Made by a program: the position numbers and the translations under genes. 64,000 bases of DNA from Sulfurimonas hongkongensis (GTDB taxonomy: Bacteria; Campylobacterota; Campylobacteria; Campylobacterales; Sulfurimonadaceae). This document shows positions 1 through 64,000 of this stretch, piece after piece; position 1 is the first letter of the stretch; every line of letters begins with the position of its first letter. Location: NCBI RefSeq assembly GCF_000445475.1, contig NZ_AUPZ01000004.1, forward strand, positions 124,001 to 188,000. The letters run 5' to 3'. The notes beneath the pieces were generated by a model. It was not told the origin of the DNA. It did no database searches and worked only from the letters and a program-made list of their open reading frames with translations.

Positions 1-422
1 AAATTTATGGCATGTAGGTTTACAATGATGAGCAGTGAGCCATCCTCAAAGTAGTGGTGAGTGGTAAGGTTTGCTTTTTTTGTTGCTAAAAAAAACTCTT
101 TAGTTTTTGATAAGTGAGCTCTTTGGTGTGCAATGGTTGCCTTTGAAGCGGTTAAGACTCCATAGAGATGGTTTTTTGTCTCTATATTTGGAGCTATTGT
201 GTAGTTATATGGGTCTATTATGATGTCGTAAGATTTGTTTATCTTGTACTCTTGAAAGAGCAAAAAATCAACAGAGTTTTCATCTAAGAGCTCTTTAAGA
301 GTGAGTTGAAAATTTGGATTTAGATTTTCTTTATGAATATTCCAACTTAGAAGCGAGAACTCTTCTTGGAGTGTGGCTTCTTGGAAAAATCCCTCTAGTG
401 GTTTGCTCTTTGGATAAAACAT
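1..422 (-). CDS. Endonuclease/exonuclease/phosphatase-family protein, N-terminal part only
   Basis: The reading frame starts with ATG at 422 and runs open off the left edge, giving about 140 residues. The early LSWNIHKEN segment followed by DFLLFQEYK matches the start of the EEP fold (metal-dependent phosphodiesterases such as DNase I and sphingomyelinase types), where the Asn of SWN and the Glu of FQE bind the catalytic metal. The start lies only 3 nt after the cls stop codon, so the two genes are almost certainly co-transcribed, which may hint at a lipid or envelope role. The substrate cannot be told, and the C-terminal catalytic residues are outside the window. Confidence 0.75.
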   Translation of the reverse strand, partial: MFYPKSKPLEGFFQEATLQEEFSLLSWNIHKENLNPNFQLTLKELLDENSVDFLLFQEYKINKSYDIIIDPYNYTIAPNIETKNHLYGVLTASKATIAHQRAHLSKTKEFFLATKKANLTTHHYFEDGSLLIIVNLHAIN

Positions 423-425
423 AGA

Positions 426-1787
426 TTACAACTGTGAAGCAAAGATTCTAGCAGAGTTTTCAAAAATACGACGCATTCTACCTGCATCTGCTAGCTTTGT
501 ATGTTTTGTATCTATCAAAGACTCCATCCATGTTTGCATCTGCTCTATATGCTCTGGTGCATAGGAGATGGTCACGATTTCATAATTTAGTAGTAAGCTT
601 CTGTAATCAAGGTTACTGGAACCGAGGATTAGTGTTTCATCATCAAAAAGCATAGCTTTTGCGTGAATCATCTTACCCTCAAACAAAACCACATCTATAC
701 CAAACTCATAAAGATTTCTAATGTAACCAGTACGTGCAAAGTCTGCTATGGCGTGGTTTGATTTTCTAGGCGTGATTATCTTTACATCTACACCTTTATG
801 TGAGGCAATTTTCATGGCTTGAAGAATAAACTCATCAGGGATGAAGTAGGGTGTGATTATCCAGATTCTTCTTTTGGCTGTATAGATGGAGTCTAAAACT
901 ACTTCAAGCAGAGCATCGCCTTTTACATCAGGTCCACTAGGAAGTGCTTGGAGTGAATGTTGCCCAGCTCTACTTTGTACAGGGTCTAAGAGTATGGTTT
1001 TTTGATTGTGCATATAAGCAATATCTGAGTTAAAGACATCTACATAGCTCTTAACAACATCTCCTTTTGCCTCAAACATTAAATCGAGCCAGCGGTCTTG
1101 CTCATATGTCTCACCCATATACTCACTGCTTAAGTTCATTCCACCGCTAAAGAGAGTTTCGTTATCTATGATAAATATCTTTCTGTGATAGCGAAGGTTT
1201 AGCTTTGTGATGTTTTTTAAAGAGAAAATTGGAGCAAAAAAATCAATAATAACACCAGCATCTCTGAGCTCTTTTAGAGGCTTTTGCCACAAATAAAGTT
1301 TGTATGAACCAAAGGCATCTACGATAAGTCGAACCTTTACACCATTTTTTGCTTTTTGTAATAAAAGAGCAAAAATGACTTCTGTAACATCATCAATCTT
1401 GACCACATAAGCTGCCAAATCAATAGACTTTTTTGCACCGCTTAGAGCTTTTATAAAGGCAAAATAAGCATCTTGTGAGTTTGTATAAAGAGCTAGTTTG
1501 TTGTTGTTCGTAGCAGGTGCGATATTGTGTGCAAAACTAAGTCTGTCTATGGGATGTGAAGATGGAGTTTGTTGTGGTTTTTTTAAGTTAAGACTGTTTT
1601 TTTTATTTTTACTAGAGTGCTTTCGTACTCCAAAGAAGTAGTAAAAAATGACAAAGATATATGGAAAAATAATCATAAGTAAAAGCCATACTATCATAGA
1701 AGTAGGAGAGCGTCTAGAGTGGAGCATATGCAAAAGTGTGATTAAAATTGCCAAAGCACTAGAGAGATAAAAAATATAAGAAAACAA
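426..1787 (-). CDS. cls: Cardiolipin synthase, phospholipase D family
   Basis: The protein is predicted to join phosphatidylglycerol molecules into cardiolipin at the inner membrane. Its 453 residues start with two hydrophobic helices (about 4-20 and 31-51, the PLDc_N region). Two HKD motifs follow: HRKIFIID followed by GGMN near residue 203, and HAKAMLFD followed by GSSN near residue 375. Both catalytic His/Lys/Asp sets are intact and the length is normal for the family. It is the first gene of a pair with the EEP-family gene just downstream. No strong Shine-Dalgarno is visible, but this ATG gives the expected membrane N-terminus. A related PLD-type phospholipid synthase with other specificity cannot be excluded. 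Confidence 0.9.
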   Translation of the reverse strand: MFSYIFYLSSALAILITLLHMLHSRRSPTSMIVWLLLMIIFPYIFVIFYYFFGVRKHSSKNKKNSLNLKKPQQTPSSHPIDRLSFAHNIAPATNNNKLALYTNSQDAYFAFIKALSGAKKSIDLAAYVVKIDDVTEVIFALLLQKAKNGVKVRLIVDAFGSYKLYLWQKPLKELRDAGVIIDFFAPIFSLKNITKLNLRYHRKIFIIDNETLFSGGMNLSSEYMGETYEQDRWLDLMFEAKGDVVKSYVDVFNSDIAYMHNQKTILLDPVQSRAGQHSLQALPSGPDVKGDALLEVVLDSIYTAKRRIWIITPYFIPDEFILQAMKIASHKGVDVKIITPRKSNHAIADFARTGYIRNLYEFGIDVVLFEGKMIHAKAMLFDDETLILGSSNLDYRSLLLNYEIVTISYAPEHIEQMQTWMESLIDTKHTKLADAGRMRRIFENSARIFASQL

Positions 1788-1877
1788 AATATCTTGAAGT
1801 TCTATGTTATAGCCTTTAAATAAGTAGTAAAGAGAAGTTATTATAGCGTGTTTAGATTATTTTAAAGTATAAATAAG

Positions 1878-1899
1878 GTTGCGGAGCAAAGTCCGCAAC
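1878..1899 (-). terminator. Hairpin after ddh
   Basis: A perfect 8-bp stem (GTTGCGGA / TCCGCAAC) with a 6-nt loop lies 22 nt past the ddh stop. On the minus strand it is followed by CTTATTTATACTTT, only moderately T-rich, so it may be an imperfect intrinsic terminator. Confidence 0.6.
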
Positions 1900-1920
1900 A
1901 AGAGAGATAGTTAGTAAATC

Positions 1921-2907
1921 CTATAAAAGCTCAGCTCTAAGCTCATGTGCAGACTTGATAGAGAGAAGTCCTGGCGCTACATCAAAAGCAGTTTTTGCTC
2001 CAAAATCTTCCTTTTGGCTTAGTCTAAAAGTTGCCCTTGCATAGGCTACTAAAACACTTGCAGTAAACTCTGGGTTACTCTCTAAATTTAGCGAATACTC
2101 TATGACTTGGTTATTCTTTTGGCTTGTGCTTCCACTCCGTATAACAAATCCACCATGAGGCATCTTGTTATGGTTTTCATCTAGCTCTTTTTGGCTTATG
2201 AAGTTTACTGTAGTCTCATAGGGTTCAAAGTAGTTAGGCATAGTTTTTATCTCACTCTCAACTCTCTTAGCATCAGCTCCATCTTCTAAAACAACAAAAC
2301 ACTCTCTTTTGTGTTTTTCTTTTGTTGATAGTGTAGGTCTTGTGCCACTTCTAACTTTTTGTATAGCTTCTTCTGATGGAAGAGTGTACTGAACTCCAGC
2401 TTTTACTCCTTGTACTCTTCTGATGGCATCTGAGTGCCCTTGACTTAAACCCTTGCCCCAAAAAGTATATGTCTCTCCAACTGGTAGCAGTGCTTCACCA
2501 TAGAGTCTGTTGATGGAAAACATTCCAGGATCCCAGCCATTTGCTATGAGAGCTACTTTGTTGTTTGCTTTTGAGGGTTTATCAACACTATCAAAATATT
2601 CTGGAATCTTTGCATGCGTGTCAAAACTATCTACTATGTTGAAGTTTGCTGAGAACTCTGGACCTTGGACAGGTAGATCGTCTTTTGAACCACCGCAAAG
2701 TATCAAAACATCTATCTTATCTTTAAACTCTAAAATATCATCAACTAAATAAACTTTTGTATCAGGAAATATAGTCTCTACACTTTTTGGGTCTCTTCTT
2801 GAGAAAACACCCACAAGGCTCATGTCTGGGTTTTTAGAGACAGAAAGTTCAACTCCACGCCCTAGGTTTCCATAACCTGCTATTGCTATTTTTATCTTTT
2901 GTTTCAT
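1921..2907 (-). CDS. ddh: meso-diaminopimelate D-dehydrogenase
   Basis: Predicted to make meso-diaminopimelate in one NADPH-dependent step from tetrahydrodipicolinate and ammonia, for lysine and peptidoglycan. The 328 residues begin with a Rossmann motif, GYGNLGRG at 11-18, followed by GVFSRRDP, where the arginines suit NADP. The central ANGWDPGMFS and the later FWGKGLSQGHSDA segments are typical of Ddh rather than DapB. The length fits the family (about 320-330). The gene stands alone, with its own terminator downstream and a short gap to the OmpA-type gene upstream. Campylobacterota usually rely on the succinylase route, so this gene may be an added or transferred route; that is inference. 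Confidence 0.85.
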   Translation of the reverse strand: MKQKIKIAIAGYGNLGRGVELSVSKNPDMSLVGVFSRRDPKSVETIFPDTKVYLVDDILEFKDKIDVLILCGGSKDDLPVQGPEFSANFNIVDSFDTHAKIPEYFDSVDKPSKANNKVALIANGWDPGMFSINRLYGEALLPVGETYTFWGKGLSQGHSDAIRRVQGVKAGVQYTLPSEEAIQKVRSGTRPTLSTKEKHKRECFVVLEDGADAKRVESEIKTMPNYFEPYETTVNFISQKELDENHNKMPHGGFVIRSGSTSQKNNQVIEYSLNLESNPEFTASVLVAYARATFRLSQKEDFGAKTAFDVAPGLLSIKSAHELRAELL

Positions 2908-2931
2908 TTATGCTCCTATTTGAAATGTATA

Positions 2932-4653
2932 TTACTTTTTTTGTTTTAAGAGTATCTTAAAAGTCACTCTTCTTGAGTACTCTCTGTTTTCGCCCTGGCT
3001 ATGCATGATTCGCTTAGAGTAGCTAAGACCACTTCCTTTTAGTACATCACTAAGCCACTCTTGCTTCTTTAGCTCTTGTTTTTTAAAGATATGACTAAGT
3101 GTCTCAAATGAGCGTTGCATCGATAGTTCTGCATTTTTTATATATCTATTTGTAAAATTAGTGTTGCTCCACTCACTAGAGGTGTGACCATTTACCTCAA
3201 GTGTATCGATAAACTCTTTGTGTCTATATAAAAAATCAACAAGCCGAGATGAGACTCTATTAAGAAATATCTTTTGTGCCTCAGTAAGCTTGTACTCTCC
3301 AACCTTAAATAGGAGTTCATGACTTAAAAACTCTATAGTTAAATCTTCTTTGATTCTTAACTTTTTCGCATCTATCTCATCAGCAAAAAGTTCTAAGAGT
3401 GAGTCGTAAATATTCATACTCTTTTTAGAAGTCTGAGCGATAGTTGCATCTCTGTTTATTTTCACTATCCACATATTTGAGTTCTGTTCATTTTTGTATG
3501 TGTAGATGCCAGCTGCAGCGGCTTGTGAATTTTCCAGTATGGTTACGGCATTTAGCATATCATAATTTTCTTCGCCAAAATGCTCTTGATGGAGCATTTG
3601 AAGATTGGAGTCACACATCATAACCAAAGCATCAGTGTTAAAAGTATCTTTAACATATCCAACGCCAATAATTGTGCCATCTGAATACTCTTTTATATCT
3701 TTTAATCCGCTTGCATAAGCTGTGTTTATGGTATTGTCGATAATAACATTGTTTTGAAGGTCAAACTTTATGAGTCTAACTTGATCCCTCTTCATCTCAT
3801 CTTTTTGACTCAAAGAGACTAAAAAGTTTCCATCTCTTAGTTTGATAATTTTGTGCGGAGTTATGCGTGTATCTGATTTATAGTGTTTTAGCCAGATCTT
3901 ATCGCCATTTTGGCTTACTCTCATAAGTGTTACATCTCTTTGTTTATCATAGCTTGTTGTGCCTAAAACTAAGATAGAACCATCTCTAGCTTCAACGGCA
4001 TCAATACTACTATCATCATGTTTAGTACCAAATTTTTTACTCCATAACATCATTCCACTTTTTGAAAAACGGGCTAAAAAAATATCATTTAACCCTAACC
4101 CCGTCTCAAAAAGTTTGTCATGTATAGAACGGGTGGTAGTCGAAGAGCCAACAGCTAACACTCCACCATCGCTAAGTTTTATGAGCTTACTCATTCTGTC
4201 ATAATTTTTTGTTCCAAAAGATTTGCTAAATATAGTGTTGCCATTTGAGTCTAGTTTTAAGATGATTAAAGAGCCATCCATAGTGTGACCACCCACAAAG
4301 TAACCATTTGATGGAGTTTTAACAAGAGCTACAGCTTCGCTAAAGCTAGACATCTTGGTGGCTTTTGAGAGCGTTATATTTGCAAAATCATCTATTTTTA
4401 TAAGGTGCATTTGCGGTCCGTGTGTGTCAGACACACTCGCTAGGTAGTCAAAGGCATTTGTGTAGGTTTTGCTTTGTGAATTGTTAGTGTTTTTGTACTC
4501 TTTAGAAAAACCAACTGCACTGATCCCTCCATCATAGTCTTGTGTAATGTCAAAAAGAGCGTTGTTAAAAGGTTTTTTTACAATAATAGAGAAGTCAGAA
4601 CTCTTAGCATAGATGAGAGAGAGTAGTAACAAAAGTGAGATGAGTATGCGCAT
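2932..4653 (-). CDS. Secreted OmpA-type protein with beta-propeller-like repeats
   Basis: A 573-residue exported protein. Residues 1-16 form a signal peptide ending near IYAKS. About 20-410 hold at least five repeats of a DGxxxxxG type (DGGISAVGFS, DGGVLAVGSS, DGSILVLGTT, DGNFLVSLS, DGTIIGVGYV), suggesting a beta-propeller-like fold. The C-terminal 130 residues resemble an OmpA/MotB peptidoglycan-binding domain: an FLSHELLFKVG-type strand, a VNGHTSS turn and a final SRRVTFKIL strand. It likely tethers a periplasmic or outer-membrane propeller to the cell wall. The exact function and ligand are unknown, and there is no obvious partner gene next to it. Confidence 0.7.
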   Translation of the reverse strand: MRILISLLLLLSLIYAKSSDFSIIVKKPFNNALFDITQDYDGGISAVGFSKEYKNTNNSQSKTYTNAFDYLASVSDTHGPQMHLIKIDDFANITLSKATKMSSFSEAVALVKTPSNGYFVGGHTMDGSLIILKLDSNGNTIFSKSFGTKNYDRMSKLIKLSDGGVLAVGSSTTTRSIHDKLFETGLGLNDIFLARFSKSGMMLWSKKFGTKHDDSSIDAVEARDGSILVLGTTSYDKQRDVTLMRVSQNGDKIWLKHYKSDTRITPHKIIKLRDGNFLVSLSQKDEMKRDQVRLIKFDLQNNVIIDNTINTAYASGLKDIKEYSDGTIIGVGYVKDTFNTDALVMMCDSNLQMLHQEHFGEENYDMLNAVTILENSQAAAAGIYTYKNEQNSNMWIVKINRDATIAQTSKKSMNIYDSLLELFADEIDAKKLRIKEDLTIEFLSHELLFKVGEYKLTEAQKIFLNRVSSRLVDFLYRHKEFIDTLEVNGHTSSEWSNTNFTNRYIKNAELSMQRSFETLSHIFKKQELKKQEWLSDVLKGSGLSYSKRIMHSQGENREYSRRVTFKILLKQKK

Positions 4654-4779
4654 ATAACTACTTTTTTATTTATATAGTAGCAAAAAATATTCCTAGTTTA
4701 AGTAATGAGCATAAAGAGTTTAAAAAATCGTGTTTTGTTTGTGTGGGCTAAGTGTTTAAGAGAAGATAGTGTTGGTGTA

Positions 4780-4805
4780 AGATAAGGAGCTTTTACTCCC
4801 TATCT
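4780..4805 (-). terminator. Hairpin after rpsR
   Basis: Arms AGATAAGGAG and CTCCCTATCT form a 10-bp stem with one G-U pair and a 6-nt loop, 20 nt past the rpsR stop. No T-run follows on the minus strand, so termination is inferred from position. Confidence 0.45.
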
Positions 4806-4824
4806 ATATTTAATAAGAGAAAAC

Positions 4825-5088
4825 TTATCTTAAGTTTTCAAAAGGTGCAGTTACAACTGTTTTACGAGTAACACTGTATGGAACTAGTGCTGCTGCACGA
4901 GCGCGTTTTACAACCGCTGCTATCATATCTTGATGACGTTTACAGTTTCCTGTAAGACGACGAGGCATAATTTTATAACGCTCTGAAAGAGAGAAACGAA
5001 GCGCTCCTACATCTTTGTAGTCCATAAAATCAACTTTTGATTCACAATATTTACAATATCTTTTTTTGTATTTTCTTTTTTCTGCCAT
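4825..5088 (-). CDS. rpsR: 30S ribosomal protein S18
   Basis: An 87-residue basic protein of the small-subunit platform, where it pairs with S6. The conserved core is visible: [16 protein letters not shown], then [19 protein letters not shown] and the CKRHQ segment. The N-terminal CKYC and later Cys suggest a zinc-binding form of S18. It is the last gene of rpsF-ssb-rpsR, an order kept in many bacteria, and starts 27 nt after ssb with AAGGAAAA upstream. A hairpin lies after its stop. Confidence 0.97.
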
Positions 5089-5115
5089 GGTATTTTCCTT
5101 GATGTTATTTATTTA

Positions 5116-5673
5116 CTAAAATGGAATCTCATCTTCATCTATATCTATCTCAGGTATAGAGTCACTGCTTGGCATCTGGCGACTTTGAGTGTTTGCATTG
5201 TTTTGCTCATAGCCATTTGCCCCACTTTGAGGTTGATAACTTTGCTGTTGCTGACTTGGTTGCTGGTAGCTCTGAGCTTGTTGCGAACCTTGGTTATAGC
5301 TTTGTGCACCGCTTTGCGTTGGAGCTTTATAACCACCACCTTGAGAGTCGCCTTTTGAGTCTAGCATCTGCATGTTTTCAACTATCACAGAGTGTTTTGA
5401 GCGTTTTTGTCCATTTTGATCGCTCCATTGTTCAAAGTTAAGTCTTCCCTCAACTAAAATTTTGCTTCCTTTGCGGAGATATTGGTTAGCAATCTCTGCA
5501 CTTCTAGCAAAAAATGTGATATCTACAAAACATACTTCTTCTTTTTTTTCACCATTACTAGTGAATTTTCTACTAGTTGCTATCGCAGTTTTTGCAATAC
5601 CCAAACCAGCTTGAGAGTATCTGAGTTCTATATCACGAGTTAAGTTTCCGACTAATATAACTTTGTTAAACAT
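5116..5673 (-). CDS. ssb: Single-stranded DNA-binding protein
   Basis: Coats single-stranded DNA in replication, repair and recombination and recruits partner proteins through its tail. The 185 residues hold an OB fold (about 1-105, beginning MFNKVILVGNLTRD), a Gln/Ser/Tyr/Gly-rich flexible linker (about 110-165), and an acidic tail ending IDEDEIPF, the conserved partner-binding tip. It lies between rpsF and rpsR with short gaps, so it shares their transcript and probably their growth-linked control. GAAAGCTC precedes the start as a weak ribosome site. Confidence 0.97.
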   Translation of the reverse strand: MFNKVILVGNLTRDIELRYSQAGLGIAKTAIATSRKFTSNGEKKEEVCFVDITFFARSAEIANQYLRKGSKILVEGRLNFEQWSDQNGQKRSKHSVIVENMQMLDSKGDSQGGGYKAPTQSGAQSYNQGSQQAQSYQQPSQQQQSYQPQSGANGYEQNNANTQSRQMPSSDSIPEIDIDEDEIPF

Positions 5674-5707
5674 GAGCTTTCCTTCTTTGTTGTAGTGCTT
5701 TTTTAGA

Positions 5708-6163
5708 TTACTCTTGTGTAGTAGAGCTTTCTTCTGTAGCAGTTGCTTCTTCTTGTGCAGGCTCTTCTTTAGCTACTGGAGCTTCTTCTTGAAGTGGCGC
5801 AACTTCTTCTTTTACTGGTGCTTCAGCTTTTTTCTTAGCTTTTTCAACTAAGTGATTCCAAGCAGCTATTTCACGATTTGTATCGTACTTGATAGTTACA
5901 AAACGAAGAAGGTCTTCATTTATACGAAAGCGTCTCTCAATTTCACTAATAGCAGCTGGTGCAACTGAGTAATAAATAACATGGTAATAACCACGCTCAT
6001 TTTTGTTTATAGGGTATGCTAATTTTCTCATCCCCATAGCATCTGTAGTAGCGATAACGCCACCGTTTGAAGTGATAGTCTCTTCAATAGCTTTGATGCT
6101 ACTTTGAATCTCTTCGGCTGTAAATGTTGGTTTAATGATAACTAAGTTTTCGTAGTTTCTCAT
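5708..6163 (-). CDS. rpsF: 30S ribosomal protein S6
   Basis: S6 binds S18 on the 30S platform. The chosen ATG at 6163 gives 151 residues beginning MRNYENLVIIKPT, the usual S6 start. The frame stays open upstream to 6232, but that extension is not S6-like, and AAGGAG sits 10 nt before 6163. The S6 fold spans about 1-100, including the KLAYPINKNERGYYHVIYY segment. A Glu/Ala-rich tail of about 45 residues follows, longer than in many S6 proteins; poly-Glu tails on S6 are known in other bacteria through RimK, but here the tail is encoded. First gene of the rpsF-ssb-rpsR operon. Confidence 0.95.
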   Translation of the reverse strand: MRNYENLVIIKPTFTAEEIQSSIKAIEETITSNGGVIATTDAMGMRKLAYPINKNERGYYHVIYYSVAPAAISEIERRFRINEDLLRFVTIKYDTNREIAAWNHLVEKAKKKAEAPVKEEVAPLQEEAPVAKEEPAQEEATATEESSTTQE

Positions 6164-6187
6164 AGAGTATAATCTCCTTTTGGTATT

Positions 6188-6243
6188 TGCCCTTTGGGCG
6201 TTGTTTCCCTTTCGGATGTGTACATATCGCAACTTTAGCGATA
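6188..6243 (-). promoter_or_regulatory. Structured rpsF leader, candidate S6:S18 autoregulatory element
   Basis: The untranslated leader read on the minus strand forms a perfect hairpin TATCGC-N7-GCGATA (6225-6243) and a GCCC-AAA-GGGC hairpin (6188-6198), with an unpaired CCG between them, about 30 nt before the ribosome site. S6:S18 leaders known in other phyla contain a CCG trinucleotide recognised by the S6:S18 dimer. The match in position and CCG is suggestive; the exact fold is not verified. Confidence 0.35.
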
Positions 6244-6263
6244 CAAAGAGAAAGGAACGGGAG

Positions 6264-6269
6264 ATTATA
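6264..6269 (-). promoter_or_regulatory. -10 box of the rpsF-ssb-rpsR promoter
   Basis: TATAAT on the minus strand in the context TTTTCTGTATAATCTCCC, about 95 nt before the rpsF start. No good -35 hexamer is seen; T-rich sequence lies upstream, as is common for sigma-70 promoters in this phylum. Confidence 0.55.
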
Positions 6270-6381
6270 CAGAAAATTTGCTTAAAAAAAACTACTCTTT
6301 GTTTTTATGACAATTTGTTATGGTTATTTTGTTTTTTTAGTTTTTTGGATATAGTTATGAAAATTTTGGAGATATTTGTAT

Positions 6382-7386
6382 ATGGCAAAACGAAAGAAAA
6401 AGCAGGCAAAAAGTAGTAAAATCTTAACATATATAGCATGGTTTTTAGCAGTCTTGGCACTTCTCTTAGGCTCTTTGTTTGGAGGTTATTACATAGGTTA
6501 TGAAGAGGCGAAAAACGATTTAGAATTACAAGTTGATGCTGAGAAAAAAAAGAGACTCTCACTACTTAAAAAAGCCGAAGAAATCAGCTCAAAAAAAGAT
6601 AAAAAAAGTGTAAACACAAGATTAAAAAATGTTTTAGATAAAGAGAGTAGAAAAAGTACCGGTGCAGCAGCTCATGAGTATGGAGATACAGCACTTCCAA
6701 AACCACCTGAACCTATACGAAGAGAGGTTAAAAGAACAGCTGCAAAACCAAAACTAGCCATAATTATAGATGATGTGAGTGTAAGCTCTCATGTAAGAGC
6801 GATAAAAAATTTAAACCTTCCTTTAACTATGTCATTTTTGCCACCTAGCAAATCTCGCCCTAACTCAGCAAGACTTGCACAAAAAGAGAGTGTATATATG
6901 GTCCATCTACCCATGGAGGCACAAAATTTTAGTGCAGAAGAGCCTATGACTCTTAGAGTTAGTGACTCTGATGCCAAGATACAAAGTAGGATAAGAGCTA
7001 TAAAAGAGGCCTTTCCTAGAGTATCATACATCAACAATCACACAGGAAGTAAGTTTACATCTAATGAGATGGCGATGAACCGTCTTATTTACGCACTAAA
7101 AGCACAAAATATCTACTTTATAGATAGTAGAACTACAGCCCAGACAAAAGCACCAAAGGTTATGAAAAACTTTGGGTTAGAGTATGTCTCAAGAGATGTT
7201 TTTTTAGACCACGATTTGGATAAAAAGTCTGTTAAAGAACAGATTAAAAAGGCTATAAAGGTAGCAAAGTTGCATGGAACTGCCATAGCTATCGGACATC
7301 CTCATGCAAACACTCTAGCAGCACTAAGAGAGTCTAAGCATCTTTTTAAAGATATAGAGTTAGTATATATAAATAGGCTTTATTAG
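6382..7386 (+). CDS. Divergent polysaccharide deacetylase (YibQ/DUF610 family)
   Basis: A 334-residue envelope protein. Residues about 14-36 form an N-terminal membrane anchor after a Lys-rich start; a charged Lys-rich linker follows to about residue 110. The domain from 115 to the end has LAIIIDDVS, the INNHTGSKFT segment and GHPHANTL, as in the divergent NodB-like family. The start is ATG 6382 with GGAG at 6368-6371; an in-frame TTG at 6376 lies too close to that site. Its stop touches the dprA start, so the two are co-transcribed. The substrate is unknown. Confidence in the family is high, in enzymatic activity low. Confidence 0.8.
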   Translation: MAKRKKKQAKSSKILTYIAWFLAVLALLLGSLFGGYYIGYEEAKNDLELQVDAEKKKRLSLLKKAEEISSKKDKKSVNTRLKNVLDKESRKSTGAAAHEYGDTALPKPPEPIRREVKRTAAKPKLAIIIDDVSVSSHVRAIKNLNLPLTMSFLPPSKSRPNSARLAQKESVYMVHLPMEAQNFSAEEPMTLRVSDSDAKIQSRIRAIKEAFPRVSYINNHTGSKFTSNEMAMNRLIYALKAQNIYFIDSRTTAQTKAPKVMKNFGLEYVSRDVFLDHDLDKKSVKEQIKKAIKVAKLHGTAIAIGHPHANTLAALRESKHLFKDIELVYINRLY

Positions 7387-8163
7387 ATGCAAGAAGCAAA
7401 AGAGAAGATATCAGAGCTTGAAGTCATGAAGAGCTATCCAAAAGAGCTTTTCTTTAGCGGAAACACTACTCTTTTAACAAGAAAAAAAGTCTCTATAGTT
7501 GGTAGTAGAAAGCCATCAAAATACTCAAGAGTCTTAACCCATCAACTCGCATCACAGCTCTCAAAAAATGGAGTTTGTATAGTCAGTGGTGGAGCTATGG
7601 GCATAGATGCCATAGCACACAAGGCAGCAGGCGAGGCAAACACTATTTCAGTTCTGCCTTGTGGCATCAATGTAAAGTATCCAGCCATAAATAAAAATCT
7701 TCTTTGTGATATAGAAAAAGAGGGCTTACTTCTTAGTCAGTTTAAAAAAGACTTTAAAGCTACTCCGTGGAGTTTTGTGGTGCGAAATGAACTTGTTGTT
7801 GCTCTTGGTGATGTCTTAATAGTTGCAGAAGCCCAGCTAGGTAGTGGAAGCATGAGAAGTGTAGAGTTTGCACTAAAGATGGGCAAAGAGATATTTGTAC
7901 TTCCTCACAGAGTAGGTGAGAGTAGTGGTACAAATGAACTTTTAAAACAAGATAAAGCAACAGCTATATACGATGTAGAGGAGTTTGCATCAAGATACAG
8001 AGATGTAGATGAAAAGTTAGAAATAAAAAGAGATGACTTTTTAGAGTTTTGCAGATCAAGCCCAACATACGATGAGGCACAAAAAAGATATCCAAGTAGA
8101 GTTTTTGAGGCAGAACTTGGTGGCGAAATAGTGATACAAAACGGCTTAGTTGTTTTAAAATAA
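7387..8163 (+). CDS. dprA: DNA-processing protein DprA
   Basis: Loads RecA onto incoming single-stranded DNA during natural transformation. The 258 residues form the Rossmann-like Smf/DprA domain: VSIVGSRKPSKYS near 35, SGGAMGIDAIAHKAA near 72, LPCGIN near 97 and FVVRNELVVALGD near 128, with GSGS and a PHRVG segment after it. The length is near the short Campylobacterota form, without a large N-terminal SAM domain. It starts at the nucleotide after the stop of the deacetylase-like gene, so translation is probably coupled. The presence of a comF-like gene at 27.3 kb fits a competence pathway. Confidence 0.92.
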   Translation: MQEAKEKISELEVMKSYPKELFFSGNTTLLTRKKVSIVGSRKPSKYSRVLTHQLASQLSKNGVCIVSGGAMGIDAIAHKAAGEANTISVLPCGINVKYPAINKNLLCDIEKEGLLLSQFKKDFKATPWSFVVRNELVVALGDVLIVAEAQLGSGSMRSVEFALKMGKEIFVLPHRVGESSGTNELLKQDKATAIYDVEEFASRYRDVDEKLEIKRDDFLEFCRSSPTYDEAQKRYPSRVFEAELGGEIVIQNGLVVLK

Positions 8164-8179
8164 GATTTTTAAAAATTAG

Positions 8180-9094
8180 CTACCACTCAAACTGAAAAGT
8201 TGTGTGAACTATCTTAAAATTTTCTTTTAACTCTTCATTTATACAGCTTAAAATATCCCCATACTCATCCAAAGAACTTTTATCTATCTTTACATGTGCA
8301 GTCATATTATACATGTCTTGCGTTATCTCCCAAATATGGATGTCATGAAGCTCTATAACTCTTTTATCTTGCTCAACAAACTCTTTTATCACTTTTATCT
8401 CTATGGGCGAAGTCTCCATAAGAGTGTTAATGGAGCTTCTAAGTATATCTACAGCCCATTTTGCAATAACAAAAGCCACTAAAAGAGCTAAAAATATATC
8501 TATAAAAAACCAGTTTGTATAGTAGATGACAGCGTAGCCAATGATGATGGCAACAGACGAGAGGGCATCACTTAACATATGTACAAATGCAGATTTTAGG
8601 TTGTTGTTTTCTCTATCGCCTTGCATCAAAATAACGCCCGTGATAATGTTTACAATAAGCCCTATAGTAGCCACGCTGATTGCTAGAGAGATATCTATAC
8701 TACTAGGATTTAAAAACCTCTCTATTGCTTCATAAACTATCCATAAAATGGATAAAATAATAGTTATGCCGTTGATAAATGCAGCTAAAACCTCTGCTCT
8801 GTAGTAACCAAAAGTTTTCTCTAGCGGTGCTTTTTTACTCGCTAGTATGATGGCAATAAGTGAGACAATAAGAGCAAATGAGTGGGTGAACATATGAATA
8901 GCATCTGAGATGAGTGCTAAAGAGTTTGATACAAAACCAGCTACAAACTCCGCTATCATAGTTATAAAAGTAATCGCAAGAGCTATTTTTAAAAGTTTTT
9001 TATCTGTACTTCTATGGTCATGAGAGTGTTCATGAGAATCTTGCTTAATATATGGTTTATGTTCGTTTAGTCCAAAATCACAATGTTTGTTCAT
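8180..9094 (-). CDS. Cation diffusion facilitator, probable zinc exporter
   Basis: A 304-residue inner-membrane metal/proton antiporter of the CDF family. A cytoplasmic His-rich N-terminus (HEHSHDHRS near residue 20) is followed by six predicted helices from about 33 to 220. Metal-site motifs are in TM2 (ISDAIHMFTHSFAL) and TM5 (HMLSDALSS, the HxxxD pair). The C-terminal 80 residues form the cytoplasmic dimerisation domain with IHIWEIT and TAHVKI. The HD-type sites favour zinc, but cobalt or cadmium are possible. It converges on dprA with a 16-nt gap and is not in an evident operon. Confidence 0.88.
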   Translation of the reverse strand: MNKHCDFGLNEHKPYIKQDSHEHSHDHRSTDKKLLKIALAITFITMIAEFVAGFVSNSLALISDAIHMFTHSFALIVSLIAIILASKKAPLEKTFGYYRAEVLAAFINGITIILSILWIVYEAIERFLNPSSIDISLAISVATIGLIVNIITGVILMQGDRENNNLKSAFVHMLSDALSSVAIIIGYAVIYYTNWFFIDIFLALLVAFVIAKWAVDILRSSINTLMETSPIEIKVIKEFVEQDKRVIELHDIHIWEITQDMYNMTAHVKIDKSSLDEYGDILSCINEELKENFKIVHTTFQFEW

Positions 9095-9184
9095 ATTTTT
9101 TCCATCTACTCTATAGTATCTAATCTAAAACGGATAGTATATCTAACTTGCTTAGTTTGGTTTTAAAGCCTCTCTTTAGGTGTT

Positions 9185-10213
9185 TTACAAAATCAACATC
9201 GCATCACCATAAGAGTAAAATCTATACTCTTTGTTTATGGCTTCGCGGTACAACTTTTGTGCTATTTGAACTCCAACAAAGGAGGCTACTAGCATAAGTA
9301 GAGTTGATTTTGGTAGATGAAAATTTGTAAGAAGATGGTTTACCCTTAGTGGTTTGTTTTGAGGATGCAAAAAAAGATTTGCTTCGCCCCTTTGCTGCTC
9401 TTTGTTCCTTACGTAAAACTCTATAGTTCTTGTGCTTGTTGTACCAACACTTAGTATGGGTAAATTAGAGTCAAGTAGCTCTTTAGCATCATCTGAGATC
9501 TCATAGTATTCTGAGTGCATCGGATGATCTGTGATAGTCTCAACTTCAACAGGTTTAAAAGTTCCACTTCCTACATGAAGCGTGACATAAGCATGTCTGT
9601 AGTTTTTGCAAACTCTCTCATGTTGCTCCTGTGTAAAATGGAGTGAAGCAGTTGGAGCGGCAACTGCACCTTCCTCTTTGGCAAAAACACTTTGATACTC
9701 TTTTGCATCATCTGTGTTATCTTCTCTTTGAATGTAAGGTGGAAGCGGAATGTGGCCAATTTTATCTATGATGGGCAAAAGCTCTTCAAATCTTAGTAGT
9801 TTGCCCTCTTTTGTAAAGTTTACAACTCTACTTCCATCATCTTTTAGCTCTTTTACAACTGCCACAAGACCATTGCCAAAGAAAATTTCACTGCTAACTT
9901 TTACTTTACCTCTTATGTAGACATTTATATTTGTTGCATCTAGAGGTCTGTTTAGCAGAAGCTCAAGCTTGCCACCGCTTGCTTTTTTTCCAAAAAGTCT
10001 AGCTTTTATAACCTTTGTATCGTTAAAAATTAAAGCACACTCTTTTGGAATGAAGCTCTCAAGCTCATAAAAATGAGTGTGAATTATCTCTTTTGTTTGT
10101 CTGTTATAGATAAGAAGTTTAGCACTATCTCGTGGGTTTGCAGGGTAAGACGCTATGAGTTTTTCAGGAAGCAAAAAGTCATAGCTAGAAGTTAGAAGTT
10201 CGTCTTTACTCAC
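9185..10213 (-). CDS. queA: S-adenosylmethionine:tRNA ribosyltransferase-isomerase
   Basis: Transfers the ribosyl part of SAM to preQ1 in tRNA, the step that makes epoxyqueuosine at the wobble base. The protein begins SKDELLTSSYDFLLPEKLIA after a GTG start and has RDSAKLL, FNDTKVIKARL, GAVAAPTASLHFT, LHVGSGTFKPV and TNFHLPKSTLLMLVAS, all QueA signatures. The frame is open upstream to 10267 but that part is basic and unlike QueA. GTG 10213 gives 342 residues, the family length, and an 8-nt overlap GTGAGTAA with the tatC stop, implying translational coupling. It is third in tatB-tatC-queA, an order also found in Campylobacter. Confidence 0.93.
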   Translation of the reverse strand: MSKDELLTSSYDFLLPEKLIASYPANPRDSAKLLIYNRQTKEIIHTHFYELESFIPKECALIFNDTKVIKARLFGKKASGGKLELLLNRPLDATNINVYIRGKVKVSSEIFFGNGLVAVVKELKDDGSRVVNFTKEGKLLRFEELLPIIDKIGHIPLPPYIQREDNTDDAKEYQSVFAKEEGAVAAPTASLHFTQEQHERVCKNYRHAYVTLHVGSGTFKPVEVETITDHPMHSEYYEISDDAKELLDSNLPILSVGTTSTRTIEFYVRNKEQQRGEANLFLHPQNKPLRVNHLLTNFHLPKSTLLMLVASFVGVQIAQKLYREAINKEYRFYSYGDAMLIL

Positions 10214-11006
10214 TCTTGGACTCTGTAGCAACCTCTTCTTCATCTTCGTCTTCATCCTCTTCTTCAAGAGGTGGTGCAGGGTTTACAAATCTAACTATAA
10301 GGATAGAGACTCCATAGAGTATGATTAGTGGTCCAGCCATTAGCATTTGGGTTAAGACATCAGGAGGAGTTAAAAGTGCAGCGATTACAAAGATGATGAT
10401 AACTGCATACTTAAAAAACTCTCGCATCATTCTATCATCTATCATACCTAGAAGTGCTAGAAAATATGCAAAGATTGGTAGCTCAAAAGCTAGACCAAAA
10501 CCAAACATGATTTTTGTAAAAAAGCCAACATAATCTTCTATATTGATGAGTGGAGTAAACTTAAAGCTACCAAAAGTGATAAGAAAGTCAAATCCAAAAG
10601 GTGTGACTATGTAGTATGCAAACAATACTCCCACAAGGAACATAAGAGTTCCGCCAACTATAAAAGGGATGATCATCTTTTTTTCATTTGCGTACAAACC
10701 AGGTGCAATAAAGAGCCAGATTTGAGAGAGTATAATAGGAAGAGCCGCTACGATAGCAGCAAAAAATGAAACTTTAAGAGCTACAAAAAATGCACCGCCA
10801 ACTTGGGAGGTTGTAACCATTCCATCAGCTGCGTGAACTGATTTTTTACCAACTTCAGTAAGTGCAACATTTAGAGGTTCTACGATCCAGTTGAGTATCG
10901 GCTCATGAAAGTAAAACATCACAAAAAACATAACTATTAGACTTCCAACAGAAACTCCTAACCTTTTTCTTAGTTCAACTAGATGTGGTTTTAAATCTTC
11001 AAACAT
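10206..11006 (-). CDS. tatC: Twin-arginine translocase subunit TatC
   Basis: Core receptor of the Tat system, which exports folded cofactor proteins across the inner membrane. The 266 residues have the conserved start MFEDLKPHLVELRKRL and six helices (about 18-38, 68-92, 105-130, 150-180, 190-210, 213-235). FAYYIVTPFGFDF is the expected periplasmic-loop segment. An unusual acidic tail (PPLEEEDEDEDEEE) closes the protein. It overlaps tatB by 8 nt and queA by 8 nt. No tatA lies here; it is presumably elsewhere. Confidence 0.96.
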   Translation of the reverse strand: MFEDLKPHLVELRKRLGVSVGSLIVMFFVMFYFHEPILNWIVEPLNVALTEVGKKSVHAADGMVTTSQVGGAFFVALKVSFFAAIVAALPIILSQIWLFIAPGLYANEKKMIIPFIVGGTLMFLVGVLFAYYIVTPFGFDFLITFGSFKFTPLINIEDYVGFFTKIMFGFGLAFELPIFAYFLALLGMIDDRMMREFFKYAVIIIFVIAALLTPPDVLTQMLMAGPLIILYGVSILIVRFVNPAPPLEEEDEDEDEEEVATESKSE

Positions 11007-11409
11007 CGCTATTATCTTCTTTTTTTATTTTTTTCTCAAAAGTTACAGTTTCAGCTTTTGGCTCTTTCTTTGGTGCTTTTTTCTTCTTTTCTTTTTCTTT
11101 TGGCTTCTCATCCTTTAAGATATCATCACTAAGATCTGAGAGAGAAGTGCCAACTTGACTGACATCTGTAACTTTTTTAAGCTCATTACTTGCACTTAAA
11201 AGCTCTTTTTTGTAAGCTAACGCTTCTTCTTTTATGTCTGCAACATTCATCTCTTCTTCTAGAGAGTCCTTAACTGTGACTATTGTTTTTTTGACACTTC
11301 TAAAAAACTTCGCAACCTCTACCATGGCACTAGGAAGTTTATCTGGACCTAGAAACAAGATAGCGATAATAGAAATAATGAGTATCTCTGTAAAACCCAT
11401 ACCAAACAT
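10999..11409 (-). CDS. tatB: Sec-independent protein translocase TatB
   Basis: A 136-residue single-span protein that docks Tat substrates with TatC. The N-terminus MFGMGFTEILIISIIAIL is the membrane helix, followed by FLGPDKLP, the TatA/B hinge, and an amphipathic helix. The C-terminal half is Lys/Glu-rich and likely disordered. The neighbour TatC and the length, longer than TatA, favour TatB over TatA. First gene of tatB-tatC-queA. Confidence 0.93.
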   Translation of the reverse strand: MFGMGFTEILIISIIAILFLGPDKLPSAMVEVAKFFRSVKKTIVTVKDSLEEEMNVADIKEEALAYKKELLSASNELKKVTDVSQVGTSLSDLSDDILKDEKPKEKEKKKKAPKKEPKAETVTFEKKIKKEDNSDV

Positions 11410-11471
11410 ATCAAACCTTCAAAATTATAATTAAGTCCATGAGTTTAGCTAAAGAATGATTAAATTTACTT

Positions 11472-12527
11472 TCAAGAGTACATAAAAAGTACAATCTCAT
11501 CTGCTAGTAGAAAATTAGGGTTATAAAATCTGCCATCTCTTAACTCAAGTTTTGCTTCATTAATCAAGAGATCAGCTCTTTTGGATTGTGCTTTATTAAG
11601 TATATTTATATCTACACCAAGAGAAGAACGAAAGCCTAAAAAGAGTTGCTCAGTTATTTTGTCTTGCTCTGTAAGAGTTTCCACCCTAATATCAAGCGGG
11701 TTTAAAATATAGTTTTCAAGGTTTGTATCTGGGTAAAATCTCTCAAAATCTAGCTTACCAACTGCACCACTGCCTAAACCAATATAATCTTTATAGTCCC
11801 AGTATCCAAGATTGTGAGAGCTTTTATAAAGTCCAAAGTTGCTTATCTCGTACTGTTTAAATCCAAAGGATTCTATCTCTTTAAATAACCACTTTGTAAG
11901 TTTTAAAGACTCTTTTGACATCTCTGGCTTTGATGCGAAGGGAGTCTTTTCTTCAATGATAAGAGCATAAGCACTTAGATGGTTGATGGGTAAGCTAAAA
12001 GCAGTTTTTAAGTCTATCTCTAAAAGCTTTTTTGTATCTCCTAGGGTCGCGTAGATAAGGTCAAGTGAGATATTTTTAAAGCCAACCTCTTTAGCCTCTA
12101 TAATGGCTCTTTGTGCATCCTCTGGGGTATGTGAGCGATTTAGAAGTTTTAATTTTTCTTTGTTGAAGCTCTGTGTGCCAAAACTTATGCGGTTTACCCC
12201 GAGTTTAAACATTCCATCAAGCCACTCTTTTGTAGCGCTGTTTGGATTGGCTTCACTTGTTATCTCTATATCATTTTTTAGATAGGGTTTTATGGATTCA
12301 AAGAGTGCTCTGTACATAGAAGCGGGTATTGTAGATGGAGTTCCACCGCCTATAAAAACAGACTCTACGGACTCTTTTTTCGTATTAAACCTTTCAAGTT
12401 CAAACTTAAGTTGGACTTCAAGAGCTTTCATATAACTCTTCTTTAGATGAAACTTATCTACATAAGAGTTAAAAGCGCAGTATGAACATTTGGAGTCACA
12501 AAAAGGGATATGAATATAAAGTAGCAT
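11472..12527 (-). CDS. hemW: Radical SAM coproporphyrinogen III oxidase-like protein HemW
   Basis: A 351-residue radical SAM protein. IHIPFCDSKCSYCAF near residue 5 has the CxxxCxxC cluster motif, with the HemN/HemW-type extra aromatic residues. VFIGGGTPS and EANPNS are typical, and NRISFGTQSF follows. Its length and absence of the longer N-terminus of oxygen-independent HemN favour HemW, a heme chaperone. In Campylobacter a related gene sits at the same place beside tatB. It diverges from the Nudix gene. Enzyme versus heme-trafficking role cannot be decided from sequence. Confidence 0.85.
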   Translation of the reverse strand: MLLYIHIPFCDSKCSYCAFNSYVDKFHLKKSYMKALEVQLKFELERFNTKKESVESVFIGGGTPSTIPASMYRALFESIKPYLKNDIEITSEANPNSATKEWLDGMFKLGVNRISFGTQSFNKEKLKLLNRSHTPEDAQRAIIEAKEVGFKNISLDLIYATLGDTKKLLEIDLKTAFSLPINHLSAYALIIEEKTPFASKPEMSKESLKLTKWLFKEIESFGFKQYEISNFGLYKSSHNLGYWDYKDYIGLGSGAVGKLDFERFYPDTNLENYILNPLDIRVETLTEQDKITEQLFLGFRSSLGVDINILNKAQSKRADLLINEAKLELRDGRFYNPNFLLADEIVLFMYS

Positions 12528-12637
12528 TAGTAAGTCCTTGTTAGGTAGGATAAGAAGTATAGCAAAATACTAGGCTCAACAAAAAATTTAAATATTAAAA
12601 CAATTATCAAATTATCTTAATTTAATAGCTTATTTTG

Positions 12638-12643
12638 TATAAT
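12638..12643 (+). promoter_or_regulatory. -10 box for the rppH-lysC operon
   Basis: TATAAT in the context ATTTTGTATAATCGCG, 26 nt before the Nudix gene start. The upstream region is T/A-rich with no clear -35 box. It lies in the divergent gap with hemW. Confidence 0.55.
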
Positions 12644-12669
12644 CGCGATAATTAAAATTAGGTGTATTG

Positions 12670-13140
12670 ATGAGCAAAAAAAAATTGTATCGCCCTAATG
12701 TTGCAATGATTATAGTGTCAAATGATTATCCGCAAAAAAAAGAGATTTTTATAGCACAAAGAAATGATTTGAGTGATATTTGGCAGTTTCCACAAGGCGG
12801 GATTGATGATGGCGAAGAAGTTATCCAAGCACTTTTTCGTGAACTAGAAGAAGAGATAGGTACTAAGGCTGTAAAAATCATAAGCGAGTACCCTAAATGG
12901 ATTTCCTATGATTTTCCTCCAAAGATTGCTAAAAAGATGAGTCCTTACAAGGGTCAAAGACAAAAATATTTTTTAGTAAAACTTAAAAAGAGTGCAAAGA
13001 TAGATATAAATACTTCTCATCCAGAGTTTAGTGATTATAAGTTTGTTGAGGTTGATGATGCATTAAATCTTAGTGCCTCTTTTAAACAAGCAGTCTATGA
13101 GACAGTTATAAAGCACTTTAGAGATGAAGGTTACCTATAA
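12670..13140 (+). CDS. rppH: RNA pyrophosphohydrolase, Nudix family
   Basis: Removes pyrophosphate from the 5' end of RNAs (or hydrolyses dinucleoside polyphosphates), starting decay. The 156 residues begin MSKKKLYRPNVAMIIV and carry a complete Nudix box (GGIDDGEEVIQALFRELEEE near residue 42). The WQFPQGG lead-in and KGQRQKYFLV segment are RppH-like. ATG 12670 is chosen over an overlapping in-frame TTG at 12667. It is 13 nt upstream of lysC. The same Nudix-lysC pair is known in Campylobacter and Helicobacter relatives. Confidence 0.9.
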   Translation: MSKKKLYRPNVAMIIVSNDYPQKKEIFIAQRNDLSDIWQFPQGGIDDGEEVIQALFRELEEEIGTKAVKIISEYPKWISYDFPPKIAKKMSPYKGQRQKYFLVKLKKSAKIDINTSHPEFSDYKFVEVDDALNLSASFKQAVYETVIKHFRDEGYL

Positions 13141-13153
13141 GTTAAGGACTTAA

Positions 13154-14365
13154 ATGTTAATAGTACAAAAATTTGGCGGAACAAGTGTTGGTGATTTAGA
13201 GCGCATCCAAAATGTTGCTAATCGTGTAAGCGAGACAAAAAAGGCTGGTCATGATGTAGTTGTAGTAGTCTCAGCTATGAGCGGGGAGACAAATAAACTA
13301 GTAGAATATGCAGAGCATTTCTCAAAAACTCCTACAAGAGCTGAGTTGGATATGCTTTTAAGCTCAGGCGAGAGAGTGACTGCTTCACTTCTAGCTATTG
13401 CCCTAAATGAGCTTGGATTCGATGCTGTCTCTATGACAGGGAGAAGAGCTGGGATTGTAACAGATACTCTGCATACAAAAGCACGCATAGAAGGGATAGA
13501 TCCAACTACAATGAATGAAGCCTTAAAAGAGGGCAAAATCATAGTAGTAGCTGGTTTTCAAGGTATAACTCCTGATGGTAGGGTAACTACACTTGGACGT
13601 GGTGGAAGTGACCTTAGTGCTGTGGCTATCGCTGGAGCTATAAAAGCGGACTTATGTGAGATATATACAGACGTAGACGGTATCTACACAACAGATCCAC
13701 GCATAGAGCCAAAAGCGAAAAAACTTGATATGATCTCTTATGATGAGATGTTAGAGCTTGCATCTTTGGGTGCAAAGATTCTTCAAAATCGCTCAGTTGA
13801 GTTAGCAAAAAAACTAAATGTAAACCTAGTAACAAGAACAAGTTTCTCAAATGAAGAGGGAACACTAATAACAAAGGAAGAAAATATCATGGAAAAACCA
13901 TTAGTAAGTGGAATAGCACTCGATAAAAATCAAGCTCGCGTCTCTTTAATGGGAGTAATAGACAGACCCGGCATTGCCTCAGAGATATTTAACGCACTTG
14001 CATTAAACGATGTAAATATAGATATGATAATCCAAAACAAGGCACACGATAACAACACAAATATAGACTTTACAGTAGCAAAGGGTGATTTGCTTGATGC
14101 AAAAAATGTAGTAGATAAGTTTATCCAAAGTGGCGATATTAAGGCTGACTCTTATAATGAAGATATCTGTAAAGTCTCTATAGTTGGTGTTGGTATGAAG
14201 TCTCATACGGGTGTTGCAGCGAAAGCTTTTACTACAATGGCTGAGAATAATATCAATATAAACATGATATCAACCTCAGAGATAAAAGTTTCTATGGTTA
14301 TAGAAGAGAAGTATGCGGAACTTGCAGTTAGAGGACTTCATGAAGCATACGAGTTAGATAAGTAA
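13154..14365 (+). CDS. lysC: Aspartokinase
   Basis: Phosphorylates aspartate, the first step towards lysine/diaminopimelate, threonine and methionine. The kinase domain fills about 1-235: KFGGTSVGDLERI, VVSAMSGETN, LSSGERVTASL and TTLGRGGSDLSAVA. Two ACT domains follow, about 260-330 and 340-400, the likely feedback-binding sites (VSLMGVIDRPGIA and VSIVGVGMKSHTGVA). The length of 403 fits the class with regulatory ACT repeats. A TTAAGGACTTAA sequence precedes the start. It links functionally to ddh in this window, which uses the same pathway downstream. Confidence 0.96.
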   Translation: MLIVQKFGGTSVGDLERIQNVANRVSETKKAGHDVVVVVSAMSGETNKLVEYAEHFSKTPTRAELDMLLSSGERVTASLLAIALNELGFDAVSMTGRRAGIVTDTLHTKARIEGIDPTTMNEALKEGKIIVVAGFQGITPDGRVTTLGRGGSDLSAVAIAGAIKADLCEIYTDVDGIYTTDPRIEPKAKKLDMISYDEMLELASLGAKILQNRSVELAKKLNVNLVTRTSFSNEEGTLITKEENIMEKPLVSGIALDKNQARVSLMGVIDRPGIASEIFNALALNDVNIDMIIQNKAHDNNTNIDFTVAKGDLLDAKNVVDKFIQSGDIKADSYNEDICKVSIVGVGMKSHTGVAAKAFTTMAENNININMISTSEIKVSMVIEEKYAELAVRGLHEAYELDK

Positions 14366-14377
14366 TGAAAAAAAATA

Positions 14378-14442
14378 TTCTCGCTAAGGGCGAAGCTTTA
14401 GTGATTGAACTATATTTCAGCTTTGCTGAAATGGAGTGAGAA
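14378..14442 (+). repeat. Nested hairpins between lysC and hobA
   Basis: A perfect TTTCAGC-TTT-GCTGAAA hairpin (14415-14431) lies directly before the GGAG ribosome site of hobA. Outer arms TTCTCGCT (14378-14385) and AGTGAGAA (14435-14442) can pair with one G-U pair and enclose it. Bases 14386-14397 (AAGGGCGAAGCT) are identical to 63840-63851, part of a dispersed element. It may end lysC transcripts or shield the hobA start. Confidence 0.5.
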
Positions 14443-14444
14443 AA

Positions 14445-14993
14445 GTGTTAGATTTTGCACAGTGGAGTCTTGATGTTATTCGAGAAGATGGGGCATTTCT
14501 TAGCTGGTTAGAAGAGCAGAGATTTGACTGGACAAATCCTCTATCTTTGGCACTAGAGCAGATTTTAGAGGGTAAAACCATTATTCTTATAACTGATGAG
14601 AAACGAAAATGGTTTGAGAAGTATATACTTAGCTCAATTAATGCTATAAATCTTGATAGACCACTTTTGCCAATAGTTAGTATGGATAGCCTATATGAAC
14701 ACTACAAACATATAAGTGGTGGAGAGATGATAGACGTGGTTGAAGATATGATCTCTCTCTCATATAAAGAGGACTACTTTTTTTGGTATATAGGCAAGGG
14801 AGACGATAAACGCTCAGATATTGCAAAGAGAAGAGACAACAGCTATTTTTGGATATTTGATGAAGAGTTTCATAATGGTTTTACTCTAAAATCTTATGAC
14901 CCTATGATAGATATAAAGCTAATACAACTTTACAAACTATTTGACGCATCACTAAATGCTACAATATTTGGAGAGGTAGATGTCAGTTCCTAA
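14445..14993 (+). CDS. hobA: HobA, DnaA-binding regulator of replication initiation
   Basis: HobA tetramers bind DnaA domain I and promote oriC complex assembly; the protein is known from Helicobacter and Campylobacter. Similarities include LDFAQW at the start, WFEKYILSSIN near 65, the FFWYIGKG segment near 110 and DIKLIQLYKLFDASLN near 157. GTG 14445 has GGAG 8 nt upstream (14433-14436); GTG 14436 lacks a site. This gives 182 residues, the family length. It overlaps holB by 14 nt. Identification rests on remembered family sequence and conserved gene order, so it is strong but not computed. Confidence 0.9.
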   Translation: MLDFAQWSLDVIREDGAFLSWLEEQRFDWTNPLSLALEQILEGKTIILITDEKRKWFEKYILSSINAINLDRPLLPIVSMDSLYEHYKHISGGEMIDVVEDMISLSYKEDYFFWYIGKGDDKRSDIAKRRDNSYFWIFDEEFHNGFTLKSYDPMIDIKLIQLYKLFDASLNATIFGEVDVSS

Positions 14994-15597
14994 CAGCATA
15001 AAGAGCCATATCTTAATCTCTAGCAATATTGAAGCTGAAATATCTAAACTCGAAGAGACTCTTATGCCAAATAGAGTGGTGGTTTTTCATGAGGAGAAGT
15101 TTTTACTAGAACATGCTAAAGCAGTTGTTGCTGAATCTTATATAAGTGAGTCATCCACAAAGTACATTATACTCGCTGCATCCGAGTTTCATACAGTCTC
15201 TCAAAACTCTCTATTAAAAGTTTTAGAAGAGCCTCCTAAAAATATTGTCTACATTATCATCTCAGCTACAAAATCAAATCTACTTCCGACAATTCGCTCA
15301 AGACTTCCGATAAATAAAGGCGAAAAAGCAGAGCTTTTAAATAAATGTGAATTAAATATCGCTAGACTTGATTATGCTACAATTTTTGCATTTTTAAAAG
15401 AAAATGCTAGAATCTCTAGGATTGATGCGAAGCTCATGGTAGAGGCACTCTACTATAGAGCTACAGTAGTTGATATGCTCATCCTCACAACAACGCAGCT
15501 AGAGAACTTTGACAAAGCGTATAGACTCTTAGAGTTAAACTCAAGACCTCAAAGTGTTTTAGCTCTTATTTTAATGGGATTTATAGATGCAAGTTGA
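14980..15597 (+). CDS. holB: DNA polymerase III delta' subunit, short form
   Basis: Clamp-loader subunit. The 205 residues lack a Walker A motif, as expected for delta', and show HTVSQNSLLKVLEEPPKN near residue 71 followed by ATKSNLLPTIRSRL, the SRC-like segment typical of clamp-loader ATPase relatives (here SRL). The protein is much shorter than the 330-residue E. coli form and lacks most of the C-terminal collar domain; short forms are usual in this phylum. It overlaps hobA by 14 nt and folP by 11 nt, so the three are translationally linked. Confidence 0.85.
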   Translation: MSVPNSIKSHILISSNIEAEISKLEETLMPNRVVVFHEEKFLLEHAKAVVAESYISESSTKYIILAASEFHTVSQNSLLKVLEEPPKNIVYIIISATKSNLLPTIRSRLPINKGEKAELLNKCELNIARLDYATIFAFLKENARISRIDAKLMVEALYYRATVVDMLILTTTQLENFDKAYRLLELNSRPQSVLALILMGFIDAS

Positions 15598-16729
15598 AAA
15601 ATTATCAAGTAGTATAGATGCAAAGAAATATTTAGCACAACTTGGTGTTGATTCAGGTGGAAGTAGTGTTCTCTCATCTAAGATGCAGACACATCTTATC
15701 TATATAAGAGACCTGCATGTGGGTGCTGCAAATATTTTAAAGCAAGATGCACTATCCATAGGAGCTGATTTAGCAGTTCCAAAAGGTACAGTAGTTGCAA
15801 AGACTCCAAAGGTGGACTGTATTCTTATAGCCACTACAAAACACCTAAAGATATTGAGTAAAAAAGAGCTAGCTCAGCCTCTTGGACTAAAAATCTTAGC
15901 AAAACATCTACAAGATATTTTAAAAGCAAAAAAACCTAAAAGCGTAGATATCATGGGTATTATAAATGCCAATGATGATAGTTTTTTCTCACAAAGTAGA
16001 TTTGTAGATAGTGATGCTATAAAAAAAGTAGAACTAATGATAGAGGAGGGCGCCAACATCATAGATATCGGTGGAGTCTCTTCTGCACCAAATACAAAAG
16101 CTATAAATGCAAAGGAAGAACTGCAAAGAGTTTGGCCAATTTTAAGAGCTATTAAAGAGCAAAAACTCTATGATAGAGCTAATTTTAGTATCGATAGTTA
16201 TGAGCCTTTAGTTATAGAAAAAGCACTAGAGAGCGGATTTAAGATAGTAAATGACATCACAGGTCTAGCAAATGATGAGGTTTGTCGTCTTGTGGCTAGT
16301 TTTAAAGCACAAGCCGTTATTATGCATATGCAGGGTAGTCCCCAAACTATGCAAGAAAATCCAAAATATGACAATATACTAAGTGATATAACTGAGTTTT
16401 TTAAACAGAGGATAGAAAAGGCAGAGAGTTTTGGTGTGCAAGATTTTATCTTAGACGTTGGTATAGGCTTTGGAAAAACAGTGGAGCACAATTTAACACT
16501 TATCAAACACCTTGAGCATTTTTTAACTCTAAGAAAACCTCTTTTAGTTGGAGCTTCTAGAAAATCAATGATAGATAAAATCTCGCCATCAACTCCGCAA
16601 GATAGGCTAGGGGGAACCCTAGCCTTGCATCTTGAAGCCATAAAAAATGGTGCTAGCATGATTAGAGTTCATGATGTAGGTGAGCATGTCCAAGCCATGA
16701 AAATCCAAAAAGCACTCGATCCTATATAA
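15587..16729 (+). CDS. folP: Dihydropteroate synthase with N-terminal extension
   Basis: Condenses p-aminobenzoate with dihydropterin pyrophosphate in folate synthesis; the target of sulfonamides. The TIM-barrel domain starts near residue 120 with IMGIINANDDSFF, continues with IIDIGGVSSAPNT and NDITG and ends with GASRKSMID and IRVHDV. The second motif reads GGVSSAPN instead of the common GGESTRPG, a divergence also usual in this phylum. About 115 extra N-terminal residues of unknown role precede the barrel. The ATG overlaps the end of holB. Confidence 0.9.
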   Translation: MQVEKLSSSIDAKKYLAQLGVDSGGSSVLSSKMQTHLIYIRDLHVGAANILKQDALSIGADLAVPKGTVVAKTPKVDCILIATTKHLKILSKKELAQPLGLKILAKHLQDILKAKKPKSVDIMGIINANDDSFFSQSRFVDSDAIKKVELMIEEGANIIDIGGVSSAPNTKAINAKEELQRVWPILRAIKEQKLYDRANFSIDSYEPLVIEKALESGFKIVNDITGLANDEVCRLVASFKAQAVIMHMQGSPQTMQENPKYDNILSDITEFFKQRIEKAESFGVQDFILDVGIGFGKTVEHNLTLIKHLEHFLTLRKPLLVGASRKSMIDKISPSTPQDRLGGTLALHLEAIKNGASMIRVHDVGEHVQAMKIQKALDPI

Positions 16730-16743
16730 AAAGGAAGGTCAAT

Positions 16744-18078
16744 ATGAAGTTTCCAAATATCGCTGATATTGCAACTCGTGAAGTTATAACAATAGACATA
16801 AAACATACTTTTGAAGAGGCTATGGCTAAGATGTTAAAGGGTGAACATCGAAATATTATAGTTGTTGATAAAGATAGGTATTTCGTAGTTGGAGTAGTAG
16901 ATATCTTAAATCTTAAAACGAATAATATCGATGTAAAAACACCACTTAAAGATATACAGCTAGTAAATGTCCCAACTATAAAAAAAGACCAAAATATCTT
17001 AGAAGCAGTAGACTACTTAAATAACTCTACAGAGTATATCTGCGTTGTAAATAATGATATGAGTCTTTATGGGCTTATAACTCATACTGATATAACAGAA
17101 AATATTGACCCTGATACACTGATGGATAATTATCGTATTGAAGACTTTTTAAAGCTTGGCAGAAGAATGAAGTGGGTTAATAAAGATGCTAAAATCATGT
17201 CTTTGCTTGAAGATATGGTTAGCAATCTTTATGACAATGTAGTAGTTGTAGAAGATTTAAAACCTATTGGCATCTTTACAACTAAAGATATTATGAGACT
17301 TGTTAAAAATGATATTGATTTAGATGTTGAGATAAAAGAGCATATGTCATCACCAGTTCAGTCCATCAACAAAAACTTCTCCATCAGAGAAGCACTTAGC
17401 TTTTTAAAAGAGAGACAGTTTAAGAGAGTTATAGTTGTAGATGATGATGGACATCTCTCTGGGATAATCTCGCAAAAAGAACTTATAACGCTTTCATACT
17501 CAAAGTGGAGTTCACTTATGAAAGAGTATCAAGATGAGTTAAGAGAGATAAATAAAAAGCTTCAAACTAAAAATATAGAGTATGAAAACTTAGCATCTAC
17601 AGATGCGCTAACAGGTCTGTACAATCGACATAAGTTTACTCAACTCTATCTATCTTCATATGAATCTATGGTTCAAAGACACAACAAAATGTCTGTTATA
17701 CTCCTAGATATAGATCACTTTAAAAAGGTAAATGATATATATGGACATAACATCGGAGACAAAGCTCTTATAGAGGTCTCTAAGATGCTTACTGAAATGT
17801 TAAGAGAAGTAGATATTGTTTGTAGATGGGGAGGCGAAGAGTTTATTGTGCTTCTTCCAACAGCAGATTTAGAAGGTGCAATTTTAATCGCAAAAAAGCT
17901 TCAAAAATCTATAAAAGAAATAAAGATTGATAAAGTAGGAAGCATAACAGCTAGTTTTGGAGTCTCCGAGGTAAGAGAAGGAGAAGAGATGCAAGACGCA
18001 ATAAACAGAGCCGATAAGGCTCTATATCTTGCAAAAAAGGACGGAAGAGATTGTGTTAGAAACCAGAGCGATATCTAA
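16744..18078 (+). CDS. Diguanylate cyclase with four CBS domains
   Basis: Predicted to make cyclic-di-GMP in response to an adenine nucleotide or similar ligand. Four CBS motifs in two pairs fill about 1-125 and 135-250, a short helical linker (about 255-285) follows, then a GGDEF domain (STDALTGLYNRHKF near 285). The active site is intact: RWGGEEF near residue 361. An allosteric inhibition site RxxD (REVD) lies five residues before it. No membrane segment or signal peptide is present, so it is cytoplasmic. It follows folP by 14 nt with AAGGAAGG upstream and is probably co-transcribed. Confidence 0.88.
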   Translation: MKFPNIADIATREVITIDIKHTFEEAMAKMLKGEHRNIIVVDKDRYFVVGVVDILNLKTNNIDVKTPLKDIQLVNVPTIKKDQNILEAVDYLNNSTEYICVVNNDMSLYGLITHTDITENIDPDTLMDNYRIEDFLKLGRRMKWVNKDAKIMSLLEDMVSNLYDNVVVVEDLKPIGIFTTKDIMRLVKNDIDLDVEIKEHMSSPVQSINKNFSIREALSFLKERQFKRVIVVDDDGHLSGIISQKELITLSYSKWSSLMKEYQDELREINKKLQTKNIEYENLASTDALTGLYNRHKFTQLYLSSYESMVQRHNKMSVILLDIDHFKKVNDIYGHNIGDKALIEVSKMLTEMLREVDIVCRWGGEEFIVLLPTADLEGAILIAKKLQKSIKEIKIDKVGSITASFGVSEVREGEEMQDAINRADKALYLAKKDGRDCVRNQSDI

Positions 18079-18108
18079 CACCTAAACGCTCTTAAACACT
18101 AAGATAGA

Positions 18109-20004
18109 TTACTCTATCTCAGCGTCGATTACGTCGTCATCTTCTTTTTTCTTTTTCTTTTGAGCTTCAGCATCTGCTGCTTGCTCGCCGCCTTGCTCTT
18201 GTTTATACATTTGCTCAGCCATTTTGTGAGAAGCTTCTGTAAGAGCTTTTACTTTCTCTTCTATTTGATCTTTAGTAGCAGAGTCATTTTTTAGAGTCTC
18301 TTTTAGATCTGCTACAGCAGCTTCAATTTTTGTTTTTTCATCAGCTTCTATCTTATCGCCCATCTCAGTTAGAGACTTCTCAGTTTGTGCGATTAGTGCA
18401 TCAGCTTGGTTTCTCAAATCAACCATAGCTTTTCTTTCGCTATCAGCTGCTTTGTTCTCTTCTGCATCTTGAACCATTTTGTTAATCTCTTCTTCACTTA
18501 ACCCTGAACTTCCGCTAATCGTAATAGATTGAGATTTTCCTGTACCTTTGTCAGTTGAAGAGACTGTTAATATTCCGTTTGCATCTATATCAAAAGTAAC
18601 TTCGATTTGAGGTACACCACGTGGTGCTGCTGGAATATCACCTAACTCAAAAAGTCCTAAAGACTTGTTGTCTTTTGCAAACTCTCTCTCACCTTGAACA
18701 ACTGAGATACTAACTGCTGGCTGGTTGTCTTCAGCAGTTGAGAATATTTGAGATTTTTTAACAGGTATAGTTGTACCTTTTTCAATAATCTTAGTAGCAA
18801 CTCCACCTAAAGTCTCGATACCAAGGCTCAATGGAGTAACATCTAATAGAAGAACGTCTTTAACATCTCCTCTTAAAACTCCACCTTGAATAGCAGCACC
18901 CGCAGCTACAACTTCATCAGGATTAACACTTTTGTTAAGTTTTTTTCCGCCAAAGTATTTGCTAACTGCCTCTGCTGCTGCTGGAACACGAGTAGAACCA
19001 CCAACCATGATAATCTCTTTAATGTCTCCATTGCTTAAATCTGCTTCTTTCATAGCTACTCTAATATGCTCTATCGTTTCTTCAATAAGCTCTGAGATCA
19101 TTCCCTCAAATTTAGCACGAGTTAGTTTGATAACTAAGTGCTGTGGTCCTGCATCTGTCATTGTAATAAATGGCAGGTTTATCTCAGTTTCACTTGAAGA
19201 ACTTAACTCTTTTTTAGCATTCTCAGCAGCATCTTTTAGACGTTGCAACGCCATTTTGTCATTTTTAAGGTCTATGCCATGAGAGTTTTTAAACTCACTA
19301 TTTAGAAAGTCAACGATCTTATTGTCAAAGTCATCTCCACCTAAAAATGCATTACCATCAGTTGAGAGAACCTCAAAAGTACCATCTGAAATCTCTAAAA
19401 CAGTAACGTCAAATGTTCCACCACCAAGGTCATATACTAAAACATTCTCTTCTGCTTTACTCTCAAGACCATAAGCTAGTGCAGATGCAGTTGGCTCGTT
19501 TATGATACGAAGAACATTTAGCCCAGCGATTGTTCCAGCGTCTTTTGTTGCTTTTCTTTGAGCATCATTAAAGTATGCTGGAACTGTAATAACTGCGTCA
19601 GTTACGCTAGATCCAATGTACGCCTCTGCATCTTCTTTTAGTTTAGCTAAAATCTTAGCTGAAATCTCTTGAGGAGTGTAGATTTTACCTGCTACGTCAA
19701 CGCATGCTGAGCCATCTTTATCAACGATATTGTATGTTACTTTATCGTGTGCCTCTTTAGCATTTTCTTCATTCATCATAAGACCCATAATTCTCTTAAT
19801 AGAAGAGATAGTCTTCTCTGGGTTTGTGATAGCTTGACGTTTAGCAGGATCACCTACTAAAACCTCGCCTTTATCTGTAAAAGCAACTATTGATGGAGTT
19901 GTGTTTTTTCCCTCTTTATTTGGGATGATTTTTGCTTCGCCACCCTCGTAAACTGCTACACATGAATTTGTTGTTCCTAAATCTATACCTATTACTTTAC
20001 TCAT
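18109..20004 (-). CDS. dnaK: Chaperone DnaK (Hsp70)
   Basis: ATP-driven chaperone acting with GrpE and DnaJ. The 631 residues contain [16 protein letters not shown] at the start, [17 protein letters not shown] near 143, [15 protein letters not shown] near 193 and [10 protein letters not shown] near 335. The substrate-binding domain spans about 385-505 and the helical lid reaches the [10 protein letters not shown] tail, the co-chaperone-binding end. TATAATTTCC... runs before the start codon, with AAGGAAAT as ribosome site. It follows grpE after a 273-bp gap full of hairpins. dnaJ and hrcA are not in the window. Confidence 0.98.
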
Positions 20005-20040
20005 TATATTATTTCCTTATAATTTATTTCATAAATTTCA

Positions 20041-20268
20041 AGGGAACCTTTTCCCTATTCATTTTGTCACGCCAAAGGAACAAAGTCCCTTTGGCTACGC
20101 TAATACCCCAAGGGTACTCCGTCGTGCGCGCTGAGTTTCCCTCAGCGGGAAGTCCTCGCAACCTTGTTGCTCTTATACTCTTTTAACCTTTACAAAAATG
20201 CCGTAAGCATTTTTGTACTTTAGTGGCAAAGCGCCTAGCGTAGATAATTGGGACTTGTTCCAATTATC
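20041..20268 (-). repeat. Run of seven hairpins between grpE and dnaK
   Basis: Seven separate perfect or near-perfect inverted repeats follow one another: 20041-20056 (AGGGAA arms), 20071-20095 (GCCAAAGG), 20104-20116 (TACCC), 20129-20147 (CGCTGAG), 20158-20170 (GCAAC), 20191-20217 (11-bp TACAAAAATGC) and 20243-20268 (GATAATTGG plus 3 more bp). Stem sequences differ, so this is not a tandem repeat. They may stabilise, process or partly terminate the grpE-dnaK transcript; function is not shown. Confidence 0.85.
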
Positions 20269-20277
20269 GTACTAATA

Positions 20278-20835
20278 TTAACTCGCCACTATAACCATCG
20301 CTTCACGCAGTGGTCTATCTTTATATCTATAACCTGTTTGAAAAGTTTGGACTATTTGTCCGCTCTCTACATTCTCACTCTCTACACTTTGAACAGCGTT
20401 GTGAATGTTTGGATCGAATGGCTCATCGTGTGACACCATTGTTACACCATGTTTTTCTAAAGAAGTTATAAGTTGCTTATATGTAAGCTCTATCCCCTCT
20501 TTTAGTTTGTCGAAAAGTTCTGCTTTGTTTGCATCAGCATTAGCAGAGTTCATAGCACCTTGAAGTGAGTCCATAACTGGAATCAAATCTTTTGCAAACT
20601 TCTCATTTGCATAGTCTAGTGCAGTGTACTTTTCGCGTTCAAGCCTTTTTTTAATGTTATCAAAATCAGCGTGAACCCTTGCGTACTTATCTTTTAGAGC
20701 TAGCAACTCTTCTTGAAGAAGGTCAAACTCATTTTCTACAGCTTCAGCCTCTGCTTCAGCTTCATCATTTAGCGTATCTGTACTTTTGTCATCTGTGGAC
20801 TCAGTATCTAGTTCTTCATCTGATTTGTTTTGCAT
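20278..20835 (-). CDS. grpE: Nucleotide exchange factor GrpE
   Basis: Releases ADP from DnaK. The 185 residues have a Glu/Asp-rich disordered start (about 1-30), a long coiled coil (about 30-90, ELLALKDKYARVHADFDNIKKR), and the C-terminal beta domain with HEPFDPNIHNAVQ-like HDEPFDPNIHNAVQSVES and the closing PLREAMVIVA. AGGAG lies 11 nt before the ATG. It is the first gene of a grpE-dnaK transcription unit; in many relatives hrcA comes first, but here a plus-strand gene diverges instead. Confidence 0.96.
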   Translation of the reverse strand: MQNKSDEELDTESTDDKSTDTLNDEAEAEAEAVENEFDLLQEELLALKDKYARVHADFDNIKKRLEREKYTALDYANEKFAKDLIPVMDSLQGAMNSANADANKAELFDKLKEGIELTYKQLITSLEKHGVTMVSHDEPFDPNIHNAVQSVESENVESGQIVQTFQTGYRYKDRPLREAMVIVAS

Positions 20836-20873
20836 AGTTGTTAAATCACTCCTTTTTTTAAAAAGATAGCATC

Positions 20874-20902
20874 ATTATACATATTGAGTGTAATAATGTC
20901 AA
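20874..20902 (-). promoter_or_regulatory. Consensus sigma-70 promoter of grpE-dnaK
   Basis: TTGACA (20902-20897) and TATAAT (20879-20874) on the minus strand, separated by exactly 17 nt, a full match to the consensus and exceptional in this phylum where -35 boxes are usually poor. It predicts a start near 20867 and a leader of about 30 nt. Confidence 0.8.
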
Positions 20903-20931
20903 GTATTAGTTTAGTTTTTTTATATAAATGA

Positions 20932-20954
20932 ACTTGAGTCTCATTGTATCAAGT
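20932..20954. promoter_or_regulatory. HAIR-like inverted repeat, candidate HspR operator
   Basis: ACTTGA-N11-TCAAGT. The known HAIR operator of HspR (CTTGAGT-N7-ACTCAAG) has the same CTTGA-N11-TCAAG core; the left half is complete here and the right half is 5 of 7. It lies about 30 nt upstream of the grpE -35 box. HspR controls dnaK operons in Helicobacter and Campylobacter. No CIRCE element was found. Confidence 0.45.
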
Positions 20955-21026
20955 CTTAGAAATACTATTTTAAAGCTATTTCTAGTATGATTATAACAAT
21001 AATAAATTTATCTTTTGGAGGATAAT

Positions 21027-23075
21027 ATGAAAATTATAGCATGGATTTTAGGAATAATTTTTAGTTTAATTTTTTTAGCTTATATAATTGCATTTACATC
21101 TTTTGGCAACTCAATAATAGCACCTACAATAGAGTTAAAAATAAAAGAGCAGACGAAGATGGATAGTAAGCTTAGTACATTTTCTCTAAGTATGAGTGAG
21201 ATTGATGTAATTTTGGAGATAAGTGAGCAAAATATTATCAAAATAAAAGGTAATTACTCACTCTTTTCACAAAGTTTTGACCTTAACTATAAAGTGGAGT
21301 TAAATAACCTTGCATCTCTTAAACCTCTAACAAATGTAGAACTTCGCAACTCACTCTTTACAAACGGAAAAGTAAAAGGAGATATGGCTTTTATGAACAT
21401 AGATGGAGTAAGTGATGTGGCTTCTAGCACTACAACTTACCATATTGAGCTAAAAGACCTAAATCCTACTTCCATCATCGCTAAAATAAATGGAGCTAAG
21501 CTAGATGAGCTTTTAGAGATGGGAGCACAAAAGAACTATGCAGATGCTAAAATAAATCTTGATGTAAACTTTAAAAATATTGTGCCAAACGCCCTTGATG
21601 GAGATGTAGTTTTAAAAACTAAAAACGGTAGTTTAAACACAAAAGTAATGAGAGATGATTTTAACATAAGTATACCCCCAAAAACTGCTTTTGCTATGGG
21701 ACTAAATGCAAAACTAAAAGGTGCTGATATTATTTATAGCTATGAGTTAGCTTCAAATCTTTTTAAGGTTACGTCATCAGGCTCTTTGACTCCAACCCCT
21801 TTGAAGTTAAATGTGAAGTATGCGCTAGATATAAAAGAGTTGGAGCTTTTAAAGCCTTTAAGCGGTGTAGATGTTAGAGGTTCACTTAAAGTAGATGGAA
21901 CTGCAAAAGGAGTAAAAGAAAAACTTATAGTTGATGCCATTAGTGATGTTGCATCTTCTGAGACAGTTGTTCTTGCCACGCTAGAGGATTTTGAGACAAA
22001 GAGTGTTAAAGCTAGGATAAAACATCTAGACATAGCAAAAGCTCTTTTTATGCTAAAGCAACCGCACTATAGTGATGGAAAGTTCTTTTTAGATGCAGAT
22101 ATAACAAATGCAAGGGCTTCAAAGTTAAAAGGGGAGATAACTACTAGCATAAGTGATGGGCTTCTTGATTCAAACTATATTACTAAAACATATGAGTTTA
22201 AATCTAAGATGCCAAGAACTTTATTTAAGCTAGATACAAAAACTTCACTTGATGCAGATAGGGCAATTTCTAAAGTTGACTTAGATTCAAGTTTGGCAAA
22301 CTTAAATATCAAAAATGCAGTGGTAAATATAAAAAGTGGCAAAATTAAGAGTGACTATAAGCTTAATATACCAAATCTTGATAGCCTATATTTTGCAACT
22401 GCTCAACACTTAAGAGGCTCTTTGAGTGCAAATGGAGACTTTACCCAAGGTGAAGATATGACTCTAAATCTTTACTCAAAAGTTGCAGGAGGAGAGCTTG
22501 TGGCAAAACTTCATAATGATGACCTAAAAGCAGACATAAAAAATATCCAAACTCTAGATGCACTTCATATGCTTATATATCCAGAGATGTTTAAATCATC
22601 TCTAGATGCAAAGCTTGACTATAATCTTGCTCTTAAAAAAGGTAAGCTTAGAGGCCAGTTAAAAGATGGAGAATTTACAAAAAATGAGATGCTAGATCTT
22701 ATAAAGCAGTATGCTAGGATAGATATGTACGCTGAGAGATTTAAGGGTGATGTTAGTGCTGATATCAATGTTGATAAAATAACAGCATCTCTAGAGTTAA
22801 AATCAAATACATCATCTATAAAAACTAAAGATACAAAGTTAGACACAAAAGCAAATAGTATAGACTCTAAGATAGATATAGTTGCAAACAAACACCCTAT
22901 ATCAGTGACTTTATGGGGAAATATTTCTTCGCCAAAAGTAAGTGTAGATGCTAAAGAGTTGATAAAAAAAGAGGCCCAGAAAGTCATCAAAAAAGAGGTA
23001 AATAAGATTATAGAAAAAGAGGTTGGAAAGTCTTTAGACAAAGAAGTAGGGAAGCTACTTAAAGGGTTTTTCTAA
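21027..23075 (+). CDS. Membrane-anchored AsmA-like envelope protein
   Basis: A 682-residue protein with one N-terminal membrane helix (about 3-26) and a long, beta-rich region, probably periplasmic. Segments such as DGVSDVASSTTTYHIEL and DAISDVASSETVVLATL show internal repetition, and later blocks (KSKMPRTLFKLDTKTSL) recall AsmA/DUF3971-type proteins that span the periplasm in lipid transport or outer-membrane assembly. The C-terminus is a run of Lys/Glu amphipathic repeats (KKEVNKIIEKEVGKSL). ATG 21027 has GGAGGA just before it. It converges with the GGDEF-EAL gene. Family placement is tentative. Confidence 0.6.
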   Translation: MKIIAWILGIIFSLIFLAYIIAFTSFGNSIIAPTIELKIKEQTKMDSKLSTFSLSMSEIDVILEISEQNIIKIKGNYSLFSQSFDLNYKVELNNLASLKPLTNVELRNSLFTNGKVKGDMAFMNIDGVSDVASSTTTYHIELKDLNPTSIIAKINGAKLDELLEMGAQKNYADAKINLDVNFKNIVPNALDGDVVLKTKNGSLNTKVMRDDFNISIPPKTAFAMGLNAKLKGADIIYSYELASNLFKVTSSGSLTPTPLKLNVKYALDIKELELLKPLSGVDVRGSLKVDGTAKGVKEKLIVDAISDVASSETVVLATLEDFETKSVKARIKHLDIAKALFMLKQPHYSDGKFFLDADITNARASKLKGEITTSISDGLLDSNYITKTYEFKSKMPRTLFKLDTKTSLDADRAISKVDLDSSLANLNIKNAVVNIKSGKIKSDYKLNIPNLDSLYFATAQHLRGSLSANGDFTQGEDMTLNLYSKVAGGELVAKLHNDDLKADIKNIQTLDALHMLIYPEMFKSSLDAKLDYNLALKKGKLRGQLKDGEFTKNEMLDLIKQYARIDMYAERFKGDVSADINVDKITASLELKSNTSSIKTKDTKLDTKANSIDSKIDIVANKHPISVTLWGNISSPKVSVDAKELIKKEAQKVIKKEVNKIIEKEVGKSLDKEVGKLLKGFF

Positions 23076-23082
23076 AGAGAGT

Positions 23083-24993
23083 TTATTTTTCAAAAAGCTC
23101 ACTGCTCTTTAGTAGTCTATCGCAAGGTTTCGCTATAAAGTAACCTTGCATATACTCAACTCCAAGCTCAGATAACTTATCATAAACTTCGCTAGAGTGG
23201 ACAAACTCAGCTATAGCTTTCATATTTGACTCTTTTGCAAAGGCTATGATGCTCTTTACTACCTTAAAGTCTCTCTCATTTGTTGCGATATTTTTTACAA
23301 GTGAACCATCTATCTTTAAAAAATCGGCTTCTATATCTATAATGCTTTTAAAGTTTGAGTAACCACTTCCAAAATCATCAATAGAGACAGATGCCCCGTA
23401 GCTATGGAGTAGTTTTACCTTCTCTTTAAACAGAGCTGTGTTTTGTATCTCATCACTCTCTAAAACCTCTATGGTAACTCTTGACGCTAAAGATGGGTTT
23501 GATGCAAAAGTCTCTATAAGAACAGCTTCAATATCTCTGTTTATAAGGTCTGTAAAGTTCATGTTAATGCTAACTCTTTGGCTAGAGTTTTTAAATTTAT
23601 CAAAGACTAAAGAGAGGATTCTTTTAGTAAGTTTATAGTGAATGTTAGTGTGTTTTAACTCTGGTAAAAATTGTGCAGGTGAGATGATTTTGCCATCAGT
23701 ATCTATGATTCTAACAAGTGCTTCATACTTAAATATTTCACCACTTTTACACTCATAGATGGGTTGATAGTAGCATAAAACTCTATCTTCCTCAATGGCT
23801 TGTTTTACAAAGTAGATATCTTTTGAGCTTAAATCTTGTGTCTCTTTAGAGTTGTCTTTATGGTAGATCACTCTATTTCTCCCCTCTCTTTTTGCTATAT
23901 AGAGCATTTTATCGGCTACCTTTATGGCTTCATTTAGATCTTTTTCTGCAGCTGGATACTCATGAACTCCTATAGAGACTTGCATCTCTATCTTGTTTTT
24001 TTCATATGTAAAGATATGAGAGCTTATATTTTTTCGTATTCTCTCATAAATCTCACTGAGGTTGTCTTTTGAGCCTCGGTTGTAAAGAAGTAGCATAAAC
24101 TCCTCTCCGCCATATCTTAGGAATATGTCGTTATCTCTGATGGAACTTTTTATGATTAAGCTACATTTAGAGAGTACTTCATCTCCAGCCTTGTGCCCAT
24201 AAACATCATTTACAACTTTAAAATGATCCAAATCTATCATAGCTAGTGAGTAGTTGTTTAGGTTGAGTCGAGGAGATATTTCCTGGAGATAGTTACGGTT
24301 GTAGATTTGTGTAAGAGGATCTGTAAAGATTTTTTTCCTAGTTATAAAGTAGTGAAAAACTTGCATAACGGTCATGAGTAGTAACAAAAATATAAAGATA
24401 ATTAAGATTACAAAAAAAGTTTCTAAAGGTCTAAGTAGATCTAAAATTTCTGACTGAATATTATCAGTAATATCAACGCTTAAAATACCTATTACCTCGT
24501 TTGAACTCTTTATTGGGTAGAGATAAGTTAGATATAGATTTTGCACCTTTTGTTGTTGTATGATTTGAGATTTTGAGTTTTGATATACAAGTGCGTACTC
24601 TTTATTAAAAACATCAAATTTTTGATAAAAGTTTGCCTTATCCTCTTTTGAAGCATCTAATAAAAATCTAAATCTATCGTCTGGGTCTTTATAGAGCAGA
24701 TAGATATATTTTATACTAGGTGTGATAAAAAGAGCTATCATCTCTTCATACTTAGCTCTATTTTCCTTGTTTGAGAGATGAGAAACAAGACTCTCTTTGC
24801 TTGTGATGGAATTCTTAGTTATTAGCGTCTCTTCTATATTTTTTAAGATATAAGATACATTCTCTATTTTGCTTTTTTGCATCTTTGCAAATATCTCTTT
24901 TTGAGTCTCTTTTATATATAGATATATGTAGATAAAAAAGACTCCTAGAACAAAGAGCATTAAAAACAGAAAAATTTCTTTTGCTTTTACCAT
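23083..24993 (-). CDS. Membrane GGDEF-EAL protein (c-di-GMP synthesis/breakdown)
   Basis: A 636-residue inner-membrane enzyme. TM1 (about 7-28) and TM2 (about 192-215) enclose a periplasmic sensor domain of about 160 residues. The GGDEF domain has an intact GGEEF near residue 296 and an RxxD inhibition site (RDND) five residues before it. The EAL domain has EALVRI near 423, then NMNFTD, EVLESDE, DDFGSGYSNF, KIDGSL and QGYFIAKP, a complete catalytic set. It may thus have both activities. It overlaps the small periplasmic gene upstream by 7 nt, which follows a TonB-type receptor gene; see the finding on this operon. Confidence 0.92.
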   Translation of the reverse strand: MVKAKEIFLFLMLFVLGVFFIYIYLYIKETQKEIFAKMQKSKIENVSYILKNIEETLITKNSITSKESLVSHLSNKENRAKYEEMIALFITPSIKYIYLLYKDPDDRFRFLLDASKEDKANFYQKFDVFNKEYALVYQNSKSQIIQQQKVQNLYLTYLYPIKSSNEVIGILSVDITDNIQSEILDLLRPLETFFVILIIFIFLLLLMTVMQVFHYFITRKKIFTDPLTQIYNRNYLQEISPRLNLNNYSLAMIDLDHFKVVNDVYGHKAGDEVLSKCSLIIKSSIRDNDIFLRYGGEEFMLLLYNRGSKDNLSEIYERIRKNISSHIFTYEKNKIEMQVSIGVHEYPAAEKDLNEAIKVADKMLYIAKREGRNRVIYHKDNSKETQDLSSKDIYFVKQAIEEDRVLCYYQPIYECKSGEIFKYEALVRIIDTDGKIISPAQFLPELKHTNIHYKLTKRILSLVFDKFKNSSQRVSINMNFTDLINRDIEAVLIETFASNPSLASRVTIEVLESDEIQNTALFKEKVKLLHSYGASVSIDDFGSGYSNFKSIIDIEADFLKIDGSLVKNIATNERDFKVVKSIIAFAKESNMKAIAEFVHSSEVYDKLSELGVEYMQGYFIAKPCDRLLKSSELFEK

Positions 24994-25418
24994 ATTTTCT
25001 CTTCTAGATAAGGGTCTAAATTACTTGAAGCTTGTATGGATAAAGCCTTTAGTCTTGATTTTAGGATAACTATGTTTGGTCTTCCCTTTTTCCAAAAAAA
25101 CGCACCAAAGCTCTTTGGTACTTGGGATAAAAGCTCATAATCTAAAACAAAAATGATAATATTAGAGCACTGTTTAGGAAGATTTTTTATATCTTGAAGT
25201 ATCACTATTGTTGCTTTTTTGCACTCTAACGTAGTGTGAATACGCCCTTTTTTTTCCATGGTAATGTAGAGTTTTTTGTTATCACTCCAGATAATCTTTT
25301 CTTTGTTTATGGAGATTTCACTTATGATTTTTTCTAAGATTTTAACTTCTAAGTCAAGAGGAGAGTCAGCTGCAAATGAGGATAGTGTTAAAAGAAGTGC
25401 TAAGATCAAGCTTCTCAT
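24987..25418 (-). CDS. Small periplasmic protein, YfiR/DUF4154-like
   Basis: A 143-residue secreted protein with a signal peptide (about 1-16, MRSLILALLLTLSSFAA). The C-terminal half, FFWKKGRPNIVILKSRLKAL followed by SIQASSNLDPYLEE, resembles the end of DUF4154/YfiR proteins, which have an FxxxxGRxxIxINxxxLxxxGLxISSxLL pattern. YfiR is a periplasmic inhibitor of the diguanylate cyclase YfiN. Two Cys (TLECKKATI and PKQCSNI) could form a disulfide. The start overlaps the receptor stop as TAATG and its end overlaps the GGDEF-EAL start by 7 nt, so all three are tightly coupled. The family call is distant. Confidence 0.55.
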   Translation of the reverse strand: MRSLILALLLTLSSFAADSPLDLEVKILEKIISEISINKEKIIWSDNKKLYITMEKKGRIHTTLECKKATIVILQDIKNLPKQCSNIIIFVLDYELLSQVPKSFGAFFWKKGRPNIVILKSRLKALSIQASSNLDPYLEEKIW

Positions 25419-27274
25419 TAAAAAGTGTACTCCATAGTTAGTAATCCTCGTCTCTCCATAGCAGGAACGTCAACTCCGTTTATACGTACTTCGTGAGCCT
25501 TATTTAGTAGATTTTCTCCCTTTAGTTTTAAGTCTAATTTTTTGTTTAGTGTATAAGTTACGCCTAGAGTATAGTTATAGCCAGCTGCCATTTTTTCGCC
25601 AAATGCAGACTCATAATCTGATCTATATACCAGTTCATTATATATATCAAACTTGCCTATTTTGTTAAAAAGCTGCACTAGAGCGCCTTGATCAGAGCTA
25701 ACATATTTTTTTTGAAAAATTTTAAAATACTCTAGAGTTATTTTGTTATTGATATCAAAGTTATGTGTAAAACGTACATATGCTCTTTGAAAAGTCGCAG
25801 TTTTATCCTTGTTAACATATTTTTTAAGAAAAGGATTAAAGACTATCATATTTTTTGCTTGAGCCTCTCCTGCACTCATAGTTACAATATTTTTTTTAGT
25901 TTTATAGGTAAGCTCAGCTGAGTAAATTCTGTTGTTGATACTCTCTAAATCTGGATTAATATTGAAATATGGCGAAAAGGTGGTCTGTCTAAAAGTTGGA
26001 TACACATAGCTCTTCATAGCAAAGAGTTTGAGAGTCCAGCTATCATCAAAAAGGGCGACATATCCTAGTCTAAGTATATGCTCAGTTGATGACGTGGTAT
26101 CTACATTTTCGTATCTATCAAGTTTTGCACTAATTGTTATAAGATTATCTTCATTTATGTTGTATAGGTTTTCTGCATAAGCCATAAAAATATTTCTCTT
26201 TGTTGGTCCCCAGTTTTTACTCACACTAGCACCATCTCTTTTATACTCATTTATGTCAAATTTTTGGTGTTTTATTTGAGCACAAACAAATAAGTCATTG
26301 TTTCTACGAACAAATCTTTTTTCTAAAATAGCATTTATAATATGACTTCCTATATCTACATCAACTTGTTTTGGTTGTGGAGTGTCTGCTGTTAAAATAG
26401 CTACAGCATCTTTGTTTAAGACTTCTAGTCTTTCATGTGAGAGACTAAGTATAAAGTTTAGATTTTTATCAAAATGCTTGGTAGCTTGAAGATAAACATT
26501 TGTAGCATCAGTATGTCCATCAAGAGGAGCATTACCTAAACCAGAAAAAGAATCATACTTCTCTTTTGTTGCTCCAAACTCTATATCAAAACTCTCTTTT
26601 TTTGAAAACTTTGCATAGACTTGACCTCTTTGCCCATCGCGTGATAAATTATATCCATGTGCATCATAAGTTTTGTAGTTATTTTTGCTAACATCAAAAT
26701 TGGCTAAATATGAGTACTCATCAAACTCTCTTGCATCGATGGCTCGCAGAGTTAGACTGCCTCTTGTATCTATAGAAGTTTGTAGTGAAGTGGCATTTTC
26801 ACGAGATGGTTCTTTTGTGTATAGTTTTATAACCATACTTCCGGGTTCATTTCCAAAAACAACAGAGTTACCCATCTGATAAACCTCAATGTGGTCTATA
26901 AAGTAGAGACTCATCTTCCCATACTGAGTTAGAGCATCGCCTAGAGTAGCAGAGTTTAACTCATGTGAATTTATAAAGAGTTTTACAGAGTTAAAAGCAG
27001 TTTGATCACTCCCGCTTTTAGAGAGATTTGTCATTCCTGTTCTTGTAGCTTCTAGGTTAAACATTCTTATAGTTTTTAAGACATCATTTAGAGTATAAGC
27101 TTGCATCCTATCTAGGTCTGAACGAGAAAAAAGTATGAGGTTTCCAGCACTCTCTTGTTTTGTTTGATGATAGAGTGATTGTGATTTTTCATATTCGCTC
27201 AGCAGATCATCTAGTAGCACCTCTTTTGCAAAAAGAAAGGTAGATATAAAAGATACTAAAAGCAGTAGTCTCAT
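25418..27274 (-). CDS. TonB-dependent receptor-like outer-membrane protein
   Basis: A 618-residue outer-membrane protein with a signal peptide (about 1-16). A plug domain follows: FSRSDLDRMQAYTLNDVLKTI near residue 49 to about 155. The rest is a beta barrel with alternating aromatic strands, ending RRGLLTMEYTF with a terminal Phe, the BAM signal. It is shorter than most siderophore receptors and I see no clear TonB box. The ligand is unknown; there is no periplasmic binding protein or ABC transporter beside it, and the next two genes are signalling proteins. This suggests sensing rather than, or besides, uptake. Confidence 0.75.
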   Translation of the reverse strand: MRLLLLVSFISTFLFAKEVLLDDLLSEYEKSQSLYHQTKQESAGNLILFSRSDLDRMQAYTLNDVLKTIRMFNLEATRTGMTNLSKSGSDQTAFNSVKLFINSHELNSATLGDALTQYGKMSLYFIDHIEVYQMGNSVVFGNEPGSMVIKLYTKEPSRENATSLQTSIDTRGSLTLRAIDAREFDEYSYLANFDVSKNNYKTYDAHGYNLSRDGQRGQVYAKFSKKESFDIEFGATKEKYDSFSGLGNAPLDGHTDATNVYLQATKHFDKNLNFILSLSHERLEVLNKDAVAILTADTPQPKQVDVDIGSHIINAILEKRFVRRNNDLFVCAQIKHQKFDINEYKRDGASVSKNWGPTKRNIFMAYAENLYNINEDNLITISAKLDRYENVDTTSSTEHILRLGYVALFDDSWTLKLFAMKSYVYPTFRQTTFSPYFNINPDLESINNRIYSAELTYKTKKNIVTMSAGEAQAKNMIVFNPFLKKYVNKDKTATFQRAYVRFTHNFDINNKITLEYFKIFQKKYVSSDQGALVQLFNKIGKFDIYNELVYRSDYESAFGEKMAAGYNYTLGVTYTLNKKLDLKLKGENLLNKAHEVRINGVDVPAMERRGLLTMEYTF

Positions 27275-27333
27275 CTGTTACCCTCATGTTATTTTGCTAA
27301 AGTTTAGCTCAAAAGTCTTTATATTGTGCTGAG

Positions 27334-27909
27334 CTACTTAACACTTGCATCTGCGAGAGTTAAGCAAAAAAGAGGAGTGTGGTTATGCCTATTTATTGTT
27401 GTGATGGCTTGAGATAGAGTAGAACCAGTTGTAATGATGTCATCAACGAGTATGATCTCTTTGTTCTTAGTTGGACTAAAGATAAAATCTCTTGGATTCA
27501 TCATCCTAAACTCTTTATTTTTTCCTGAGTAAGAGATGTCATTTTTTGCTCTTAATTTTGCGAACTCTGCTAAGATGATTTTTGAGTTAAGTTGCCTGCT
27601 TAGTATGGCTGTGTGAGAGTAACCACTGCTATTTTTGTCATCTATAGGAATGGCGCTTATTTTTTCTTGCCACTCAAATGAAGACGCAAACTCTCTAAAA
27701 GAGTTTTTTGCCATGATGGAGTATATATAGTAACCGAGATCTGTGTGTTTTGTGTGAAGAAGGTTTTTGATATCTCTGTATTTGTAAAAAGAGATAACTT
27801 CAATGTTGTTAAGGATTTTTCGTTTGTAGATACTTGGAGTTAAAAAAGTTTTTTGGCAAGAGTCGCAGATGTGTGAAAAAGATATGCTCTCACAAAGTAA
27901 ACACTTCAA
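27334..27909 (-). CDS. comF: ComF-like phosphoribosyltransferase-family protein
   Basis: A 191-residue protein with an N-terminal zinc-binding stretch (CLLC and CDSC in the first 20 residues) and a PRTase-fold domain with the PRPP-binding motif ILVDDIITTGSTLSQAI near residue 151. This arrangement matches ComF/GntX proteins, some of which are needed for DNA uptake. Its presence with dprA is in line with natural competence. It lies downstream of lepA on the same strand, with a hairpin in the 41-nt gap. The substrate is unknown. Confidence 0.85.
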   Translation of the reverse strand: MKCLLCESISFSHICDSCQKTFLTPSIYKRKILNNIEVISFYKYRDIKNLLHTKHTDLGYYIYSIMAKNSFREFASSFEWQEKISAIPIDDKNSSGYSHTAILSRQLNSKIILAEFAKLRAKNDISYSGKNKEFRMMNPRDFIFSPTKNKEIILVDDIITTGSTLSQAITTINRHNHTPLFCLTLADASVK

Positions 27910-27928
27910 ATCCTACTCCAAAATCTCT

Positions 27929-27946
27929 GGCACTCTATGGAGTGCC
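27929..27946 (-). terminator. Hairpin between lepA and comF
   Basis: A perfect 7-bp stem GGCACTC-N4-GAGTGCC sits 4 nt past the lepA stop. No T-run follows directly, so it may only weaken transcription into comF. Confidence 0.5.
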
Positions 27947-27950
27947 AACT

Positions 27951-29741
27951 TTAGTCCATCTTTAAAACTGACATAAATGCTTCTTGTGGAAGTTGTACTT
28001 TTCCTATGGACTTCATTCTTTTTTTACCAGCTTTTTGTTTTTCTATAAGCTTTCTTTTTCTAGTAATATCTCCACCATAACACTTAGCGGTAACATTCTT
28101 ACCCATGGACTTAACAGTCTCTCTTGCTATGACTTGATTGCCAAGAGAGGCTTGAACTGCAACTTCAAAGAGTTGGCGAGGGATAAGCTCTTTCATGTTT
28201 TTAACAAGTACTCTTCCACGAGAAAGAGCAGAAGTGCGAGGTACTATGATACTAAGTGCATCTACAACTTCGCCAGCTACTTTTACATCTAGTTTTACAA
28301 GATCACCCTCTTTAAACTCAGTAGGTTCATAGTCAAAGGAAGCATAACCTTTAGAGATGGACTTTAGCTTGTCATAAAAGTCCACTACTATCTCATTCAT
28401 AGGAAGTGAGTACTCAAGCATAACTCTATCTTCATTTAGATAGGTCATCTTCTCTTGTATACCTCTTTTTGAAATAAGAAGAGTCATGATATTTCCAAGA
28501 TACTCACTAGGTGTGATAACTGTGGCTTTTACATAAGGCTCTTCTATGCGGTCTATATGGTTTAGCTCTGGAAGTTCTGATGGGTTTTGCACCTCTACTA
28601 AGTCTCCACTATTTAGGTAAACATGGTAGATAACTGATGGAGCAGTTGCAATGAGGTCTAAGTCAAACTCACGCTCAAGTCGCTCTTTTACAACTTCCAT
28701 GTGAAGCATTCCCAAAAAACCAACACGAAAACCAAAGCCTAAAGCTATAGAAGTCTCAGACTCATAGGAGAGTGAGCTATCATTTAGTTTTAGTTTTTGT
28801 AGGGCATCTCGCAAATCTTCAAACTTATCTGTCTCTATAGGGTAAAGTCCGGCAAAGACAAACGGTTTTGCTGGCTCATAAGTTCCAACAGGCTCGCTAG
28901 CAGGGCTTTTAGCATCAGTTATAGTGTCTCCAACATTGACAACGCTAACTTCTTTTAGTCCAAGAACAACGATACCAATCTCTCCACTCTTTATAGCTAA
29001 TGTTTTTGCTTTTTTTAGCGGATGTGGATACATTAAGTCAAGGACTTGATGCTCCTCGCCATTACTCATAAGTTTTATAACTTGACCCTTTTTAATCTCT
29101 CCATCAAAGACACGAACAAGTGCTAAAGCACCTAAATATTGGTCAAACCAAGAGTCGTAAATAATGGCTTTTGTGGCAGCACTCGGATCTCCCGTTGGCG
29201 ATGGGATACGGTCAACAATAGCATCTATGAGTTCACGAATCCCAACCCCACTCTTAGCTGAGACTAAACAAGCATCCGTTGCATCTATACCTATACTTGT
29301 CTCTATTTCTTCTGCTACTTTAATGGGGTCAGCTGCTGGGAGGTCTATCTTGTTTATAACTGGAATAAGCTCAAGATTGCTCTCAAGTGCTAAGTAAACA
29401 TTTGCAATAGTTTGAGCCTCAACACCTTGTGAAGCATCTACAATAAGCAGGGCACCATCACTAGATGCTAAAGATTTGCTAACTTCATATGAAAAATCAA
29501 CATGACCCGGAGTGTCGATAAGGTTTAAGATATAGTGCTCGCCATCTTTTACATAGTCAAGTCTAACGCTTTGAGCCTTGATGGTGATACCACGCTCTTG
29601 TTCTATATCCATTGTGTCCATCATCTGTGTCTTTAGCTCTCTTTGGCTAACACTTCCACACTCTTGAATGATGCGATCTGCCAAGGTACTTTTACCGTGG
29701 TCTATATGAGCGATAATAGAGAAGTTTCTAATGTTTTTCAA
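27951..29741 (-). CDS. lepA: Elongation factor 4 (LepA)
   Basis: Ribosomal back-translocase GTPase that acts under ionic or other stress. The 596 residues show the G1 loop [10 protein letters not shown] near residue 11, [13 protein letters not shown] near 77 (G3), [10 protein letters not shown] near 131 (G4), and the LepA-specific C-terminal domain with [13 protein letters not shown] at the end. The length is standard. The ribosome site is poor; ACGATTACATTG precedes the ATG. It lies 30 nt downstream of prs and is probably co-transcribed with it. Confidence 0.97.
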
Positions 29742-29771
29742 TGTAATCGTTCCTAGTAAAAATTTTTGCTT

Positions 29772-30698
29772 TTATGCAAATAGTGAGTTTACGCTCTCAT
29801 TATGATAAACACGGCGAATCACTTCAGCAAAAAGAGGTGCTACTGTTAGCACTTTTATCTTTTTATGAGGCTGTGAGACTAAAGTGTTTGTAACTATTAG
29901 CTCATCGAGTTCGCCATGGTTTAAGTTTTCATAAGCTTTACCGCTTAAAACTGCATGAGTGGCACAAGCCATAACAGAGGTTGCACCTTTGTTTTTAAGT
30001 GCAGTTGCAGCTTTTACCATAGTTCCAGCAGTGTCAACCATATCATCAATCATGATAACATCATGACCTTCAACATTACCTATGATGTTCATAACTTCAC
30101 TCTCATTCGCAGCTTCTCTACGCTTATCTACTATGACCATCTCAAGATCCATTCTTTTTGCAAAGTATCTAGCGCGAGCAACGCCACCGATATCTGGAGA
30201 CGCTATGATTGGGTTTTTGAGATTTTTACTTTTGATGTAGGTCTCAAATGTGATAGAGCCATAAAGGTTGTCAACTGGGATACTAAAAAAACCTTGTATC
30301 TGACCAGCGTGGAGGTCTATAGTAACAACTCTATCTATTCCAACATTTTCGTACAAGTCTGCAACAAGTCTTGCAGTGATGGGTACACGAGGTGCAGCTT
30401 TTCTATCTTGTCTTGCATAACCATAGTAAGGAACTACTGCTGTGATGCTTGAAGCTGATGAGCGACGAAGAGCATCTATCATGATAAGTAGTTCCATAAG
30501 GTTATCATTTGATGGTGCACCTGTACTTTGTACAATAAACACATCACGACCACGAACACTCTCAGCTATTTGAACTGATATTTCACCATCACTAAATCTT
30601 TTTGTTTCAGCTTTTGCTAGTGGGACATTTAAAGTTTGACAAATCTCTTTTGCAAATTCTATACTTGCAGAACCAGCAAAAATTTTATAACCGCGCAT
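29772..30698 (-). CDS. prs: Ribose-phosphate pyrophosphokinase
   Basis: Makes PRPP for nucleotide, His and Trp synthesis. The 308 residues hold FAGSASIEFAKEICQ at the start, the PYYGYARQDRK segment near 96, VVTIDLHAGQIQGFF near 124 and the PRPP-binding loop IMIDDMVDTAGTMVKAA near 217. The size is that of class I enzymes. AAGGAAT lies before the ATG. lepA follows after 30 nt. Confidence 0.97.
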   Translation of the reverse strand: MRGYKIFAGSASIEFAKEICQTLNVPLAKAETKRFSDGEISVQIAESVRGRDVFIVQSTGAPSNDNLMELLIMIDALRRSSASSITAVVPYYGYARQDRKAAPRVPITARLVADLYENVGIDRVVTIDLHAGQIQGFFSIPVDNLYGSITFETYIKSKNLKNPIIASPDIGGVARARYFAKRMDLEMVIVDKRREAANESEVMNIIGNVEGHDVIMIDDMVDTAGTMVKAATALKNKGATSVMACATHAVLSGKAYENLNHGELDELIVTNTLVSQPHKKIKVLTVAPLFAEVIRRVYHNESVNSLFA

Positions 30699-30786
30699 AC
30701 GATTCCTTCTTGGAAAAATTGATTAACGCGATTATATAGTAAGAGTTCTGAGGAGTTGTTAAAATATATAAAAAATTAAAAAATTT

Positions 30787-31188
30787 CTAACTACAACTTT
30801 TGCAAACACCAGAGACGACCAAATCTGTTTTTGATATCTGAAATCTGCCATCCAAGTTTAGTTTACTGACAATAGAATCAATATCTAATTCTATATCCTC
30901 TACCATTTTACACTCTGTACAAACTAGATGCGAGTGAGAGCTTTTAGTTAGTTCATAGACTGTTTTGTTTTGAGGTATTTTAATCTCTTGTATGTAGGAG
31001 TTATCAAGCATTATGTTGATATTTTTATATATAGTAGCCAAAGAGATTGATGCAAATTTACTCAGCATCATTTCATAGAGGTTGTCTATATTAACATGCC
31101 CATAATTGTGAAGTGCGCTACTTATAGCCAATCTTTGAGGAGTTGCTTTTAAGTTGTGCCTTCTTAGTTCATCTGTAAAATTATTCAT
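30787..31188 (-). CDS. perR: Fur-family regulator, PerR-like
   Basis: A 133-residue metal-dependent repressor. The winged helix spans about 1-80 (LKATPQRLAISSAL; SLATIYKNINIML recognition helix). The dimerisation domain has HSHLVCTECKMVEDIELD and a terminal CKSC, the structural zinc site of PerR/Fur. ATG 31188 gives the usual MNNFTDELRRHN start; an upstream GTG at 31203 is also in frame but overlaps a TATAAT. It diverges from desulforubrerythrin, a peroxide-defence gene, which favours PerR over Fur. The metal-ligand difference between PerR and Fur cannot be settled by eye. Confidence 0.82.
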   Translation of the reverse strand: MNNFTDELRRHNLKATPQRLAISSALHNYGHVNIDNLYEMMLSKFASISLATIYKNINIMLDNSYIQEIKIPQNKTVYELTKSSHSHLVCTECKMVEDIELDIDSIVSKLNLDGRFQISKTDLVVSGVCKSCS

Positions 31189-31221
31189 AACAATATTATA
31201 CACTAAAGTTGTTTAAAGGAT

Positions 31222-31259
31222 AAAGATTATAATTTAAGTTTAATAATCGTATAATCTTT
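31222..31259. promoter_or_regulatory. Symmetric divergent promoter/operator between perR and desulforubrerythrin
   Basis: Perfect 10-bp inverted repeat AAAGATTATA (31222-31231) and TATAATCTTT (31250-31259) with an 18-nt spacer. Each arm contains a TATAAT reading outward: plus strand 31250-31255 for desulforubrerythrin, minus strand 31231-31226 for perR. Each -10 box lies where the other promoter's -35 would be. The AT-rich core could also be the PerR operator. A second minus-strand TATAAT is at 31200-31195. Confidence 0.65.
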
Positions 31260-31304
31260 GCTAAGAGATAAAATTATCTTTTTACTAATTTTTTGGAGAG
31301 TATG

Positions 31305-31964
31305 ATGAGACAGTATGAGACATATAAGTGTAACAAATGTGGTAATGTAGTAGAAGTTCAAAGTGTTGGCGGTGGAGAGCTTCACTGCTGTGGAGAGGCT
31401 ATGGAGATGATAACTAAAGACTTAACTCTAGTAAACTTACTAAAAGCATTTGCAGGCGAATCACAAGCAAGAAACAAGTATGAATATTTTGCGGAAGTTG
31501 CTCAAAAAGAGGGGTTTAGAGATATAGCTGAACACTTTCAAAGAGCTGCAAACAATGAAAAGCACCACGCAAAAATGGAGCTAGCACTTCATAATAGAAT
31601 GGTAAGTGATAGTAAAAATGACTTTGGCGATACAAAAGTAAATCTTCAATGTGCAATAGATGGTGAAAACTATGAAAACACAACAATGTATCCTGATTTT
31701 GCAGCTATCGCAAAAGAAGAAGGTCATAGAGAAGCTACAACACTATTTAACAATATAGGTCAAGTAGAAGTTGAACATGAAAATATGTATAAGATGCTCT
31801 TAGAGAGACTTGAGAGTGGTGCAGAGTTTGTGAGCGAAGATGCAGAAGAAGCTTGGATATGTGAAGTTTGTGGACATGTTCACTATGGAAAAAAAGCTCC
31901 AAAAGCTTGCCCTGTTTGTAAATATCCGCAAGAGTATTTTTCAAGACTAAACTCAAAAAAGTAA
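31305..31964 (+). CDS. rrc: Desulforubrerythrin (three-domain peroxidase)
   Basis: A non-heme iron protein that reduces hydrogen peroxide. Its 219 residues combine a desulforedoxin-like start (YKCNKCGNVV and LHCCGEAME, four Cys), a rubrerythrin ferritin-like four-helix domain with di-iron ligands (AGESQARNKYEYFAEVA, EKHHAKMEL, KEEGHREATT, EVEHENMYKML) and a C-terminal rubredoxin (CEVCGHVHYG and CPVCKYPQEYF). This order is the one described for Campylobacter jejuni Rrc. ATG 31305 is 6 nt after GGAGAG; ATG 31302 is in frame but too close. It is divergent from the PerR-like gene, its likely regulator. Confidence 0.92.
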   Translation: MRQYETYKCNKCGNVVEVQSVGGGELHCCGEAMEMITKDLTLVNLLKAFAGESQARNKYEYFAEVAQKEGFRDIAEHFQRAANNEKHHAKMELALHNRMVSDSKNDFGDTKVNLQCAIDGENYENTTMYPDFAAIAKEEGHREATTLFNNIGQVEVEHENMYKMLLERLESGAEFVSEDAEEAWICEVCGHVHYGKKAPKACPVCKYPQEYFSRLNSKK

Positions 31965-31998
31965 AATTTTCTAACTTTTTTAAGGAGAGCGTTTGAAA

Positions 31999-32026
31999 TT
32001 TTAGTGTCGCACTTGTGGCACTAAAA
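31999..32026 (+). terminator. Hairpin after desulforubrerythrin
   Basis: TTTTAGTG and CACTAAAA form a perfect 8-bp stem with a further GCAC/GTG pairing inside the 12-nt loop. It is followed by TAACTCTTTAT, so it is a weak-tailed terminator that could serve both converging genes. Confidence 0.6.
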
Positions 32027-32059
32027 TAACTCTTTATCGGATGTAGTGTTAAGTAGTTA

Positions 32060-32587
32060 CTACTTTACTCTTTCATAGTTTTTACAAGCGCTCTCATTTC
32101 CACCATCACAAGCTTTAGAAAATAGGCTTTTTGCCTTGTTTATATCTTGTTTTACTCCATCACCTTTTATATATATAATTGCTAGAGTATTGCAGCTGCT
32201 GTAATGTTCACTGTTACAGGCTTTAGTATAAAATTCAATCCCTTTAGTTTTGTCTTGTTTTACTCCATCACCGTTAAAATATAGTTCTCCTAAAGTACTA
32301 CAACTATACTTATTTCCACCATTACAAGCCTTAGTATAAAGCTTGAGTGCTTTGTTTTTATCTTGTGCTACAACTTCACCAAGATCATATAAAATTGCCA
32401 GATTGTTACAACTCTTTATGTCCCCCTCATCGCACGCTTCAATGTAAGCTTGTATCTTTTTTTGTGTATCTTCTGCTGTGCCTTGATGGGAATGCCCATG
32501 ATGAGAGTGGTCATGGTGGGCATGGTCTTCATTAGCAAGTAAGTTTATGCTAAAGATTAAGCTAATACTCATAAAAATTTTAATCAT
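32060..32587 (-). CDS. Secreted Sel1-repeat protein with His-rich N-terminus
   Basis: A 175-residue exported protein with a signal peptide (about 1-18). The mature N-terminus is rich in His/Asp (HAHHDHSHHGHSHQG) and probably binds zinc, copper or nickel. Three to four Sel1/TPR-like repeats of about 36 residues follow (ALKLYTKACNGGNKYSCSTL; GIEFYTKACNSEHYSSCNTL; AKSLFSKACDGGNESACKN), each with paired Cys, as in the Helicobacter cysteine-rich proteins. The gene stands alone between desulforubrerythrin and ssrA. Its partner is unknown. Confidence 0.82.
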   Translation of the reverse strand: MIKIFMSISLIFSINLLANEDHAHHDHSHHGHSHQGTAEDTQKKIQAYIEACDEGDIKSCNNLAILYDLGEVVAQDKNKALKLYTKACNGGNKYSCSTLGELYFNGDGVKQDKTKGIEFYTKACNSEHYSSCNTLAIIYIKGDGVKQDINKAKSLFSKACDGGNESACKNYERVK

Positions 32588-32729
32588 TATTTATCCTCGG
32601 TTATTTTTTTGTTGTGTATTGTACCAGAAGCTATTATATTTTGAGGTCTAGTTAAGACAAGTTCGATATTAAAATTGGAGTTGAAAGACTAATAGTTTAG
32701 ATGTTTTAAAGAAGATTTGAATTGTTAAT
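32588..32729. other. Gap with no recognised feature
   Basis: AT-rich spacer between the Sel1 gene start and the tmRNA 3' end. It must hold the Sel1 promoter, but I cannot assign boxes with confidence. Confidence 0.4.
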
Positions 32730-33107
32730 TGGTGGAGCTGTGGAGAATCGAACTCCAGTCCGAAACCACGCTACTCCTAACGTCTACATGTTTAGTAAAG
32801 TTGTTTAAGTTTAATCTTGCTTCGCACAGCTTGCAAAGCTACACAAGACGATCCTCTGGGGTTCATTTTGCGCACGAGGCAGACGCAAAATATATCTACA
32901 TAAGGGTTATACTTCGAGTCCTATTTATCTAGAGTCCATAGGTGAAGCAGCCCGTCCTCTTGCGAGGGGGTAAAACTTAAGCTACTGCTAAAGCTGGGCG
33001 ATAATTTGTATTGTTTGCGTTTAAGCAAGTTTGAGCCGTATAGCGGAGGTGCTCAGTCCGACATGCAGTTAAAAGCCACTTGATCCCGTCGAAACCAGGT
33101 CAGCCCC
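32730..33107 (-). ncRNA. ssrA: tmRNA
   Basis: Rescues stalled ribosomes and tags the unfinished protein for degradation. On the minus strand it begins GGGGCTGACCTGGTTTCGAC (5' end at 33107) and ends with the T-loop GGTTCGA-like GAGTTCGATTC and the encoded tail ACAGCTCCACCA (3' end at 32730). The 5' GGGGCUG pairs with the 3' CAGCUCC. The tag frame at 33018-32977 reads ANNTNYRPALAVA followed by TAA, close to the known ANN... tags of this phylum. Length is 378 nt, one piece. Confidence 0.97.
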
Positions 33108-33116
33108 ATGAGTAAC

Positions 33117-33122
33117 ATTATA
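33117..33122 (-). promoter_or_regulatory. -10 box of ssrA
   Basis: TATAAT on the minus strand, 9 nt before the mature tmRNA 5' end, at the expected distance for a short 5' trailer removed by RNase P. Confidence 0.6.
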
Positions 33123-33189
33123 TCTAAAATTCTGTTTTTAAAGTGTTGCTTTTTTAAAAGATATGTCTGGGAGACTTCACCATAGATAA

Positions 33190-33211
33190 GGAAGCGATGC
33201 TTTAGCTTCGC
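33190..33211. repeat. Dispersed 22-nt palindromic element, copy A
   Basis: GGAAGCGATGCTTTAGCTTCGC. Its reverse complement matches 63844-63865 at 21 of 22 positions. It contains GAAGC-GAT-GCTT(T/C) and GAAGC...GCTTC pairings. It lies between the 3' end of the binding-protein gene and the ssrA promoter, where a terminator would be expected. Confidence 0.7.
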
Positions 33212-33228
33212 ATATTATGATTGTGAAC

Positions 33229-34200
33229 TCACTCCAAAATCCCCAAAACATTTCTTTTTATAAGTGGGGTATTTTTTTCTATGTTATCTGTAGAGATTGG
33301 AAGTATTGAGAGTTGGATATGTTTTTTAACATTTTTTTTGTTAAAAAAGTTGTCTAAAACTAAAACTGCATTTTCTCCAAAGACATATGGTTGTTGCATC
33401 GCAGCTCCAATGATAATGCCTTTAGGAATCAACTCTAAAAATTCTGGTTCCGCATCAAAGACTATTAACAAAACCTTATTCTCCTTGCCTGCATCTTTTA
33501 TAGCATCTAGCGCAGCTTTGTATCTATCTGACCCTTGAAGCCAAATAGCTCGTAGATTTTCATTTTTTTCAATCAGCTCTTTTGAAAAATCATATGTCTC
33601 TTTATATGAGAAGTCTACTTGCTGTTTTAAACCGTCAACCTTGATGCCTGACTGGCTCATAGCCCTCATAAAGCCAGCTGTTCTAGCTTTGCCATTTGCT
33701 CTTTTTTGAGGGATGGAAATTATACCAACAGAGCCATTCTTATCCCATCCAAGCTCTCTCATTTTTTTAGTTAAAACTTGACCTATCTTATATGCTCCAT
33801 CTTGATTGTCCGAAGAGATAAACGAGACGTAGTCTCCTTCATCAGCCCCTATATCACATATGACGACTGGAATATTTGCAGATTTAGCAAACTTTAAAAT
33901 AGTAACAGCAGATGAAGAGTTTATAGGTGAGAGAACTATCGCATCTACTCTGTTTTTTATTGCTTTTATAGTGTTTTGTATCTCAAACTTTTTAATATTA
34001 TTAGAACTATAGATGCTTACTTTATAGCCTAATTTAGCAGCACTATTTTTTATACCACGACTCATTATTTCCCAAAAAGGTATCCTTATATCTGAGACAA
34101 TGTAAGCTATCTTTTTTTTAGAAACACTAGAGTTGACTTCAACTGCACCTAAAAAAGTAACAAAAAAAGTTACTAATAGAGTTGTTTTTATAAGATTCAT
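33229..34200 (-). CDS. Orphan periplasmic sugar-type binding protein
   Basis: A 323-residue exported protein of the type 1 periplasmic-binding (RbsB/LacI-like) fold. A signal peptide covers about 1-18. The start of the domain is KKIAYIVSDIRIPFWEIMSRG, then DAIVLSPINSSSAV near 85, VVICDIGADEGDYVSFISSD near 110 and FVFGENAVLVLD-like YVFGENAVLVLDNFF near 280. There is no permease or ATPase nearby. It lies 15 nt downstream of a PAS-GGDEF-EAL membrane protein and is very likely co-transcribed, so it may present a ligand to that sensor. The ligand is unknown. Confidence 0.85.
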   Translation of the reverse strand: MNLIKTTLLVTFFVTFLGAVEVNSSVSKKKIAYIVSDIRIPFWEIMSRGIKNSAAKLGYKVSIYSSNNIKKFEIQNTIKAIKNRVDAIVLSPINSSSAVTILKFAKSANIPVVICDIGADEGDYVSFISSDNQDGAYKIGQVLTKKMRELGWDKNGSVGIISIPQKRANGKARTAGFMRAMSQSGIKVDGLKQQVDFSYKETYDFSKELIEKNENLRAIWLQGSDRYKAALDAIKDAGKENKVLLIVFDAEPEFLELIPKGIIIGAAMQQPYVFGENAVLVLDNFFNKKNVKKHIQLSILPISTDNIEKNTPLIKRNVLGILE

Positions 34201-34215
34201 GCCATCCTCAATTTT

Positions 34216-36534
34216 TTAAATATCCACTTTTGGCTCACTAAAAAAATAACCTTGAGAGTAGTCGATGCCTAACTCTATAACTTTATTTTGAATATTTTTA
34301 TTTTCCACAAATTCAGCAATGGTTTTTATATCCATTCTTTTAGCAAAGTCTACTATTGTTGATACAACTGCCTGTGCTTGTTTGTTTGTGTCTATCTCTT
34401 TTATGAGAGATCCATCAATCTTTATATAGTCAGCATTTAGCTTCATCAAGTAGTCAAAGTTGCTATAACCTGTACCAAAATCATCTATAGCTATCTTCGA
34501 ACCAAGCTCTTTTATTTTATTTATAAAACCTAAAACCGCTTTAAAATTTTCTATGGATTCAGTCTCTACTATCTCAAAAACAACTCTTGATGCAATGCTG
34601 TACTTAATGAGCATATTGTATATGTACTCTTTTATCTCATTGTTTAAAATATCTTCAATGGTTATATTTATAGAAAATTCAATGCTGCTATCTTTAAAGC
34701 GCTCAAAAGATTTTTCTATCATTATCTTAGTGATCGTTGAGTAGTATTTTGTCTTTTTTGAGATTTCTAAAAAGAAAAAAGGAGATATTAGTCTATCTTT
34801 ATCTTTCATTCTAACTAAGGATTCGTATTTTTCTATTTTGTTTGTTTTGTTATTGATAATAGGTTGGTAGACTGGTATAAAACTATCTTCAAAGATGGCT
34901 CCTCTTATCTTTTTTGTCCAGTAAATATTGTTCTCATACTCTTTGTTTAAAGATATAGCTTCACTAAAGACCACTATGTTTTCGTTGTTTCTTTTTGCAA
35001 CTTTTAAAGCCATATCTGCGCTTGGTAAAATCTTATCTTTACTCTCAAAAGAGACCCCAATGGTAAAGTTAAAGTTTAATTCTTCTTCATCAACTTCTAC
35101 AGATATATCAGCAAAAATATCTACTAGTTTATGTATGTTTTTTTCAAACTCATCTTTATCTATATCATGGTTAAATAAAACATACTCATCGCCTTGAATA
35201 TGGTATGTATAAGTATTTTTATGTCTAGTTACTCCTGATATATGTTGACCTACTTGTTTGATGATATAGTCTCCAACCTCATATCCATAAAAGTCATTGA
35301 GCTCTGAAAAATTATCTATGTTTATGATGGCAAGTGCTGGATTTGAACTGCGGCTGATGTCACGGATCAGCTTATATCTGTTTCCCAAGTTAGTTAGTGT
35401 GTCAGTATTTGCTATTTTATCAAGTTGTTTTTGTTGATTTATCATTTTAGTAATATCATGCCTAACTGCTATAAACTCAACAATATCTTGATTCTCATCT
35501 AAGATTGGTAAGATAGTTGAATCTACCCAATAGTCACTTAGTTTACCTCTGTTTTTTAAAATTCCTTTCCAGACTTTTTTATTGCCAATAGTCTTCCAAA
35601 GCTCTATGTATAGCTCTTTTGGGGTCTCTTTATGCCTTACAATATTATGTGATTTACCGATAACTTCTTCTGGCTTAAAGCCTGAAATATTATAAAAATA
35701 CTCATTTGCATAAATAATCTTCCCATTAAGGTCTGACTTTGTAACTATACTTGATTTGTCAAGCGCCAATTCATAGCTTCTTAAAAATGCAATATTTTGA
35801 TCTAATCTATATCTTGAATCTTTGATAGAACTTATCATATTGTTAAGGGTTGATGATAGAATCGCTAATTCTTTAGAGTCATAAGAAGGAATCTTACCTA
35901 TTGGTATGCCATCAGCTGTTTTATTATTAATTATTTTTATAATACTATTAAGAGGCTTTTGTACTATTTTGTGTATGACAAAATAGAGTACCAATAAGAC
36001 TATCATAGTGCTTAATAATGTAATTATTATACTGAGTGTAATGATGTTTTCTAGTTTTTCTTCTACTAAATCATAAGAAGCATAAATTGCTATATTGCCT
36101 AATTTTAAACCATTTTGATTATAAATATCATCTTTGATATTGAGATAAGAGTTATTTATCATTTCTTGATGAGTCTCATTGTTTTGGTCGTAATCTTCTA
36201 TCTTTTGATTATTGTTGATTTTACCAACTAAATATTTTGAGTTCAATATCTTTGCCATATTGTAATCTTCAACAACTATAGCTAGGGTATATTTACGATT
36301 TAGCTCATTTGCTATAAGATTTTCATACTCATGTACAGAGTATGAATCCATAAAAGGGTAAATACTGTTTTTTAGTAGTGATAGACTTGTTTTGACATCA
36401 CTTTTTATATCTTTAATAATTAGCTCTTTTGTTTGGTCGTAAAATATTTTACTTACTATCAAAACAGCAATAATTATCGTAAATGTAATTGCGAGAAAAA
36501 GTGTATAAAATATTGATTTTTGTCTATTTTTCAT
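34216..36534 (-). CDS. Membrane PAS-GGDEF-EAL protein, likely c-di-GMP phosphodiesterase
   Basis: A 772-residue inner-membrane protein. TM1 (about 8-30) and TM2 (about 167-190) flank a periplasmic domain; a HAMP-like linker (190-240) and a PAS domain (about 250-365) follow. The PAS has HNIVRHKETPKELYIELW, like the Aer flavin PAS. The GGDEF domain is degenerate (HIQGDEY in place of RYGGDEF, no RxxD site), so cyclase activity is doubtful. The EAL domain keeps catalytic residues: ESLVRM, SINIT, EIVETES, DDFGTGYSNF, KIDGSL, SQGYFFSEP. Phosphodiesterase activity is therefore the more likely one. The periplasmic binding-protein gene follows at 15 nt. Confidence 0.88.
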   Translation of the reverse strand: MKNRQKSIFYTLFLAITFTIIIAVLIVSKIFYDQTKELIIKDIKSDVKTSLSLLKNSIYPFMDSYSVHEYENLIANELNRKYTLAIVVEDYNMAKILNSKYLVGKINNNQKIEDYDQNNETHQEMINNSYLNIKDDIYNQNGLKLGNIAIYASYDLVEEKLENIITLSIIITLLSTMIVLLVLYFVIHKIVQKPLNSIIKIINNKTADGIPIGKIPSYDSKELAILSSTLNNMISSIKDSRYRLDQNIAFLRSYELALDKSSIVTKSDLNGKIIYANEYFYNISGFKPEEVIGKSHNIVRHKETPKELYIELWKTIGNKKVWKGILKNRGKLSDYWVDSTILPILDENQDIVEFIAVRHDITKMINQQKQLDKIANTDTLTNLGNRYKLIRDISRSSNPALAIINIDNFSELNDFYGYEVGDYIIKQVGQHISGVTRHKNTYTYHIQGDEYVLFNHDIDKDEFEKNIHKLVDIFADISVEVDEEELNFNFTIGVSFESKDKILPSADMALKVAKRNNENIVVFSEAISLNKEYENNIYWTKKIRGAIFEDSFIPVYQPIINNKTNKIEKYESLVRMKDKDRLISPFFFLEISKKTKYYSTITKIMIEKSFERFKDSSIEFSINITIEDILNNEIKEYIYNMLIKYSIASRVVFEIVETESIENFKAVLGFINKIKELGSKIAIDDFGTGYSNFDYLMKLNADYIKIDGSLIKEIDTNKQAQAVVSTIVDFAKRMDIKTIAEFVENKNIQNKVIELGIDYSQGYFFSEPKVDI

Positions 36535-36646
36535 TTATGCTCACAAAATCCTTAAGTCAAGTAATAGGGTTACTTTATCTAATTTTATATTAATAAGAAA
36601 TATGGTTTTAGTAAAGAAAAAGAGGGATTATACAAAAGTTTTTAGG

Positions 36647-36722
36647 TGGTGGCCAATCTCGGAATCGAACCAAGGACACAGTGATTTTCAGTCACTTGCT
36701 CTACCGACTGAGCTAATTGGCC
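36647..36722 (-). tRNA. tRNA-Phe(GAA), copy 1
   Basis: 76 nt with CCA encoded. On the minus strand it starts GGCCAATTAGCTCAGTCGG, has anticodon loop CTGAAAA (anticodon GAA), T-loop TTCGATT and ends ATTGGCCACCA. Acceptor stem GGCCAAT/ATTGGCC pairs fully. Confidence 0.96.
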
Positions 36723-36748
36723 ACAAAGTTGAGGTTTTTTAAAAGAGG

Positions 36749-36824
36749 TGGTGGCCTGTCTCGGAATCGAACCAAGGACACAGTGATTTTCAGTCACTTG
36801 CTCTACCGACTGAGCTAACAGGCC
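36749..36824 (-). tRNA. tRNA-Phe(GAA), copy 2
   Basis: 76 nt with CCA encoded, same anticodon loop and body as copy 1, but acceptor stem GGCCTGT/ACAGGCC. It is upstream of copy 1 in the likely shared transcript, 26 nt apart. Confidence 0.96.
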
Positions 36825-36851
36825 ATCTTTTAAAGAGCGAAATTGTATCTT

Positions 36852-38063
36852 TTAAGTACTGAATTTTAGCTTACGCACAGCATTTTTAAACTCATTACCT
36901 CTTTGCATGTAAGAGCTAAACTCATCGAGGCTAGAAGCTGCTGGAGAGAGTAGGGCAGTTTCATCTTTTTTTAATCTTTTATCTATTTTTGTTATAGCAC
37001 TAGATAGATTTTTACAGGTTGTAAACTCTATCTGATACTTTTGTGCAAGATTTGAGAGTTTTTCTTTGTTTGAGCCTATTGTGTAGATCTTAAGAGATAG
37101 ATTTTGCATATACTCAAATAACTCATCAAGTTCTACACCTTTGTCATCTCCGCCGAGTATCAGATGAATATATGAATCTTTATATCTCTTTAGTGCAACT
37201 ATAGTTGCGTCTATATTTGTCGCTTTTGTATCATTGACCCAGAGTCTTTGCTTTGCATCTCTTAACTCTTCTTGACGGTGTGCTTCAAGTGTAAATGTGT
37301 TGATTTTTTCATAGTTTATCTCATCAAACAAAATTTTATCAACTGCCATAGCTAAGAGTGCATCAGCTAAAAAAGCGCCTTTAAACTTTACTTTGTTCGC
37401 ATCTATATCAAAATACTCAGCAAGTGAAGTTTCATCTTTGTAAGTGATAAGATGTGCATCTGTTGGTGTATCTTTATAAGCTTCTGGGATTATTGCAACT
37501 TCGCCTTCTCTCATAAAAGAGAGTGGTTTTAGCTTCGCATTTACATAATCTTTCATACTTCCATGCCAGCTTACATGGTCAGGGCTTAAAGGAAGAAGAA
37601 CATAGATATTTGGTGCTGCTTTATTTGTGTAGTGCAGAGTAAAAGAGCTAGTCTCAAGTAGCCATATCTTTGCATCTTTATCTAGTAAAGCTAAGGGAGT
37701 GCCAATATTTCCACCACAAACACTTCCCTTAGACGCCAAGAGATGTTGCATCATTTGAGTTGTTGTAGTCTTTCCGTTTGTTCCACTTATCCAAACTTTT
37801 AAGGGACTTACATCTGCAAAATAGTCATATTCGCTTATAAGATTTTTAGATATTTTTATAAGTGTGTTTGATGGAGAGATGCCAGGTGAGGAAATCTCTA
37901 AGCAAGAGTATTTTGGGTTAAATTCATTTGATGGTTTTATCATAAATCCATCTTCATCACGAAAAGGTTTTAGACATTTGTCATCATAAAAGGTAGCATT
38001 TTTTACAACTTTTGCTAAAGCTTTTGTGGTTTTTCCGTAGCCAAATAGTGAGACTTTTTGCAT
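36852..38063 (-). CDS. murD: UDP-N-acetylmuramoyl-L-alanine:D-glutamate ligase
   Basis: Adds D-glutamate in peptidoglycan precursor synthesis in the cytoplasm. The 403 residues start with the UMP-binding domain (VSLFGYGKTTKALAKVV), then the ATP loop SGTNGKTTTTQMMQHLL near 91, LLPLSPDHVSWHGSM near 158 and the NDTKATN/IHLILGGDDKGVE segments of the C-terminal domain. It is somewhat shorter than the E. coli enzyme (438). It follows mraY with no gap (38063/38064), so the two are translationally coupled. The tRNA-Phe genes follow. Confidence 0.94.
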   Translation of the reverse strand: MQKVSLFGYGKTTKALAKVVKNATFYDDKCLKPFRDEDGFMIKPSNEFNPKYSCLEISSPGISPSNTLIKISKNLISEYDYFADVSPLKVWISGTNGKTTTTQMMQHLLASKGSVCGGNIGTPLALLDKDAKIWLLETSSFTLHYTNKAAPNIYVLLPLSPDHVSWHGSMKDYVNAKLKPLSFMREGEVAIIPEAYKDTPTDAHLITYKDETSLAEYFDIDANKVKFKGAFLADALLAMAVDKILFDEINYEKINTFTLEAHRQEELRDAKQRLWVNDTKATNIDATIVALKRYKDSYIHLILGGDDKGVELDELFEYMQNLSLKIYTIGSNKEKLSNLAQKYQIEFTTCKNLSSAITKIDKRLKKDETALLSPAASSLDEFSSYMQRGNEFKNAVRKLKFST

Positions 38064-39125
38064 CTAGCGAATCTTCAGTGTGATAAGAGCGACAAGATTT
38101 GATAAAATTGCGATAATCCAAAACCTAACTATAATCTTGTTCTCAGCCCACTTTTTCATCTCAAAATGATGATGAATCGGAGCCATTAAAAAGACTCGTT
38201 TGTTTCTGAGTTTATAACTTCCAACTTGCAAAATTACTGAAACTGTCTCTATAACAAAAATAGAGCCTATAAGAAGAAGAAGTATCTCATTTTTAGAGAT
38301 AATGGCAAGATAGCCCAAAAATGCACCAACAGTTAAAGAGCCACTATCTCCCATAAAAACCTCGGCTGGATGGCAGTTGTACCACAAAAACCCAGTCAAA
38401 GCTCCCATCAAAGCACTAGCTACAATGGCTACTTCACCCACATCAAAGTTTGGCATTAAAAGATAAGAGCTTATAACTGCGTTGCCTGTGAAGTAGATGA
38501 TGATACTAAAAGATGCAAGTGCTGCAAGGGATGGAACTGTAGCTAAGCCATCAAGCCCATCAGTTAAATTTACTGCGTTTGAAGTTGAGACGATGACTAT
38601 AGACCAAAATATCATCGAGAACATTCCCATATCCAAGACTGGATTTTTCAAAAACGGTATGTAGAGTTCAGTGTTTAGCTCGGCACTAAGACATAAATAA
38701 ACTGTTATAGCGATGGACGCTAGTATCTGTAAGAGTAGTTTTGTTCTTGCCTTTAACCCCGCTCCATTTTGGCTCTTTTTTATTTTTGCTATGTCATCTT
38801 TAAAGCCTATAAGAACAAAAAGAACAAGCGTGAGAATGGCTCCGATGGCGAACATATTGGAAAACTTTATAGTAAGAAGAGATGCTAGTATAGTAGCACT
38901 TACAAAGACTATACCGCCCATAGTTGGAGTTTTTTCTTTTTGTCTATGTCCTTGTGGAGCAAGATCGTAGATGGGTTGAACGCTTGAGTTTTTTTGTGCC
39001 CATCTTATAAACTTTGGCATTAAAAATAGAGTGAAAAAAAGAGCTAAGAAGAATGAAATTCCTGCCCTAATAGTAATGTAGCCGAGTATATTTATATTTA
39101 GTAATTCATGAAGAGCATATAGCAA
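38064..39125 (-). CDS. mraY: Phospho-N-acetylmuramoyl-pentapeptide transferase
   Basis: Makes lipid I in the inner membrane. The 353 residues have about ten helices and the family motifs TPTMGGIVF near 68, STSNAVNLTDGLDGLA near 180 and VFMGDSGSLTVGAFL near 255, with FLMAPIHHHFEMK near 315. The start is TTG at 39125, preceded by AAGGAAC; the first ATG-like sequence nearby is out of frame. The N-terminus (LYALHELLNINILGYITIRAG) fits the family. murD follows immediately. Confidence 0.95.
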   Translation of the reverse strand: MLYALHELLNINILGYITIRAGISFFLALFFTLFLMPKFIRWAQKNSSVQPIYDLAPQGHRQKEKTPTMGGIVFVSATILASLLTIKFSNMFAIGAILTLVLFVLIGFKDDIAKIKKSQNGAGLKARTKLLLQILASIAITVYLCLSAELNTELYIPFLKNPVLDMGMFSMIFWSIVIVSTSNAVNLTDGLDGLATVPSLAALASFSIIIYFTGNAVISSYLLMPNFDVGEVAIVASALMGALTGFLWYNCHPAEVFMGDSGSLTVGAFLGYLAIISKNEILLLLIGSIFVIETVSVILQVGSYKLRNKRVFLMAPIHHHFEMKKWAENKIIVRFWIIAILSNLVALITLKIR

Positions 39126-39266
39126 AGTGGTTAGTTCCTTAGTTGTTTAGAAGTGACATTATAGATGTTTTATTGTAAAAGTATGATAAAGTGAAAATAT
39201 TTTATTACATTTGGTCATTTTTGAAAAAAGAGTATAATTACAAAATTTTACAAAAAGGGAGTAGAT

Positions 39267-40742
39267 TTGTCAAAAAAAGCTGTTTTAGTCATAACAGATG
39301 GCATAGGTTATAGCACAAAAAACGAGCATAACGCATTTTACAAAGCTAAAAAACCTACTTATGACAAACTTTTTAAAGAAGTGCCACACTCTTTTATAGA
39401 GACCTCAGGACTAAGTGTTGGTCTTCCTAAAGGGCAGATGGGAAATTCTGAGGTTGGTCATATGAGCATAGGAAGTGGCAGAGTTTTGTATCAAGATCTT
39501 GTTAAAATCTCTTTAGCATTAAGCGAGAAAACACTAGAATCAAATGAAGTTTTACAATCACTTTTTAACAAATCATCAAGACTACATCTCATTGGGCTTA
39601 TGAGTGATGGCGGAGTTCACTCTCACATAGACCATTTTATAGGGCTTGCAAATATTGCAGCAAAAAACAATAAAGAAGTTTTTTTGCATCTTATAACAGA
39701 TGGTAGAGATGTCTCTCCAACTTCTGCAAAAAGGTTCCTTGAATCTTTAGAGTCCCAAATAGATAAAAGTGTAAAGATAGCAACTATTTCTGGGCGCTTT
39801 TTTGCAATGGATAGAGATAACCGCTGGGATAGAGTCCAAAAAGCCTATGAAGCTATGGTAGACGCAAAGCCAAAAACAAACTTAAGTGCAAGTTCTTATA
39901 TAGACACATCTTATGCTAAAGGCGAGACGGATGAGTTTATAGAGCCTGTCGCATTTGAAGATTATAACGGTGTTACAGATGGAGATAGCATCTTAACTAT
40001 AAACTTTAGAAGTGATAGGATGAGAGAGCTAGTAACTGCTCTTGGAAGTAGTAAATTTGATAGCTTTAAAGGCACTAAAAAAAGAGTTAATTTAGCGACT
40101 ATGACAGAGTATGATAAATCTTTTTCTTATCCAGTTTTGTTTTTAAAAGAGCCTCCAAAAAATACTCTAGCTGAGGTAATAGCGTCAAAGGGATTAAGAC
40201 AACTCCACACAGCTGAGACAGAAAAGTATGCTCATGTTACATTTTTTCTAAATGGCGGTATCGATGAGCCTTATGAGAATGAGACAAGAGTTCTTATCCC
40301 CTCACCTGATGTAAAAACTTACGATATGAAACCAGAGATGAGTGCAAAAGAGGTTGGGGATGTTGTTCTTAGTGCTATGGGTGAGGAGTATGACTTTGTA
40401 GTTGTAAACTTTGCAAATGGTGATATGGTAGGACATACTGGGAATGAGAAAGCCGCAATTTTGGCAGTTGAGGCTGTAGATGCAGAGTTAGGACGCATAC
40501 TAAAATGTGCAAAAGAGCAAGGCTACTCTGTAGTTATTACATCTGATCATGGAAATTGTGAAGAGATGAAAAATGATGATGGAAGTATCCTAACAAACCA
40601 TACAGTTGGAAAAGTCTGGTGTTTTGTAGTCGCCCAGGGAGTCACAAAAGTAGAAGATGGAGGACTAAACAACATAGCTCCAACAGTTTTAAAACTCATG
40701 GATATAGAGATACCAAAAGAGATGGATAGTAGTTTGGTTTAA
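39267..40742 (+). CDS. gpmI: 2,3-bisphosphoglycerate-independent phosphoglycerate mutase
   Basis: Interconverts 3- and 2-phosphoglycerate. The 491 residues show VLVITDGIGYS at the start, the nucleophile Ser in GQMGNSEVGHMSIG near 62, ITDGRDVSP near 147, SGRFFAMDRDNRWDR near 178 and the metal-site VITSDHGNCEEM near 428, so both manganese sites look intact. The start is TTG with AAGGGAG 5-10 nt before it. It is transcribed alone, divergent from mraY; a hairpin follows the stop. Confidence 0.96.
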   Translation: MSKKAVLVITDGIGYSTKNEHNAFYKAKKPTYDKLFKEVPHSFIETSGLSVGLPKGQMGNSEVGHMSIGSGRVLYQDLVKISLALSEKTLESNEVLQSLFNKSSRLHLIGLMSDGGVHSHIDHFIGLANIAAKNNKEVFLHLITDGRDVSPTSAKRFLESLESQIDKSVKIATISGRFFAMDRDNRWDRVQKAYEAMVDAKPKTNLSASSYIDTSYAKGETDEFIEPVAFEDYNGVTDGDSILTINFRSDRMRELVTALGSSKFDSFKGTKKRVNLATMTEYDKSFSYPVLFLKEPPKNTLAEVIASKGLRQLHTAETEKYAHVTFFLNGGIDEPYENETRVLIPSPDVKTYDMKPEMSAKEVGDVVLSAMGEEYDFVVVNFANGDMVGHTGNEKAAILAVEAVDAELGRILKCAKEQGYSVVITSDHGNCEEMKNDDGSILTNHTVGKVWCFVVAQGVTKVEDGGLNNIAPTVLKLMDIEIPKEMDSSLV

Positions 40743-40751
40743 ACATTGGGC

Positions 40752-40765
40752 GAGGTTGAAACCTC
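40752..40765 (+). terminator. Short hairpin after gpmI
   Basis: GAGGTT-GA-AACCTC (effectively a 5-bp stem with a TGAA loop), 9 nt past the gpmI stop. The same GAGGTT/AACCTC arms recur in a longer palindrome at 63783-63800. No T-run follows, so termination is inferred. Confidence 0.35.
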
Positions 40766-40845
40766 ACTTCCAGAAGGTGTGACAAACTGCTCTTGTTTAC
40801 AAGTTCTAAGAGTGTGAAATTATAAAATAAATTAAAGGAAAAGTA

Positions 40846-41592
40846 GTGAAATTTAGCGGAAAAAATGTTTTAGTTACAGGTTCTAGTCGTGGGATTGGTG
40901 CTGAGATTGCAAAGACTTTGGCTGGTTATGGTTTAAAAGTTTGGATTAATTATAGAAGTGGTGCAAAAGAAGCTGATGCCATAAAGGATAACATAGAAGA
41001 AAGTGGTGGCAGGGCTGCTGTTATTGGCTTTGATGTTAGTGATGAGGTTGCATTTGTAGATGCCATTAAGACTATAGTAGATTGTGATGGGGAACTTTCA
41101 TATCTTGTAAATAATGCTGGCATTACAAATGATAAACTTGCACTTCGTATGAAAACAGAGGAGTTTATGAGCGTTATAAATGCTAACTTAGCGTCTTGTT
41201 TTATAGGATGTCGTGAAGCTATGAAAGTTATGAGAAAGAAAAAGTTTGGCTCAGTTGTAAACATCGCATCCATCGTAGGAGAGACGGGAAATGCTGGACA
41301 AACAAATTATGCAGCCTCAAAAGGTGGAGTTATTGCGATGAGCAAGAGTTTTGCAATAGAAGCAGCAACAAGTGGCATCCGTTACAACACCATAACTCCA
41401 GGTTTTATTGCAACCCAGATGACAGATACCCTAAGTGATGAAGTAAAGGAGAGTTTTACATCTAAGATACCGATGAGACGCTTTGGAGACGCAAAAGAAG
41501 TAGCAGAAGCAACAGCCTTTTTACTCTCGGATCACTCTAGTTATATAACAGGTGAAACACTAAAAGTTAATGGTGGCATGAACATGGCGTAA
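40846..41592 (+). CDS. fabG: 3-oxoacyl-ACP reductase
   Basis: NADPH-dependent reductase of the fatty acid elongation cycle. The 248 residues have the Rossmann motif [13 protein letters not shown] near 11, NNAGITND near 92, Ser in [11 protein letters not shown] near 145, and the catalytic YAASKGG near 156. The start is GTG at 40846 after AAAGGAAAAG. It opens the fabG-acpP-fabF-accA cluster. Confidence 0.95.
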
Positions 41593-41656
41593 TAGTTTAT
41601 TTAAGTTAAATATGTTACAATTTCGCGATTTTATAATAAAAAAAATAGGAGCTATA

Positions 41657-41884
41657 ATGGCACTTTTAGACGATATTAAAGAAGTAGTAGTTGAGCAACT
41701 CAGCGTTAATGCAGATGAAGTAAAAGAGGACGCAAAGTTCGTTGAAGATTTAGGTGCTGATAGCCTTGATGTAGTTGAACTAGTAATGGCTCTTGAAGAG
41801 AAATTTGATATCGAGATTCCTGATGATGAAGCAGAGAAGATTCAAACTGTTAAAGATGTTGTTGATTATATAGAAAATAAATAA
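41657..41884 (+). CDS. acpP: Acyl carrier protein
   Basis: Carries growing acyl chains on a phosphopantetheine arm. The 75 acidic residues start [15 protein letters not shown] and contain the modified Ser in [17 protein letters not shown] 41657 is 6 nt after ATAGGAGC; the frame is open further upstream, but that part is not ACP. An intrinsic terminator lies just past the stop, which may keep acpP expressed above its neighbours. Confidence 0.97.
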
Positions 41885-41904
41885 TCATACTAAAATATTT
41901 TTAG

Positions 41905-41937
41905 AACTCAGTTTGCAACTTTGCAACTGAGTTTTTT
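41905..41937 (+). terminator. Intrinsic terminator between acpP and fabF
   Basis: AACTCAGTT (41905-41913) and AACTGAGTT (41925-41933) form a perfect 9-bp stem followed by a T-run (GTTTTTTAG). It lies 21 nt past the acpP stop and 38 nt before fabF, a good candidate for partial termination inside the operon. Confidence 0.85.
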
Positions 41938-41974
41938 AGAGTATTTTATAAATTTTGTGATGGAGAGTTTTTTT

Positions 41975-43186
41975 ATGAGAAGAGTTGTAGTAACTGGTAT
42001 AGGTATGATAAATGCAGTTGGTAATGATAAAGAGAGTTCGTTTAAGGCTATGTGTGATGGCAAATGTGGCATAGATGAGATTACTCTTTTTGATGCATCT
42101 GAGTACTCTGTTAGAATCGCAGGAGAAGTAAAAAACTTTGATGCATCAACAGTTATGGCACCTAAAGAAGTTAAAAAAGCAGATAGATTTATTCATCTTG
42201 GACTAAAAGCTGCAGCAGAAGCTATGGAAGATGCAAATCTTCCACAAGACACAGATATGGATAGATTTGGTATCAGTGCAGGCTCTGGCATCGGAGGTCT
42301 TCCTGCTATTGAGAAAAACTCTATTATTCTTGCAACTAAAGGTCCTAGAAGGATATCTCCATTTTTTATTCCATCAGCATTAGTTAATATGCTTGGCGGT
42401 TTTGTCTCAATAAAGCATGGAACAAAGGGTCCTAACTTATCGAGTGTAACTGCTTGTGCAGCTGGAACTCACGCTATAAGCGAAGCGGTTAAAACTATTA
42501 TGTGCAATGGTGCAGATAAGATGTTAGTAGTATCAGCCGAGTGTGCAGTTACTGGTGCTGGAGTTGGTGGGTTTGCGGCTATGAAAGCACTCTCAACTAA
42601 CAATGAAAATCCAAAAGAGGCTTCTCGTCCTTTTGATTCTGCTCGTGATGGCTTTGTTATGGGCGAAGGTGCTGCAGCTTTAGTTTTAGAAAGTTATGAG
42701 GATGCAGTTGCAAGAGGTGCAAATATTTACGGTGAAATTATAGGCTTTGGTGAGAGTGGCGATGCTAATCACATAACAACACCTAGCCTTGATGGTCCAG
42801 CTCGTGCTATGATGGCAGCTTATAAAATGGCAGGTGAGCCTAAAATCGACTATATAAATGCACACGGAACAAGCACACCTATCAATGATAAAAACGAAAC
42901 TGCCGCAGTAAAAGAACTTTTGGGCAAAAATTTTCCTCCAATGAGCTCTATAAAAGGTCAAATAGGCCACTGTTTAGGTGCAGCTGGTGGAATAGAAGCT
43001 GTTGCTTGTTTGATGGCAATGAGAGATGGCATCATCCCTCCAACTATTAACTATACAACTCCAGATGAAGCTTGTGATCTTGACTATGTTCCTAACACTT
43101 CAAGAAAAGCAGATCTAAATGTAGTTATGAGTAACTCTTTTGGTTTTGGTGGAACTAATGGTGTTTTAATCTTTAAAAAACTCTAA
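41975..43186 (+). CDS. fabF: 3-oxoacyl-ACP synthase II
   Basis: Condensing enzyme that elongates acyl-ACP with malonyl-ACP. The 403 residues start MRRVVVTGIGMINAVGND. The catalytic Cys is in SVTACAAGTHAISEAV near 162, with His in INAHGTSTPINDKNE near 295 and IGHCLGAAGGIEA near 331. ATG 41975 has GGAGAG 9 nt upstream; an upstream extension of the frame is unlike FabF. accA follows after 12 nt. Confidence 0.96.
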   Translation: MRRVVVTGIGMINAVGNDKESSFKAMCDGKCGIDEITLFDASEYSVRIAGEVKNFDASTVMAPKEVKKADRFIHLGLKAAAEAMEDANLPQDTDMDRFGISAGSGIGGLPAIEKNSIILATKGPRRISPFFIPSALVNMLGGFVSIKHGTKGPNLSSVTACAAGTHAISEAVKTIMCNGADKMLVVSAECAVTGAGVGGFAAMKALSTNNENPKEASRPFDSARDGFVMGEGAAALVLESYEDAVARGANIYGEIIGFGESGDANHITTPSLDGPARAMMAAYKMAGEPKIDYINAHGTSTPINDKNETAAVKELLGKNFPPMSSIKGQIGHCLGAAGGIEAVACLMAMRDGIIPPTINYTTPDEACDLDYVPNTSRKADLNVVMSNSFGFGGTNGVLIFKKL

Positions 43187-43198
43187 AAAAGGACTCAA

Positions 43199-44134
43199 AT
43201 GGCAACATATTTAGATTTTGAATATAAGATCAAATTTATTCAAGAAGATATAATCTCTGCTCGTGTTCGTCATGATGAGATCGAAGTAGAGAAACTTCAA
43301 GCAAATCTTGATAAGGAAGTTAATAAAACTTTTAGTAATCTAACTCCTTTTCAACAACTCCAGCTTGCTCGTCATATAGATAGACCTTATGCGCTTGACT
43401 ATATCAACATGATTATGCGCGATAAATATGAGATCCATGGAGATAGACACTTTCGCGATGATGCTGCAATCTTGTGCTATATCGGCTATATCGGTGATGA
43501 GAGGGCTGTGGTTATTGGAGAGCAAAAGGGTCGTGGAACTAAAAATAAGATAAGAAGAAACTTTGGTATGCCCCATCCTGAGGGTTACAGAAAAGCTCTT
43601 CGTGCTGCAAAGTTAGCGGAGAAGTTTAATCTTCCTCTTTTGATGTTAGTAGATACTCCGGGCGCATATCCAGGTTTGGGTGCAGAAGAGAGAAACCAAA
43701 GCGAAGCGATTGCAAGAAATCTTTTAGAGCTTTCAGAACTTGATACCGAGAGTGTCTCTATAGTTATCGGTGAAGGTGGAAGTGGTGGAGCTTTGGCTAT
43801 CGGTGTTGCTGATAGATTTGCTATGATGCGTTACTCTGTTTTTAGTGTTATCTCGCCTGAGGGCTGCTCTGCAATACTTTGGAATGACCCTAAAAAAGCA
43901 GAAGCTGCTACAAACGCTATGAAAATCACAAGTGGAGACCTAAAAAAACTTGGACTTATAGATGACATCATAGATGAGCCACTTATTGGTGCTCATAGAG
44001 ATAAAGAGGCTGCAGCTGCGGCTATCGCTGATTATTTCTTATCTAGCGTTAAAACACTTAGAGATATGAGTAAAGAGGATAGGCTTCAAGCTAGATATGA
44101 AAAACTAACAGGTATCGGCGCTTACGCAGAGTAA
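43199..44134 (+). CDS. accA: Acetyl-CoA carboxylase carboxyltransferase subunit alpha
   Basis: Moves the carboxyl group from biotin to acetyl-CoA, giving malonyl-CoA. The 311 residues contain the AccA signatures [60 protein letters not shown] and [16 protein letters not shown]. The length is standard (E. coli 319). GGAC precedes the start. It completes the fabG-acpP-fabF-accA group; its 3' end overlaps the convergent exonuclease gene by 13 nt. Confidence 0.97.
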
Positions 44135-44985
44135 GCTGAATCTTCTTTTTTAACGTCTTTCTCTTCTTCTTCTTCTTCTTTTTGACCCTCTAACAAAAGA
44201 GGATCAAATTTTGGTCTTTTTAATCTTTTAGCATCTTTACTAAACTTTATAAGATTCTCAACACTTTTAATGTCTTTATTTGTCTTTTTGATACCGTCAA
44301 GTGAGAGTTTAAATAGCTCATAGGTAGTTATAACATCACTCATTGCCCTATGATGGGTTGCATCTGGGTTTAGGTTGAGTGTATCATTTAAGTAAGACAG
44401 AGCATATCTGTAGGAGACTATAGTTCTTTGAGCAATGGCTAGCGAACATAGAGAACGATTTAGTAGAGGCTCTAGTCCAATTTTTTGCATACTAAGAGAG
44501 ATAAAACTATAATCAAACTTTACATCATGTGCAACAAAGATAGAGTTCGCTAAAAAAGTTTTAAACTTATAAAGTACATCTTTTAAGGGTGGTGCATCTT
44601 TTGTATCTTCGACCTTAATTCCAGTTATTTCAGATATATGAATATTTATCTCTTGGCACTTTACAAGAGACTCAAATCTATCTATGACTTTGCCATCTTT
44701 GATTTTAAGAGCTGCTATTTCGATTATCTGGTGCTTTTCTATCTTTGAGCCATTTGTCTCAATATCTACTATACAAAACTCTCCATCAGTTATAGAAGTA
44801 AATCTTGTAGAGAAGTAGTAAGAACCATGATGCTTTATGATCTCTAGTCCTTGAGAGTGCCAAAGTTCTAAGCAAAGATCTAGTTGATTATCATCTATTT
44901 GAGACTTTAAATGCTCTTGTGCTAAACCTTTGTTTGAGAGTTTTTGGATACTTTTTGCATCTAGCGCGAAATCATTAGTGAGCAT
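44122..44985 (-). CDS. DnaQ-like 3'-5' exonuclease
   Basis: A 287-residue DEDDh exonuclease related to the proofreading subunit of DNA polymerase III. The domain covers about 70-240: [17 protein letters not shown] (Exo I), [11 protein letters not shown] (Exo II) and [15 protein letters not shown] (Exo III with DEDDh His). The N-terminal 70 residues may be a winged helix or linker. The C-terminus is acidic and Lys-rich ([12 protein letters not shown]). It overlaps trpF upstream by 11 nt and accA at its end by 13 nt. It could be DnaQ itself or a paralogue; the window does not decide. Confidence 0.85.
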
Positions 44986-45559
44986 TATCTATAAACTCTC
45001 TTACTTTTTTTGCATCTTTATTGCCATGAGAAATTTCAACTCCACTACTCACATCAACTCCATAAAAACCATATTTTTTAAGTGCCACTACATTGGATGC
45101 ATCAAGCCCACCAGCTAAGATGATTTTAGAGCAATCAACTCCATCAAACCACTCTATATTTAACCTTTTGCCAGCCCCGCCATAATCCTCACAATATGCA
45201 TCTACAAGTCTATATTCATCACTATAGTTTAAAATATCTTCTGCACTCTTAGCTCTTATGACTTTGATGTGAGGAACAAAAAGTTGCTCATAGAGTGCCT
45301 CGTCTGCTTCAAAGTGGATTTGGGCTAGAGTACATCCAGACTCTTGCATATATGAGTTTATAACTTGTGCATCCACATTTACAAAGAGACCTACTTTTTC
45401 TACAAATGGAGGAAGTTTTGAGATGATTTTTTGTGCATCACTAGGAGAGATATATCTAGGAGACTCTTCATAAAAAACAAAGCCCAGAGCATCAGCACCA
45501 GCGTCTATAGCATTCATAGCATCAGTAAATGTGGTTATTCCGCAAATCTTAGTTTTCAT
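44975..45559 (-). CDS. trpF: Phosphoribosylanthranilate isomerase
   Basis: Third reaction of tryptophan synthesis. The 194 residues form a TIM barrel: MKTKICGITTFTDAMNAID at the start with catalytic Cys in KICGIT, GADALGFVFYEESPRYI, LVDAYCEDYGGAG and ILAGGLDASNV, GVDVSSGVE at the end. The catalytic Asp is in VDAY. No other trp gene is near. It is in a short operon: rpe, trpF, exonuclease. Confidence 0.95.
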   Translation of the reverse strand: MKTKICGITTFTDAMNAIDAGADALGFVFYEESPRYISPSDAQKIISKLPPFVEKVGLFVNVDAQVINSYMQESGCTLAQIHFEADEALYEQLFVPHIKVIRAKSAEDILNYSDEYRLVDAYCEDYGGAGKRLNIEWFDGVDCSKIILAGGLDASNVVALKKYGFYGVDVSSGVEISHGNKDAKKVREFIDNAH

Positions 45560-45566
45560 TATGTTT

Positions 45567-46208
45567 CTAAACTTTAAGTGAAGCTATTGCATCTTTTTTT
45601 GAAGCATGGTTAAAAATATAGCTTCCAGCGACTACAATATCTACACCTACCTCTTTTAGACTTTGTATGTTTTTATAGCTCACTCCCCCATCAACTTCTA
45701 TAAGACAAGCTGGATTTAGTCTCTTTCTCATATCGTTTAGCTTAGCAGCTTTTGGAATAACACTCTGTATAAAACTTTGACCACCAAAGCCAGGATTTAC
45801 ACTCATAAGCAGAACCATATCTAAATCTTTTAAGATGTACTCTAGAGATTCTGGGGGTGTTTGAGGGTTTAAAACTATGGCTGGTTTTATGCCTAGTGAG
45901 CGGATTTTTTGGATGAGTCTGTGAGGATGTTTTTCTTCTTCTATATGGAAAGATATATATTTCGGTTTTAGTGGTGCAAATAGTTCAACAAAAAAAGTGT
46001 TGTTTTGAACCATCAGGTGTATATCAAGTGGTTTCGTAGCACATGCTGCAATGGCAGATACTACAACAGGTCCAATGGTTAAGTTTGGTACAAAATGACC
46101 GTCCATCACATCCACATGAACTAGATCACAGCCACTAGAACATATATCTTCTACATCTCTTTGCAAGTTACCAAAATCAGCCGATAAAACACTAGGGGCT
46201 ACTAACAT
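45567..46208 (-). CDS. rpe: Ribulose-phosphate 3-epimerase
   Basis: Interconverts ribulose 5-phosphate and xylulose 5-phosphate. The 213 residues have APSVLSADFGNLQRD, HVDVMDGHFVPNLTIG, the IDLHLMV-like DIHLMVQN segment, MSVNPGFGGQSF and EVDGGVSYKN, all metal and substrate motifs of the family. It is 7 nt upstream of trpF. A repeat-containing gap of 252 bp lies before it. Confidence 0.95.
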   Translation of the reverse strand: MLVAPSVLSADFGNLQRDVEDICSSGCDLVHVDVMDGHFVPNLTIGPVVVSAIAACATKPLDIHLMVQNNTFFVELFAPLKPKYISFHIEEEKHPHRLIQKIRSLGIKPAIVLNPQTPPESLEYILKDLDMVLLMSVNPGFGGQSFIQSVIPKAAKLNDMRKRLNPACLIEVDGGVSYKNIQSLKEVGVDIVVAGSYIFNHASKKDAIASLKV

Positions 46209-46337
46209 AAATATTCCTTATATATATGAGAACTGAACTCTCATTTTAATTGAATGTTCTGAACAATTATTAAGTTGGATCCTGAATCAAAACAAGAGAA
46301 TCGCTTTTTGCTATGCAAAAATGTTTCTTTAGAGTTC

Positions 46338-46404
46338 AGCATGACATACGTCTCGTCAAGTTAAGTATGACACACATCTCGTCATTCCGTGCTTGACACG
46401 GAAT
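46338..46404. repeat. Repeat-rich intergenic element with GTCATTCCG hairpin
   Basis: Two imperfect direct repeats, 46338-46358 (AGCATGACATACGTCTCGTCA) and 46364-46384, 26 nt apart. A perfect 8-bp hairpin ATTCCGTG-N5-CACGGAAT (46384-46404) follows. The GTCATTCCGTGCTTGACACG motif resembles palindromic repeats dispersed in many proteobacterial genomes. It is in the rpe upstream gap, with no coding frame of note. Confidence 0.65.
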
Positions 46405-46460
46405 CTAGTTTATAGATTGATTCAGAGTGTTTAGTTTTGTAATTATACAGATGCAAGCTT

Positions 46461-47855
46461 TTATCTAGTTAAGAAAAAGAGAAACTTATCATCATTAAAA
46501 GATAGCTCAACTTGAACACCTTTTCTATCTTGAACTACCTCTAAGAGACTCTCAACATCGTTGTAGGTACGAGGGAGAGTTATATCTACGCTAATATTTT
46601 GATCCGAGAGAAGTGTTTTAATCTTTCCACCGACAATATTAACAAGCTCTGCTAAGGTATCTAAGATAAGCTCTACATCATTAGTATTTTCCCCTATAAG
46701 GAGCTCACAAGCTTTTTTTGCGATACCTTTAGGGAAGACTAATATCACCATTCCATCTAAGTCCCCATAGTAACCAATAGAACTTGCAATTTTGTCCGTT
46801 TTGTCTTTTATATCTATGGCTTGAACTTGAGCAGATTGTTTGATGGCTTTAGAATTTGTCATCATCTCAATAGTAACAACCGTTGCATCTATAAATCTTG
46901 GCAACTCAGTCACAGTCTTTTTGTTTATAACCCTTTTAGTTTTAGTATTTGCTGCACTCGATGCTCCAAGCTCTTCGAGAAGCTCTTTGTTTTTTAAGAT
47001 ATCATCCATCTGTTCATAAAACAAGATGCCAGCGTCTTCAAGAGTCTCTTTAAAGGTCTCTGTAGTCTTTTCAAAGTCCATACCAACAAAACAGATGCTA
47101 GCGTTATATTCAGCTGCAGCACTCGCTAGTTTTGAGAAAAAATTTAGTGCATGAACATTCATGCTTATTACTTTGTAAGCATCAAATATAAAGAGCCTAA
47201 AGCCTACATTTAAGGAGTTATTATGGTACTGGATATTGAACTTATTTGAAATCTCTGCATCTAAAAAAGAAGAGATAGAGTAAATAATGGCATTTCCTGT
47301 AACTCTTGTAGCTATTTTTTGTCCCATTTGACCTAGATATGTTAAGTCAACTATGGCATCATAAGCATCTTTGTTAGATGATTTTTCTTTAAATTCTTTC
47401 TCTGTTTGGGCAATTATGGGATTGTGTCCATTGTCATGAAGCTCTATAGCCATTGCTGAGCGTTGAGATTTGTCTTCACTATAGAGTAAAACATTTTTAT
47501 TTTGGTTTTGAAAAGAGGAGGAAAAAAGATAGGCTATATCTATAGTTTTATATAAAGAGAAGTACATTTTTTCTTGATAAAAGATATGGATGGCTTTGTA
47601 TTTTTTCTCATCATAGTCACAAAAACCAACTGTTGCATGATTTTTGTGTCTTACTTTAGTAAAGAGTTTTATAAAGATATCAAGTCCATTTTTGTTAAAA
47701 AACACAACTCGTTTTAATGAAACTAAAATCATATCAACATCTAGCGTAGCTGTAGCCTCAATGTCATCTATGCTTAGAAAAGAGCTACTGCTGTTTCCAT
47801 CTAAAAAGCCTTGAGGAGTAAAGACTCCTACTCCATTTTTGACAACGGCTCTCAT
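46461..47855 (-). CDS. STAS/receiver-like/CheX fusion protein
   Basis: A 464-residue cytoplasmic signalling protein of unknown partner. About 1-105 resembles a STAS domain (VGVFTPQGFLDGN; FFNKNGLDIFIKLF). About 110-225 resembles a receiver-like fold (NVLLYSEDKSQRSAMAIELH) without obvious conserved phosphoacceptor Asp. About 310-464 is CheX-like, with ELVNIVGGKIKTLL carrying the ExxN pair used by CheX phosphatases near residue 407. Its start overlaps the end of the HDOD gene by 4 nt. It likely works with a response regulator elsewhere, such as CheY; this is inference. Confidence 0.65.
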   Translation of the reverse strand: MRAVVKNGVGVFTPQGFLDGNSSSSFLSIDDIEATATLDVDMILVSLKRVVFFNKNGLDIFIKLFTKVRHKNHATVGFCDYDEKKYKAIHIFYQEKMYFSLYKTIDIAYLFSSSFQNQNKNVLLYSEDKSQRSAMAIELHDNGHNPIIAQTEKEFKEKSSNKDAYDAIVDLTYLGQMGQKIATRVTGNAIIYSISSFLDAEISNKFNIQYHNNSLNVGFRLFIFDAYKVISMNVHALNFFSKLASAAAEYNASICFVGMDFEKTTETFKETLEDAGILFYEQMDDILKNKELLEELGASSAANTKTKRVINKKTVTELPRFIDATVVTIEMMTNSKAIKQSAQVQAIDIKDKTDKIASSIGYYGDLDGMVILVFPKGIAKKACELLIGENTNDVELILDTLAELVNIVGGKIKTLLSDQNISVDITLPRTYNDVESLLEVVQDRKGVQVELSFNDDKFLFFLTR

Positions 47856-48682
47856 TTTATCTCCATAAGAGTGGCAAAATCATCATAGATGTCACTTACA
47901 AAATCTACCTGAAAATCGATAAAATCATTTAAACCTGCTTCTATAAACATAGGCTGAGAGAGCTCATAAAAAAGTAGCAGATGCATCCACTTTGCAAGTA
48001 GGTTTATTTTTCCATTGGCTGATGGTTTTAATCCTGAGCTAGCTTGAATAATCTCGCCTATCTCTTTAGGCATCTCCCATTTTATAGAAATCTGTTCGCA
48101 GATATCAAACAGACCTATCCCACAAAGACGAGTTAGTATAGTATTGTAGTCGAGATTTTTAGTAGATCTTAAAAGTTTTACATCTTCGATCCTTTGGCAA
48201 AAAAGAGCCTCTGAGACTATGATGCTAGCTGGGAGTAGAGTTATAGAACTTGTTACGTTTTTATCATCAATACCTAGATGCTTTAAAATAAGCTCCCATC
48301 TTTTTGAGAGTCTTGCTTGGAGCTCATAAAAAGATTTTGCATTTAGTTTAAAAAGTAACCATTTTGAAGGGCTTAGAAGTGTAGTCATATAGTTATAGAC
48401 GGTTTGCTGTGAGCCTGAGACGCCTAAGATGCCAAAGATCTGTGATATATCTTTGATCTCATGTGAGAAGCCATAGATAGGTTTATTTACTAAATTTTTA
48501 AGATATTTTGCAAGAGCTAGATCTGTTTGAGCAATCTTTGAAGCTTTTATAAGTTCACCATCATTTAAGAGTGAGAGAGTCTCTTTTAGTGCTTTTGGAG
48601 CAGGTGGAATTTTCTCTATATACTCATCAATCTCGTCTTTTGTTATCATTTTCTCTTCATTATTGGTATAGATTTGATACAT
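47852..48682 (-). CDS. HDOD-domain protein
   Basis: A 276-residue protein with an HDOD domain (about 20-220): IPPAPKALKETLSLLNDGEL, QTDLALAKYLKNLVN, ISQIFGILGVSGSQQTVYNYM. HDOD proteins are non-catalytic relatives of HD phosphodiesterases and often act in signalling or cell cycle. Neither start has a good ribosome site; an internal ATG at 48649 gives MITKDEIDEYIEK, which may be the true start. The CheX-like gene overlaps by ATGA, so they form one unit. Partners are not identified. Confidence 0.75.
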   Translation of the reverse strand: MYQIYTNNEEKMITKDEIDEYIEKIPPAPKALKETLSLLNDGELIKASKIAQTDLALAKYLKNLVNKPIYGFSHEIKDISQIFGILGVSGSQQTVYNYMTTLLSPSKWLLFKLNAKSFYELQARLSKRWELILKHLGIDDKNVTSSITLLPASIIVSEALFCQRIEDVKLLRSTKNLDYNTILTRLCGIGLFDICEQISIKWEMPKEIGEIIQASSGLKPSANGKINLLAKWMHLLLFYELSQPMFIEAGLNDFIDFQVDFVSDIYDDFATLMEIK

Positions 48683-48822
48683 TTTATCTTTATATATATA
48701 AAATACCTATTAAATCTACTTATGCTTTGTTTGTTCAAACATGGAGCTGCCTTTAAGCTGGAGTTTTGCTTCACATTGATATAATTCGCAACTTTTAAAA
48801 ACCTAAAACTAAGGATTCTAGC

Positions 48823-49011
48823 ATGGCAAGAAGATGTGCTATTAGTGGCAAAGGCCCTATGAGTGGGAACAATGTTTCTCATGCAAAAAACAGAACAAAG
48901 CGTCGTTTTTTACTAAACTTAAGAACAGTGCGTATCACATTAGAAGATGGTACAACCAAAAAGATTAAAATTTCTGCAAAAGAATTACGCACACTAAAGA
49001 AAAACTCGTAA
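48823..49011 (+). CDS. rpmB: 50S ribosomal protein L28
   Basis: A 62-residue basic large-subunit protein. The [20 protein letters not shown] start and the [16 protein letters not shown] segment are characteristic. It opens an operon with the potassium channel gene (18-nt gap) and argJ. The rpmB-channel pair is also known in Helicobacter. Confidence 0.97.
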
Positions 49012-49028
49012 GAGTATAGGAAATAGAG

Positions 49029-50159
49029 TTGAATCTTTTACAAAGGATTCGCAACTTCCTACATTGGGAGTCTGCTCCCAAACCCCAAACTAAACTTCTT
49101 CCTGAAGTTTATCCACATCTGAGAAAATTTCGTCTACCTCTTATTTTAACAATCATAACAATGTTACTTGGAACTATAGGCTATTTACTTTTAGAAAAAG
49201 TATCTCTAATGGATGCCATTTACCAAACAGGTATTACATTTACTACCGTTGGTTTTGGGGAGGTTTTTGAAGTCTCTAATGCAGGACGACTCTTTACTAT
49301 AACACTAATTATTGCTGGTTTTGCTATATTTACTAGTGCTATAGGTATCATGGCGACTGAGTTAAATAGAGGTACTATTTTTAAGATTTTAAAGGAGCGA
49401 AAAATGTTATATAAGATAGCAAGATTAAAGAAGCATTTTGTTGTTTGTTATCATAATGATTACACTCTTGAAGTTACCAAACAGCTAAGAAAAAATCATA
49501 TTCCTTTTGTTGTTGTTGATCCTAGAGAAGAGATTCATGAGTGGGCAATAGAGCATAACTATCAAAGCTACTTAAAAGCAGAGCCTCATGCTGAACTCTC
49601 AATGTTAAAGGCACATCTAGCATCCGCAAAAGGACTTATAACTCTATCTTCATCTATAGCTGATAATATTGCTCTTATAGCTTCTGTAAGACTTTTTGAA
49701 CAGGAACATTTTTTGCCACGTCCATATTATGTTATCTCAGCAGCTGAGGCTATGAACGATGTTGAAAAACTTAAAAAATTAGGCGCAGACACAGTTGTCT
49801 CGCCTACAAAACTAACTGCCCAAAGAGTTAGTGCAATGGCGGCCCGCCCTGATATGGAAAATCTTTTAGAAGAGTTTTTATATAAGAGTGATAATCCACT
49901 AGATATGGAAGAAGTAGAGGTTCCAAAGTATAGTTGGGCAGTTCTTAAGAAGATAAAAGAGACACATATTCGCCAAATCACCAATACTTCAGTTATTGGT
50001 ATAACGAAAAAAGATGGTAAATTTATCTCTATGCCAAAGGGTGATGTACTCATTACTAGTGAATGTAAACTCCTTATTATTGGTATGCAGAGTGATATCA
50101 CAACCACAAAAGAGCTGCTTAGAAAGAGAACTAAACCTAAGGAGTTGAGATTTGTATAA
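49029..50159 (+). CDS. Two-TM potassium channel with RCK-like domain
   Basis: A 376-residue inner-membrane channel. TM1 (about 37-55), a pore loop with selectivity filter [13 protein letters not shown] near residue 73, then TM2 (about 85-105). The cytoplasmic TrkA-N/RCK-like domain (about 125-245) starts FVVCYHNDY, lacking the usual GxGxxG nucleotide loop, and a TrkA-C-like end follows. The filter TVGFGE differs from the common TVGYGD. The start is TTG with AGGAAATAGAG before it. It overlaps argJ by 8 nt. Confidence 0.85.
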
Positions 50160-51327
50160 TATAGTTCAAGCAACTGGTGGAGTCTGTGCATCGGAAGGAT
50201 TTTTTGCTGATGGGATAAGCGCTGGACTTAAAAAAGACAATGCACTAGATATGGCTTTTATTTATAGTGATAGTGAGTGTGAAATAGCCTCAGTTTTTAC
50301 CACAAACAAGATGTTTGCAGCTCCTATAAAGCACTTTAGGGCTAAGGGTGAGTTTAAGACTAACTTTGTGCTAATTAACTCAAAAAATGCAAATGCAATG
50401 ACTGGTAAGGTTGGAGTTGATGATATAGATGAGGTGTTAAGCAACTGCTCAGAGATGTTAAATCCTATCATGAGTTCAACTGGTGTTATTGGAGTGAGAC
50501 TTCCAAAAGAAAAAATCATAAAGGGTATGAAGCTCTTTGACATAAAGAAGAAAAATCCAAACAATGCTGCAAAAGCCATTATGACAACTGACTCATTTTC
50601 AAAAGAGATAGCTCTAAAGGTTACACTCGATGATGGTAGCAGTTTTAGTATAGGAGCTATGGCAAAGGGTGCTGGAATGATAAACCCTGCAATGGCTACG
50701 ATGCTCTGCTTTATAACTACAGATGCTAAGGTTTCAAAGCAAGAGATGCAAGAGATTCTTGATGAGGTCACAAAGACAACTTTTAACGCTATAAGTGTTG
50801 ATGGTGATACTTCTACAAATGATACAGTTTTACTTCTAAGCAACTCTAGAAGTGGTGCATATGATAGAGAAGCTTTTAAAGAAGCACTTTTTAAAGTTAT
50901 GCACTTTTTAGCGTTAGAGATAGTAAGAGATGGGGAGGGCGCTACTAAACTTGTGACTTATAAAATCACGGGTGCAAAAAATAATGCAGATGCTGAGGTA
51001 GTTGCAAAGACTCTAAGTGACTCACTCTTAGTAAAAACTGCTCTTTTTGGAGAAGATCCAAACTGGGGAAGGATAGCCTCTACTGTGGGAGCAAGTGGAG
51101 TTGAAGCTTATGAACAGATGCTGAAAATCTCATTTGACAATCTTTGTGTTTATGATAGAGGCAGACTAAATTTCGATGCTGAGATGGAGAAAAAGTGTGC
51201 AGTGGTAATGAGCCATAAAAAGTTTACTATTTCTTGTGACTTAGGAGTAGGAGCGGGCAGCTTTAAAGCTTATGGTTGTGATCTAGGCTATGAGTATGTC
51301 AAAATCAATGCAGACTATAGAACCTAA
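50152..51327 (+). CDS. argJ: Glutamate N-acetyltransferase / ArgJ
   Basis: Recycles the acetyl group in arginine synthesis (ornithine acetyltransferase, possibly also N-acetylglutamate synthase). The 391 residues include [20 protein letters not shown], where the protein cuts itself before the Thr in MATML, then [16 protein letters not shown] near 222 and [15 protein letters not shown] near 301. Start TTG at 50152 with AAGGAGT upstream; it overlaps the channel gene stop by 8 nt. One versus two activities cannot be told. Confidence 0.94.
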
Positions 51328-51377
51328 TTTGTCATCTACAAGAACAAAAGTTACTCAACAATAAAAAATGTTACTGG

Positions 51378-51399
51378 AGGGTTGAAAATAATCAACCCT
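51378..51399. terminator. Bidirectional terminator hairpin between argJ and the PiT gene
   Basis: AGGGTTGA-N6-TCAACCCT, a perfect 8-bp stem between two convergent genes. It touches the PiT stop codon. T/A-rich flanks are on both sides but no long T-run. Confidence 0.6.
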
Positions 51400-53048
51400 T
51401 AAACCATTATCCCTTTTATCATAAAAAATAGCATAGCTGCTAGAACTGCTGCTGCTGGAACTGTTACGACCCATGCTGTGATGATTTTTTTGATAGCTTC
51501 TCTCTTTACATACTCGATTTTTTTAGCCTGTTTGATGCTCTTTTTTGTGGACTTTATCTGCGATTTTTCTATAGCTATACTTTTATATAGATCTACAATT
51601 CTTTCATAATCTTCTTGTATCTTGCCCTCTTTTGCCTCTAGAGTTAAGAGCTCTGCATTTAGAGCATTGAGAATTTCCTTATCTTCGATGATACTTTGCT
51701 TTTCTTCTTCTATGGTTTTATCGACATCATTTAAATCCAACCACTCTCTTAAAAATCCAACACCAAATACACCACCAATAGCGATGTGAGTCGAACTAAC
51801 AGGAAGTCCTAGCTGAGATGCTATGATAACAGTAATAGCTGCTGCTATAGCAATTGAGAATGCTCTGATTTGGTCAAGCTCTGTAATCTCACTACCTACT
51901 GTTTTGATAAGCTTTGGTCCATAAAGAGCAAGTCCTAGAGCGATACCTAAAGCACCGACTGCCATGACCCATAAAGGGATAGATGCATTAGAAGTTATTC
52001 CACCATTTACAACCGCATCATTTATTGCGGCTAATGGTCCGATTGCATTTGCGACATCATTTGCACCGTGAGCAAAACTTAAAAGTGCAGCTGAAAAAAT
52101 TAGGGGGATTGTAAAGAGTGCATTTACAGAGGCTTTTGTATTTTCAAGCGCAGTATTGTTGGATCCAACTCTATATTTTACAGTAAAATAAACAACTATA
52201 GCAATTAAAAAACCTATTAAAAGGGCAACCAACATAGTTGGTTTGTCACTCATCTCTATAGAGACTAAAGGTATAAGGTTTAAAAACTCAACAGTTTGTG
52301 GCCATATTTTTTTAAAACCCTTTATTATAATATACGTTACAAACGACCATGCCATTATAGATACAAAGAAGGGGACATATTTTTTTGCTGCTAAAACTTT
52401 GTCTTCTTTAAAAACTATAGATTTTTTAATAGCATAGAGAAAAAGAGCTGCGATAATTCCACCCATAATAGGCGAGATTATCCATGATGCAGCGATTTTT
52501 GCCATAGTACTCCAAGAGACTATGGAAAAACCAGCAGCAGCAATACCTGCCCCCATTACACCTCCAACTACAGAGTGTGTAGTAGATACTGGTGCGCGCA
52601 TCATAGTAGCAAAGTTAAGCCAAAGGGCTGCTGCTAAAAGAGCTGCCATCATTGCCCATATAAAAGGGTCGGCATTATCTCCAAAGGCTGTTATATCTAT
52701 GATACCACTCTTGATGGTATTTACAACCTCTCCACCAGCAATCAAAGCTCCAGCAGCTTCAAAAACAGCAGCAATAATAATAGCAGTAGTTAGAGTTAGT
52801 GCTCTTGAACCAACAGCAGGCCCTACATTGTTAGCTACATCATTAGCACCGATGTTCATAGCCATATATGCACCAATGAGTGCAGCAATCGCTAAGAACA
52901 TATTGTTAGAAATTCCACCATTGCTTAAAAAACTAAAGGTTAAAACACCAATCATAAAAAATAGTGAAAAACCTAGTCTTGTAAAGTCAGTACCGCTCTT
53001 TTTAAGAGCAACTTTTTCTAGCCTTTTAAAAGTTGAAATCTCCATCAT
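51399..53048 (-). CDS. PiT-family inorganic phosphate transporter
   Basis: A 549-residue inner-membrane phosphate permease. Two copies of the PiT signature are present: IGANDVANNVGPAVGSR near 66 and AHGANDVANAIGPLA near 325. About 11 helices are predicted. Before the last helix lies a charged coiled coil of roughly 90 residues (about 430-520), unlike the compact E. coli PitA. GAGGTA precedes two Met codons (53048, 53045); the second has the better spacing. It converges with argJ. Confidence 0.9.
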   Translation of the reverse strand: MMEISTFKRLEKVALKKSGTDFTRLGFSLFFMIGVLTFSFLSNGGISNNMFLAIAALIGAYMAMNIGANDVANNVGPAVGSRALTLTTAIIIAAVFEAAGALIAGGEVVNTIKSGIIDITAFGDNADPFIWAMMAALLAAALWLNFATMMRAPVSTTHSVVGGVMGAGIAAAGFSIVSWSTMAKIAASWIISPIMGGIIAALFLYAIKKSIVFKEDKVLAAKKYVPFFVSIMAWSFVTYIIIKGFKKIWPQTVEFLNLIPLVSIEMSDKPTMLVALLIGFLIAIVVYFTVKYRVGSNNTALENTKASVNALFTIPLIFSAALLSFAHGANDVANAIGPLAAINDAVVNGGITSNASIPLWVMAVGALGIALGLALYGPKLIKTVGSEITELDQIRAFSIAIAAAITVIIASQLGLPVSSTHIAIGGVFGVGFLREWLDLNDVDKTIEEEKQSIIEDKEILNALNAELLTLEAKEGKIQEDYERIVDLYKSIAIEKSQIKSTKKSIKQAKKIEYVKREAIKKIITAWVVTVPAAAVLAAMLFFMIKGIMV

Positions 53049-53110
53049 TACCTCAAAAATATATTTTAAAAATTATACCTTTATTTGGGTTACATGAGGA
53101 TTACGAAACT

Positions 53111-53650
53111 CTATTTTAAATATGCTTTTATAATCTCTTGACGCTCTATAGGTCTATCTGCCCCGCTTGAGCCAAGAGTCGCAACACTGTTTAGTTTTTT
53201 AATAGTTGACATCGACTCTTTTGTTGCCTCGCCAAATATTGTGTGTCTTCCATTTAACCAAGGAGTCTTTGCGGTTGTTATAAAAAACTGACTCCCATTT
53301 GTGTGAGGTCCAGCGTTTGCCATAGCTAAAATGCCAGCCTTGTTAAAGGTTTTGTTTTTATACTCATCTTTGAAGCTTTTGCCCCAAATACTCTCTCCAC
53401 CACGACCGCTTTCAGTTGGATCTCCACCTTGAATCATAAAGTTCTTGATGATTCTGTGAAAGGCTACACCGCTGTAATAACCATTTTTTACATGTGTAGT
53501 GAAGTTCTTTACTGCTAGTGGTGCAATGTCATTAAACATGATTAACTCTATTTTACCTTGTGTAGTCTCTAAAACTACACTCTGCTTTTTCTCATCTGCG
53601 CTGAGGTTTATACTTAGCATTAGTAGAATTAAAAGTAAGATTTTATTCAT
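53111..53650 (-). CDS. ppiA: Periplasmic cyclophilin-type peptidyl-prolyl isomerase
   Basis: A 179-residue exported prolyl isomerase. A signal peptide (about 1-18, MNKILLLILLMLSINLSA) precedes the cyclophilin domain with VAFHRIIKNFMIQGGDPT near 66, GGESIWGKSFKDE near 85, LAMANAGPHTNGSQFFIT near 110 and LNGRHTIFGEAT near 133. The catalytic Arg (FHR) is kept. It overlaps the preceding gene by 8 nt, so it is co-transcribed. Confidence 0.93.
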   Translation of the reverse strand: MNKILLLILLMLSINLSADEKKQSVVLETTQGKIELIMFNDIAPLAVKNFTTHVKNGYYSGVAFHRIIKNFMIQGGDPTESGRGGESIWGKSFKDEYKNKTFNKAGILAMANAGPHTNGSQFFITTAKTPWLNGRHTIFGEATKESMSTIKKLNSVATLGSSGADRPIERQEIIKAYLK

Positions 53651-55142
53651 ATTTTTCCTTTAGTATTTTTATGTTTTGGCACTCTTGTTCATAAAGAATA
53701 TAAATAGTCTTTTGTGCTAAAGAGGCTGCGTATTGTAGCTGATTTAAAGAAGTGTCTTCTATGTCCATAAGCACAACTATCTTAGTGTTCATTGAGGCTA
53801 TATCAGAGTATGAGCACAAAAGTAACCCATCTAAGTCTTGAGAAGCTAAACTCAAAGAGCTATCGACTGCAATAACTTGTTCATCTACAAAACCATCCAA
53901 ATCATCTAAGAGCTTTTTTTTACTTAAATTGTCACTTATTATTAAAATCTCTTTTGCTTTGTACTTTTCTAAGAGAGTTGAGATGATTTGAAGAGATTTT
54001 GCATGTTGGTTTGCTTTTTTAAATAGAGCTTTTGGTTTTGTTTTTCTAAAACACTCAACTAAAGTAAAGCTTGAATCATATTTATCGTAGGTATCTACTA
54101 AAATTAAAAAAGAGTTTTTTTGTATATGTTTTAGATACTCTATAAATTCTAAAGGCAGTATGTCTGTATCGTCGCAGATGATCAGATCTGCGACCTTAAA
54201 ACTCTTTTGCATCAGCTTCTCATTAACATGCAAAACAAGCTCTAATTTTGGTTTTTTAAGTTTGCTTAGATGCCTGTTTAGCAGGTCTAGAGGTGTGATA
54301 ATTTCAATAGAGTTTAGATCAATCTCAATTATTGCATACTCTATGATATGTAGAAGTTTTTGTTTTAGTAGATCACAAGCTAGTCTAGTAGGTTCTATAA
54401 TGATAATTTTTAATTTTGGACTTTTTAAAACCTCTAAAATTGACTTTAAAAGTATAGAACTTGTTCTACCAGAAAATGCAGTACCACTTAGAGTTGTTAT
54501 GTTTTGTAAATCTGATTCGATAAATTTTATCTGTGATGGAGTGGCTAAGTTTAAGCTGTTGTCTTTAGAGAGTATAAGATACTGTACTAAGAGATTGCCC
54601 ATAATATCAGCTTCATTTAATATTGGGTTTTTTAAGCATGGAACATCATTTAGCTTTTGAACAATTTGTTCTTCTTTAGAATCGTTAAAAAGGATCTTTT
54701 TTAAAGGTAGAAGTTCTCTAAATGAGCTATCTAGGTGTTCATACTCATCGCTATTTAAGTTTTGCATCAAAAGATAGTTGTAGATGGGTACACCATCTTT
54801 ATGGGTTAGCTCATTGAATTTTTGTTTTATAAACTCATGAGTTTTTTCATAAGCAATGCTCTGCATGCTTGAATCTTGATGTGAGGCTTTTGATATTGTA
54901 GAATTTTTAAGATCATTATATGACCACTCTTTGTACTCAAAAAGAAAAATTCCTCTTTTTTTATCCAAAATTAAAAGGGGGATAAAGTGATCTTTGGCAT
55001 GATGATAAATTGTTATGTTTTTATATAGACTAAAATTGTATTTTTTACTAATTTCTTTTAGTTGCTTTATAAGTAGTGAGTCAGGAAGTTTTAGATTTTT
55101 TTGTTTTTTTTTAAAATTGGAGAAAAATGAGGTGATATTCAT
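53643..55142 (-). CDS. NERD-like nuclease/degenerate helicase protein of unknown function
   Basis: About 499 residues. The N-terminal part (about 35-90) has HFIPLLILDKKRGIFLFEYK, like the NERD/PD-(D/E)xK nuclease core. From about 200 it looks like a superfamily 1 helicase domain: ATPSQIKFIES, then GTAFSGRTSSIL, a Walker A with Arg for Lys, and LIICDDTDILP as Walker B. A second helicase half is indicated by later segments such as EILIISDNLS. The Arg for Lys suggests poor ATP hydrolysis. ATG 55142 is preferred; the earlier ATG 55160 lies inside the HU terminator stem. It is followed by the cyclophilin gene. Confidence 0.6.
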   Translation of the reverse strand: MNITSFFSNFKKKQKNLKLPDSLLIKQLKEISKKYNFSLYKNITIYHHAKDHFIPLLILDKKRGIFLFEYKEWSYNDLKNSTISKASHQDSSMQSIAYEKTHEFIKQKFNELTHKDGVPIYNYLLMQNLNSDEYEHLDSSFRELLPLKKILFNDSKEEQIVQKLNDVPCLKNPILNEADIMGNLLVQYLILSKDNSLNLATPSQIKFIESDLQNITTLSGTAFSGRTSSILLKSILEVLKSPKLKIIIIEPTRLACDLLKQKLLHIIEYAIIEIDLNSIEIITPLDLLNRHLSKLKKPKLELVLHVNEKLMQKSFKVADLIICDDTDILPLEFIEYLKHIQKNSFLILVDTYDKYDSSFTLVECFRKTKPKALFKKANQHAKSLQIISTLLEKYKAKEILIISDNLSKKKLLDDLDGFVDEQVIAVDSSLSLASQDLDGLLLCSYSDIASMNTKIVVLMDIEDTSLNQLQYAASLAQKTIYILYEQECQNIKILKEKYE

Positions 55143-55151
55143 ATAGTGAAA

Positions 55152-55181
55152 AAAACCCATCGCTTACTAGCAATGAGTTTT
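55152..55181 (-). terminator. Intrinsic terminator of the HU gene
   Basis: 12-bp stem (GCAATGAGTTTT with AAAACCCATCGC, including G-U pairs) and TTACTA loop, followed on the minus strand by a T-run. It lies 7 nt past the HU stop. Confidence 0.85.
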
Positions 55182-55187
55182 AAGAAG

Positions 55188-55472
55188 TTATTTACCAGCA
55201 GCAACGCGGTCTTTAAGACCTTTGCCAGCTTTAAACTTAGGAACCATTTTATCCTGAGTTGTATAAGTTTTATCAGTTCCTGGAACCTTACCACTTTTAC
55301 CTTTTTGAAGGCTTGCAGCAAAGCTACCAAAACCAACTAAAGAAACATCCTCTTTTTTTACTAATGCCACTGTTACAGCCTCTGTAAACGCCTTGATTGC
55401 AGCTTCTGCTTCAACCTTAGTTTTGTACTCACCACATGATTGTACTAGTTCAACAAATTGAGCTTTATTCAT
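55188..55472 (-). CDS. hup: Histone-like DNA-binding protein HU
   Basis: A 94-residue nucleoid protein that bends DNA. MNKAQFVELVQSCGEYKTKVE begins the helical body; KEDVSLVGFGSFAASLQK and KMVPKFKAGKGLKDRV show the beta-arm region and closing helix. ATG 55472 is preceded by AAGGGTAAAT; the frame is open upstream but not HU-like. It is followed by a strong terminator. Confidence 0.95.
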   Translation of the reverse strand: MNKAQFVELVQSCGEYKTKVEAEAAIKAFTEAVTVALVKKEDVSLVGFGSFAASLQKGKSGKVPGTDKTYTTQDKMVPKFKAGKGLKDRVAAGK

Positions 55473-55569
55473 ATATTTACCCTTAGATTCATAAAGATTT
55501 CCGAGATTATTTAGCAAAAGCACCACAAATACTTGTGCTTAAATAATTCAGCTATGGATACTTTATAGT

Positions 55570-55803
55570 TTATTTGCTTAAATTTTTCTTCTTTTTACCC
55601 AAAAGTGTGATAAATTGCGATAATTTCGACCCTTTTATTCCTACTTTAGCCATCTTTAGTAGCCTAGAAGCGTTAAAGCTTATGTTTTTGGAGATATTTA
55701 TAGCTGTATATTGCTTTAATTTTGAGTATTTGTCATCGCTTTTTCCAATGGAGAGAAATATCTCTTCTAGGGAGTCTCTCTCTTGCTTTGTTAATGCACC
55801 CAT
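55570..55803 (-). CDS. Small basic protein of unknown function, second gene of HTH pair
   Basis: A 77-residue, Lys-rich soluble protein (MGALTKQERDSLEEIFLSIG ... LLGKKKKNLSK). No signal peptide, membrane segment or known motif is visible; predicted mostly helical. Its ATG directly follows the stop of the HTH gene (TAA-ATG), so it depends on it for translation. I do not recognise it. Candidates include a partner or target of the regulator, but nothing supports a toxin role. Confidence 0.6.
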   Translation of the reverse strand: MGALTKQERDSLEEIFLSIGKSDDKYSKLKQYTAINISKNISFNASRLLKMAKVGIKGSKLSQFITLLGKKKKNLSK

Positions 55804-56049
55804 TTATCGTTCCTCTTGTAGTTTGTTTATTTTTCTAACAGCTCTAATGATTTCATCATCATCCAATTTACCTAACATTTTCATAACAACACTAGCTGCT
55901 TGAGGCTTCGCACGCCCAAGTTTCCAGTCTTGATATGTACGCATGGGTATCCCTAGTGAAGCAGCCATATCTTTTAAAGATATTTTTCGGCCATTGTTTT
56001 TTGACTCTAGAGAGTTATGAAGAATATTAAATAGATCATAAATTTGCAT
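55804..56049 (-). CDS. Small helix-turn-helix protein
   Basis: An 81-residue DNA-binding protein with a central HTH (ISLKDMAASLGIPMRTYQDW followed by KLGRAKP), of the XRE/transposon-repressor type. The C-terminal 35 residues are a charged helix (IIRAVRKINKLQEER). The ATG at 56049 follows a TATAAT by only 5 nt, with no ribosome site, suggesting a leaderless transcript. Palindromic half-sites lie upstream. It is linked to a 77-residue protein gene without a gap. The function is unknown. Confidence 0.7.
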   Translation of the reverse strand: MQIYDLFNILHNSLESKNNGRKISLKDMAASLGIPMRTYQDWKLGRAKPQAASVVMKMLGKLDDDEIIRAVRKINKLQEER

Positions 56050-56054
56050 GAAAA

Positions 56055-56060
56055 ATTATA
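56055..56060 (-). promoter_or_regulatory. -10 box next to the HTH start codon
   Basis: TATAAT on the minus strand in CCCGTATAATTTTTCATG, 5 nt before the ATG. The predicted start of transcription would be at or next to the ATG. The CGTATAAT here resembles one arm of the palindrome at 56178-56203, so it may overlap an operator. Confidence 0.5.
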
Positions 56061-56177
56061 CGGGTTATATACTTAAATATACATTTATTAAATAATATTA
56101 TAGTTTATTCAGTATAAAAAATACTTTATATAGACATAAAAATACAATAAAACTATTATTAAAACCATAATAGCATG

Positions 56178-56203
56178 TATAATATACGGTTTAGCGTATA
56201 TTA
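56178..56203. promoter_or_regulatory. 10-bp palindrome upstream of the HTH operon
   Basis: ATAATATACG-GTTTAG-CGTATATTAT, perfect arms with a 6-nt spacer, in the 209-bp AT-rich gap between the DUF342 gene end and the HTH gene. It could be an operator for the HTH protein; a terminator for the DUF342 gene is less likely given its distance and lack of G+C. Confidence 0.5.
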
Positions 56204-56258
56204 TTTATAAAAATATATATTTTAAAGCGGCATTTATAAAAGGGTGTTTTTAGATTTT

Positions 56259-57932
56259 TTAAAGGGAGATTGATTTTTTGACAGGTTCTAGAGTTATTTT
56301 ATCATCTTCAAGATTTAAATAAAAAGGCTTATATTTTCTTGCTTGTGTTTTATAAACTAACTCTTGAGAGTTTGCTAAAGTAAATACTATAGAGTTTAAG
56401 CCCTTTAGCGGTTTATGGATAGTTATCTTAGCTCTTAGAGCAGAGTTTTGAATAGTTACAATCTCTTCTTTTAAAAGCTTTATCTCATCTTGTATTTTTT
56501 GAACTTTAGAGATATTATGTCTCTTTGCATCTTCTAGTTCATCTTTTAGCTTGTTAATGTCTTCATTTAAAAGCTCAACTTTTGAGTTGAGTATGGGAAT
56601 ATCTTTGTAGTTAATTTTAAAGAGATTATCCTCTCCACTAACAAGATTGATCTCTATTGATTCGCTTGCATATACTTTTAAGTTACTCTTTACATGCCCA
56701 ATTTTTACATTTTGAGCGTAAATAGTTCCACCAAGACAAGCTTCTATCTCTACATTTGTTGCATTTACTACTCCACCTTCAAGTAGTGCTACCTTTGCAT
56801 TATTGCATCTCAGAGTGCCCTTATGTCTGTTTATCATAGCACTTTTTGCAAACTGCATAGAGTCTTTATGTGTGGCCCCATCTATTTGTAAGTCAAGAGC
56901 TTCTAAGATGCTATTTGCTCCAATGTGTCCATTGACATGAATCTTCTCACTCTTTAACTCAACTCCCTCGCCAATACTATCCTTAGTAGTATCGCTTTGA
57001 GACACAAAAACTTCTATGTTATTATCTTCTTGTTTTGATATGCTACTCTCGATTCTTGAGAGTTTTTTCATCTTTAGTTTGTTGTTAACGCCAAAGATTT
57101 TCTCATTTAGTACGACAAAACCTTTACATCTACTTCTATATAGTTTTTTATGTTCATCTTCTTCTATATAGATGCTCTCCTCATCGATGGGAGTCTGTAT
57201 GTCATTATAGCCATTAGAATAGTTACTATTTATATGTTCTCCAAGAGAGTTAAAACCGCTCTTAGCATAGCGCGGTTTTTTGTACTCTGCTAAGATTTCA
57301 TTTGTTTCTACTTCTATAACTTTTTGTTTTTTAAGCAAATCTTTTTGCTCAAACCAAAGTATGAGTTTTCCAGCTTTAGCAATTTCTGGTTCTATCCCAT
57401 CAAAAAGAGGTATACGAACTTTTTTTATAAATTTACCCTCATATAAATGCTTGGTAAAGGCTTTGAGGGTCTTTAGCATACTCTCATCAAAGAGACCTAT
57501 GATAATGTTGTTTTTGGCTTTTATCTTGTTAAACTCTTTTACTAACAGAGCATATGTCTCGCTAGGTTTATAACTTCTATAAAGTATGTGTGAATCTGGA
57601 TGTAAGATGAGTTTTGGATGAGTTTTGTATTCACTTAGCTCTAAGGTATAGTGAAGTTTTATGGTTACTTCTGTCGAAATTTTTGGTACTATAGTATGAA
57701 CCTGTTTAAGTTGTAGGCGATTGTTTAAGATAGATGCTTCATCCTCGAAACGCTCATAAAGGTTTTCATTAAAGAGTCTAAAACTATCATCAGAGCTAGT
57801 TTTTATATATGTTGCAGTCTCTTTTATCTCAAAATCACACTCATTTAAGGGAGTAAGATTTTGGGCTGCAAAGTTACTCATAGCAGCTTTGATGTTTTTG
57901 GTTTTAATACTTTTTAGTGTCTCTTTGCTCAT
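56259..57932 (-). CDS. DUF342/FapA-family protein
   Basis: A 557-residue cytoplasmic protein. The central third (about 330-430) is a right-handed beta-helix-like DUF342 core: HINGHIGANS-type VNGHIGANSILEALDLQIDG, AMINRHKGTLRCNNAKVALL, GGVVNATNVEIEACLGGTIY. A coiled coil (about 440-490) follows, rich in Lys and Glu. Relatives in Vibrio and Campylobacter (FapA/FlgJ-like annotation) are linked to flagella or polarity, but the role here is not established. It lies 15 nt after the DUF3972-like gene and shares its transcript. Confidence 0.75.
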   Translation of the reverse strand: MSKETLKSIKTKNIKAAMSNFAAQNLTPLNECDFEIKETATYIKTSSDDSFRLFNENLYERFEDEASILNNRLQLKQVHTIVPKISTEVTIKLHYTLELSEYKTHPKLILHPDSHILYRSYKPSETYALLVKEFNKIKAKNNIIIGLFDESMLKTLKAFTKHLYEGKFIKKVRIPLFDGIEPEIAKAGKLILWFEQKDLLKKQKVIEVETNEILAEYKKPRYAKSGFNSLGEHINSNYSNGYNDIQTPIDEESIYIEEDEHKKLYRSRCKGFVVLNEKIFGVNNKLKMKKLSRIESSISKQEDNNIEVFVSQSDTTKDSIGEGVELKSEKIHVNGHIGANSILEALDLQIDGATHKDSMQFAKSAMINRHKGTLRCNNAKVALLEGGVVNATNVEIEACLGGTIYAQNVKIGHVKSNLKVYASESIEINLVSGEDNLFKINYKDIPILNSKVELLNEDINKLKDELEDAKRHNISKVQKIQDEIKLLKEEIVTIQNSALRAKITIHKPLKGLNSIVFTLANSQELVYKTQARKYKPFYLNLEDDKITLEPVKKSISL

Positions 57933-57947
57933 CAGCTACTCCGTTTG

Positions 57948-58613
57948 TTAGTACGAGAGAAGGTCGCTATAGTCATACTTTGAAAAATCTAAGTATAACT
58001 TTCCATCTTGATGAAGAACTCTTATATCGTTGTCATAAACAGCTAAAAACCTTCTTTTTATAACTTTTCTTTGATAAGATTTAATATTTAAACTCTTTAA
58101 ATACTCTTTTAGTTCAACTATATCAGAATATTGTTCTTGTTTTTGGTTTTTGTTTTGAAGAGTTTTAACTTCATGAGCTCTGCGGTCTTGTTGTTCTTGC
58201 ATCATTTTTGCATTTACAAGTTCTAAAATATTTTTTAGTTGTTCATCTTTTTTGTTATAGAGTTGCTCTATTTTGTTCATCTCATCACGAAGCATCTGCT
58301 CTTTATCATCTATGAGTCCATCTATCTTCTGTTCTAGTTGTATGATTTTTTGTTTAAGTTGTGCATTTTCTCTTTGGTAGAGTGCTATTACAGTTGCAAC
58401 AGTTGTTTTTGCTTTAGTTGGAGCTTTTGTAATCACTTGCGTTTGTAAGAATTCTTTTTTTACTTCTTCGGGCTGTCTAAATGCGTCATCTACTATGATA
58501 TAAGTTATAGAATCTTCGATAATATAATCGAGTTTTTTTTCTCTTAGTTTAGAGTTTATCATCTCTTTTGACATTTTAAATCTTTTTGAATACTCATCTA
58601 TAGTTAGTCTCAT
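57948..58613 (-). CDS. Coiled-coil HTH-like protein, DUF3972-like
   Basis: A 221-residue protein starting MRLTIDEYSKRFKMSKEMI, with an apparent HTH-like N-terminus (about 1-45) and a long Gln/Glu/Lys coiled coil (about 75-150; AQLKQKIIQLEQKIDGLID). The C-terminal 50 residues look like a small beta domain. ATG 58613 has AAGGA 10 nt upstream; a longer frame to 58691 is less likely. It resembles DUF3972 proteins of Campylobacterota from memory only. It precedes the DUF342 gene by 15 nt. Confidence 0.6.
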   Translation of the reverse strand: MRLTIDEYSKRFKMSKEMINSKLREKKLDYIIEDSITYIIVDDAFRQPEEVKKEFLQTQVITKAPTKAKTTVATVIALYQRENAQLKQKIIQLEQKIDGLIDDKEQMLRDEMNKIEQLYNKKDEQLKNILELVNAKMMQEQQDRRAHEVKTLQNKNQKQEQYSDIVELKEYLKSLNIKSYQRKVIKRRFLAVYDNDIRVLHQDGKLYLDFSKYDYSDLLSY

Positions 58614-58739
58614 TATAATATGTCCTTCTTGTAAAAATTGAGTGTAGATCTGTGTTGAGTTTAAAATATATATAACTAAATTTTTAGCCATTTTAGCATA
58701 AAAATATTACAAGAAAGTTATTTCAAATAAAGCTTATAT

Positions 58740-58745
58740 TATAAT
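58740..58745 (+). promoter_or_regulatory. -10 box of fba
   Basis: TATAAT in TTATATTATAATCACTCC, 30 nt before the fba ATG, with AGGAAGAG as the ribosome site. No clear -35 box. Confidence 0.5.
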
Positions 58746-58775
58746 CACTCCTACAATCTAAAATTAGGAAGAGCA

Positions 58776-59855
58776 ATGAGCAAAGGCATATTAGATATCG
58801 TAAAACCAGGTGTCCTTTTTGGAGATGATGTACAAAAAGTTTATAACATGGCAAAAGAGCAAGGGTTTGCTATCCCTGCTGTAAATGTTGTCTCAACTGA
58901 CTCCATCAATGGAGTTTTAGAAGCGGCTACAAAAGTAAAATCACCTGTAATTATCCAGTTTAGTAATGGTGGAGCATCTTACTTTGCTGGAAAAGGTCTT
59001 AGTAATGAGGGGGAAAAGGCCGCAATAGCTGGTGCAATAGCTGGAGCAAAGTATGTCCACATGATGGCTGAGGTTTATGGTGTGGCAGTTATTTTGCACA
59101 CTGACCATGCTGCAAAAAAACTCCTTCCCTGGATAGATGGACTCTTAGATGCAGGTGAGAAACACTTCAAGCATACAGGTAAAGCACTCTATTCGTCACA
59201 TATGTTAGACCTCTCAGAAGAGAGTATAGAAGAGAACATATCTATATCTAAAACTTACCTAGAGAGAATGAGCAAAATCGGCATGAGCATTGAGATAGAG
59301 CTTGGGGTTACCGGAGGAGAAGAAGATGGAGTGGACAATACCAGCGTTGACAACTCTCTTTTATATACACAACCAAAAGAAGTAGCTTACGCTTATGAAG
59401 AGCTAAGTAGAGTATCTCCACACTTTACAATAGCAGCATCTTTTGGAAATGTTCATGGTGTTTATAAACCGGGAAATGTACAATTGACTCCAAAAATTTT
59501 AGACAACTCTCAAAAATATATAGAAGAAAAATATAAAACATCTGCAAAACCAGTAAATTTTGTATTTCATGGTGGCTCAGGCTCAGCTGAGTCAGATATA
59601 AGTGAAGCTATCAGCTATGGTGTTATAAAGATGAATATTGACACAGATACTCAGTGGGCTCTATGGTCTGGAACAAAGGCTTATATAGAAAAATATAAAG
59701 ACTATCTACAATCTCAGATCGGAAACCCAGAGGGCGAAGATAAGCCAAACAAAAAATACTATGATCCTAGAAAATGGCAAAGAGCTGGACAAGAGGCTTT
59801 AGTAGTTCGCGTAGAAGAAGCATTTAAAGATTTAAATGCGATTGGTAGAAACTAA
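58776..59855 (+). CDS. fba: Fructose-bisphosphate aldolase, class II
   Basis: Zinc-dependent aldolase of glycolysis/gluconeogenesis. The 359 residues include ILHTDHAAKKLLPWIDGLL with zinc His, MEIELGVTGGEEDGVDN, FGNVHGVYKPGN and VFHGGSGSAESDI, as in class IIA enzymes like E. coli FbaA. The ribosome site is AGGAAGAG. It is a single-gene unit ending in a bidirectional terminator. Confidence 0.96.
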   Translation: MSKGILDIVKPGVLFGDDVQKVYNMAKEQGFAIPAVNVVSTDSINGVLEAATKVKSPVIIQFSNGGASYFAGKGLSNEGEKAAIAGAIAGAKYVHMMAEVYGVAVILHTDHAAKKLLPWIDGLLDAGEKHFKHTGKALYSSHMLDLSEESIEENISISKTYLERMSKIGMSIEIELGVTGGEEDGVDNTSVDNSLLYTQPKEVAYAYEELSRVSPHFTIAASFGNVHGVYKPGNVQLTPKILDNSQKYIEEKYKTSAKPVNFVFHGGSGSAESDISEAISYGVIKMNIDTDTQWALWSGTKAYIEKYKDYLQSQIGNPEGEDKPNKKYYDPRKWQRAGQEALVVRVEEAFKDLNAIGRN

Positions 59856-59862
59856 AAAATAT

Positions 59863-59895
59863 AAAGATTTAGAGGTTTTAAGCCTTTAAATCTTT
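59863..59895. terminator. Bidirectional terminator between fba and the 115-residue gene
   Basis: AAAGATTTA...TAAATCTTT, a 9-bp perfect stem continued inside by AGG/CCT after one mismatch. It overlaps the stop codon of the minus-strand gene at 59878. Confidence 0.65.
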
Positions 59896-60225
59896 GTAGA
59901 TATCTTCTATATTTTTAGTATGTGGGTTTTCTAAGTGGTAGTGAGTTATGAGCTGGTTTAGTCTGTTTTGGTTAAATCTCCAAAATTTCTTCTCATCAAA
60001 TGTCTCATCCGCTTTTACCCTTGTAAAAAGATCTTCACGACTTAGCTCACCTTGGCTCTCTTTTATCACCTTTAGGATAACTTTTAAAAGCTCCTCTTGG
60101 GACTCTTTTGTTGTGTCGTCATCTACTAATGGTTTGTTTGGTAAAAATGCATAGATCTTCCATATGCTAACAACAAGCAGTGCTATAAAAAAAATCAACA
60201 TCCACGAAGAAGTACTTAGTTGCAT
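59878..60225 (-). CDS. Small membrane protein with C-terminal helical domain, unknown function
   Basis: A 115-residue protein with one N-terminal membrane helix (about 7-26) and a cytoplasmic, charged region (KVILKVIKESQGELSREDLF). That part looks like a small helical domain. It diverges from cmoA by about 50 nt and shares no operon. I do not recognise it. Confidence 0.65.
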   Translation of the reverse strand: MQLSTSSWMLIFFIALLVVSIWKIYAFLPNKPLVDDDTTKESQEELLKVILKVIKESQGELSREDLFTRVKADETFDEKKFWRFNQNRLNQLITHYHLENPHTKNIEDIYKDLKA

Positions 60226-60277
60226 AAAATAACCCTATAAATTGAAATAGTACTAAAAGTTTAGCTAAAATTCCGTT

Positions 60278-60985
60278 ATGAATGATAAAGTATTTACAAA
60301 ACCCATAAAGAAGCATTTTGAGTTTGACGAAGAGGTCGCAGCGGTCTTTGACGATATGCTCAAGCGAAGTGTTCCTTTTTACGGGGAGTCGCAAAAGATT
60401 ACAAAGTTTTTTGCACTAAAGAGTATAAAAGAAGAGTCTATTGTTTATGATCTTGGATCTTCAACTGCATCTCTACTTATTAGTATCGCAAAAGATTTAG
60501 CAGTAGATGCAAGGCTTATCGGACTTGATAACTCAGAGGCGATGCTAGAGCAAGCTAGAAAAAAAGCACAAGCCTTTGGAGTAAGTATTGAGCTTGAAAA
60601 CGCAGATATCTTAGAGTATGACTATAAGGATGCGGATCTCTTTATAAGTAACTTCACCCTGCAGTTTATCCGCCCTTTGGTTCGTGAAGAGTTAGTTAAA
60701 AAGATATATGACTCACTAAAGAGTGATGGCATCTTTATCTTTAGTGAAAAAGTAATAAGCCATCACTCAAAACTAAACAAAGACCTTATAGAGTGCTACT
60801 ATGACTATAAAAAAGAGCAGGGTTACTCAGAGTATGAGATAGTTCAAAAAAGAGAAGCACTAGAGAATGTTTTGGTGCCATATAGTGAGGACGAAAATAT
60901 CAAGATGGCGAAAAATTGCGGTTTTAAACATTGCGAGGTGATTTTTCGTTGGGCAAACTTTGCGACTTTTATAGCTATAAAGTGA
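60278..60985 (+). CDS. cmoA: Carboxy-SAM synthase CmoA
   Basis: Makes carboxy-S-adenosylmethionine from SAM and prephenate, used by CmoB to modify wobble uridine (cmo5U) in tRNA. The 235 residues have [14 protein letters not shown] near 26, the SAM loop [12 protein letters not shown] near 55, [14 protein letters not shown] near 81 and [10 protein letters not shown] near 128. The length fits (E. coli 247). cmoB is not in the window. It begins 52 nt from the divergent small membrane gene. Confidence 0.93.
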
Positions 60986-61013
60986 AAATTGCTTTTTTAT
61001 TTACTTCCTTACT

Positions 61014-61250
61014 CTACCAAACATTGCCTTTTGGTTTTTTTTCTTCTTTTTCTACCCCAAACAAGTATGATGCAGTTTCCTTTATCTCTTTGTAGGATAC
61101 AAAGTCATCATCTCCGCACTCTTTGTGGTAGTAACCTTGCAAATCGTAGTACTCTTTGCAATCGCTATAGTATTTTGCCGATATGCCGTGTTTGTTCATA
61201 CATCCAGTTAAAAGAAGTGTTAAGATTATTAGCAGTATAGTTTTCATCAT
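61014..61250 (-). CDS. Small lipoprotein, unknown function
   Basis: A 78-residue protein with a lipoprotein signal (lipobox LLTGC, lipid Cys near residue 17). The mature part has four more acidic/Tyr-rich turns and two Cys pairs' worth of Cys (SDCKEYYDLQGYYHKECGDD), ending in a basic tail. Met 61250 or 61247 may be the start. It stands alone between cmoA and nth. No family is recognised. Confidence 0.7.
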   Translation of the reverse strand: MMKTILLIILTLLLTGCMNKHGISAKYYSDCKEYYDLQGYYHKECGDDDFVSYKEIKETASYLFGVEKEEKKPKGNVW

Positions 61251-61294
61251 ATCTTTGATAAAGCATTTGTTATACCAAATACTCTAAAGGTGCC

Positions 61295-61936
61295 TTAAAC
61301 CTTAAAAGTCTCTTTTGTTTTACAAAATTTAGTTAAGAAACACTCATCACATTTTGGATTTTGAGCCTTGCAAATATAGCGACCAAAAAGAACCATGCCT
61401 TGATGGAGTGCTTGAAGATTATTTTTAAACTTTTTAACCAGTGTGGCTTCTGTTTTTGAAGCAGTTTTATCATCACTAAGTCCTAATCTATGAGAGACTC
61501 TAAAGACGTGAGTGTCAACCGCCATCAAGTTTGCGCCTGTGTACTCTATCATCACAACATTGGCAGTCTTTTGTCCAACTCCAGCGAGAGTTATAAGGTC
61601 TTTTTCATTCATGGGAATTTCTCCACCATAAACTTTAACTACTCTTGAAGCCATTGCAATGAGGTTTTTTGCCTTGTTGTTAAAAAAGGAACAGCTCTTA
61701 ATAAGCTCTTTTACATCATCTAAAGATGCAAGAGCTAACTTTTGAGGGCTTGGATATCTTTGAAATAGTTTTGGTGTTATTAGATTTACTCTTTTGTCAG
61801 TGCATTGTGCTGAGAGAGCTACTGCAATAACTAGTTCATAAGCGTTTGAGTAATTTAGTTCGGTTACAGCATCGCTATACCTTTGGATGAATAGTTCATG
61901 GATTAGTTGTATCTCTTTTTTTGTTGCTTTTTTCAT
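61295..61936 (-). CDS. nth: Endonuclease III
   Basis: Base-excision-repair glycosylase/lyase for oxidised pyrimidines. The 213 residues have the helix-hairpin-helix LITLAGVGQKTANVVMIEY with catalytic Lys, DTHVFRVSHRLGL with catalytic Asp, and the iron-sulfur motif CKAQNPKCDECFLTKFC (C-x6-C-x2-C-x5-C). ATG 61936 gives the usual start KKATKKEIQLIHELF; a TTG frame opens earlier at 61972. Confidence 0.95.
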   Translation of the reverse strand: MKKATKKEIQLIHELFIQRYSDAVTELNYSNAYELVIAVALSAQCTDKRVNLITPKLFQRYPSPQKLALASLDDVKELIKSCSFFNNKAKNLIAMASRVVKVYGGEIPMNEKDLITLAGVGQKTANVVMIEYTGANLMAVDTHVFRVSHRLGLSDDKTASKTEATLVKKFKNNLQALHQGMVLFGRYICKAQNPKCDECFLTKFCKTKETFKV

Positions 61937-62109
61937 AATAAGAAGTGTACTGAAATTTGTTAGATAAACCAAAAATTACCCTTGTTTATTAATGGTTAGT
62001 ATAAAGTGTATAAACTTTTTGCCTAAAACAGATTTAGATGATTTTTTGCCATTTGTGCAAAAGATGAACTAAATTGAATTTTAAAAGATTTAATACTTAG
62101 GGATAATAA

Positions 62110-62937
62110 ATGATGAAAATGACTAAAATAGTTGCTACTCTACTTCTAGCTGGTTCGCTAGCATCTGCCACAACGCTAGTCTCAGTAAATGGAACTAAAA
62201 TCACTCAAGAAGATGTTGATACTGCTCTTATGAATGCTACTCAGGGTAGATTTAACCAAGTTCCTGAGGATAAACAAGCAGAGTTTAGAAAACAAGTATT
62301 AGAGCAGCTCATAGCAAAAGAGTTAGTTTACGAAGATGCTAAAAAAACAGGTGTTTTAAAAAGCAAAGACTTTAAAGATGAGTATGCAAAAGTTCAAGAT
62401 AGAGTTAAAAAAGATTTAGCTATTCAAGTTTGGCAAAAGCAACAGTTTGACAAAATAAGTGTCTCTGATAAAGAGTTAAAAAACTACTATGACAACAACA
62501 AAGAAGAGTTTAACGAAAAGAGTAGTGTTCACGCTCGTCATATCTTAGTAAAAGAAGAGAGCGAAGCAAAAGCAATAGAAAAAGAGTTAAAATCACTCTC
62601 AGGCAATGCTCTTAAAAACAAATTTATCCAGCTTGCAAAAGAGAAGTCAACAGGACCTAGTGGACCAAAAGGCGGAGATCTAGGCTATTTTTCTAAAGGA
62701 CAGATGGTTCCAGAGTTCGATGCCAAAGTTTTTAGCATGAAAACGGGAACTATTTCTGAGCCGGTAAAAACACAATTTGGTTACCATATTATCTACCTTG
62801 AAGATAAAAAAGCTAAGAAAACACTATCTTTTACAGAAGTTAAATCTTTTATAGATCAAAGACTAAAGATGGAAAAGTTTAAAGTTGTTGTAGAAGAGAA
62901 GATGAAAGAGTTAAAAAACAAAGCAACTATAAAATAA
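62110..62937 (+). CDS. Periplasmic PpiC-type prolyl isomerase/chaperone
   Basis: A 275-residue exported protein related to SurA and Campylobacter PEB4. A signal peptide (about 1-22) is followed by a helical chaperone region (about 25-140: NQVPEDKQAEFRKQVLEQLI) and a parvulin domain (about 140-240: HARHILVKEESEAK, GGDLGYFSKGQMVPEF and GYHIIYLEDK). It probably helps outer-membrane protein folding. ATG 62110 and 62113 are both possible with GGATAATA before them. A PLP enzyme gene follows by 6 nt. Confidence 0.9.
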   Translation: MMKMTKIVATLLLAGSLASATTLVSVNGTKITQEDVDTALMNATQGRFNQVPEDKQAEFRKQVLEQLIAKELVYEDAKKTGVLKSKDFKDEYAKVQDRVKKDLAIQVWQKQQFDKISVSDKELKNYYDNNKEEFNEKSSVHARHILVKEESEAKAIEKELKSLSGNALKNKFIQLAKEKSTGPSGPKGGDLGYFSKGQMVPEFDAKVFSMKTGTISEPVKTQFGYHIIYLEDKKAKKTLSFTEVKSFIDQRLKMEKFKVVVEEKMKELKNKATIK

Positions 62938-62943
62938 ACCTTT

Positions 62944-63813
62944 ATGAATATCTCTGCTATCTCTAATATAAAATTAGAAGGCAGAGAGTTTTATGTAAAG
63001 AGAGACGACCTTATAGACCCATATTTAGCAGGTAATAAGTACAGAAAACTCTACAAACTGCTAAAAACTCCTCCAAATAAACTTAACAAAATCATATCTT
63101 ATGGTGGAACTCAATCAAATGCCATGTTAGCCATTGCAGCTATGTGTAAAAACAAAGGCTGGAAGTTTGACTACTATACAAAACCACAGAGTCGTACTCA
63201 AAAAACGCTTAGTATTGGAAACTACTATCACTCTATAAAGATGGGTATGAATCATATAGAAGTAGACGAAATACTATATAAAAATTATATAGCTTCACTC
63301 TTTTTAAATACTAATGATGGAGAGTTTGTAGTACATCAAGGTGGAGCTGTAAGTGAGGCTAGAGAGGGAATAGAGGTCTTAGCAGATGAGATAAGAGACT
63401 CTAATATAGATGCAAGATCTATTGCTACTCCATCAGGCACTGGAACTACGGCACTTTTTTTAGCACTCGCACTTAAAGAGTTTAGAGTTTATACAACACC
63501 ATGCATCGGTGATGTAGCCTACTTAAGAGAGCAGATGCAAGCCCTACATGAGATACCAGAGAACTTAATAATACTGGAGCCTAAAAAAAAGTATCACTTT
63601 GCAAAGCCCTATAAGGAATTTTTAGAGATATATAAAAAACTGCTCACAACAGGAGTAGAGTTTGATCTGCTCTACGCTCCTGCTATGTGGGAGGCTCTTT
63701 TGAGTCAAACTAAAGAGAAGGTATTATATGTTCATAGTGGTGGTGTGAGTGGTAATGAAAATATGCTCACAAGATATCGGAAACGAGGTTTTAACCTCGT
63801 AGAGAGGGTTTAA
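62944..63813 (+). CDS. PLP-dependent ACC deaminase / D-cysteine desulfhydrase family enzyme
   Basis: A 289-residue fold-type II PLP enzyme. YVKRDDLIDPYLAGNKYRKL has the PLP Lys near residue 31, SYGGTQSNAMLAIAA is the substrate-binding loop, and ATPSGTGTTALFLALALK binds the phosphate. Likely substrates are 1-aminocyclopropane-1-carboxylate, D-cysteine or L-cysteine; the sequence does not tell. The 5' gap to the PpiC gene is 6 nt, so they are co-transcribed. The last codons contain an 18-nt perfect palindrome (63783-63800). Confidence 0.85.
   Translation: MNISAISNIKLEGREFYVKRDDLIDPYLAGNKYRKLYKLLKTPPNKLNKIISYGGTQSNAMLAIAAMCKNKGWKFDYYTKPQSRTQKTLSIGNYYHSIKMGMNHIEVDEILYKNYIASLFLNTNDGEFVVHQGGAVSEAREGIEVLADEIRDSNIDARSIATPSGTGTTALFLALALKEFRVYTTPCIGDVAYLREQMQALHEIPENLIILEPKKKYHFAKPYKEFLEIYKKLLTTGVEFDLLYAPAMWEALLSQTKEKVLYVHSGGVSGNENMLTRYRKRGFNLVERV
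63783..63800 (+). repeat. Perfect 18-nt palindrome at the end of the PLP enzyme gene
   Basis: ACGAGGTTTTAACCTCGT, entirely in coding sequence 11 nt before the stop. The GAGGTT/AACCTC arms match the hairpin after gpmI (40752-40765). Confidence 0.6.
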
Positions 63814-63843
63814 AAGTAGTGTTTTAATTTCAAAGTTCAAAGG

Positions 63844-63865
63844 GCGAAGCTGAAGCATCGCTTCC
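63844..63865. repeat. Dispersed 22-nt palindromic element, copy B
   Basis: GCGAAGCTGAAGCATCGCTTCC, one mismatch from the reverse complement of 33190-33211, in the gap between two convergent genes. The 12 nt beginning at 63840 also match 14386-14397. Confidence 0.7.
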
Positions 63866-63891
63866 GAAAAATTTGATAAACTTTAAAGCCA

Positions 63892-64000
63892 TTATATAAA
63901 AGTAACATACTCTTCTAAAGGAACGCGAGATGGTTGATATGTATTTATCTTTGCATCTTCTTTTGCATAACCAATAACTACACTATATAAAAGTGCAAGA
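63892..64000 (-). CDS. Nitroreductase-like protein, C-terminal fragment
   Basis: The last 35 codons are in the window: LALLYSVVIGYAKEDAKINTY followed by QPSRVPLEEYVTFI and TAA. The VIGYAKE and SRVPLEEYV pattern fits the C-terminus of FMN-dependent nitroreductases, where an R-x-P-L-E-E-x-V end is common. The gene continues past the right edge; substrate and length are unknown. It converges with the PLP enzyme gene, with the dispersed palindrome in the gap. Confidence 0.6.
   Translation of the reverse strand, partial: LALLYSVVIGYAKEDAKINTYQPSRVPLEEYVTFI

Follow-up and report, generated by a model that had tools for sequence, protein, structure and literature searches.

In signalling of the FecA/FpvA type (FecA-FecR-FecI), a TonB-type receptor relays a signal across the periplasm towards the cell interior. 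To our knowledge, the known signalling route of TonB-type receptors leads via an anti-sigma factor to gene expression. Another system that connects the compartments of the envelope is YfiBNR of Pseudomonas aeruginosa. Here the small repressor YfiR targets a PAS domain located in the periplasm and is sequestered by YfiB at the outer membrane, and the outputs of YfiR systems are known to swap (PMC3375315; PMC4655355). The PAS domain of the cyclase YfiN has been modelled on a CitA template (1p0z), and the YfiR-YfiN core is modular, occurring mostly without YfiB beyond close relatives and with GGDEF-EAL and kinase outputs (Malone et al., PMC3375315). That account makes no mention of TonB.

The operon described here lies in a window of 64,000 nt from Sulfurimonas hongkongensis (NZ_AUPZ01000004.1, assembly GCF_000445475.1, positions 124,001-188,000 of the forward strand), the window being the whole stretch of DNA that was analysed. 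It looks like an undescribed route by which an outside signal enters the cell. Its features, in window positions, are as follows.

25418..27274, minus strand: TonB-dependent-receptor-type barrel with plug and signal peptide, 618 aa (Pfam Plug and barrel)
27089..27211, minus strand: conserved receptor segment LDxLLxxYxxxSxLxxxTKxESAGxxxVxTRxDLxxMQ, residues about 22-62, in place of a TonB box (61 receptors)
24987..25418, minus strand: periplasmic protein, secreted, predicted to fold like YfiR, 143 aa (model m82debe51e78e)
25074..25106, minus strand: family signature GAFFWKKGRPN of the small protein, residues 105-115, in a predicted beta hairpin before two C-terminal helices (30 relatives)
23083..24993, minus strand: GGDEF-EAL enzyme, 636 aa (Pfam GGDEF and EAL)
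24454..24891, minus strand: predicted periplasmic single-Cache (extracytoplasmic PAS-type) sensor domain of the enzyme, residues about 35-180 (model m33d2ebe4023d)
23872..24327, minus strand: GGDEF domain, residues 223-374, with a GGEEF active-site motif and an I-site (RxxD) (Pfam, motif reading)
23125..23805, minus strand: EAL domain, residues 397-623 (Pfam, motif reading)

Like YfiBNR, the operon spans three compartments and combines a small protein of YfiR-like predicted fold, an outer-membrane partner and outputs that swap in relatives. In both systems, a GGDEF enzyme of the inner membrane carries a PAS/Cache-type domain outside the cytoplasm and is encoded beside the yfiR-like gene. The outer-membrane element of the window operon is a TonB-type barrel instead of the OmpA-like lipoprotein YfiB, its enzyme carries both GGDEF and EAL and has no HAMP match, and its small protein has neither a PF13689 match nor the Cys145-Cys152 pair. 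Unlike receptors of the FecA/FpvA type, the window receptor has no STN signalling domain by Pfam, and in place of an anti-sigma factor it is paired with a YfiR-fold protein, encoded separately, and an enzyme of cyclic-di-GMP turnover.

A conserved three-gene unit with exchangeable outputs

The three open reading frames (618, 143 and 636 aa) follow one another in the order receptor, small protein, GGDEF-EAL enzyme, with overlaps of 1 nt between the first two genes and 7 nt between the last two. The initial annotation had reported this three-gene operon, and its reading frames, coordinates and overlaps were confirmed. Its further remark that the stoichiometry looks fixed is a weak argument, because gene overlap suggests translational coupling but does not set stoichiometry. 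Among named relatives, Sulfurimonas genomes come nearest, the closest sharing 86% identity in the receptor and 71% in the small protein. Thirteen other Sulfurimonas-type loci have small proteins 36-71% identical to that of the window; 12 of them show the same 7-nt overlap, and in the thirteenth it is longer owing to the start codon chosen. The gap from receptor to small-protein gene has a median of -4 nt (n = 92 loci). Promoter and terminator scans at the operon gave a signal no greater than in shuffled sequence.

Within 60 genomes of the genus, the small protein has 44 clear matches, 43 of them with a receptor match directly upstream. The receptor has 47 matches in the same genomes; four of these lie at or near contig ends, and each of the remaining 43 stands before a small-protein match. 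Profile searches across 298 Campylobacterota genomes found the receptor in 53, the small protein in 53 and both in 52, the pair occurring in 18 of 58 genera. The gene-order comparison put forward with the initial annotation yields a receptor directly preceding 61 of 63 small-protein matches in this phylum, an adjacency far beyond chance. The corresponding hypergeometric value for co-occurrence, 6e-56, ignores kinship and is illustrative only. Exceptions are few. Receptor matches without the small protein comprise one at a contig end, a tandem receptor copy, a receptor gene interrupted by an insertion of about 2 kb, and one (genome G016) that adjoins another small YfiR-like gene plus a kinase. 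A weak relative in genome G179 is the sole standalone case, and at locus L056 no intact receptor lies upstream. A plasmid search with the small protein gave no match. Relatives also occur in metagenome-assembled genomes of Aquificota (L101, L111, L114, L132 and L144).

Of 95 distinct loci, 92 have the receptor gene upstream of the small protein, and at 90 the gene that follows codes for a protein of the GGDEF-EAL, GGDEF or histidine-kinase type. The main outputs are GGDEF-EAL (57, with receptor), GGDEF (21) and kinase (7), and at least four changes of output were counted on the small-protein tree, which is built on 128 columns and has many weak forks. A single sensor-domain alignment spans the GGDEF-EAL, GGDEF and kinase variants, and the same Cache domain stands before different outputs. 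Two kinase variants (L059, L230) adjoin a REC-PAS-EAL response regulator and two others (L119, L051) a REC-SpoIIE response regulator, which carries a SpoIIE phosphatase domain. The three genes remain linked across loci while the flanking genes vary. Gene order, co-occurrence and output swapping therefore support one signalling unit, which is conserved and has been kept across two phyla, Campylobacterota and Aquificota. Distances among the three proteins are also correlated (0.80-0.89 by mirror-tree), at values that leave contact and simple co-inheritance indistinguishable; being high but non-specific, these correlations were dropped as evidence of contact.

The outer-membrane receptor

The receptor passes the Pfam cut-offs narrowly for both Plug (25.5 bits, cut-off 23.9) and TonB barrel (27.2 bits, cut-off 27), and a Pfam search at E<=1 found no STN domain in it. 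A TonB box near the mature N-terminus was not seen in the window receptor or its relatives (61 N-termini, by inspection), which upholds the earlier description of a TonB-type barrel with no clear TonB box. The genome encodes 11 other TonB receptors, and in 10 of these a box can be recognised by eye. The eleventh, with no clear box, belongs to a second, parallel operon in S. hongkongensis that consists of a receptor, a 181-aa protein and a GGDEF-EAL enzyme. TonB boxes are degenerate, and their absence is therefore no proof of TonB independence.

The place of the TonB box is taken by the conserved segment of residues about 22-62. Across 61 receptors, T38 is present in 100%, K39 in 89%, G44 in 98%, R51 in 98% and M57 in 97%; Q58 is also part of the segment, and the same columns recur in alignment A5. 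We regard this segment as a candidate contact site for the small protein. Mean identity among relatives is 39% in the plug and 25% in the barrel, the most divergent of all parts, a pattern that varying ligands and an unchanging inner partner would produce. A plug better conserved than the barrel is common in ordinary receptors as well.

A plain uptake receptor that is merely co-transcribed with a cyclic-di-GMP enzyme, with the small protein as a receptor accessory, would also contain a plug and a TonB barrel. Over its full length the receptor also resembles TIGR01779, the NCBIfam model of the B12 receptor, which could be read in the same way, but at 37 bits against a cut-off of 600 this resemblance is weak. 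No uptake genes or transporter family recur beside the module in the 95 distinct loci, and no cobalamin riboswitch or other Rfam RNA was found near the operon. The initial annotation had itself raised the case of relatives in which the receptor accompanies an uptake system and not the enzyme; such cases were looked for, and the relatives adjoin the small protein and a signalling output instead. With three genes that stay together while their flanks differ, outputs that swap among signalling enzymes and a receptor lacking a TonB box, simple uptake is the least probable of the explanations considered here.

Alternatively, the barrel may report stress in the outer membrane or periplasm, as YfiB is thought to do, with the remainder of the relay operating as proposed below. 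A section heading of Malone et al. (PMC3375315) presents YfiBNR as potentially sensing periplasmic stress, and the receptor sequence points to no ligand. However, a barrel of 600 residues with a plug would be a costly stress probe, and it is the barrel that diverges most, as expected if relatives bind different ligands. An envelope-state sensor of this kind therefore seems very unlikely.

The small protein and the enzyme

An AlphaFold model of the small protein, with 72 relatives as input, has a mean pLDDT of 92.4 and a pTM of 0.82. When it was compared by Foldseek with 350,542 PDB chains, with no target chosen beforehand, the top match was YfiR (4yn9_B; E 1.1e-3, prob 1.00, TM 0.61/0.59). Twelve of the top 20 matches are named YfiR or YfiB-YfiR, and a further three carry the title bacterial repressor or signalling complex; single-lobe binding proteins are also found in this top 20. 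By its predicted structure, the small protein is thus a YfiR-fold protein. Sequence comparison is less telling. PDB sequence searches with the small protein and with the receptor gave no match, Pfam placed the small protein in no family, and PF13689 (DUF4154, YfiR) matched neither the window protein nor any of 30 relatives at E<=1. Profile-profile comparison against 26 PF13689 proteins from Campylobacterota gave P 0.003-0.004 after trimming of the signal peptides, with a best shuffled control of 0.02; the initial result (85.6%, P 5.6e-6) came from the signal peptides, was lost on trimming and was rejected as sequence proof of homology. The link to YfiR accordingly rests on structure and context, since the trimmed comparison is too weak, and homology, unproven by sequence, is likely in view of the model. 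The likeness to YfiR, noted in the initial annotation from a C-terminal pattern, is borne out by the predicted structure and not by sequence profiles: DUF4154 membership was found in 0 of 30 relatives, and assignment to an unrelated family did not appear either.

The family signature was counted on relatives found without the motif as seed, because a motif-seeded scan biases motif conservation. In 30 such relatives W109 is invariant, and G105, K111, G112, R113 and P114 are each conserved at 90% or more. The YfiR surface at the matching place binds YfiB and probably YfiN (PMC4655355). In the model, the GAFFWxKGRPN motif appears at the same topological place as this protein-binding surface, a mapping made by topology only. 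The only cysteines of the small protein, C62 and C84, lie outside the C-terminal region that corresponds to the Cys145-Cys152 disulfide of P. aeruginosa YfiR, and a counterpart of that disulfide is absent; the YfiR cysteines are not conserved in fold relatives of YfiR either (PMC4655355).

The enzyme matches Pfam GGDEF (E 2e-38) and EAL (E 1e-57), and its predicted Cache domain sits between two transmembrane helices, in agreement with the membrane GGDEF-EAL enzyme with a periplasmic domain described earlier. No match to a HAMP domain was found in the enzyme. The catalytic positions of EAL can be read as EALVR, N, E, DDFG, KID, E and Q, and the window enzyme and its closest relative (L071) both show GGEEF with an I-site, EALVR, DDFGSG and LKID. 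On these motifs, both domains are predicted to be active. The model of the Cache domain (pLDDT 89.7) has its best PDB matches in the extracellular domains of WalK/YycG (4ywz_B, TM 0.53/0.73), and CitA is also among the matches; what the domain has in common with WalK/YycG and CitA is predicted fold only.

Cache domains commonly bind small ligands, which would suit a ligand relay. The barrel would import a solute, and the small protein would be a one-lobe carrier that presents this solute to the Cache domain, not a sequestered repressor, in analogy with NspS and MbaA. Single-lobe substrate-binding proteins of Rhodothermus and a Vibrio cholerae protein follow close behind YfiR in the fold ranking, the receptor has the plug and barrel for import, and the genome carries several TonB genes. 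Against this, YfiR entries occupy most of the top fold ranks, the receptor lacks a TonB box, and the conserved motif would lie, by topology only, on the hairpin and C-terminal helices that form the protein-binding surface of YfiR (PMC4655355). A solute carrier is hence unlikely, if less so than simple uptake or envelope sensing.

A proposed relay and the wider class

The reading we prefer, with a probability of roughly 0.6, is that the operon encodes a three-compartment relay analogous to YfiBNR, in which a ligand-gated TonB-type barrel would replace the lipoprotein YfiB. An extracellular ligand that binds the barrel, or some other shift in the state of the barrel, would alter the plug and the conserved N-terminal segment. 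This segment may then capture or release the YfiR-fold protein in the periplasm, which would otherwise bind the Cache domain of the enzyme and there set the balance between making cyclic-di-GMP (GGDEF) and breaking it (EAL). If YfiBNR is a guide, the cyclase would be repressed by small protein that is free, and the receptor would lift this repression; since the enzyme has both activities, the sign of regulation is a guess. What was observed is that the genes keep their order, are conserved and are inherited together, along with their domain content, the predicted folds, the lack of a TonB box and the swapping of outputs; all contacts, the ligand gating and the direction of the relay are inferred.

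If the relay is correct, a cell could make its attachment or motility depend on an external molecule that it does not take up. It would also supply the missing outer-membrane input for YfiR proteins that have no YfiB partner, and many orphan receptors of vent and sediment bacteria would become testable sensors.

The architecture is not unique to the window operon, since canonical YfiR proteins elsewhere share it. Operons with canonical DUF4154 (PF13689) proteins in Campylobacterota and Sphingobium resemble it in gene architecture and output types, but their small proteins form a separate subfamily with no significant sequence similarity to the window protein. We lean slightly towards a general, undescribed class in which TonB-type barrels act as ligand sensors controlling cyclic-di-GMP enzymes or kinases through YfiR-fold proteins. 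It would comprise at least two YfiR-like subfamilies with no detectable sequence similarity and extend over Campylobacterota, Aquificota and Alphaproteobacteria. A full-text literature search for YfiR or DUF4154 with TonB, which left most subscription journals uncovered so that a prior report is possible, returned no paper on such a system. In Campylobacterota, the genes of canonical PF13689 proteins have a TonB receptor gene on one side and a GGDEF, GGDEF-EAL or kinase gene on the other, and the receptor gene sometimes follows rather than precedes. In Sphingobium indicum, a plasmid is annotated with a TonB-dependent receptor, a YfiR family protein and an ATP-binding protein in succession, and a second Sphingobium plasmid has the identical layout with the products annotated as hypothetical proteins.

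The second operon of the source genome and the neighbour in the window

Sulfurimonas hongkongensis encodes another operon with the architecture of the one under study (L220:4097-8736, corresponding to about 159096-163735 of G000:C2). Its genes encode the following proteins:
TonB receptor, in which no TonB box stands out clearly
181-aa secreted protein, not credibly assigned to any Pfam family
HAMP-GGDEF-EAL protein

In the window, the following gene lies beside the operon under study, a position that is retained in most Sulfurimonas relatives:
21030-23075, convergent to the operon, 681-aa protein without a Pfam match

This protein contains repeated motifs and, judged by eye, looks AsmA-like.

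Disrupted and duplicated genes

At one locus (L042; G004:C13:27216-27825), stop codons break the gene for the small YfiR-like protein, and the receptor and enzyme retain open frames. In a single genome from a different family (L229; G113:C1, 477199-481212), an insertion of approximately 2 kb of DNA cuts the receptor gene in two, and the downstream genes are still present. Elsewhere (L097, L092, and G094:C21:2136-6285), the receptor, or the receptor together with the small protein, is tandemly duplicated 5′ of a single enzyme gene, an arrangement that perhaps feeds two inputs into one output.

Possible fusions and kinase variants

Two loci adjoined by TonB receptors, L192 (G190:C70) and L193 (G266:C72), contain matches to the canonical YfiR/DUF4154 profile, PF13689. 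Because these matches fall within long open frames (one of 514 aa with GGDEF, and one of 637 aa), they suggest a YfiR-like domain fused to the output protein. In two variants with a histidine kinase output, the gene 5′ of the receptor encodes a response regulator that includes a phosphatase domain of the SpoIIE type (L119:2904-4070 and L051:2897-4069).
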